DNA from: Pirellulales bacterium
GTDB lineage: Bacteria > Planctomycetota > Planctomycetia > Pirellulales > DATAWG01
Reading direction: 5' to 3'
Assembly (NCBI GenBank): GCA_035939775.1
Contig: DASZFO010000201.1
Span: 1-33,184, forward strand
DNA length: 33,184 nucleotides
Part shown: piece after piece, positions 1 to 33,184 of the stretch
Layout of the letters: each line of letters starts with the position of its first letter
How positions within the stretch are numbered: the stretch's first letter is position 1
The notes under the pieces: generated by a model
The model's input: the letters and a program-made list of their open reading frames with translations, nothing else
Databases searched by the model: none
Told to the model about the DNA's origin: nothing
Program-made: the position numbers and the translations under genes

Positions 1-1863
1 CCAAAGCTCTTTCAACCCGGACGTGATCGGATCGCCGGGATTAAACGCCGCTTCGTTGCCCGGCGTATGCTCGCCAATAAAGACGAACTCCCGCGGCAGC
101 GTCGAGATCGACGCGATCTTCGGATACGGGTCCCAGTCCTGCCAGATCACGGAGGCCGACGGCTGCGGCGGTCCGAACGGGCTGGTCGATTCCTTGGCGA
201 CCATCTTCACGCCCAATAGATCCCAAAGCTGCTGGATGTCTCCCTTGGGGCTCGGCATCTGGCCTCCCATCATCGGATTGCCGGCGCGCTTTTCCTCGCT
301 CGTGCCGGGCACTCCCGACATGAACGCGGGAAAGGGGTCCTCAAAGATGGCCGTCGGTTGGCCATGCTTGATCGAATTGATCAAATTGTCCAGCTTGGGT
401 TGATCGAGCGACGACGGCTGCACGGCTAGGAGCACGTCGAATTTCTCGATGGGCTTCGACGGATCGACCTGCACCACTTCATACTGCTTTTCCAGCTCGT
501 CGATGATCGGCTCCCGCGCACGAGCACCCATCGTGGCCATGTCGAAGCCGCCGAATAATTGGGCATCCGTCTGCACCACCCCCAAGCGCTTCCGCTTCTC
601 TTGAGCCACCGTAGCGATCGAACGGATCAGTTCGTATTCAATTGGCATGCCGCGATCGAAGAAGGGCATCACCACTTTCTCCAGCCCGCAGGTCACGGCC
701 ACGCCGAGGAAGATCTGCTCGTCCTTGATCGCCCCGCGCGTGGTCCCGACGACCGATTTCGATTTGATGCCGAATTGCTGATCGGCCAGCGTTGCTTCCT
801 CGGTGGTCGGCTCGGTGCTGACGATCCTCACCTGGATCGTGCCGCGTCCCAGCTTTTCGAACTCGTGCAGCGCCGTCAGCAAATTCAGCCGCGTTTGCAC
901 GTAGGTCTCGGGGACCGAGGGGCTAACATACGCTTCGATTACGATCGGCCGGCCTTTGGTGTCCAGTTTGCGCACCAGTTCCGCCGTGGCGGGCGAAAGG
1001 GAGCTGACCTTCTCGGCCGTCACGTCGTAGCGAACGTCGAACGACTCGACGATCATGTTCAACGCCGCCGCGATCAGGATCAGCGACGCGGCCCGAGCCA
1101 AGTAGTGCCCAAATAGCGAACTGCCGTCGCGCCCTCCGAGCCAGTGCCGCCGCCCGATCAACACCATGCAGAGATAGAGCATCACCACGACGAGCATCAG
1201 GAAATAAACCGTCGATCCCAGCCCGATCACGCCGCGGCCGAAATCACGGAACTGCTCCGCCAGCCCCCAATGCTTGATCGCCAGCGCCCAATCGGCGCTG
1301 CCGGTGAAGGTGTCGGCCCAGTCGGCCGCCACCAGCGGAGCGTTGAACACGACTCCCAGGATGAACGATACCGTCAGATTGCCGGTGAAAAACGATGCGA
1401 CCATCCCCGTGGCCAGCATCGCCAGGCCGACCATCCAATAGCCGAGATAGTTGGCGAGGAACAAAAAATAGTCCGGACTCCCCAACGACCGCAGAATCAT
1501 CACGTTGCACATGGCCGAGAACACGAGCGCCACCGTGAAGATGCCCACCGCCGCGAAATACTTCCCCAGCACCACGTCGAGATCGGAGGCCGGAATCGTG
1601 AGCAGCAGCTCGTCGGTCCCCTGCCGTCGCTCGTCGGCCCAGATTCCCATCGTGATCGCGGGGACGAAAATCAGCAGGATATACGGCAGATAGCGATTGA
1701 GCTGATCGAGATTCGCCAGATTTGCGTTGAAGAACTCATACGGCCAATAGGCGAACGCCGACGAGAGCACCACGAACAGGCAGATGAACACATAGCCCGT
1801 CGGGTTGTTGAAATAGCTCAGGAGGTTGCGGCGAAAGATGGCGCCGATGACGTGCAATTTCAT
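1..1863 (-). CDS. GldF-GldG fusion: ABC-2 permease joined to a Gldg-type domain (partial)
   Basis: The reading frame starts at ATG 1863 and stays open to base 1, giving 621 residues with the C-terminus outside the window. The first ~240 residues are a six-helix ABC-2 type permease (opening MKLHVIGAIFRRNL, with hydrophobic stretches throughout and the WADERRQGTDELLLTIP segment typical of Gld/Nos-type permeases). After a further helix (SLILIAAALNMIVES, about residues 275-290) comes a soluble extracytoplasmic part (RYDVTAEKVSSLSPAT, then VVQVDPSKPIEKFDVLLAV) matching the Gldg domain of gliding-motility ABC proteins. GldF and GldG are separate in Bacteroidetes; here they are one chain. An in-frame TAG lies 24 bases upstream, so the start cannot move much. 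The ATPase gene lies 191 bases upstream on the same strand and the pair should form one exporter. The substrate is unknown, and non-gliding planctomycetes also carry this system. Confidence 0.88.
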   Translation of the reverse strand, partial: MKLHVIGAIFRRNLLSYFNNPTGYVFICLFVVLSSAFAYWPYEFFNANLANLDQLNRYLPYILLIFVPAITMGIWADERRQGTDELLLTIPASDLDVVLGKYFAAVGIFTVALVFSAMCNVMILRSLGSPDYFLFLANYLGYWMVGLAMLATGMVASFFTGNLTVSFILGVVFNAPLVAADWADTFTGSADWALAIKHWGLAEQFRDFGRGVIGLGSTVYFLMLVVVMLYLCMVLIGRRHWLGGRDGSSLFGHYLARAASLILIAAALNMIVESFDVRYDVTAEKVSSLSPATAELVRKLDTKGRPIVIEAYVSPSVPETYVQTRLNLLTALHEFEKLGRGTIQVRIVSTEPTTEEATLADQQFGIKSKSVVGTTRGAIKDEQIFLGVAVTCGLEKVVMPFFDRGMPIEYELIRSIATVAQEKRKRLGVVQTDAQLFGGFDMATMGARAREPIIDELEKQYEVVQVDPSKPIEKFDVLLAVQPSSLDQPKLDNLINSIKHGQPTAIFEDPFPAFMSGVPGTSEEKRAGNPMMGGQMPSPKGDIQQLWDLLGVKMVAKESTSPFGPPQPSASVIWQDWDPYPKIASISTLPREFVFIGEHTPGNEAAFNPGDPITSGLKELW

Positions 1864-1934
1864 GTGAATGTCGAATTTCTAATGACGAATGACTAGGGAA
1901 TGTCGAAGATCCGTCGCGGCGGGACGAAGCTTGT

Positions 1935-2013
1935 GTAGGGTGCGTCAAGGCTTTGCGCCGACGCACCGTCGCGAGCAATTCCGGTGCGTCCGCGCGGACT
2001 TGACGCACCCTAC
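1935..2013. repeat. nested-palindrome intergenic repeat, copy 1
   Basis: This 79-base element is bounded by a perfect 15-base inverted repeat, GTAGGGTGCGTCAAG and CTTGACGCACCCTAC. Inside it is a second inverted pair built on GACGCACC and GGTGCGTC, so the 8-mer and its complement occur four times and the element can fold into nested stems. It matches copy 2 (5642-5720) at 73 of 79 positions. It lies between the GldA-type ATPase gene and the GldF-GldG fusion. No protein is encoded. It resembles REP or MITE-like sequences; which enzyme moves it cannot be seen here. Confidence 0.92.
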
Positions 2014-2054
2014 ACTGTTTCTTGGCGGGTCGTTTGTCATATGGTCTGGCGGCG

Positions 2055-2795
2055 TCATGCGACGGCCGCCGGCGACAATTCGTGGAAATGTTCGTCGAGC
2101 GGTTTACCGTCACTTAGCAGCTCCGATGTTGGGCCGTCGAACACCAGCCGCCCTTCGTTGATGAACAGCACTCGGCTGGCCACCGCCGGCACCTCTTGCA
2201 GGATGTGCGTCGAGAGCAGGATTGTCTTGTTCTGGCCCAGGCGGCGGATTGTGTCGCGGACCTCGCGGATTTGGTTCGGATCGAGCCCGGCGGTCGGCTC
2301 GTCGAGAATCAGCACTTCCGGCTCGTGCAATAGCACCTGGGCCATCCCCACCCGCTGCCGAAACCCCTTCGACAGCTTGCCGATCGCCTTGCCGATCACG
2401 CTCCGCAGGGCGCACAACTCGACCACCGCCTCGATCCGCTCCCGCTTGCGAGCCGGCGGCATCCCGCGGGCGTCGGCGAAGAATTCCAACAGCGCCCGGG
2501 GAGTCATATCAGGATAGAGCGGGCCGTTTTCCGGCAGATAGCCCAACACGGCAGCGCCGGCCATGCGGTCGAAGGCCATGTCGTGCCCGGCGATCCTGGC
2601 GATCCCCGCGGTCGGGGAGAGATAGCCGGTGAGCAGCTTCATCGTGGTGCTCTTTCCGGCCCCGTTCGGACCGAGAAACGCCACGACCTCGCCGCGATGG
2701 ATTTTGAACGAAACGTCGTCGATCGCTGCGAAGTCGCCATAGTATTTCGAGAGGCCCGCGGCCTCGATCATGGCGGCTTCCGACTGGTCACTCAT
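2055..2795 (-). CDS. ABC transporter ATP-binding protein, GldA type
   Basis: This 246-residue ATPase energises the permease encoded just downstream on the same strand. Walker A is GPNGAGKS (residues 42-49), the signature motif is LSKGFRQR (141-148), Walker B is VLILDE (161-166), and the switch histidine follows at about residue 197 (LSTHILQEV). Length and order are those of a single-domain ATPase of the GldA / ABC-2 exporter class. The start is ATG 2795, supported by AGGAGA about nine bases upstream; an internal ATG at codon 9 is a less likely start. It would sit on the cytoplasmic face with the GldF-GldG fusion. A copy of the nested-palindrome repeat lies between this gene and its partner, so the two messages might be differently stable. 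The family assignment is firm; the substrate is not known. Confidence 0.93.
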   Translation of the reverse strand: MSDQSEAAMIEAAGLSKYYGDFAAIDDVSFKIHRGEVVAFLGPNGAGKSTTMKLLTGYLSPTAGIARIAGHDMAFDRMAGAAVLGYLPENGPLYPDMTPRALLEFFADARGMPPARKRERIEAVVELCALRSVIGKAIGKLSKGFRQRVGMAQVLLHEPEVLILDEPTAGLDPNQIREVRDTIRRLGQNKTILLSTHILQEVPAVASRVLFINEGRLVFDGPTSELLSDGKPLDEHFHELSPAAVA

Positions 2796-2921
2796 CGTTC
2801 GAATTCTCCTGAGTTTTTAATACGCAGACAACCGGGCGATGGTTCCGCTCATCGCGTCACATCCACGTTGCCTGCGATCGGCCTCAAATGGCTGACCCGC
2901 CCGAGCGCCGCTAGTGTAAGC

Positions 2922-2950
2922 ATCCTAAGAACTTAGCATTCGTTCGGCAA
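2922..2950 (-). promoter_or_regulatory. candidate sigma-70-like promoter for the Gld exporter genes
   Basis: Read on the minus strand, TTGCCG (2950-2945) is followed after exactly 17 bases by TAGGAT (2927-2922), about 120 bases before the GldA start. Four of six -10 positions and four of six -35 positions agree with the sigma-70 consensus. The spacer contains the short palindrome CTAAGAACTTAG. This is pattern matching only; no transcript evidence is available. Confidence 0.3.
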
Positions 2951-3024
2951 GGTCTGTCCGGGCCCCGTTCCATTACGGATCAAACACTCCCTTGGGTCGC
3001 GGATTACGTCGCGAAATCCGCCCG

Positions 3025-3867
3025 CTACCAACGCGATAATGGGTCATACGGTTGCACGTATGGTTCCAACTGTCCGCGAGAATAAAGCCGTTGAACGGAA
3101 GGCAACGTGCTCCCTTGAAGAAAAGGCACGAGTCTCGAATCTCCATATTTGACCACCGCTTGCCATGCCTGATCCTGTTCCGCGCGATTCGAGCTTGCAA
3201 GGTCCACACGGAGGGAGTTCAATCCCACCTTCTCTCCAATTAGGCGCAATAGCTCTTCGGGATCGGTGCGCGCGGCTCCTTTGATTGAGAATGCAATGGG
3301 ATTCGCATCGAAGCGGCAGGCAATCTCGGTACCCTTCGGATTGACGCCGGCAAACTTCGTGGAATCGAATGCAATCCAAAGCTGATAGTCTCCTTCGGGC
3401 AACGGCAGCTTGCGTCCTTGTGGTAGAAAATACTGCAAACAGATGTCGCTTTTGAAGGATTCGCCCGGCGCTAGCGTCTGAAAGTCGGGTGGGCCGGAGT
3501 AAGACCCGATGTAAAAATCGGACGGCTCAAGATTCGCGACCCCCGATTTCCCGCGCGTAAGGCGGATACCAAAGGCCATGGTCGACCACCACCCGCTCGG
3601 CATTCGCGGCATGATGAGTTTGTATGAGCTCTTTGAATTGTTTTTCAATTCCAGTTCCAAGCGGATTGGATCGCCAATGCGATACGTCTTGGTATCTACC
3701 TGCGCGCGGAGTTCGACACCTTCAGGCGCCAAAAAACTGGGATCCGGCGGAGGTCGAAACCGACTGGCGAGCCATGCAAAGGCAACGCAAAACACTGTGA
3801 CTGCGATCAAGACCGTTCGCAGACGGAATTGAAAGTATGATCGCGGAATTTGCGGGATGCGTGGCAT
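3025..3867 (-). CDS. membrane-anchored hypothetical protein with Ig-like region
   Basis: The function is not recognised. The protein is 280 residues from ATG 3867, which has GGAG eight bases upstream; an alternative start six codons earlier has no such site. The N-terminus carries FQFRLRTVLIAVTVF followed by a hydrophobic stretch (about residues 15-35), an opening common in planctomycete inner-membrane or secreted proteins. The following ~170 residues (from ELRAQVDTKTYRIGDP) look like a beta-sandwich of the kind seen in BsuPI-like or Ig-like extracellular domains, and the last ~80 residues are helical. It is monocistronic on the minus strand, with unrelated neighbours. The anchoring is seen in the sequence; the fold is an inference. 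Confidence 0.75.
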   Translation of the reverse strand: MPRIPQIPRSYFQFRLRTVLIAVTVFCVAFAWLASRFRPPPDPSFLAPEGVELRAQVDTKTYRIGDPIRLELELKNNSKSSYKLIMPRMPSGWWSTMAFGIRLTRGKSGVANLEPSDFYIGSYSGPPDFQTLAPGESFKSDICLQYFLPQGRKLPLPEGDYQLWIAFDSTKFAGVNPKGTEIACRFDANPIAFSIKGAARTDPEELLRLIGEKVGLNSLRVDLASSNRAEQDQAWQAVVKYGDSRLVPFLQGSTLPSVQRLYSRGQLEPYVQPYDPLSRW

Positions 3868-3912
3868 CTGTTGTGCTCCAAACAATCTCGCAATTGAAAT
3901 CCCAGATTGTCT

Positions 3913-3937
3913 CTTGGCGTCCTTGGCGTCTTGGCGG
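3913..3937. repeat. 'cttggcgtcc' micro-repeat downstream of nadB
   Basis: CTTGGCGTC occurs in tandem here (period about 9 bases), followed by TTGGCGG. Its reverse complement, CCAAGGACGCCAAG, occurs at 5611-5624, directly upstream of nadB. The two sites therefore flank nadB in opposite orientation. The rest of the 125-base gap between nadB and the hypothetical gene shows no gene. Confidence 0.6.
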
Positions 3938-3992
3938 TTTGCAAATCGTTTCCGTCGCAGGCAGCATCGGCCACGAGGATCAGCAGCGTCGG

Positions 3993-5597
3993 CTACGGCT
4001 GGCGATGAAAGGAAATGTGCCGCTGCCAGTGGAGGTCATCGGTCTTGGGGAAGTCGGTGCGGACATGGACGCCGCGAGTTTCTTCGCGTTCGAGGGCGGC
4101 GGCGATCATGATCCGGGAGACGAGCAGCATGTTTTGCAGCTCCCAGCCTTGCGGGCCATTGAATTGGCGGCCGAGCACGTAGCGGCACCAGCGCTCGATG
4201 TCCTCGGCCGCTTCGGCGAGCTTCACGCCATCGCGCTCGACTCCCGCCGCGCGCCACATCAGGCTCTTGAGCGTATTGCGGATATCGGCCAGATCGAGCG
4301 GCTCGGCGCTTTCCTCGACGCGGGCATTCCCAAGCGGCAGCGCGCGGAAATCGTCAGACAGGGCGAGCGCCTCGCGGCTGGCCCCTTCGCCGGCGTGAGC
4401 GCCGTAGACCAGCCCTTCGAGCAGGCTATTCGACGCCAGACGGTTCGCCCCGTGCAGGCCGCTGGAAGTCACTTCACCGGCGGCCCACAGGCCGGGGATC
4501 GCCGTGCGCCCCTCGAGATCGACCGTCACGCCGCCGATCATGTAATGCGCGCCCGGCCGAACCGGAATTCGATCGCGGGCTAAATCCAAGCCAAATTCGG
4601 CGCACAGGGCCGCGATGCCGGGGAAGCGGGCGCGCACGTTCAAATCCGTGAGGTGCCGCAGATCGAGATAGACATTCGGATGCCGCGTCTTCGCCATCTG
4701 GGAGACAATCGCCCGACTGACGATGTCGCGCGGGGCGAGTTCGGCGCGGGGATCGTATTCCGGCATGAAGCGATAGCCGCTGCGATCGACGAGCCACGCT
4801 CCAGCCCCGCGGATCGCCTCGGTGATCAGATTGCGACTGGAGCCGGCGATATAAAGCACGGTGGGATGGAACTGCATGAACTCCATGTCGCGCAGCTCAG
4901 CGCCGGCCCGATAGGCGATCGCCAAGCCGTCGCCCGTGGCGACTTCGGGGTTCGTCGTTTCACGAAAAACCTGGCCGGCGCCGCCGGTGCAGAGGATCGT
5001 CTGCTTGGCCCAGACGAGCGTCTTGCCGTGGACAGGATTCCAAACGAGCACCCCGCGGCACGTGCCTTCGTGAGTCAATAGATCGAGCGTGAACGTGTTC
5101 GGCCAGGTCTCGATGTTCGTCAGCCGCTCGGTCCATTCGATGACGGCCCGCATCACTTCCTTGCCGGTCGCGTCTCCCAGGGCATGGACGATGCGATGGT
5201 GGCTGTGCCCTCCCTCGCGGCCCAGCGCGATCTCGCCGGCTTCGAGGTCGAAATGCGTTCCCCAGCGGATCAACTCATGGATGCGATCGGGCGATTCGCG
5301 GACCACCATCTCGACGACGGCCGGATCGCAAAGTTTGCCGCCAGCGGAGAGTGTGTCGGCGATATGGTCCTCGAAGCGGTCCTCGGGATCGAGCACGCTG
5401 GCGATGCCCCCTTGGGCATATTGGCTGTTCGATTTTTGCAAGCTGTCCTTGGTGACGACCAGGACGGAGAGCTTCGGGTCGACGGCGATCGCCGCCCGCA
5501 GGCCCGCCAATCCGCCGCCGACAATCAGCACGTCGGTAAACGCGTGCGGCACGCGCTTGGGGTGGAAGGGGACAAGATAACGGGGAGATTCAGTCAC
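3993..5597 (-). CDS. nadB: L-aspartate oxidase
   Basis: NadB oxidises L-aspartate to iminoaspartate, the first step of de novo NAD synthesis, using FAD in the cytoplasm. The 534-residue product has the N-terminal dinucleotide motif GGGLAGLRAA (27-36), the family motif NSQYAQGGIASV (about 57-68), HHRIVHALGDATG (about 133-145), MQFHPTVLY in the substrate-binding region, and the C-terminal FAD loop GLHGANRLASNSLLEGLV. A helical C-terminal domain follows, as in the succinate dehydrogenase/fumarate reductase flavoprotein family. Length is normal for NadB. The start is GTG 5597, since no in-frame ATG occurs before the FAD motif; no Shine-Dalgarno site is visible. NadA and NadC are not in the window. 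A repeat fragment and a nested-palindrome element lie immediately upstream of the start. Confidence 0.96.
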   Translation of the reverse strand: MTESPRYLVPFHPKRVPHAFTDVLIVGGGLAGLRAAIAVDPKLSVLVVTKDSLQKSNSQYAQGGIASVLDPEDRFEDHIADTLSAGGKLCDPAVVEMVVRESPDRIHELIRWGTHFDLEAGEIALGREGGHSHHRIVHALGDATGKEVMRAVIEWTERLTNIETWPNTFTLDLLTHEGTCRGVLVWNPVHGKTLVWAKQTILCTGGAGQVFRETTNPEVATGDGLAIAYRAGAELRDMEFMQFHPTVLYIAGSSRNLITEAIRGAGAWLVDRSGYRFMPEYDPRAELAPRDIVSRAIVSQMAKTRHPNVYLDLRHLTDLNVRARFPGIAALCAEFGLDLARDRIPVRPGAHYMIGGVTVDLEGRTAIPGLWAAGEVTSSGLHGANRLASNSLLEGLVYGAHAGEGASREALALSDDFRALPLGNARVEESAEPLDLADIRNTLKSLMWRAAGVERDGVKLAEAAEDIERWCRYVLGRQFNGPQGWELQNMLLVSRIMIAAALEREETRGVHVRTDFPKTDDLHWQRHISFHRQP

Positions 5598-5641
5598 GGA
5601 TCGTGAACCACCAAGGACGCCAAGAAGCGTCGAAAAGTCCC

Positions 5642-5720
5642 GTAGGGTGCGTCAAGGCTTTACGCAGACGCACCGTCGCGAGCGAGGCCGGTGCGTCTGC
5701 GCGGACTTGACGCACCCTAC
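5642..5720. repeat. nested-palindrome intergenic repeat, copy 2
   Basis: This 79-base element has the same outer 15-base inverted repeat and inner GACGCACC/GGTGCGTC pair as copy 1, differing at only six positions. It lies between the stop of the DUF4175-like gene (5751) and the start of nadB (5597), both read on the minus strand. It could act as a hairpin terminator or mRNA 3' stabiliser for the upstream gene, but this is inference. Confidence 0.92.
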
Positions 5721-5750
5721 GACTTGACATCTTGGCCGTTGATTGACGAA

Positions 5751-8700
5751 TTATTTCCCGCCGCGGAGGGCGCCCTGCTGGAATGCTTCGAACTGTTCGC
5801 GGTATTCAGAGGGCATGCCGCTGTCGTTCGATTCTTGGACACCATGCTGCTTGTCGTTGGCCGAACGGTCGCCGCTGAGGCTGATTTGCCCGGCCCGAGA
5901 GCCGAGGTTGCGGAGCAAGTCGTTCATATTCCGCCGGGCGCGGTCCCCTTCCGGGCCGTCCGTCTTGGCCGCAGCTTTCATTTGATCGAGCCGTTCGGCG
6001 AGCTTGCGGGCGTCGGCGGGAGTCCAATTCAACTCCTTGAGCAGATCCGGGTTTCCCTTCTTCAACCGGTCGAGCGCGAGATCGAACTGCTTCTTGGCGA
6101 ATTCCATGTTCGCCTCGTCGCCGTTGGTCGGGCCGCCGCCGGGCGCTACGCCGTCGGGCAACGGTCCTGTTCGATTGCCCCCCGCACCCGAATCTCCACC
6201 GCCACCCTGGCCCTGGTCTCCCGGCTGGTTCGACGCCGATCCTTCGTTTGACGGCTTGTCGGATGATGCCGAGCCATTGCCGCTTTGATTACCCGCTTGG
6301 CCGGTGGCATGATCCGATTGCTTGTCGCTGCCGGGCTGGCTGGAAACTTCGCCCTTACCGGCGCCTTGTGATCGGCCCTTCCCTTCATCGGCGGCCGAAT
6401 TCTGCCCCGCACCACCGGTTCCGGCCTGGTTAGCGCTCTGCCCGGCGCCGGCCTTGCCTCCGCCTGAGCGGTCCCCTTCTTCTCCGCCTTTGGAATTCGA
6501 TTCCTTGGGGCTGGTGCTGGGGGATTTGGCGTTGTTCGAGGAATCGGAACTCTCCGCCGATTTGCCGTCGTTCGAGTCGGACTTGTTTTCCTTGGGTTTG
6601 TTCCCTTCCTGGGGGCTCGGCGAGCCGCTTTTGTCATTTCCTTTCTCGCCGGAACCGGGGTTGCCCTTCATTGTCTCAGGATCGCCACCTTTGGCATCCG
6701 GCTGCTGCTTGCCGCCGCTGTCCGCTTGATCGTGCTTCTGATCGCTGGGTTGCGAGCCTTGCTTGGCTTGAGCGCCCTTGCCTTGCTTTGAAGGATCGGA
6801 CGTGCCCGGCTTGTTCTCGCCGTTTTCGGCGTTGCTGTTCTTGTTGTCGGCGGAGGATTTCTCGCCAGCGTTCGTCTTGGAGCCGGAGGGCTCGCTGCTT
6901 TTGTCGCTGGGAGGTTGATTGCCCTTTTGAGCATTGTCGCCCGGCTGCGATTTATCTCCGCCTTGCGCTTTGTCGCTTGGCTGCGATTCACTGGCCTCAT
7001 TCGATTGCTGGCTACCTTGCTGCTTGTCCGCGCCTTGCGACTTTTCGTTGCCGGGCGGTTTGTCGCCTGATTGAGTCTTGTCGCCCGACTGGCGTTTTTC
7101 ACTCGATTTGTCCGACTGACCGCTCTTCGAGTTTTGATCGCTACCCGGGCGCTGGTCGCCGGTAGAGCCTGAGTTCTGTGAATTGCCGGGCTGCTGATTC
7201 GGATCGGGTTTTTGCTGCGGCGCGGCCTTATCACCGGCATCGCGCCTATCGCCGCTGCCGGTTTGTTGTTTGCCGGATTGTTGATCGCCGCTCTGCTTGG
7301 CGCCGGTATGATCGTCAGGGCCGTTCTGAGCGCCGTCCGGTTTTTCGCCGTGCTTGTGATCCGCGTCGTTCGGCTGATGGCCCGACTTTTCGCTGGCCGA
7401 TTTGTCGCTCCCCGTGCCCGGTTTGCCGTTCGGGAACGGACCGCCGCTCCCTTTCGGATCGTGCGATGGAGTGCCTGAAGACCCGTCCGACGCACCGTCG
7501 CCGCTCGACCCTGGCTGGTTGGACTTCGACGATTGGCCGTCGTTCTTCGCGCCCTGCTGGCCGGACTGTTGACCGCCTGATTGTCCCAAAGCACCCGGTC
7601 GCTGCTGATTCTGCTGGTCAAGCGTTTTCGCTAGCGACTTGACCGCATCGGCGCTGTTGTCTGACGAGGATTGTTGATCCTCGCTGCCCGAGCCCTCGTC
7701 TGGCTTGCCCGATTGACCGGCGCTCGACGACTTCGCCCCGGACTTATCGCCGTGCGATGGATCGCCGCTCTTCTGTCCGGAATCCTGCGGGTTGGAAGCT
7801 CCGGACGAATTGCCGCTGGAATTCTGCTTCCCGCCGTCGCTACTGTCGCCGCTGGACGTTTTTTGCCCGTTCGAACCGCCGCCCGAATCCTGTTTGCCGC
7901 CTTGTTGCTTTTCACGCTGCTGCTTGTCGCCTTGATTCTTGTCGCCCTGCTGCGTATCCCCCTGCTGCTTGTTGCCTTGTTGCCCGCCGTCTTGTTTCTT
8001 ATTCCCTTGTTGATTGTCACCTTGATTCTTGTCGTCCCGTTGCTGGCTCCGTTGTTGCTTGTCGGCGTTTCGCGATGGCTTGTCTTGTTGCCGGTTGTCG
8101 CGGCCCGCTTTGTCGTTCTGGCTGCCCTGTTTGTTGTCAGGATTGTTGTCGGCATCAGGCGACTGCTGGTCGTTCGGATTGTTGTCGTTCCGGTCCTTGG
8201 TGTTGTGATCGGAATGTTGCTCATCCTTCGGCTTGGATGGATCGTCGCTGTTGTCGTTTGGATTCTGATCGGCTTGATTCTGGTTGGCATCGCCGGCGCC
8301 CGCTTCGTTCGAGGGGCGGCGTTGTTCCGCCTTCACGATCCGGATTTGGCGATGGGCCGTGTGCGCTTCGTTGGCGGTCGGAGTTCGATTGTCCTTGGCA
8401 GTGGCCCAATAGCTGACCGAATCCCCTTCTTTCAAGCCGAGTCGGCCGGGTTGAAAAACAAACTTGGCGTCGAGCGGCCCTTCATGCCGCGCCGAGAGCA
8501 GCTTCTTGTCGAGCACCGGCTTTTCGTCTGACTCGGCGGAGAGCGTCACCTCGGCCAGCGCGAAATCCGGATCGGCAGCCCGCACTTCGAGCGCCAGGCT
8601 GCCGTTGGCCGGCACCTCGACTTCATCCTTCTCAGGGGCCAAGAACTTGACCTCCGGCGGCAAATCGGCGAACACGTCGATCTTGTATTGAGCGGGTTCC

Positions 8701-9944
8701 GGCGTCGCCCGGCCGTCCGGGCGAAGCTGATAGCGCGAGAATAGCGGTGTCGCGCGGTCCTTTTCGTCGAGCGCGAGCGGGAATGTAGCGGTGACACTTC
8801 GCCCTTCGATCTTCATCGGCAACTGCTGATGACGCCCCTCGCCGTCGAGCACCAGTTGCGCCGATTTGAGTGGCTGGTTCGCGCGACCGTGGATCGTTAC
8901 CAGCGTTCCTTCGAGCGCTTGGATATCGCCGGTGTTCTCGACGTGCGACTTGCCCTTTCGCGTATAGGCGGGGAACTCGTAGTCGATGCGCTCGATGGCG
9001 ATAGTCGGGGCGGCGGCGGCCTGAAGCCGATATATCGGCGTCACCGCGTCGCCCGCCTCGATCCGGTATTCGACGTCTTGTTGCAGTCCGGCGTCGCCGG
9101 CCGGAACCTTCCCGAGATGCCGGAAACCTTCTGCCGGGCGATACATCATCACCGCCTGATCGACGGTTTGCCGATCGGCCGTCGAGTATAGAATTCGCAC
9201 CGGCTCGTCGGCCCCGATGCCGCGCAGCTCGGCCGAGATTTCGACCGTTTCGCCGAGATACGCCGTGTGGTTTCCTGGCAGCACGTCATGAATGGTCACT
9301 CGCGTCGGCGCTTGGATGTCGGCCCACGGCATCACGACGCGCGCGACCGTGTCGATTGGGTCTTTCGGCGAAAAGACCTTGTAGGTCGCGAAAATCGCGA
9401 CGAGCGCCAACAGCAGGTAGCCGACATGAATCAACCTCGTCCGATCGACCGTCGCCTCGATCTGCGTTCGTTGGAGGCCGCGGGCCGCTTGCTGCTCGAC
9501 CGCTTCGTAAATCACCTTCGGCACGCCGGCCGGCTCGTTGCGGAGGAATAGGAAATTGATCAGGCTATTCTTGAGCGACGGCTTGCTCCGCTCGATCGTT
9601 TCGGCCGCGTAAATCGGATTGATGCGCAAAATCACCAGCGGGACCAGCCGCCGGCCGGTGTACCAAGCTGCCCCGGCCACGAACAGCACGAGGCAAGCGA
9701 GCCTCCCCCAAAACCCGAGCCCGCCGGTCAGAAGCCAGTGGTCAGCCACCGAAATGACCAGGAAAAACAACACGCTGCCGGCGGCCAGCGACATCAGTGA
9801 GCCGGCCAGCTCGACCCCTTTGACCTGTCCGCGGGCTTTGCGGAGCTGATCGTCGATGAATTGATCGTATTCAATCCACTGGCCATCCGACTTTTTGGCC
9901 GGCGGCGTTGCTTGCGGGCCTCGCTGAGCTGTTCCGGTAGCCAT
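5751..9944 (-). CDS. giant DUF4175-like membrane protein with ~735-residue disordered region
   Basis: The product is 1397 residues from ATG 9944; a GTG 60 bases further up is possible, but the extension is encoded by direct-repeat sequence. The N-terminal part has two close membrane helices (about residues 25-80) and a third (about 170-190, HVGYLLLALVAIFATYKVF), then an extracytoplasmic beta-rich region (about 200-540) with repeated Ig-like segments, as in planctomycete and proteobacterial DUF4175 proteins. Residues about 541-1275 are almost entirely Gln, Asn, Ser, Lys, Gly, Asp and Pro, including a stretch of five-residue units of the type QQGDK. A conserved-looking helical C-terminal domain of ~120 residues follows (EFAKKQFDLALDRLKKGNP). 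The exact role is unknown; the architecture suggests a cell-envelope protein spanning or filling the periplasm. Very long antisense ORFs over the disordered part are by-products of its composition. Confidence 0.88.
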   Translation of the reverse strand: MATGTAQRGPQATPPAKKSDGQWIEYDQFIDDQLRKARGQVKGVELAGSLMSLAAGSVLFFLVISVADHWLLTGGLGFWGRLACLVLFVAGAAWYTGRRLVPLVILRINPIYAAETIERSKPSLKNSLINFLFLRNEPAGVPKVIYEAVEQQAARGLQRTQIEATVDRTRLIHVGYLLLALVAIFATYKVFSPKDPIDTVARVVMPWADIQAPTRVTIHDVLPGNHTAYLGETVEISAELRGIGADEPVRILYSTADRQTVDQAVMMYRPAEGFRHLGKVPAGDAGLQQDVEYRIEAGDAVTPIYRLQAAAAPTIAIERIDYEFPAYTRKGKSHVENTGDIQALEGTLVTIHGRANQPLKSAQLVLDGEGRHQQLPMKIEGRSVTATFPLALDEKDRATPLFSRYQLRPDGRATPEPAQYKIDVFADLPPEVKFLAPEKDEVEVPANGSLALEVRAADPDFALAEVTLSAESDEKPVLDKKLLSARHEGPLDAKFVFQPGRLGLKEGDSVSYWATAKDNRTPTANEAHTAHRQIRIVKAEQRRPSNEAGAGDANQNQADQNPNDNSDDPSKPKDEQHSDHNTKDRNDNNPNDQQSPDADNNPDNKQGSQNDKAGRDNRQQDKPSRNADKQQRSQQRDDKNQGDNQQGNKKQDGGQQGNKQQGDTQQGDKNQGDKQQREKQQGGKQDSGGGSNGQKTSSGDSSDGGKQNSSGNSSGASNPQDSGQKSGDPSHGDKSGAKSSSAGQSGKPDEGSGSEDQQSSSDNSADAVKSLAKTLDQQNQQRPGALGQSGGQQSGQQGAKNDGQSSKSNQPGSSGDGASDGSSGTPSHDPKGSGGPFPNGKPGTGSDKSASEKSGHQPNDADHKHGEKPDGAQNGPDDHTGAKQSGDQQSGKQQTGSGDRRDAGDKAAPQQKPDPNQQPGNSQNSGSTGDQRPGSDQNSKSGQSDKSSEKRQSGDKTQSGDKPPGNEKSQGADKQQGSQQSNEASESQPSDKAQGGDKSQPGDNAQKGNQPPSDKSSEPSGSKTNAGEKSSADNKNSNAENGENKPGTSDPSKQGKGAQAKQGSQPSDQKHDQADSGGKQQPDAKGGDPETMKGNPGSGEKGNDKSGSPSPQEGNKPKENKSDSNDGKSAESSDSSNNAKSPSTSPKESNSKGGEEGDRSGGGKAGAGQSANQAGTGGAGQNSAADEGKGRSQGAGKGEVSSQPGSDKQSDHATGQAGNQSGNGSASSDKPSNEGSASNQPGDQGQGGGGDSGAGGNRTGPLPDGVAPGGGPTNGDEANMEFAKKQFDLALDRLKKGNPDLLKELNWTPADARKLAERLDQMKAAAKTDGPEGDRARRNMNDLLRNLGSRAGQISLSGDRSANDKQHGVQESNDSGMPSEYREQFEAFQQGALRGGK
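7900..8060 (-). repeat. tandem-like codon repeats encoding QQGDK/QQGNK units
   Basis: Inside the disordered part of the DUF4175-like gene the DNA cycles through units of about 15-18 bases, seen on the plus strand as variations of 'ttgtcgccttg'. They encode QQGNK, QQGDT, QQGDK and NQGDK in succession. The units are degenerate rather than identical, as expected of an old repeat expansion under selection for composition. The boundaries given are approximate. Confidence 0.7.
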
Positions 9945-9949
9945 GAATC

Positions 9950-9974
9950 GGGGCTCGGGATTAGGGGCTCGGGA
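9950..9974. repeat. 11-base direct repeat at the DUF4175-like gene start
   Basis: GGGGCTCGGGA occurs at 9950-9960 and again at 9964-9974, a period of 14 bases. It ends six bases upstream of the ATG of the minus-strand gene and occupies the position where a ribosome binding site would be expected. It is one of several short direct repeats next to gene ends in this window. Confidence 0.65.
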
Positions 9975-10184
9975 ACGACGAACTGCAAACTGATACGGAA
10001 TCACTTTAGGTTTAGCCGCGATCCCTCGGGGAGCGCCGCCAACTCATTATAGACGCCGGCGGAACCCGTTTTGATCCCCGCCCGTTCATTTTACTACTTT
10101 TTGCGGTGCAAGGTGCTACTATGGCGAATTGAGCCGCAAAGCATAGCCATTTTGTACCTTTGTATTTCGCACTTCGTACTTCTT

Positions 10185-11852
10185 ATGTCCCCCGATGTCG
10201 TTCTGCTCGATCCGCGAGACAATTTGTGCGTGGCCGCGCGGAATCTGGCCGCAGCAACGCGCGTTGGCCGCGGGTCGCGAACCGTCGAGCTTTCCGGCGA
10301 CGTGCCGCTGGGGCATAAGATTGCGCTGGCGCCGATCGCGGTTGGCGAGCCGGCGCTCAAGTTCGGGCAGATCATCGGCTTCGCCTCGGCGCCGATTCGG
10401 CCGGGGGAGTGGATCCACACGCATAATCTCTCCGCCGGCGAATTCGCGCGCGATTGCCCGCGTGCGACCGACGTGCCCGCTAATCCGCCGCCGCTCGAGG
10501 GGCAAACGTTTCTCGGCTATCGCCGCGCCGACGGTCGGGCGGGAACGCGGAACTTCATCGCCGTGATTTCGTCAGTGAACTGCTCCGCCTCGGTGAGCCG
10601 CTATATTGCGCGGCGGTTCGACGCGGCGGCCTTGCGCGAGTTTCCGAACGTCGACGGCGTCGTCGCCTTCACGCATGGCGGCGGATGCGGGATGCAGTTC
10701 GACGGCCTGCAACATCAGATCCTCAATCGCGTGCTCGGCGGCATCGCCCGGCATCCCAATATCGGCGGCTACCTCTTGATCGGCCTCGGCTGCGAGACGG
10801 CCACGATCGGCCACTTGATGAGCGAGCAACGCCTCGTGCAGATCGAGAGCCGCCGGGGACTGTCCCCTTTTGTGGAGCGGGCACCATCGCCAGATGGTCG
10901 GTGGCAAAAGGGGACTGTCCCCCTCTCTGCAGGCGGCTCTGTGGCAGGCGCTTTATCGCTGACCCCCGATCTCCGATCTCCGACCTCCGATGCCGTTCGC
11001 CCTCCCGTTCTCAGCATTCAAGACCAAGGGGGCACGCAGCGGACGATCGAAGAGGGCGTTCGGCTTGTGGCTCAGATGCTGCCGCAAGTGAACGCGGTTC
11101 GCCGCGAGCCGATCCCGGCCAGTGAAATCGTGCTCGGCACGAACTGCGGCGGCTCCGACGGAAACTCGGGGATCACCGCCAATCCGGCTCTCGGTGTTGC
11201 CAGCAACATGCTCGTGGCCGCCGGCGGCACCGTCGTGCTCGCGGAAACCTCCGAACTGTATGGCGCGGAGCAGTTGCTCACTCGCCGCGCCAAGACTCCC
11301 GCGATCGCCGACAAGCTGATCGAGCGGATCAAATGGTGGGAGTGGTACGCCCGAACCTTCGGCGCGACGCTCGACAACAACCCCTCGCCGGGGAACAAGG
11401 CGGGCGGCCTGACCACGATCTACGAAAAATCGCTCGGCGCGGTCGCGAAAGGGGGTTCGACCGCGCTCGTCGAGGTTTATCAATATGCCGAGCAAGTCAC
11501 GGCTCGCGGGCTAGTCGTCATGGACACGCCGGGGCTCGACCCGGTGAGCGTCACCGGAATCGTGGCGGGCGGGGCGAACGTGGTCGTGTTCACAACCGGC
11601 CGCGGCAGTTGCTTCGGCTGCAAACCGACGCCGTCGATCAAAGTCTCGTCGAACACGCCGCTGTTTGAGCGCATGCGCGACGACATGGACCTCGACGCCG
11701 GCACAATCCTCTCCGGCCGCTCGGTCGCCGAAGTCGGCCGCGAAATCTTCACGGAAATCCTCGCCGTCGCCAGCGGCAAGAAAACCAAGAGCGAACAGCA
11801 CGGTCTCGGCGACGAGGAATTCGTGCCATGGACCATCGGACCGGTGTTGTGA
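10185..11852 (+). CDS. UxaA-family altronate/galactarate-type dehydratase with in-frame insertion
   Basis: UxaA-family enzymes dehydrate sugar acids such as D-altronate. The 555-residue product has an N-terminal SAF domain (residues 1-~95, DVPLGHKIALAPIAVGEPAL) and the large D-galactarate dehydratase/altronate hydrolase domain: GYRRADGRAGTRNF (about 113-126), FTHGGGCGMQ (about 162-171), then IQDQGGTQRTIEEG, LGTNCGGSDGNSGITANP and a cysteine-containing GRGSCFGCKPTPSIK near the end. Start is ATG 10185; the 38 upstream in-frame codons are not conserved-looking and no ribosome binding site is clear. Residues about 224-272 (RGLSP.. to RPPVL) are encoded by repeat DNA absent from ordinary members, which run ~500 residues. 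The insertion keeps the frame and misses the visible catalytic motifs, so the enzyme may still work. No sugar-acid pathway neighbours are present, so the substrate is uncertain. Confidence 0.9.
   Translation: MSPDVVLLDPRDNLCVAARNLAAATRVGRGSRTVELSGDVPLGHKIALAPIAVGEPALKFGQIIGFASAPIRPGEWIHTHNLSAGEFARDCPRATDVPANPPPLEGQTFLGYRRADGRAGTRNFIAVISSVNCSASVSRYIARRFDAAALREFPNVDGVVAFTHGGGCGMQFDGLQHQILNRVLGGIARHPNIGGYLLIGLGCETATIGHLMSEQRLVQIESRRGLSPFVERAPSPDGRWQKGTVPLSAGGSVAGALSLTPDLRSPTSDAVRPPVLSIQDQGGTQRTIEEGVRLVAQMLPQVNAVRREPIPASEIVLGTNCGGSDGNSGITANPALGVASNMLVAAGGTVVLAETSELYGAEQLLTRRAKTPAIADKLIERIKWWEWYARTFGATLDNNPSPGNKAGGLTTIYEKSLGAVAKGGSTALVEVYQYAEQVTARGLVVMDTPGLDPVSVTGIVAGGANVVVFTTGRGSCFGCKPTPSIKVSSNTPLFERMRDDMDLDAGTILSGRSVAEVGREIFTEILAVASGKKTKSEQHGLGDEEFVPWTIGPVL
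10855..10922. repeat. 68-base palindromic element inside uxaA-like gene
   Basis: The arms GGGGACTGTCCCCTTTTG (10855-10872) and CAAAAGGGGACTGTCCCC (10905-10922) are reverse complements except at one base. Between them is a further small palindrome (ACCATC..GATGGT). It resembles a REP/MITE-like element. It lies wholly within an open reading frame without breaking it. Confidence 0.9.
10964..10991. repeat. four heptamer repeats inside uxaA-like gene
   Basis: Four adjacent 7-base units (CCCCGAT, CTCCGAT, CTCCGAC, CTCCGAT) follow the palindromic element. A 7-base period is not a multiple of three, so this is intergenic-type repeat DNA that happens to be open in the uxaA frame. Together with the palindrome it makes up the extra ~48 codons. 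Confidence 0.75.
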
Positions 11853-11971
11853 ATACGTCGATTCATCTGTCTAAGTTATGGAAATCGCCCGTGGAAATTT
11901 GGCTGGCGTTCCAATAGACTCGACCAGTTCTCATTCAGTTGGGCCAGTAGCATGTTTACCTCGGAAGAATA

Positions 11972-12493
11972 ATGAGTCGAGTCATCCCACTTGCCGACCA
12001 TTTAGCGCCCGACACGATTATGAAATTGGAGTGCGCTGCCAAGATGCGTTTCGACGATGCTCAGAAGCTGAATTCACAGGGTCACCTGCTTGCCGCAGTT
12101 TATCTATTCGGTTACAGCGTCGAAATGTACCTTACCGCCGCTTATTTTCGGAGCAGCGGATTCTCATCCAACTCGCCAATCGACCGTGATATTCGACGAC
12201 GCCGAATGGCTCAGGCGCGGCAGATCACGGTAACTTCGGGCCAGCAGCTTATGAACGCCGATCCACACCCGCTCGTAGGATGGGCACGTTTCCTGGAATG
12301 GCAGCGGCTTGCTCGCGGAAACCTTGCGCCCAACGAATCGCGGCGTCTGAAGGAGGCGATCGTCAATGCAGAATTGGTTTACAAACATTGGCGCCCGGAA
12401 CTACGATATAAAGTGACAAACGTCTCACCAAATCAGCTCGCCGAGGTACGAACGGCGGCCACTTGGTTTGTTGAATGCTGCGGCCGTCTTTAA
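11972..12493 (+). CDS. HEPN-like helical protein
   Basis: A 173-residue helical protein starting at ATG 11972 with GGAAGA five to seven bases upstream. The segment GHLLAAVYLFGYSVEMYL (about residues 37-54) matches the pattern of HEPN-domain proteins, where a small-residue helix with a conserved 'GYxVE' follows an amphipathic helix (here AKMRFDDAQKLN). HEPN proteins are often toxin RNases or adaptors in defence and toxin-antitoxin modules. The canonical RNase motif (Arg, four to six residues, His) is not visible, so catalytic activity is doubtful. The next gene starts 18 bases after its stop and is probably co-transcribed. The 119 bases before it, after uxaA, hold no other gene. Confidence is high that this is a gene and moderate for the family. 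Confidence 0.72.
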   Translation: MSRVIPLADHLAPDTIMKLECAAKMRFDDAQKLNSQGHLLAAVYLFGYSVEMYLTAAYFRSSGFSSNSPIDRDIRRRRMAQARQITVTSGQQLMNADPHPLVGWARFLEWQRLARGNLAPNESRRLKEAIVNAELVYKHWRPELRYKVTNVSPNQLAEVRTAATWFVECCGRL

Positions 12494-12511
12494 CGGATGA
12501 GGAGGATTGAC

Positions 12512-13072
12512 ATGCCGATAATCCGAGGCGAACGTACTGGAGCCACTCTCACGACGGAGCGCCGCGACGCGCTACATCGACGACTTGAAGCGGAATTCGC
12601 CGGGGAATCCTCGCCCGGTGGTCCCGTGATCTTCGAGATACCGATCGACGGAACGGATCGACTTGACATCCTTGTCGTCTGGCCGGAATTCGATGGTCTC
12701 CGTTCCGAGGAGCGCACCCAACTCATTTTCGGTGCCTATCCTGGCGATCGAGGACGAATCGCACAGTTCCTTGGAGTAACTTACGCCGAGGTGCTGGAGC
12801 AGAATCTACTGCCGTACGCCGTTATCCCAATGGCGCGGCGCGGCGAGGCTGACGATGCTAAGCTGCGGGCAGCAATGCTTGAAGAAGGTGGCTTGATACT
12901 TCCGGGGGACAGAATCGATCTGCGATTCCCGACGATGGCGATGGCCCAATCCGCCCATCGGCGTCTGTGCGAAAAAATGCCAAACGGATATTGGTCGATG
13001 TCGATCCCGCCGTGGGGTAGCAGTAGCACGAGCACTACTACCACGACAACGATGCCGCCTTCATCGGTGTGA
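12512..13072 (+). CDS. unknown protein paired with HEPN-like gene
   Basis: Not recognised. The 186-residue product starts at ATG 12512, chosen because GGAGG lies at 12501-12505, six bases upstream; the in-frame ATG at 12497 overlaps that site and is less likely. The middle is a small alpha/beta domain (IDGTDRLDILVVWPEFDGL, then RIAQFLGVTYAEVLEQNLLPYAV) and the last ~15 residues are a Ser/Thr-rich tail ending in a run of Thr and PPSSV. No nucleotidyltransferase motif is seen, so it is not a standard MNT antitoxin partner of HEPN. It is probably the second gene of a two-gene operon. Its 3' end overlaps the convergent methyltransferase gene by 12 bases. Confidence 0.75.
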   Translation: MPIIRGERTGATLTTERRDALHRRLEAEFAGESSPGGPVIFEIPIDGTDRLDILVVWPEFDGLRSEERTQLIFGAYPGDRGRIAQFLGVTYAEVLEQNLLPYAVIPMARRGEADDAKLRAAMLEEGGLILPGDRIDLRFPTMAMAQSAHRRLCEKMPNGYWSMSIPPWGSSSTSTTTTTTMPPSSV

Positions 13073-13966
13073 ACGGCTTATCCGAACCTGTTCTGGACGT
13101 AAATCGTGGTTCGTCCATAGCACTTCGATCCGACTCCCCTTCGTGGCATGGTTTGTGCGCGGCTGGCATTTGAACTTGCGCCACTTCGGTGCGGGATAAA
13201 GATCGTTCAGCAGGTCGCAGTCGTAGTTGGACAACGCGACTCGTCCCATAACGTTGTTCAGCACTGCGGCAAGTTCGACGTGCTCTTCATCCGTCATCTC
13301 GTGCCGGTACGCTTTTGAATCGCCGCGCGTCGAATGCACGTACGGCGGGTCGCAATAGAAGAGCGTCTTCGGCGAGTCGTAGAGGCGAATCACGTCCGCC
13401 GCCGGCCGGTTCTCGATTTGCACGCGGATCAACCGCTCCGCAATCACGGGGAGCATTTCGACGCCACCCAACCAACGGCTAATAACACCGCTCATCCCCG
13501 CTCGGCTTGTCTCTTTGCAATTTGCCCAGCGGCCGATCGTGGCCGTCTGGGCCAAGCCAGTTCGCACCTGGCGAGCGCGAATGTAGAACCGCCGCGCGCG
13601 TTCCAGCGGCGGCAAGTTCGGATCGAGCGTGCATGCGAGTCCAAACTCTTCGCGCGAAAACGGCGTGAGCGCGATTGCCCGCGTCAGTTGTTCCCCATTC
13701 TCGCGAAGAACGCTGAAGAAGTTGCAAACTTCGCCGTCGAGATCGTTGTACGTTTCGACGGGGGAAGGCTCGCGGTTCAACAGCACCGCCGCCGAACCTG
13801 CGAACGGCTCGCAATAGTGATGGCATTCGGGCAACAGCGGCAGCAACCAATCCAAGTGCGAAAACTTCCCGCCATACCAGCCGAACAAAATCAGCTTCCG
13901 CGAGCGCATCAGCCGCGAAATCGCCGGCGCCTTGCCATTTCGGGTCTTGGCCGATGACTTCATCAT
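13061..13966 (-). CDS. D12-class adenine-specific DNA methyltransferase
   Basis: This 301-residue enzyme should transfer a methyl group from S-adenosylmethionine to adenine N6 in DNA. The motif order is that of the D12 (Dam-like, alpha) class: WYGGKFSHL near the N-terminus (30-38), SAM-binding EPFAGSAAVLL (53-63), NDLDGE (74-79), and catalytic DPPY (206-209), with a variable target-recognition region between. No restriction endonuclease gene is adjacent, so it is an orphan methyltransferase, perhaps of phage or mobile origin or left from a restriction system. The recognition sequence cannot be read from the protein. ATG 13966 or the next codon is the start; no clear ribosome binding site. It is convergent with the HEPN-associated gene and divergent from the ParB-like gene. 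Confidence 0.88.
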   Translation of the reverse strand: MMKSSAKTRNGKAPAISRLMRSRKLILFGWYGGKFSHLDWLLPLLPECHHYCEPFAGSAAVLLNREPSPVETYNDLDGEVCNFFSVLRENGEQLTRAIALTPFSREEFGLACTLDPNLPPLERARRFYIRARQVRTGLAQTATIGRWANCKETSRAGMSGVISRWLGGVEMLPVIAERLIRVQIENRPAADVIRLYDSPKTLFYCDPPYVHSTRGDSKAYRHEMTDEEHVELAAVLNNVMGRVALSNYDCDLLNDLYPAPKWRKFKCQPRTNHATKGSRIEVLWTNHDLRPEQVRISRSHR

Positions 13967-14085
13967 GTGGGATATTCTTGGAGATAGGTTTGAGCCAAAG
14001 TATCGTGCCTGTGCAATTCGTACAAGCGTCCAGACCTCGCTGATTTCGACGACCGATATGGCTGCCCACCCGTTACTGAGGGCGA

Positions 14086-14100
14086 TATACTGGCCCGATG
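14086..14100 (+). promoter_or_regulatory. candidate -10 element of a leaderless promoter for the ParB-like gene
   Basis: TATACT (14086-14091) sits six bases before the ATG at 14098, so transcription from it would begin at or next to the start codon. No ribosome binding site is visible upstream of that ATG, in keeping with a leaderless message. The -35 region is weak (TGCCCA, three of six). This is a pattern-based suggestion only. Confidence 0.28.
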
Positions 14101-14394
14101 CAGGATTTCCGTGACGTCGACCCCCGTGAGTTGCGAGTTCCGCCCTCGCGCCGCCAAGGAGCGGACCCAGCCAAGCTCGCCCGGCAAATTGCGCTGTTCG
14201 GACGGTCCTCCACGGGGATCCCCGCGCCGTGGGTATACGAAGGGGCGGACGGCGTGCTGATGCTGTATAATGGTGTTACGCGAGCAACTCGCCTAGCAAC
14301 ACTTGTGGCCGGCGCCTTAATCCGAGTTGAAGTCATCGGCAAACTTCCGAGGGCATTTGCCGGCGAGCCGAAGATTGGAGACTTGCTCCCATGA
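14098..14394 (+). CDS. short ParB-like domain protein
   Basis: The 98-residue protein looks like a stand-alone ParB/sulfiredoxin-type N-terminal domain. VDPRELRVPPSR (residues 7-18) resembles the 'I.p..i.vp..R' entry of ParB nuclease domains, KLARQIALFG the following helix, and LMLYNGVTRATRLATL (54-69) takes the place of the 'dGhhRl.A' nucleotide-binding box. No helix-turn-helix domain follows, so it is not a chromosome-partition ParB. Its stop overlaps the next gene's start (ATGA at 14391-14394), indicating translational coupling. It may be part of a two-gene module of unknown function; a DNA or nucleotide-binding role is inference. Confidence 0.75.
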   Translation: MQDFRDVDPRELRVPPSRRQGADPAKLARQIALFGRSSTGIPAPWVYEGADGVLMLYNGVTRATRLATLVAGALIRVEVIGKLPRAFAGEPKIGDLLP

Positions 14395-14681
14395 CTGATT
14401 CGCAACGAGGTGCGTTGGCCGTGTTGGCCGAGGTGTGCGACTTGTCGCCGGATGTTCGGCTCGGGCAATTATTCGCTCACGTCGGGTTTTTGGCGGAATG
14501 CACGATCGGCAAGGGACTCGGTTATATCGACGACGATGAACTCGTTGCGGTGCTATACCGTCACAAAGCAGAACTCGTCGCGCGGTTGCAAGGCACACCG
14601 AACGACGTGCTTTCGCCGATATCCGTCTCCGGCAGTCCGATGCTTCCCGAGACTACTCAAGCGACCGAGCGTCGCAGTTAA
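14391..14681 (+). CDS. small hypothetical protein coupled to the ParB-like gene
   Basis: Not recognised by name. The 96-residue product is acidic and helical (LAEVCDLSPDVRLGQLFAH, then GLGYIDDDELVAVLYRHKAE), with a less ordered C-terminal tail of ~25 residues. It starts within the stop codon of the ParB-like gene, so the two are translated together. Its end overlaps the convergent oppF-like gene by four bases. The pair probably acts together; the function is not known. Confidence 0.72.
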   Translation: MTDSQRGALAVLAEVCDLSPDVRLGQLFAHVGFLAECTIGKGLGYIDDDELVAVLYRHKAELVARLQGTPNDVLSPISVSGSPMLPETTQATERRS

Positions 14682-15766
14682 CGCCCGTTGGCTGTTCCCT
14701 TGGGACTGTCAGCAACAGTCGGCGTCGCGCCCCGTTCGGCAATCTGATCGCGGATCGATTGGCTCAAGATGATTGGGTCGCTGTTGCCGCTCGCCAGTTC
14801 TATCTCGACCGCATGGCAGCGGACTTTGTGCCCGACGAAGTCGAGTTCCTTCGGTTCCATCGTGCGGCAGATATCCATCGCCAGCGGGCAGCGCGGGTGG
14901 AACCGGCAGCCGGAAGGCGGATTGATCGGACTGGGCACATCCCCTTCCAACAGAATCCGCTTTCGCGTGCGGGTTGGGTCCATCGTGGGGACCGACGAGA
15001 GGAGCGCGTGCGTGTAAGGGTGCAGCGGATGGCGATAAAGATCGAGGCTCTTGCCCGTTTCGACGATCTCGCCCAAGTACATCACCGCCACGCGGTCCGA
15101 GATGTATTCCACGACCGACAGATCGTGCGAAATGAAGAGATAAGTGAGTCGGAACTTATCGCGCAGCTCGACGAGCAGATTGATGATCTGCGACTGGATC
15201 GAGACATCGAGCGCCGAGATCGGCTCGTCGAGCACCATGAATCGCGGCCGCAGGGCCAGCGCCCGGGCGATCCCGATTCGCTGTCGCTGTCCGCCGGAGA
15301 ATTCGTGCGGGTAGCGATTCAGATAACGCGGATCGAGGCCGACCTGCTCGAGCGTCTCGCGCACCTTGGCGAGCCGCTCTGGTTTATTGCCCAGGCCGTG
15401 GATGATCAGCCCCTCTTCGACGATCCCTTGCACGGTCATCCGCGGATTGAGCGAGCCGAACGGGTCTTGGAAGACGATCTGCAAATCCTGCCGCAGCTCG
15501 CGGAGCGCATTGCCGCGGACCTCGGTCACGTCGCGCCCCTCGTAGAGAATCCTTCCGGCGGTCGGCTCCAACAGCCGCAACAGCGTGCGCCCGGCGGTTG
15601 TCTTCCCGCAGCCCGTCTCGCCGACCAGCCCAAGCGTTTCTCCTTCCGCAATCTGAAACGAAACATCATCCACCGCGCGCACGAATCCCACCGTCCGCGA
15701 GAACAATCCCCGCCGCACTGGAAAAAACTGCTTCAGGTTACGGACTTCAATGAGCGGCTGATTCAC
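14678..15766 (-). CDS. oppF: oligopeptide/dipeptide ABC transporter ATPase, OppF/DppF type
   Basis: This 362-residue ATPase is the second of two nucleotide-binding subunits of the peptide importer encoded upstream. Walker A is GETGCGKT (49-56), the Q-loop region is [15 protein letters not shown], the signature FSGGQ (156-160), and Walker B FMVLDE (176-181). The C-terminal oligopeptide/dipeptide domain has the usual cysteine pattern ([16 protein letters not shown], then RCH) found in Opp/Dpp ATPases. A ~35-residue tail after that is extra. Start is GTG 15766, whose GTGA overlaps the stop of the GxxExxY remnant; the family N-terminus ([13 protein letters not shown]) begins right there. It is last in the operon. 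Confidence 0.94.
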
Positions 15767-15894
15767 GCGACAATCTGCCTTACGGTTTTTAACTCAATGA
15801 AACCTGGTCCGAGTTCTCGATGCACTTCAATCGCGGCCCGTATGATCCGCGTTGCCAGTTCCTCGTCAGCTTCCGGAATCGGATCATATTCCAT
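15763..15894 (-). pseudogene. GxxExxY-family remnant inside the opp operon
   Basis: The frame encodes 43 residues from ATG 15894, which has GGGAAG eight bases upstream; a possible start at 15960 would add 22 residues encoded by repeat-like DNA. LATRIIRAAIEVHRELGPGF is the conserved N-terminus of GxxExxY proteins, which normally run ~120-130 residues. The chain then ends with [11 protein letters not shown], which resembles the family's later segment 'VIVELKAVE.I'. The middle ~60 residues therefore appear to be deleted and the C-terminus cut. It sits between oppD and oppF; the longer frame overlaps oppD and the stop overlaps oppF. Intact members are of uncertain function. It is probably a decayed insertion retained because the reading frames are coupled. 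Confidence 0.68.
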
Positions 15895-15952
15895 CTTCAC
15901 TTCCCTTCGTGTTCTTGGTGCCCTTTGTGGTAAAAAAATCGTCACGTCGATT

Positions 15953-16963
15953 TCATTCATATCTCGCGTTTACGAAGTCGAGTTCTCCCGCGAAGTGGCA
16001 GCGGGCGAAGTGGCCGGGGGCGATCTCGCGCAGCGCCGGCTCATCGGCCGTGCATTGCGGCTCCTTCTTGAACGGGCATCGCGGATGGAATTTGCAGCCC
16101 GAGGGAAAATGCAGCGGGCTGGGGACCATGCCCTTGATCGTGCTGAGCCGCTCGCTCTTCGGCTTCCCGGGCTCGGGACGCGATTGAAACAGCCCGGCCG
16201 TGTACGGATGCAGCGGCCGGGTGAATAGCTCGCGGACCGGAGCATATTCAACGACCTTCGAGGCATACATCACGGCCACGTCGTCGGCCATCTCGGCCAC
16301 GATCCCCAGATCGTGCGTGATGATCAGGATCGACATGCCCAGTTCACTTTGCAACTGCCGGAGCAGATCGAGAATCTGGGCTTGGATCGTCACGTCGAGG
16401 GCGGTGGTCGGCTCGTCGGCGATGAGCAGGCTCGGCCGGCAAGAGAGAGCCATGGCGATCATCACCCGCTGCCGCATCCCGCCCGACATCTGGTGCGGAT
16501 ACTCATCCACCCGCCGCTCGGCCACCGGAATCCGCACTTTGCGAAGCAGCTCGATCGTGCGATGGCGAGCCTCCGCCTTGCCGACCCGCTGATGGAGCCG
16601 GATCGCCTCTCCGATCTGCTGCCCGATGGTGAAGACCGGGTTGAGCGAAGTCATCGGCTCCTGAAAGATCATGGAAATCCGCGCCCCACGAATGCGGCGC
16701 ATCGCCGGCTCAGGCAATTCATTGAGCGTGACCGTCTTGCCGTTGTCGTACATCGTGATTCGCCCGCCGGCGATTCGGCCCGGCGCAGAAATCAATCGAA
16801 TGATCGACAGTGCCGTGACCGATTTGCCGCAGCCGCTTTCTCCGACCAGACCGAGCGTCTTGCCGCGCGGGATGGCAAGCGAGACGTCATCGACCGCCTT
16901 GACCACACCTTCGTCGGTGTAGAAGTAGGTCTTGAGGTTCTGGATGTCGAGGAGAGGAGGCAA
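15953..16963 (-). CDS. oppD: oligopeptide/dipeptide ABC transporter ATPase, OppD/DppD type
   Basis: This 336-residue ATPase pairs with the OppF-type subunit to drive peptide uptake. Walker A is GESGCGKS (41-48), the signature MSGGMRQRV follows at about residue 156, Walker B is [12 protein letters not shown], and the C-terminal peptide-transporter domain carries [17 protein letters not shown]. Length is normal. The only start that keeps the family N-terminus ([11 protein letters not shown]) is TTG 16963; no ATG or GTG is close enough. A G-rich direct repeat ends eight bases upstream and may have replaced the original leader. The spacer to the upstream oppC gene is 90 bases, longer than the other junctions of the operon. 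The family call is firm; the exact start is less so. Confidence 0.93.
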
Positions 16964-16970
16964 TGAGAGG

Positions 16971-17003
16971 CTGGGGACTGGGGGCTGGGCACTGGGGACT
17001 GGG
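16971..17003. repeat. 12-base direct repeat in the oppC-oppD spacer
   Basis: CTGGGGACTGGG occurs at 16971-16982 and 16992-17003, with similar G-rich sequence between. It lies in the 90-base spacer just before the TTG start of oppD (minus strand). There is no gene in the spacer. Confidence 0.75.
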
Positions 17004-17053
17004 AAACGGCAGGCGGTGGGGCACGCAGTGCATGCCGGGCGGTGCGGCAGCGG

Positions 17054-18358
17054 TCAAATTCGTAGCCGCGGGTCCATGGCGTCGCGCAGGCCGGTGCCGA
17101 TGAGGTTAAACGTGGTGACGGTGATGAAAATGGCGACCGATGGCACGACGACGAGCCACCAGTTTTGATAGTTGTCGTGGGCGATGTTCAAAAGGCCTCC
17201 CCAGCTCGGCGCTGGTGGCCGCACGCCGAAGCCGAGCAAGCTCAGGCCCGCCTCGGTAATAATTGCCCCAGCAATCCCAAACGGAATCGACACCAGCACT
17301 GGAGACAGGGAATTCTTAAGGATGTGTCGAAACAAGATGCGCGTATGCGATGCGCCGAGCGCTTGGGCCGCTAGAGTGTAATCCAGTGAGCGTTGCTTGA
17401 GAACTTCGCCGCGAACCAGTCGGGCGACGCCGGTCCAGCCCGTGCCTCCAAGCACGGCCATGATCACGAAGATGCCTTGGCCGACCAGCGCCACGATCGT
17501 CAGAATCAGAAAAAATGTCGGAAACAGAAGCACGATTTCAATGATTCGCGAGATCACCATATCGATCACGCCGCCGAAGTATCCGGCCAGAGACCCGACG
17601 ATTACTCCAATCACGATGTAAATGCTTACCGTGACGAGGCCGACCGTCATCGAAATCCGCGTGCCGTAGATCATGCGCGCTAGCACGTCTTGCCCCGTGT
17701 CGACTGTTCCCAGCAGGTGCGCATAGGCTTGGTTGGACTTGGTCATTTCCTTTTCGTCGACGCGAAATCCGGGGGGTTGGAATCGCGAAGGCGTGTCTTG
17801 CTCCGTGGGGCCGAAGGGCACGAGCGCAAAGGCGCCGTAGTTCGCGCCATGCGATTTGAACTGTTCTTCCGGAAAATCGCGCGAGGCATAAGAATTTTCC
17901 GGCCCGACGCCTGGAATCGAAAACACAACGATCAGCGCCGCCAGAATCGCCAGGAATTCAACCGCGAAAAGTCCCAATCTGCGCCGGCCAGGAATCCCTT
18001 GCGACCTGGACCAATAGCTCGTGAATAGGGCGAGACCACCCCAAGGCACCAATCCAACGAGCGCCATGTTGAAGAAGAAATCGACTGGCTCCTCGGGATG
18101 AAACAGCCATTGAAACCAAGGGTAGATCGTCTCGCTGCCCTCGTGAAACACGAAGGGCACATTCGAGGCCAACAGCGGCGCGAAGATGGCGATCAGGAAC
18201 AGCCCAACCATCAACCAGAGCGAGAAGTAGGCCGGGCGATTCTTCTTGAATTGCCGCCAGACGATATCGAGATAGGCGTCGCCATCGTGAGGCGATAATG
18301 CAACAGGCGTATCGCTTGCCGGTGCTGCCGCAGTCACGATGTCCGGTTCGACGCTCAT
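17054..18358 (-). CDS. oppC: oligopeptide ABC transporter permease, OppC type, with inserted membrane segment
   Basis: One of two membrane subunits of the peptide importer. Start is ATG 18358, four bases into the oppB stop (ATGA overlap) and preceded by GGGGGAAGG; a longer frame reaching back 50 codons inside oppB is not credible. The 434-residue product has a first helix (FSLWLMVGLFLIAIFAPLLA), then after an extra ~150 residues the standard permease core beginning HLLGTVDTGQDVLARMIYG (the usual 'HpLGTDxxGRDvlsR') and the EAA loop region (AAQALGASHTRILFRHIL). Ordinary OppC proteins are ~300 residues. The added section contains two further predicted helices (FFFNMALVGLVPWGGLALF and VEFLAILAALIVVFSIPGV) and a soluble stretch. 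The parallel insertion in OppB suggests the two additions contact each other. Confidence 0.92.
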   Translation of the reverse strand: MSVEPDIVTAAAPASDTPVALSPHDGDAYLDIVWRQFKKNRPAYFSLWLMVGLFLIAIFAPLLASNVPFVFHEGSETIYPWFQWLFHPEEPVDFFFNMALVGLVPWGGLALFTSYWSRSQGIPGRRRLGLFAVEFLAILAALIVVFSIPGVGPENSYASRDFPEEQFKSHGANYGAFALVPFGPTEQDTPSRFQPPGFRVDEKEMTKSNQAYAHLLGTVDTGQDVLARMIYGTRISMTVGLVTVSIYIVIGVIVGSLAGYFGGVIDMVISRIIEIVLLFPTFFLILTIVALVGQGIFVIMAVLGGTGWTGVARLVRGEVLKQRSLDYTLAAQALGASHTRILFRHILKNSLSPVLVSIPFGIAGAIITEAGLSLLGFGVRPPAPSWGGLLNIAHDNYQNWWLVVVPSVAIFITVTTFNLIGTGLRDAMDPRLRI

Positions 18359-20184
18359 GCTGCCTTCCCCCGCCCAGCGAAGCTGATCCGCGGATCGACA
18401 AGAACATACAAGATGTCGGTGATCAGGAAGCTCACGAGTGTCACGATCGCCTCGACGTACAAGAGGGCCATCTGCGTCGGAAAATCCTTTTGCAGAATGG
18501 AACTCCAACCGAGCCGTCCCAAGCCAGGAATGTCGAACAAATACTCGATCAAAACAGCGCCCCCGAGCATCGCCGGCAAGAAGCTTGAGAATAGCGTGAG
18601 GATTGGTATCAGCCCGTTTCGCAGGGCATGCTTGAGAATCACCTTGTGTTCAGGCAACCCTTTTGCCCGAGCGGTGCGGATATAATCCTGGTTAATGACG
18701 TCCAGGATGCTCGAGCGCGAATACATCGCGATCGCCGCCAACGAAAACAAAGACAAGCAAACGACCGGCAGAAAGGCATGCCAGAGGTAATCACTCAAAT
18801 ACGCCAGGAAGGGCAAGTTCTGGGCTTCGTCCGAGTGCAGGCCTAGCATTGGAAACCATTTGAAGTAATCCCCATAACAAAAGAAGACGAGAAACAGCAT
18901 TCCCGCGACAAACCCCGGTATTGAATAGAGTAGAAACAACCCGAGCGAAATGCTCCGATCGGTCCAGCCGTTGCGAAACACGCCGCATAGGATTCCCAAG
19001 GGCACGGCGACGATGTAGATCAGCAATTCCGAGATGAAGATCAGCGGTGCGGACACGAGGAACGCCTGCCAGATCAGGCCGCTCACCGGTTCGCGAGTCC
19101 GCAGGGCCGAGCGGCCGAAGTTGAAAGTCACCAGCCGAACGATCATGTGGCCGTACTGCGTGTCGGAGACGATGTACCAGATTTTGGCCAAGCCGCTTGG
19201 TTCGTATTCAGCCTGGTGAATCTGGTAGTATTCGAGCCAGTCGGCGGCGGCTTCATCGACGTCGGCCGCCGCCGCGTCAGTTGGGACGTCGAGCCTGAGC
19301 GGTTCGGCAAACATGCGCTTCAAAAAAACCGACGCGACGAACTTTTCCTCCAAGGGTGTCGCCTCGTCCAACAGTTTCTCGGCGAAGAATCGCGGTGCCA
19401 CGTCGGCATAGTCGCCGTTGACGATCTCCTCGAGGCCCGGATCGACCTTGTCGCGCGCGGCTGACATCTCCTTCAACTTGGCGTCCAAGTATTTCCGCGC
19501 TTCGGCATCAACCTGCGGCAAGCTGGCCTTGCGACGCTCCCACCAGAGCCGCCAGGCGCCAGTGACGGCGGGGGTCTCCGCCTCGCTCGGATGGATCGAA
19601 TAGGTGAACACGAACGGATCGACGACCATCGCATTGAGACATCGAATCGCACCGATTTTGAGCTTCGCGTCCGACTTGGGATCGCGCACGATGTCGACTG
19701 CGGCGGGCACCGCGTTCTGCCCCCGATCTTCGCAAAAAACGAGCGTGAAATAGTCGATCGACTTGGCTAACAATTCCCAGCGCTCGGGGTCCTTCAGTCG
19801 ATCCTCGAACTCGGGAATTCCGAGTGATCGCAAATAAGCCAGTTTTTCTCCGGTCTGCGGCTCATTGGGATTCTTGGCCAATTCCGGTAATTCACTCTGA
19901 ATCTCGGCCACCGTTCGCGCCCGATAGTAAGCCGCCCAATGAACGGCAGTCGAATAATCCTTGAAGTAGCGGAAGTTAAGGACGTACGGCTTATCGAGGT
20001 AAAGGTCGCGCTTTTGAATCAAGTAGGCCTCGCGTGTGCCCGTCGATTGCCCCGCCGCGCCGCCGCTGAGTTGAGCCAGCAGCGGATCGCCCGGCGCCAA
20101 CTGCATGATGCAAAACGAGACCACCGTGACGCCGAACAGCGTCGGGATCATGATCAGCAGCCGGCGGAGGATGTACGTCAGCAT
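18355..20184 (-). CDS. oppB: oligopeptide ABC transporter permease, OppB type, with ~265-residue inserted domain
   Basis: The other membrane subunit of the importer. Start is ATG 20184 (MLTYILRRLLIMIPTLFGV), the family N-terminus; upstream in-frame codons are repeat DNA. The first helix and LAPGDP are followed by LDKPYVLNFRYFKDY, where a normal OppB (~310 residues) continues within a few residues to 'GdfG.S'. Here ~265 residues intervene (about 80-345) before FNFGRSALRTREPVSGLIW and the five remaining helices with the EAA loop (TARAKGLPEHKVILKHALRN). The insert is soluble and mostly helical, with two stretches resembling HEAT-type repeats (AVPAAVDIVRDPKSDAKLKI and FFAEKLLDEATPLEEKFVAS). By topology it should lie outside the cytoplasmic membrane, near the binding protein. 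Total length is 609 residues. Confidence 0.92.
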   Translation of the reverse strand: MLTYILRRLLIMIPTLFGVTVVSFCIMQLAPGDPLLAQLSGGAAGQSTGTREAYLIQKRDLYLDKPYVLNFRYFKDYSTAVHWAAYYRARTVAEIQSELPELAKNPNEPQTGEKLAYLRSLGIPEFEDRLKDPERWELLAKSIDYFTLVFCEDRGQNAVPAAVDIVRDPKSDAKLKIGAIRCLNAMVVDPFVFTYSIHPSEAETPAVTGAWRLWWERRKASLPQVDAEARKYLDAKLKEMSAARDKVDPGLEEIVNGDYADVAPRFFAEKLLDEATPLEEKFVASVFLKRMFAEPLRLDVPTDAAAADVDEAAADWLEYYQIHQAEYEPSGLAKIWYIVSDTQYGHMIVRLVTFNFGRSALRTREPVSGLIWQAFLVSAPLIFISELLIYIVAVPLGILCGVFRNGWTDRSISLGLFLLYSIPGFVAGMLFLVFFCYGDYFKWFPMLGLHSDEAQNLPFLAYLSDYLWHAFLPVVCLSLFSLAAIAMYSRSSILDVINQDYIRTARAKGLPEHKVILKHALRNGLIPILTLFSSFLPAMLGGAVLIEYLFDIPGLGRLGWSSILQKDFPTQMALLYVEAIVTLVSFLITDILYVLVDPRISFAGRGKAA

Positions 20185-20198
20185 GAGGGGCCAACCGA

Positions 20199-20303
20199 CA
20201 AAGTACGAAGGGCAAAGTACGAAGGACGAAACGAAGCCAGCCAGGGCTGGCAAACGATGATGCGATCGCTGCCACCGTTTCGAACTTCGAACTTCGTACT
20301 TTG
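20199..20303. repeat. direct and inverted repeats between oppA and oppB
   Basis: CAAAGTACGAAGG occurs twice (20199-20211 and 20213-20225, period 14), and CTTCGTACTTTG at 20292-20303 is the exact reverse complement of its first 12 bases. A short palindrome built on GCCAGCC/GGCTGGC (20236-20251) lies between. The block fills most of the 126 bases between the oppA stop and the oppB start and could form a hairpin on the mRNA, which might set different expression levels of binding protein and permease. A related TTCGCACTTCGTACTT lies just before the uxaA-like start at 10168-10183. Confidence 0.78.
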
Positions 20304-20310
20304 CACTTGC

Positions 20311-22149
20311 TTAGGGCCCAAGCACGCGCGGTGTTTTGGCGTACCACTCGCGCGTGTCGACGCAAGGGCGGATCGGGTAGAACTTCACATTCTCGATCCG
20401 CGCGTTATAGCCGGCCGTCTCCAGGTCCATGAACAAGAACGTGTAGGGCTGATCTTCGTAGATCAGGCGATGAATCTTGTGGTAGATTTCGATCTGCTTG
20501 TCAGGGCTCATCGTCACTCGCAATTGCTCGATCAGCTTGTCCACTTCGGGATTCTGGTAGCCGATGGAATTCGAGCTTTCCGGCAAATCGGCTTGGCTGC
20601 CGTGCCAGATTTGAAATGGATCATCCTTCCAATCCATAACCCAGCCTAGAATGCAGGCGTCGAAGTCTTTCTTGCGCAGCTTCTGCAGCATCAGCGCCCA
20701 ATTGGTTGACGAAATCCCGACGTCCACTCCGATCTTGCGACAATTCTCCTTGACGATCGTGGCTATGCTCGTGTAGCTGGGACTATCCGAGTAGATCATC
20801 AAATCGAACTTGGCCTCCACCTTCTTGCCGTTGACCATCTTGCTACGGAGAGAAGCGCCCTCTTCCATTTTCCAGCCCGCCTCGTCCAATAGTTTCCGCG
20901 CCTTGTCGAGATCGTAGTCGATCAACGGCAATGATTTGTCGTTGGACTTGCTGTCAGGGAGGAAAGGGCCTGTCAACCGAACGGCCAAGCCGTGATAGAT
21001 ATTGGCAATAATCTCGTCCAATGGGATGGCGTGGCCGATCGCCCAGCGGACCTTCTGGTCCTTGAAAAAGTCACGCTTCAGGTTGTAACCCAAATAACGA
21101 TACGAGGGGTACTTGAGTTTCGCAAGAATGACTTTCTTCGCCTCCACATTGGGATGCGATTGGCTTTGAAGGTACAGATCTTTCTCCGGGATTGGGTTCC
21201 AGTCCAGCTCACCTTGGAGCATCTGCTGTACAGCCGTGTTGGGGTTCTTAATATGACGATAGATCAGGCGGCTAAAGTAGTATGGCTCTCCCCAGTAATC
21301 GGGGTTGCGCTCCAAGACGAGCCGCTGCTCCTTGGTCCATTCCTTGAACATCATCGGCCCAGTGCCGCACATCGCCCGATTCGCCCAATGGTTGTTGAAG
21401 CCATCGGCGAATTCCTTGGACGAGAAATCGAACGAGATCGGGTCTCCCTTTTCGTCCACCGAGAAGACGTGCCGCGGCATGATGAAGACACGAAGGGTGA
21501 AATCGTCCGCCAAGAAATACGGCTTCGTCCACTTGACCTTTACCGTGTACTTATCGCCGCGCACCAAGGAGACCTTGATCTTATACCGTTCCGACTCTTG
21601 CTTGGCCGACGGATCCTCGTAGTAGCTCCGCAAATGAGCAGCTTCGATATTCTTGTTGAGGATGCAATCGAAAGTGAACTTTACGTCGCGAGCAGTGAAT
21701 TCCGTCGCCGGAAGTTTCTTGCCGCTGGGCAGCGTGATCGGATGCCACTTCACTCCTTTGCGGAGATGAATCGTATATTCAAGCGTCTTCGGATCGAACT
21801 CCCAGGATTCCGCCAACGCCGGTTCCCATTCGTCCGGATTGTCGTACTTGCGGTCGGCCAAGTAGTCGTAGACTAACCGTTGAAACGCCTCGCTTACGTT
21901 GTCGTTGGCGGTGAGTGGGTTCACCGTGTCCGGATCGTCGGCATAGGAGAGCAGTAGCGTATCGGAGGCCGCCGGCGGTTTGCCACCGCGAGTAATTCCC
22001 GGAGTGATGACCCGTTTGACAGGGACCGCCGCTTGCGGCTCGTCGGACGATGAATCTGCCGTCGCATCGTTCGCCCCGCGGACGTGACCAATGGCGATGA
22101 CGACTCCCGCAGTCAAAATCGAACCGATCAACCAACGGCGGAGATTCAT
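20311..22149 (-). CDS. oppA: peptide ABC transporter substrate-binding protein, OppA/DppA type
   Basis: This extracytoplasmic protein captures the peptide or similar ligand and delivers it to the OppB/OppC permease. ATG 22149 is preferred to a GTG three codons upstream. The N-terminus is a signal sequence (NLRRWLIGSILTAGVVIAI, then GHVRGA) without a lipoprotein cysteine, so the protein is probably free or attached in another way. The SBP_bac_5 fold is clear: LSYADDPDTVNPL (about 65-77), then WEPALAESWEFD, YTIHLRKGVKWHP and FTARDVKFTFDCILN, with GTGPMMFKEW and ILGWVMDWKDDPF later. At 612 residues it is somewhat longer than E. coli OppA (~540). It is first in the operon; the ligand is unknown. 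Confidence 0.94.
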   Translation of the reverse strand: MNLRRWLIGSILTAGVVIAIGHVRGANDATADSSSDEPQAAVPVKRVITPGITRGGKPPAASDTLLLSYADDPDTVNPLTANDNVSEAFQRLVYDYLADRKYDNPDEWEPALAESWEFDPKTLEYTIHLRKGVKWHPITLPSGKKLPATEFTARDVKFTFDCILNKNIEAAHLRSYYEDPSAKQESERYKIKVSLVRGDKYTVKVKWTKPYFLADDFTLRVFIMPRHVFSVDEKGDPISFDFSSKEFADGFNNHWANRAMCGTGPMMFKEWTKEQRLVLERNPDYWGEPYYFSRLIYRHIKNPNTAVQQMLQGELDWNPIPEKDLYLQSQSHPNVEAKKVILAKLKYPSYRYLGYNLKRDFFKDQKVRWAIGHAIPLDEIIANIYHGLAVRLTGPFLPDSKSNDKSLPLIDYDLDKARKLLDEAGWKMEEGASLRSKMVNGKKVEAKFDLMIYSDSPSYTSIATIVKENCRKIGVDVGISSTNWALMLQKLRKKDFDACILGWVMDWKDDPFQIWHGSQADLPESSNSIGYQNPEVDKLIEQLRVTMSPDKQIEIYHKIHRLIYEDQPYTFLFMDLETAGYNARIENVKFYPIRPCVDTREWYAKTPRVLGP

Positions 22150-22387
22150 ATTGGTCACTTAATGAGTTTGAGGCCGGCGACCCGTGGCTCGCCGAATGCT
22201 GATCGGATCGATCGAGCGCGGACTCCAAAATCTAGTACGGAAAGAGGCCGTCGCGGGTCCAAAACCTCGGATTCGTCCGACAGGCAAGCGTGTGGCAACT
22301 GGATGCTATGCAATGCTTTGGGTCTCGTCAAGCAGCAGTCGCGAGGGTTGGGCTCGACGAGTTGCCGATTGAATTGGTAGCGTGGCC

Positions 22388-22425
22388 GACGCTGCTAGCG
22401 TCGGAAGGAAGACGCTAGCAGCGTC
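22388..22425. repeat. perfect 15-base inverted repeat
   Basis: GACGCTGCTAGCGTC (22388-22402) and GACGCTAGCAGCGTC (22411-22425) are exact reverse complements separated by GGAAGGAA. With one mismatch the pairing extends five more bases on each side. There is no T-run after it, so it is not a classical terminator; it resembles a REP-type element or an operator. Confidence 0.85.
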
Positions 22426-22548
22426 CGCCATGATCAACCTGCAAACCGCGCCGTATTGCCAAATTCGTCCGCAAACCTCTGTTGCGTGGCTTGCCGCGAG
22501 TTTGTACTCTTCCACGACGGTTAAGAGGGCGCGGCGGCGCTGACCCGT

Positions 22549-22592
22549 AAACGCGGCGTCTAGCCGCGTTTTTGACAGCGGCGAGACGCCGC
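22549..22592 (+). promoter_or_regulatory. two mutually exclusive stems upstream of the heme protein gene
   Basis: AAACGCGGC (22549-22557) pairs with GCCGCGTTT (22563-22571), followed by T residues, which looks like an intrinsic terminator. GCGGCGTCT (22553-22561) can instead pair with AGACGCCGC (22584-22592), and the two stems share bases so only one can form. This is the arrangement of an attenuator, 33 bases before the ATG. It could equally be a degenerate palindromic repeat. Confidence 0.45.
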
Positions 22593-22625
22593 TTCTACTT
22601 TCTCGCACTCGCGCAGGAGGGATCC

Positions 22626-25600
22626 ATGCGAGCATTCGGCTTCGCGGCGGCTCGGGCGGCGATGATTGCCGCGGTACTGTTCGGCCTTGGATCGGTCGCC
22701 CGGCGACCTCTCGGACTCTCAGCGGCCTCTGGCCAAGAGCCCCAATGGATTTGGTCCCCGGCCGTTGAAGGCCAGAAACCGGCCGGCGGAACATGCTATT
22801 TCCGCCGCAGCTTCGACATGGCCCAGCCCGAGATCGGCGAGGTGCAAGTCGCCGCCGACGAGTCGTATGAACTCTATGTGAACGGCCACAAGGCGGGCGA
22901 GGGGAAAAACTGGCGCGTGATGGACATTCACGACATCACGAAGTATCTCGTCACCGGCCGCAACGCCGTGGGCATCAAGGTCACCAAGAGCGGTAGTGGT
23001 TCGGCCGGACTCGCCGCCCGAGTGCTCGTCAAAAGCGCCGGCGACACATACGTCGGCTATTTCACCAACGACAAATGGAAATCGAGCCAGAAGGAATTCC
23101 AGCAATGGACCCTGGTGCGATTCAACGACTCGCAATGGCTCGCCGCCCATGTGATCGGGCAACTTGGCGTCGCGAAGCCGTGGCTCGATGAAGTGCAGAT
23201 GGCGGGCGGCAGCGTTTCGGGGCGATTCAACATCTCGAAGGAATTTCGCGTCGAGCCGGTTGCCGATCCGCAGGAGACTGGCTCGCTGCTGACAATGGCG
23301 TTTAACGAGTTCGGCGAAATCCTCGCCTCTCGCGAAGGTGGCCCGTTGCTCTTGCTCCGCGCCGCCAAGAAAGACGGCCTGCCGAACAAAGCCTCGATTT
23401 ATTGCGATCGCGTCACGAACATTCAAGGCATTCTGCCCCTCAACGGGCAAGTATTCGTCGTCGGCGCCGGGCCGGATGGGACCGGGCTATACCGAATTTC
23501 GGACGCGGACGACAAGACGGACGATGCCAAAGCCGAGCCCGACGACAAACTCACGGACGGCAAGCAAACTGATTCAAAACCGGCGCCCGGCAAACACGTT
23601 GAGCTGTTGATCAAGTTCGCGGGCGAGATGAGCGAGCATGGCCCACACGTGCCGATTCTTGGTCCCGACGGTTTGATTTACGTGTTGATCGGTGACCACA
23701 CGACGCCAGTGAAGCCGGAAGACGCGAACAGCCCGCACCATCATTACTACGAAGGGGACCTGATCACTCCGCGCTACGAAGATCCGAACGGCTACGGCGT
23801 CGGCGTCAAGGCGCCTGGCGGGAGAATCCTCCGCACCGACACCACCGGCAGTGTGGTCGAAATCTTCGCCGGGGGCTTCCGTAATCCGTACGGATTCACC
23901 TTCAATCGCGGCGGCGAACTCTTCACCGACGATTCCGACATGGAATGGGACGTCGGTCTCCCCTGGTATCGACCGACGCGTGTGCTACACGTCGTCCCCG
24001 GCGGCGAATATGGCTGGCGGAGCGGCTGGGCGGTTTGGCCGAGCTATTTCTTCGATAGCCTGCCTTCGATTCTCGATACGGGGCGTGGCTCGCCGACTGG
24101 GATGGTCACCTACGATCACGTCATGTTCCCGCGGCGGTTTCACGATTCGCTGTTCATCGGCGATTGGGCGAAGGGGCGGATTCTCAACGTCCGGCTCAAG
24201 CCCGCTGGCGCGAGCTACGCCGCCACGACGAGCGTGTTTCTCGAAGGTAAGCCGCTCAATGTCACCGGATTGGCAGTCGGACCGGACGGCTGGCTCTATT
24301 TCTGCACCGGCGGCCGCGGCACCGAGGGTGGCGTCTACCGGGTCGTCTGGAACGGCACGGTGCCGGCGGAAATGACCAAATTCGGCGACGGCGTCGAGGG
24401 GGCGATTCGTCAGCCGCAGCTCGACAGCGCCTGGACCCGCCAGCGGATCGCCACGATCAAGCAGCAACTCGGCGACAAATGGGACAAGCAGATCGCCGCG
24501 ATCGCCGAGAATCCGAAGATAGCCGTCGAATCGCGGTTGCGAGCGCTGGAGTTGATGCAACTGGTCGGGCCGTTCCCGTCGCAGGCCGAATTGATGCGGC
24601 TATCGCGCGACACCGACGTTCAAATCCGCGCTAAGATCGCTTATTTAATGGGGCTGCATTCCGACGAAAGCACCGAAACCCGCTTGATCGAACTCTTGCA
24701 CGACGCCGATGCGCTCGTCGAGCGAATGGCGTGCGAGGCGCTCGTCCGAGCCGGGCACAAGGCGACTTGGAAGCAGCTTGCGCCGCTCTTGAAATCAAAT
24801 GATCGCTACGTCGTCTGGGCGGCGACTCGGGCGCTCGAGCAAGTGCCTAAGGAGAGTTGGCAGGAACAGGCGCTCAAGGCCGAGAATCCGCGGCAATTCT
24901 TGCAAGGAGCGCTCGCGCTGCTGGTTGTCGATCCCGATCGGAAGGCTGCCGAAGCGATTCTCACACGGGTCGATGCGCTATTGGCCGGCTATCTTAGCGA
25001 CCCCGACTTCCTGGATTTGCTACGCGTAACCGAGCTGGCGCTGGAGCGCGGCAAGGTCGCCGGCGACGACGTGCCCGAGCTGCGCAAGAAGCTGGCCAAG
25101 GAATATCCATCCAACGACCGCATCCAAAACCGCGAATTGATCCGGCTGCTGGCCTACCTGAACGATAACGGAGCGGCCCGGCGGATGATCCAACAGTTGC
25201 AAGCGGACGCGCCGCTGGAGGAAAAGCTCCACTTAGCCCTCTATGCCCGATTCATCCCCGATTGGACGACGAAACAAAAGCTCGCGCTGTTGAAGTTCTA
25301 CGAATCGGCCCGCGACGGCGTCGGCGGCCATAGCTTCAGCGGCTATATCGAGAATGCCGCGCGCGATCTGTTCGCCGGCTTGAACGAAGACGAGCGAGCG
25401 CAAGTGCTGGCCGAGGGGACGAAATGGCCGAGTTCCGCGCTTTCCGTGCTGGCAAAACTGCCCGACAATCCGGGGGCGGAGACCTTGGCTCAGCTTCAAG
25501 CGCTCGACCGGCAGCTTGTCGGAATGGACGGCGAACCGGCGCGCAAGCTGGGGATCGGCATCGTCGCCGTGCTCGGGCATAGCGGCGATTCGCAGGCGAT

Positions 25601-26522
25601 GGCTTATTTGCGCGATACCTATGAAAAGGATCCGGATCGCCGCGGCTATATCGCCATGGCCTTGGCCGAGCATCCCGAGGGAGAGAATTGGCCGATCCTG
25701 ATCCGATCGCTGCCGATCGTGGACGGCTCGTTCGCGCAGCAGGTGCTCGTCAAGTTGGCGACGGTGGATCAGGCGCCGGACTCGCCGGAGCCGTATCGCC
25801 AGGTGATTCTGCGCGGCTTGAAATTGCAGGAGAACGGCGGACCGCTCGCCGTTGCGCTGTTGGAGAAATGGGTCGGCAAGAAGATGGGCGAGCCCGACGC
25901 GAAGTGGGACGCATCCCTGGCGGCATGGCAGAAATGGTTTACGGAGACCTATCCCGACCAGCCCGAGGCCAAGCTGCCCGAGGATTCCGCGAGCAATCGC
26001 TGGACGTACGACGAGCTGTTTAGCTTCCTCAATTCGAAAGAGGCGGCCAAAGGAAGCGCACAGCGCGGGGCCGCCGTGTTTACCAAGGCCCAGTGCATCA
26101 AGTGCCATCGGTTCGGCGAACGCGGCGAGGGAGTTGGACCGGACCTAACGACCGTCAGCCGCCGCTTTCAAAAGAAAGAAATCCTCGAATCGATCCTCTA
26201 TCCATCGCAGGTGATCTCGGATCAATACGCCAGCAAGTCGGTGCTGCGAACGGACGGCCGGACGGAGTGGGGCATCGTCGCCCCGCAAGCCGATGGCTCC
26301 GTCATCGTGCTGCAATCCGACGCCACGAAGGTCCGCATCCCGAAGGACGAAATCGACACGATCACTCCGATCAAGAAATCGGCGATGCCCGAGGGGCTGC
26401 TCAATCCGCTCTCACTGGAAGAGATCGCTGATCTGTTCACGTATCTCAATCAATCGCCGGAGCCGCAGGTGAGCCAAGGGCGAGGAGGCAGCGGGCAGGA
26501 AGCAGGAGGCAGGAGGCAGTAG
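22626..26522 (+). CDS. PVC-type secreted cytochrome c protein with beta-propeller and HEAT repeats
   Basis: A 1298-residue exported protein starting at ATG 22626 with AGGAGG six bases upstream. An N-terminal signal or anchor (about residues 5-35) is followed by a galactose-binding-like domain (about 38-210, WIWSPAVEGQKPAGGTCYF, then YELYVNGHKAGEG), a glucose/sorbosone-dehydrogenase-like beta-propeller (about 230-590, with GPHVPILGPDGLIYVLIGDH and GFRNPYGFTFNRGGELFTDD), a long HEAT-like helical region (about 630-1090), and a C-terminal heme domain with CIKCH (1157-1161) and a later SAMPEGL supplying the probable axial Met. This order is typical of the planctomycete membrane-bound dehydrogenase family. 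It probably oxidises a sugar or alcohol in the periplasm and passes electrons on; the substrate is unknown. The last ~12 residues are encoded by GGCAGGAGG-type repeats. Confidence 0.92.
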   Translation: MRAFGFAAARAAMIAAVLFGLGSVARRPLGLSAASGQEPQWIWSPAVEGQKPAGGTCYFRRSFDMAQPEIGEVQVAADESYELYVNGHKAGEGKNWRVMDIHDITKYLVTGRNAVGIKVTKSGSGSAGLAARVLVKSAGDTYVGYFTNDKWKSSQKEFQQWTLVRFNDSQWLAAHVIGQLGVAKPWLDEVQMAGGSVSGRFNISKEFRVEPVADPQETGSLLTMAFNEFGEILASREGGPLLLLRAAKKDGLPNKASIYCDRVTNIQGILPLNGQVFVVGAGPDGTGLYRISDADDKTDDAKAEPDDKLTDGKQTDSKPAPGKHVELLIKFAGEMSEHGPHVPILGPDGLIYVLIGDHTTPVKPEDANSPHHHYYEGDLITPRYEDPNGYGVGVKAPGGRILRTDTTGSVVEIFAGGFRNPYGFTFNRGGELFTDDSDMEWDVGLPWYRPTRVLHVVPGGEYGWRSGWAVWPSYFFDSLPSILDTGRGSPTGMVTYDHVMFPRRFHDSLFIGDWAKGRILNVRLKPAGASYAATTSVFLEGKPLNVTGLAVGPDGWLYFCTGGRGTEGGVYRVVWNGTVPAEMTKFGDGVEGAIRQPQLDSAWTRQRIATIKQQLGDKWDKQIAAIAENPKIAVESRLRALELMQLVGPFPSQAELMRLSRDTDVQIRAKIAYLMGLHSDESTETRLIELLHDADALVERMACEALVRAGHKATWKQLAPLLKSNDRYVVWAATRALEQVPKESWQEQALKAENPRQFLQGALALLVVDPDRKAAEAILTRVDALLAGYLSDPDFLDLLRVTELALERGKVAGDDVPELRKKLAKEYPSNDRIQNRELIRLLAYLNDNGAARRMIQQLQADAPLEEKLHLALYARFIPDWTTKQKLALLKFYESARDGVGGHSFSGYIENAARDLFAGLNEDERAQVLAEGTKWPSSALSVLAKLPDNPGAETLAQLQALDRQLVGMDGEPARKLGIGIVAVLGHSGDSQAMAYLRDTYEKDPDRRGYIAMALAEHPEGENWPILIRSLPIVDGSFAQQVLVKLATVDQAPDSPEPYRQVILRGLKLQENGGPLAVALLEKWVGKKMGEPDAKWDASLAAWQKWFTETYPDQPEAKLPEDSASNRWTYDELFSFLNSKEAAKGSAQRGAAVFTKAQCIKCHRFGERGEGVGPDLTTVSRRFQKKEILESILYPSQVISDQYASKSVLRTDGRTEWGIVAPQADGSVIVLQSDATKVRIPKDEIDTITPIKKSAMPEGLLNPLSLEEIADLFTYLNQSPEPQVSQGRGGSGQEAGGRRQ
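26481..26522. repeat. GGAGGCAG micro-repeats forming the 3' end of the heme protein gene
   Basis: Repeated GGAGGCAG/GGGCAGGA units cover the last ~40 bases of the gene, giving the tail GRGGSGQEAGGRRQ and the stop codon. The residues before them (LFTYLNQSPEP) are the natural end of this family. Confidence 0.65.
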
Positions 26523-26529
26523 GGCGACC

Positions 26530-26745
26530 TCATGCGGTGATCTCGCGCATGATTTCATCTGCCGTAGTTGGCCGGCAGCTACCTGCCGCGAAATCTTCCC
26601 GTGCTTCCTGCACGTCAGCCGTGACTCGCTTGCGCCCTTGCTCGGCCAAGCGGCGGCGAGTGACGAATATCAACATCTCTTGCTCGTCAGCGGAAAGATG
26701 ATCCACCGCTTCCAATACCTCTGCGAACGGCAACGCTGATGCCAC
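26530..26745 (-). CDS. small antitoxin-like protein, no toxin partner
   Basis: A 71-residue protein from GTG 26745, supported by AGGAG seven bases upstream. The sequence (ALPFAEVLEAVDHLSADEQ, then RRRLAEQGRKRV and REDFAAGSCRPTTADEIMRE) resembles a family of short helical proteins of planctomycetes often encoded beside RelE/ParE-type toxins, with a dimerising N-terminal half and a C-terminal arm. Here nothing follows: the convergent heme gene ends seven bases beyond its stop. A toxin gene was either lost or never present. That it is a gene is well supported by its start signal; the antitoxin role rests on resemblance only. Confidence 0.7.
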   Translation of the reverse strand: MASALPFAEVLEAVDHLSADEQEMLIFVTRRRLAEQGRKRVTADVQEAREDFAAGSCRPTTADEIMREITA

Positions 26746-26847
26746 GTTTGATCTCCTAAGTCATTTGCTCGAATGGACGACAAATTTACATTATTTCACG
26801 CGCCCTTCCGCATTCCAAGTGGCTTCAGCTCGAGTGGCACGCCCCCG

Positions 26848-27729
26848 CTACCCCTGGCCTTTGGCCCCTGGCCCCTGGCCCCGGTATTTCCGGCTGGCTT
26901 CTTCTAGCGTACGGCGTTCGTCGGCGGTGAGGCTGGACTCGCCTTCGCGGGTGATCTTGCTCAGGATCTGATCGACCCGTTGCTGCAACTGCGGATCGTC
27001 GCGGGCATCGCGATCATCGCCGCGATGAACCCGGAATTTCGGGCGGCGGAACGTTTGAGTAATCCAGCGTCCCGGCCAGAGCGAAAACAAGGTCCAATGG
27101 CTTTGGCAATAGATGTAGCCAAATGCGGCGCCCGCCAAATGGGCAGTGTTCGCCACATGTTCGCCCGTTAGCTCGAAACGCCCAGTCGCCCCGGCGACAT
27201 CGATCGCGATGAATATGATGCCGGCCACCCAGGCCGGTGCTGGAATGAAAAGGAAGAGCAAAAGCATCCGGTTCGGGTAATGAAGGATATAGATCATCGT
27301 GATCCCGACGACTGCGCCCGATGCGCCATAGACGCCCGATGCATGATCGCGCAACAGCATGTTGAGAACGACCCATGCCAGCCCAGACAGGACGATTAGG
27401 CTCAAGTAGAGGCGATAGAACTCGTTCTTGCCGTAAATGCCCTCCACGTCTCGGCCGAACATCCACAGGCCAAACATATTCATAAGGATGTGCATCTGTC
27501 CGTAAGGGTCATGCACGAAGCCGTATGTTACGAGTTGCCACGCCTGCAAAGGATGTCGGAACAAATCCGCCGAGAGAGCCAAACGGTTGGCGAGCCAATG
27601 GTCCGGCGTGAATATATCGGCCACGTAGACAACCGCGTTGATCACGATCAACGTCGTCACGGCCGACCAATCGCCGATGCCGGAGTGACGCGGCTCGTTG
27701 CGGTAGTAATCGCGATCGTAGATGCCCAT
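26848..27729 (-). CDS. rhomboid family intramembrane serine protease
   Basis: This 293-residue protein cleaves membrane proteins within the bilayer. The serine protease motif is GASG (135-138, nucleophile Ser137) and the partner histidine is His197 in TAHLAGAAFGY; HILMN (80-84) supplies the conserved oxyanion-side residues. Six hydrophobic segments are present. After the membrane core a cytoplasmic tail (about 225-285) has VDQILSKITREGESSLTADE, a short helical domain found at the C-terminus of many planctomycete rhomboids. The last ten residues (GQGPGAKGQG) are encoded by GGCCCCT repeats. Start is ATG 27729; no strong ribosome binding site, and the reading frame's 14 extra upstream codons are not counted. 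Confidence 0.94.
   Translation of the reverse strand: MGIYDRDYYRNEPRHSGIGDWSAVTTLIVINAVVYVADIFTPDHWLANRLALSADLFRHPLQAWQLVTYGFVHDPYGQMHILMNMFGLWMFGRDVEGIYGKNEFYRLYLSLIVLSGLAWVVLNMLLRDHASGVYGASGAVVGITMIYILHYPNRMLLLFLFIPAPAWVAGIIFIAIDVAGATGRFELTGEHVANTAHLAGAAFGYIYCQSHWTLFSLWPGRWITQTFRRPKFRVHRGDDRDARDDPQLQQRVDQILSKITREGESSLTADERRTLEEASRKYRGQGPGAKGQG
26863..26882. repeat. GGCCCCT heptamer repeats at the rhomboid gene end
   Basis: Three adjacent units of GGCCCCT (the third incomplete) lie inside the last codons of the minus-strand rhomboid gene, with related sequence on both sides. They extend the protein by a Gly/Gln/Lys-rich tail that is not part of the family. Confidence 0.7.
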
Positions 27730-27948
27730 GCGTCGGTGGTCAGAGTTTGGAGATCGAAGGGGGCGAAGCAAGAAGGATATAGTTTCAACGAGCGATGCTC
27801 ACTAATCCTACCGCCAAAACGCCCGTCGAGACAATCGCATGACAAACGGCTGGCGGGCGACCGCCGGCTCGCCGTTGCCGACGGACGCGGAACTGCTTAC
27901 AGTAAACGCACTTCAACTCGAACCGGTCCTCCCGCCGAAAGCGCTCGC

Positions 27949-29343
27949 ATGACCCGAATCACCTTCCACGGCGCCGCCGAAACCGTCACCGGCAGCAAGT
28001 ATCTGCTCGAAGCCGAGCAGGGCCGGGTGCTGATCGATTGCGGGCTGTTTCAAGGCCTGAAGCCGCTGCGATTGAAGAATTGGGAGCCGCTGCCATTCGC
28101 GCCGTCGAGCGTCCAAGCGATCGTGCTCACGCACGCCCATATCGATCACGTCGGCTATTTGCCTCGGTTCGTGCGCGACGGCTATCGCGGACCGGTTTAT
28201 TGCACGCCGCCCACTGCAGAGCTGGCTGAATTGGTCCTTTACGATTGCGCCAAAAACTCGGAAGAAGACGCCGATTATGCCAACCAGCAGGGATTCTCGA
28301 AGCACAAGCCGGCGCTGCCGCTGTATAACGCAGCCAACGTGTCGCAGGCGATCAAGCTGCTTCGCCCGACCGCGCGCGAAACCTGGTTTTCCCCCGCCGA
28401 GCCGATCTGGACCCGCTACCACGACAGCGGGCATCTCCTGGGAGCCTCGATGATCGAGGTCGAGATTCGCAGCGGGCCTAAGCCGCTACGGATTCTGTTC
28501 TCCGGCGACGTGGGCCGCTATCACGCGCCGCTTTATCACGATCCGGTGTCGCCCCCCGCTTGCGATTATCTGATCTGCGAAAGCACCTATGGCGACCGCG
28601 ACCATCCGCCCGGCAATACGCTCGACCAATTGTGCGATGTCATGAAGACCGCTATCGCTCGGGGTGGCGTGATGCTCGTGGCCGCGTTCGCCATCGGCCG
28701 GGCCCAACAGTTGATCTATCTATTGCGAGAGTTGATCGAGCAGAAGCGGATTCCCGAGATTCCGATCTATCTCGACAGCCCGATGGCCGTGAACAGCACG
28801 ACGATTTATTGCAAGTACGCGGCCGAGCATGAGATTTCGATGGACGATCTGACTGGAGTTGAGTGCGCCTTGTATGGCCGCAATGTGCGTCTGACGCGGA
28901 CGGTCGACGAATCGAAACAGATCAATCTGGTCAACGGGCCGGCGGTGATTATTTCCTCGGCCGGGATGATGACCGGCGGGCGGATTTTGCATCATCTCGA
29001 ACAGCGCGCCGGCGATCCACGAAACACGATCATGCTCGGCGGTTACATGGCCGAAGGGACTCGCGGCCGAGCGCTCGAGGAGGGCGCGAAGTCGTTGCAA
29101 GTTTACGGCCGACAAGTGCCGGTGCGGGCCGAGGTCGCGCAGATCCCGGCATTGAGCGGCCACGCCGACCGGAGCGAACTGCTCCGCTGGCTTACGCCGC
29201 TTGCCACTCCACGGCAAACATTCCTCACGCACGGCGAAAAGCCGAGCGCCGAGGCCCTGGCCGCGCAAATCACCAAGACCCGCAGTTGGAACACGCTCGT
29301 GCCGCATCTCGGGCAAACCGTCGAATTGGCCAACAACCAATAA
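27949..29343 (+). CDS. metallo-beta-lactamase fold, beta-CASP RNA nuclease
   Basis: The 464-residue product belongs to the zinc-dependent beta-CASP ribonucleases related to CPSF73 and Thermus TTHA0252. The metal motif is HAHIDH (His62, His64, Asp66, His67), with GHLLGASMIEVE (the next histidine), SGDVGRYHAPL, and the beta-CASP signatures CESTYGDRDHP, FAIGRAQQLIYLL and SSAGMMTGGRILHH followed by SGHADRSELL. It should cut or trim RNA in the cytoplasm. Start is ATG 27949, where the family N-terminus (TRITFHGAAETVTGS) begins; the ORF's 153 upstream codons run antisense through the rhomboid gene and are not coding. The 219 bases between the two divergent genes hold no other gene. A nested-palindrome repeat starts 16 bases after the stop. 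Confidence 0.94.
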   Translation: MTRITFHGAAETVTGSKYLLEAEQGRVLIDCGLFQGLKPLRLKNWEPLPFAPSSVQAIVLTHAHIDHVGYLPRFVRDGYRGPVYCTPPTAELAELVLYDCAKNSEEDADYANQQGFSKHKPALPLYNAANVSQAIKLLRPTARETWFSPAEPIWTRYHDSGHLLGASMIEVEIRSGPKPLRILFSGDVGRYHAPLYHDPVSPPACDYLICESTYGDRDHPPGNTLDQLCDVMKTAIARGGVMLVAAFAIGRAQQLIYLLRELIEQKRIPEIPIYLDSPMAVNSTTIYCKYAAEHEISMDDLTGVECALYGRNVRLTRTVDESKQINLVNGPAVIISSAGMMTGGRILHHLEQRAGDPRNTIMLGGYMAEGTRGRALEEGAKSLQVYGRQVPVRAEVAQIPALSGHADRSELLRWLTPLATPRQTFLTHGEKPSAEALAAQITKTRSWNTLVPHLGQTVELANNQ

Positions 29344-29358
29344 CGGAGGTCGAAACAT

Positions 29359-29460
29359 GTAGGGTGCGTCGAGCGAAGCGCTGACGCACCGTGTAGCAAT
29401 GTGCGGTTGCCGCGGCAGGTTCCGGTGCGTCCGCGCGGAGGACCGCTTGACGCACCCTAC
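29359..29460. repeat. nested-palindrome intergenic repeat, copy 3 (longer variant)
   Basis: This 102-base copy keeps the outer ends GTAGGGTGCGTC and GACGCACCCTAC and the inner GACGCACCG/CGGTGCGTC pair, but the central loop and both shoulders are longer and different from copies 1 and 2. It lies between the RNA nuclease stop and the LOG-family start on the plus strand. The conserved stems with changed loops suggest that structure rather than sequence is preserved. Confidence 0.9.
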
Positions 29461-29487
29461 GGACTACGGCTTGTTGACCTTTCTCCA

Positions 29488-30327
29488 ATGAATGCTGACG
29501 AACTGAAAAACCTGGAGGCGATCTTACACTCGCCCAGCTATCGGCTGGCGGAGCAGGACACCGATTTTCTCCGCCGCCCGGAACTGCGCCCGGTGCGGCT
29601 GCAGCTTGAATTGCTCAAGCCGGAGACGATGCTCGAAGAGCAGCAGGTGCGGTCGACGATCGTCGTCTTCGGCAGCACGCAGATCATTGAGCGCGCGCGG
29701 GCGGTCGATCGTCTGGATCGCGCGCGGCAAGCATTGCAGGCCGATCCTCAAAGCGCGACGCTGGCCCGCGACGTCCGCCGTTGCGAGCGGTTATTGGCCA
29801 AGAGCGAGCATTACGATGCCGCCCGCGAGTTCGGGCGGATCGTTTCCTTTACATGCCAGATCGGCGGCGCGTGCGACTACGTCGTCGTCACCGGCGGCGG
29901 CCCGGGGATCATGGAAGCCGCCAATCGCGGCGCGCACGACACTGGCGCGAAATCCGTCGGCCTGAACATTCAGCTTCCGTCCGAGCAAGTGCCAAATCCC
30001 TATATCACTCCGGATCTGTGCTTTCAGTTTCACTATTTTGCCCTGCGGAAGATGCACTTTCTGCTGCGGGCGAAGGCACTGGTGGTCTTTCCCGGCGGAT
30101 TCGGAACGCTCGACGAGCTGTTCGACGCTCTGACGCTCCGCCAGACCGGCCGAATGCAGAAGATTCCGATCGTGCTCTATCGTCGCGCGTATTGGGAGCA
30201 GGCCGTCGATTTCCAATTCTTGGCTGATGAAGGGGTCATCCATGACGCCGATCTCGATCTCTTCAGCTTCGCTGAGACGCCACAGGAAGCGTGGGAGACC
30301 ATCCTGCGCTTTCATGGGGAGAGTTAG
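29488..30327 (+). CDS. LOG-family Rossmann protein (TIGR00730 type)
   Basis: LOG-family proteins hydrolyse nucleotide monophosphates at the base-ribose bond (cytokinin riboside phosphate or ordinary nucleotides). The 279-residue product has GGGPGIMEAANRGA (136-149) and the signature PGGFGTLDE (202-210), with Arg187-Lys188 (ALRKMHF) between, which are the expected active-site elements. An N-terminal helical extension of ~55 residues precedes the Rossmann core and makes it longer than plant LOG (~200), as in the larger bacterial members. Start is ATG 29488; the 29 earlier in-frame codons lie in repeat copy 3 and are excluded. It is probably a single-gene unit. The precise substrate is not determinable from sequence. 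Confidence 0.92.
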   Translation: MNADELKNLEAILHSPSYRLAEQDTDFLRRPELRPVRLQLELLKPETMLEEQQVRSTIVVFGSTQIIERARAVDRLDRARQALQADPQSATLARDVRRCERLLAKSEHYDAAREFGRIVSFTCQIGGACDYVVVTGGGPGIMEAANRGAHDTGAKSVGLNIQLPSEQVPNPYITPDLCFQFHYFALRKMHFLLRAKALVVFPGGFGTLDELFDALTLRQTGRMQKIPIVLYRRAYWEQAVDFQFLADEGVIHDADLDLFSFAETPQEAWETILRFHGES

Positions 30328-30452
30328 GGCGGGCGTCGGCACGCAAAATGTGTTCTGCCGACTAATACCTGCTCGTCCACTCGCTCCACTCGTCACGGTC
30401 GTCCTATTGGGTTATCATTAGACCAGAACATGTCACAATCTTAGGAAGCTCC

Positions 30453-31847
30453 GTGATTCTAGATAAACCGCGACCATCCGCCCCGCGATCGGTTGATGCC
30501 TCCAAGGGCACCTACGCCTTCGTCAGCCTCGGCTGTCCGAAGAACCTGATCGACAGCGAACGGATGCTCGGACTATTGCAGTTAGACGGCTATCGGCTGG
30601 TGCATGAGCCGGCCGGAGCGGATTTCGTGATTGTGAACACATGCGGGTTCATCGAACGAGCCAGGCAGGAATCGCTGGGCACGATCCACGAGATGCTCGA
30701 ACTGAAGCGGAAGGGCGGCACGCGCGGCGTGATCGTCTCCGGCTGCCTGGCCGAGCGCGAGAAGGAAGCGCTATTGGTGTCGTGCCCCGAGATCGATCAT
30801 TTGGTTGGAGTGTTCGGCCGCGAGGAAGTTACCAAAGTGGCCGATCGCCTATTGGGGCGGCTTGTGGAGCAGCGGACTGTGTTTCATCCGGCTCCATCGC
30901 GGCCGCTTTCCGATCGCTCGCGGCTGCGAATCACGCCGCGGCATTTCGCGTTCTTGAAAGTCTCCGAAGGGTGCGATCGGCTCTGCACGTTTTGCGCGAT
31001 TCCCAAGATGCGAGGCAAACATGCCACCAAACCGATTGAAGAGGTGTTGGCGGAAGCCCGCGAATTAGTCGCCGACGGAGTTCGCGAACTGAACATCGTC
31101 GCTCAAGACACCACTTATTACGGGATGGACCTTTATGGCCGGCCGCGGCTGCCGGAGTTGCTCCACGAATTGAACCAAATCGAGGGGCTGGATTGGATTC
31201 GGCTGCTTTACCTCTACCCGATGTACTTCGGCGACGAGCTGATCGATACGCTCGCCACGAGCGATAAGATCCTGCCCTATCTCGACATCCCGCTCCAGCA
31301 TATCAACGACACCATGCTTCGCCGGATGCAGCGCCGCGTGACGCGGGCGCAAACTGAGGAGCTGCTCGGCAAGCTCCGCGGGCGAATTCCCGATTTGGTG
31401 CTCCGCACGACCTTTATCACTGGATTTCCGGGCGAGACCGACGAACAATTCAGCGAGTTGTTGGAGTTCGTCCGTCAGCAGAGATTCGAGCGCGTCGGAG
31501 TGTTCACCTATTCGCTCGAGTCCGACACACCCGCCGCTCGGCTGCCGGATCATTTGCCCGAGGAAGTGAAAGCGTCGCGCCGTGAACAGTTGATGGAGGT
31601 ACAGCAGGAGATCGCGTTCGCCTGGAATCAGGAGCAGATCGGCAAGCGGTGGGATGTTTTGCTCGATCGACGAGTGCCAGACGAACTGGATGCCTGGATT
31701 GGCCGGGCTTACGCCGATGCTCCGGATATCGACGGAGCGGTGTTCGTCACCGGGCGAAAACTCAGCGCTGGCCAAATCGTTCCGTGTGAGATTGTGGCCA
31801 CCAGCGACTACGACCTGGTCGCGGTGGCAGTCGGAGATCCGTGGTAG
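30453..31847 (+). CDS. rimO: ribosomal protein S12 methylthiotransferase RimO
   Basis: RimO adds a methylthio group to an aspartate of ribosomal protein S12 using radical SAM chemistry and two iron-sulfur clusters. The 464-residue product has the N-terminal methylthiotransferase domain with cysteines at 28, 64 and 98 (LGCPKNLIDSE, NTCGFIERA, SGCLAERE), the radical SAM triad in CDRLCTFC (Cys174, Cys178, Cys181), and a C-terminal TRAM domain. The LGCPKN-D-SE pattern separates RimO from MiaB. Start is GTG 30453 with AGGAAG four bases upstream. The pgsA-like gene begins seven bases after its stop, so the two are co-transcribed. Confidence 0.96.
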   Translation: MILDKPRPSAPRSVDASKGTYAFVSLGCPKNLIDSERMLGLLQLDGYRLVHEPAGADFVIVNTCGFIERARQESLGTIHEMLELKRKGGTRGVIVSGCLAEREKEALLVSCPEIDHLVGVFGREEVTKVADRLLGRLVEQRTVFHPAPSRPLSDRSRLRITPRHFAFLKVSEGCDRLCTFCAIPKMRGKHATKPIEEVLAEARELVADGVRELNIVAQDTTYYGMDLYGRPRLPELLHELNQIEGLDWIRLLYLYPMYFGDELIDTLATSDKILPYLDIPLQHINDTMLRRMQRRVTRAQTEELLGKLRGRIPDLVLRTTFITGFPGETDEQFSELLEFVRQQRFERVGVFTYSLESDTPAARLPDHLPEEVKASRREQLMEVQQEIAFAWNQEQIGKRWDVLLDRRVPDELDAWIGRAYADAPDIDGAVFVTGRKLSAGQIVPCEIVATSDYDLVAVAVGDPW

Positions 31848-31854
31848 AACGACG

Positions 31855-32469
31855 ATGTCGGTCAGCACGCAAACAACGAAATTGAACTACGATCGGCGGA
31901 CGGTGTTCAACGTCCCGAATCAGCTCACCAGCATTCGGCTGGTGCTGGCGATCGTGTTGTTCGCACTGATCGCTTACGAGCACTATCTGGCGGGGATGTG
32001 GGTCTTCATCGTGGCGGCCGGCACCGACTGGATCGACGGTTTTTACGCCCGCCGATACAACCAAGTGACGACGCTGGGGCGGATTCTCGATCCATTCGTC
32101 GATAAGATCATCATCTGCGGCACGTTCATCTTTCTGGCGGCGATTCCTTCTGTTGGGCCGCTTCTCGGGTCCGGCTTGACGCCGGCGATGGCCGTCGTCG
32201 TGGTGGGACGCGAGTTGCTGGTGACGGCGCTGCGCAGCTTTCTCGAGCAGCAGGGGGCCGATTTCAGCGCCACGCTTTCGGGCAAGCTCAAGATGGTGCT
32301 GCAATGCCTGGCGGCGGCCGTGAGTTTATATGCACTTTCATACGGCACACTCGTCCGCCCCGAATGGCTCCAAACGACGCTCGTGATCTCGATATGGTCC
32401 GCGGTCGCGCTGACGGTCATCTCCGGGGTGGCCTACGTCTTTGCGGCCATCAAGCTGCTCCGGCAATAG
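31855..32469 (+). CDS. pgsA: CDP-alcohol phosphatidyltransferase, PgsA type
   Basis: This inner-membrane enzyme joins CDP-diacylglycerol and glycerol-3-phosphate to make phosphatidylglycerophosphate. The family motif is complete and correctly spaced: Asp58, Asp61, Gly62, Ala65, Arg66, Gly75, Asp79, Asp83 (DWIDGFYARR, then GRILDPFVDK). FNVPNQLTSIRL at the N-terminus is typical of PgsA and about six hydrophobic segments are present. Length (204) is normal. Start is ATG 31855, seven bases after the rimO stop. The rimO-pgsA arrangement looks like one operon continuing into the protease gene 16 bases downstream. Another CDP-alcohol transferase specificity is possible but less likely. Confidence 0.93.
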   Translation: MSVSTQTTKLNYDRRTVFNVPNQLTSIRLVLAIVLFALIAYEHYLAGMWVFIVAAGTDWIDGFYARRYNQVTTLGRILDPFVDKIIICGTFIFLAAIPSVGPLLGSGLTPAMAVVVVGRELLVTALRSFLEQQGADFSATLSGKLKMVLQCLAAAVSLYALSYGTLVRPEWLQTTLVISIWSAVALTVISGVAYVFAAIKLLRQ

Positions 32470-32485
32470 GTGGAGCGCGTCGGCC

Positions 32486-33184
32486 ATGCCAGCGGACAAT
32501 CTGCGGTTGTCGTCCCCGTTGCTCATCGCTGAACTTGTCCTATTCGCCAGTTCGCTGTGCGTTTGGGGGATCATTGTTCAACGATTGCGGCGCGGAGTGC
32601 CGGTCGTCGCTCATGAACCGCGACGTGCGGTCCCTTGGAAAGGCGTTGACTTAGCGTTCATCTTGTTGGCTTGGCTCTTGGTCGCGGTATTGGGTCAACA
32701 GGCATCCGTGCGATTGCAGGGAGACCAGCCACCGGCGGACGTGTCCGCGCCGGCTGACGCGACGCGTCCGGCTCCTGCCGCGAACGCCCTGAAAGAGAAC
32801 CACGATGCAGCCGACAGGGTGCTTGGACCTCGGGATCTGGTTTTGAGCCTGATCGTTGAGTTGCTGTCGATCGGCATCGCGGCTGGATGGGTCATATTTC
32901 GGGTTCGCGCGACGCCGCTAGATATGGGATTCGATTTGTCGCGAATCGGCTCGGATCTGCTCCTAGGCGGGGCGACGTTTCTGGCAACCTTTCTGCCGGT
33001 GTCGCTGCTTCAAGAGTTCCTTACGACCGAGGTCCAACCCTACAATCATCCTCTGATCAAGGCCGTCGGGAATCGGCCCGATGGCTTAATGCTTGCTTTG
33101 GCGGGCGCGGTTGCTGTGCTGGTCGCGCCCCTGGCAGAGGAATTCTTTTTCCGCGTGCTAGTGCAGGGCTGTTTTGAAGCGGTC
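32486..33184 (+). CDS. CPBP family intramembrane metalloprotease (partial)
   Basis: The frame opens at ATG 32486 and runs 233 residues to the right edge, with the C-terminus missing. Hydrophobic segments occur at about residues 12-30, 58-72, 125-145, 160-180 and 200-217. The glutamate pair and arginine of the CPBP (CAAX/Abi) catalytic motif are seen in EEFFFR (218-223); the later motifs with the histidines lie beyond the window. The loop at about 75-115 (DQPPADVSAPADATRPAPA) is a Pro/Ala-rich linker. GGTGGAG lies about ten bases upstream. It is the third gene of the rimO-pgsA group, 16 bases after pgsA. Family function ranges from prenyl-protein processing to bacteriocin immunity; the role here is unknown. 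Confidence 0.87.
   Translation, partial: MPADNLRLSSPLLIAELVLFASSLCVWGIIVQRLRRGVPVVAHEPRRAVPWKGVDLAFILLAWLLVAVLGQQASVRLQGDQPPADVSAPADATRPAPAANALKENHDAADRVLGPRDLVLSLIVELLSIGIAAGWVIFRVRATPLDMGFDLSRIGSDLLLGGATFLATFLPVSLLQEFLTTEVQPYNHPLIKAVGNRPDGLMLALAGAVAVLVAPLAEEFFFRVLVQGCFEAV

Follow-up and report, generated by a model that had tools for sequence, protein, structure and literature searches.

Type I peptide importers are regarded as having a minimal periplasmic face, formed by a short scoop. The solved DppB and OppB permeases of Escherichia coli and Mycobacterium tuberculosis (8z1v, 8z21, 8wd9, and 8j5q) are 306 to 339 amino acids long and have no domain between helix alpha3 and TM2. The scoop motif of E. 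coli DppB (residues 32 to 62) links TM1 with the short alpha3 helix; it lies in the periplasm and occupies the cleft of the binding protein DppA (PMC12136057). A folded periplasmic structure is found in MalF, a permease of the type I maltose importer whose P2 loop has been described as a rigid body that moves around the binding protein MalE (PMC8134467).

Here we analyzed the window, the whole stretch of 33,184 nucleotides of Pirellulales DNA, which encodes an OppB almost twice the length of these permeases. The window OppB shares TM1, the scoop region, the six-TM core, and the RTA coupling loop with the E. coli and M. tuberculosis proteins, which are its best sequence and fold matches and have similar operon partners. 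It differs from them in carrying an all-alpha domain of 265 residues between alpha3 and TM2. The data presented below establish this insert as genuine and conserved, a previously undescribed domain within a familiar type of transporter; our search of the open-access literature found no description of such OppB inserts.

A peptide importer operon with an enlarged OppB

The window contains a complete oppABCDF operon, with all five genes on the minus strand. The genes are oppA (20311 to 22158), assigned by Pfam to solute-binding protein family 5; oppB (18355 to 20184); oppC (17054 to 18358); and the ATPase genes oppD (15953 to 16963) and oppF (14678 to 15766), whose products are both of the oligo_HPY type. 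The operon encodes a peptide-type ABC importer. The stop codon of oppB and the start codon of oppC overlap as ATGA at positions 18355 to 18358, which suggests that translation of the two genes may be coupled.

The oppB reading frame is open throughout from its ATG and translates to 609 amino acids. The permease core (PF00528) is recognized at residues 393 to 601 (18382 to 19008, minus strand) with 141 bits against a cut-off of 26.4 (E value, 4e-41), and the solved DppB/OppB relatives align to residues ~342 to 602. At the other end, BPD_transp_1_N matches residues 1 to 74 (model positions 1 to 68 of 114) with 16.0 bits, under its cut-off of 23.8, and the match stops where the insert starts. The NCBIfam OppB models likewise cover both ends of the protein and pass over residues ~75 to 341. 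None of the NCBIfam OppB subfamilies (Opp1B to Opp4B, YejB, and NikB) reaches its curated cut-off, the best being Opp4B with 232 bits against 450. The second-best match, to YejB of the YejB/YejE microcin C permeases (2.5e-63), lies in the C-terminal core; it is far under the family cut-off, and the YejB model, at a length of 364, is without such a domain. We assigned the window protein to the OppB/DppB permeases (BPD_transp_1) by its PF00528 core together with its operon partners. These observations bear out the preliminary description of an OppB-type permease with a domain of ~265 residues between helix 1 and the core, with the insert at residues ~76 to 340, and they show that the standard models for OppB leave a portion of insert-bearing proteins uncovered.

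Fold and repeat structure of the insert

The insert occupies residues 76 to 340 (19165 to 19959, minus strand). When its two halves were compared as profiles with hhalign, residues ~148 to 221 matched residues ~253 to 326 with a probability of 86% (P = 5e-6). Unit 1 (19522 to 19743) and unit 2 (19207 to 19428), both on the minus strand, each finish in an aromatic-rich helix, with AWRLWW near the end of the first and DWLEYY near the end of the second. By this profile match, the insert is an internal duplication that holds two diverged copies of a single unit. AlphaFold2 modeled the insert alone with high confidence (pLDDT, 91.9; pTM, 0.85), with helices throughout. In the model of full-length OppB, the insert was again confident and the membrane core was poor, so that this model says nothing on the placement of the insert relative to the membrane part.

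The preliminary description had called the domain HEAT-like and had held that no named domain was known at this position. The second claim withstood Pfam, profile-to-structure, and Foldseek searches: the window insert matched no Pfam family at a meaningful E value and no solved structure in the profile search, and Foldseek with the insert model found nothing significant in the PDB (best E value, 0.31) or in a viral fold library (best, 1.6). The first claim fared less well. The insert shares with the HEAT families an alpha-helical repeated unit, and a HEAT-type pattern can be seen by eye in its short relatives; yet no HEAT profile matched the window insert or two close relatives at an E value of ≤10 in Pfam, and relatives gave only sub-threshold matches (HEAT, 0.1; HEAT_ULK4, 0.19). 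The PDB neighbors found by Foldseek were alpha-solenoids, including deoxyhypusine hydroxylase and ARMC8, whose weak matches (E ≥ 0.3) were insignificant. Because neither a HEAT profile nor a HEAT fold was matched, we refer to an alpha repeat domain, which is HEAT-like by appearance only.

No second copy of the insert was found elsewhere in the window's genome. A neighboring open reading frame of 1,316 codons (22572 to 26522) has HEAT_2 and cytochrome c matches, with glycosyl hydrolase and GSDH matches under threshold; its product was ruled out as a relative of the insert by profile comparison (probability, 0.8%). In a Thermoguttaceae-like group of relatives (L036, L037, and L040), the insert contains a proline-rich, low-complexity stretch.

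Spread of the insert and insertions at the same site across Planctomycetota

The full-length protein was present in 5 of 58 genomes sampled, a set made up of the window's own genome and its relatives; besides the window's own, the carriers were four genomes from three further genera and two further families, and three families of the order thus carry the insert. Identity among the full-length carriers was 30 to 51% in the insert and 63 to 87% in the core. When about 85,000 species genomes were scanned with two short peptide patterns, a method of limited reach, 15 loci with the insert were returned, every one of them a planctomycete record. A profile search detected the insert in 16 of 397 genomes of the order (11 of 253 among good genomes), and a search with the single sequence detected it in 2 of 392 genomes of the phylum. 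Counted in this way, as had been suggested, the insert is clearly not the ordinary form of all planctomycete OppB proteins: most other genomes of the order that have an OppB encode a protein of ~330 amino acids in which LDKP is directly joined to GDLGRS. Outside the phylum, a control on plasmids yielded 3,527 records with OppB homologues, of which none covered 80% of the query; the best match spans query residues 1 to 602 in 1,029 bp and is consequently insert-free. Across 16 proteins, 25 positions of the insert are at least 90% conserved, including W211, W215, W316, P295, and L296. A chimeric reading frame or an assembly error was ruled out by the conservation of the insert across many genomes.

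In a tree of 129 OppB cores, from which the inserts were excluded, the window-type proteins formed one clade of 19 (support, 100), and 25 ordinary OppB proteins of the order formed a separate clade (support, 100) on a long branch. The window protein thus represents a distinct lineage; the idea that it is the usual OppB of the order with a domain added is unsupported by this tree.

We examined the best 148 OppB hits in 392 genomes of the phylum, which were picked by similarity to the window core and are no census. Inserts of more than 100 residues were found in 55, 90 had none, and 3 could not be resolved. The alpha-type inserts vary from a single unit to several. In profile comparison, the short ones match the insert of the window OppB (probability, 93%; E value, 2.7e-7), and the match of the long insert of the L073 group is less firm (60%). 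Other relatives carry different domains in the same TM1-TM2 loop. A WD40 propeller occurs in L082, L087, L106, L117, and L124, which were grouped by similarity; the inserts of the two run against Pfam, L082 and L124, were both over the WD40 cut-off, and the WD40-type proteins form one clade (support, 99). L118 has a PKD domain over the cut-off together with further beta-rich sequence, and L148 has a biotinyl/lipoyl-like stretch just over the Pfam cut-off. Unclassified inserts of ~140 to 190 residues, several of them alpha or beta, occupy the same site in L099, L109 to L111, L114, L116, L119, L120, L127, L128, and L139; in L115 and L136; in L130, L133, L137, L145, and L155; and in L135 and L143. 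Insert presence takes nine changes on the tree, with gains and losses indistinguishable, and the starred branches require at least four changes for the no-insert label. The domains at the OppB site are non-homologous and were therefore separately acquired. A quick tree had detached the L073/L094 group, but two origins of the alpha-type insert are unneeded: constraining all alpha-type rows to one clade (L156 excluded) was not rejected (p-AU, 0.66), and the alpha-type insert may therefore have a single ancient origin. By these sequence comparisons, the TM1-TM2 loop of OppB in Planctomycetota is a domain-insertion hot spot, of which the window insert is one instance. A phylum that repeatedly adds whole domains, some of recognizable kinds, to the periplasmic face of an importer offers a natural series on the docking of binding proteins, release, and specificity, with OppB inserts as deletable, swappable modules.

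Such a pattern might also arise by non-adaptive accretion, in a loop that tolerates insertions of domains that barely affect transport, and both the many unrelated kinds of insert at one site and the commonness of insert-free forms are consistent with this. We nevertheless regard accretion as unlikely. Decay would be expected if the domain were neutral, yet the window-type insert is full-length throughout the 19-member clade, no broken copy was seen among the window-type inserts, and its 25 near-invariant positions include three tryptophans.

Topology, the OppC hairpin, and a possible role of the insert

TM1 of the window OppB spans residues 9 to 29 by hydropathy (20098 to 20160, minus strand), with R7 and R8 on its N-terminal side. 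Residues 33 to 75 (19960 to 20088, minus strand), ending LDKPYVLNFRYFK, are by position and conservation the equivalent of the DppB scoop motif and alpha3, and the insert is placed between TM1/scoop/alpha3 and TM2. The scoop/alpha3 region is more conserved than the insert (mean top-residue fraction, 0.78 versus 0.55), and because the scoop is retained and conserved, the insert supplements rather than replaces it. The charges of the protein fit an N-in topology, with R7 and R8 ahead of TM1, no K or R in residues 30 to 50, and seven K/R in the coupling loop. The TM1-TM2 loop is periplasmic in the solved DppB (PMC12136057). By homology to that E. coli structure, we infer that the insert is periplasmic, in agreement with its earlier placement in the extracytoplasmic loop after the first helix.

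The permease partner OppC is also modified. Between TM1 and the core, it has an extra TM hairpin, with hydrophobic segments at residues 95 to 113 and 131 to 149 (17915 to 18079, minus strand; hydropathy), which the ordinary OppC of the order lacks. The hairpin was present at the alpha-insert loci examined (L157 to L162 and, by hydropathy, L169 to L172) and absent beside the ordinary, WD40, and PKD OppB proteins examined (L163 to L168 and L173 to L175). Since the segments in L170 and L172 are less regularly spaced, only one of the two segments in L159 passes the hydropathy threshold, and the OppC of L162 is broken in its contig, the co-occurrence of insert and hairpin is a strong tendency and not a proven rule.

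From the position of the insert, contact with the binding protein or filtering of substrates is plausible. The likeliest reading, with a probability that we place close to even, is that the insert is a periplasmic docking and guard module beside the scoop that would engage OppA, analogous to the P2 loop of MalF. It would stand beside the scoop, just past the scoop motif and helix alpha3; it would grip OppA on docking; and it would help to retain OppA or keep the released peptide inside the cavity. We infer the OppA contact and the guard role because the operon is complete from oppA to oppF, because the scoop and alpha3 are conserved and the charges fit an N-in topology, because the insert is predicted to fold on its own, and because the OppC hairpin accompanies the alpha-insert loci. 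PKD domains are usually extracellular, and the presence of one at the same site in L118 points in the same direction. Two published observations further favor a docking module, namely that in DppB both the TM1-TM2 region and the scoop lie in the periplasm and make contact with the binding protein (PMC12136057) and that the P2 loop of MalF moves around MalE (PMC8134467). The P2 loop differs in belonging to another loop of another permease family, and a sequence relation is not expected. However, transporters of the same family function without the insert, which counts against a docking and guard role. The distances of insert and OppA correlated weakly beyond the core (partial r = 0.25, P = 0.08, n = 13), and no more strongly than pairs without the insert.

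Extending the docking reading to the phylum, it is possible, with a probability somewhat below one-half, that the loop serves as a recurrent docking port. At least four non-homologous domains (alpha repeat, WD40, PKD, and biotinyl/lipoyl-like) would then lie beside the scoop, each rewiring the importer's contact with its binding protein or with a partner in the envelope, and the alpha version would pair with a matching extra TM hairpin in OppC.

The presence of several non-homologous kinds of domain at one site is also consistent with recruitment of a partner other than OppA, such as an envelope scaffold, a further receptor, or a peptidase in the periplasm, in which case differing domains would be differing adaptors. 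Repeat and propeller domains are typically protein-binding scaffolds, and the insert is conserved less than the core, both of which favor recruitment; the operon loci were scanned for opp genes only. We consider such a role rather unlikely. The position of the insert beside the cavity entrance could also allow it to filter or bind peptides itself before they are handed over and in this way to shape the substrate range, and alpha-repeat domains are often peptide binders. The insert showed no similarity to peptide-binding domains in the profile and Foldseek searches, however, and we regard an effect on substrate range as highly improbable.

Inspected by eye, the window OppA (20311 to 22158) has no Cys of the lipoprotein type after its hydrophobic stretch. 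The OppA proteins of the relatives L158, L033, L038, L035, L161, L043, and L160 have a lipoprotein-like start, with a Cys following the hydrophobic stretch.
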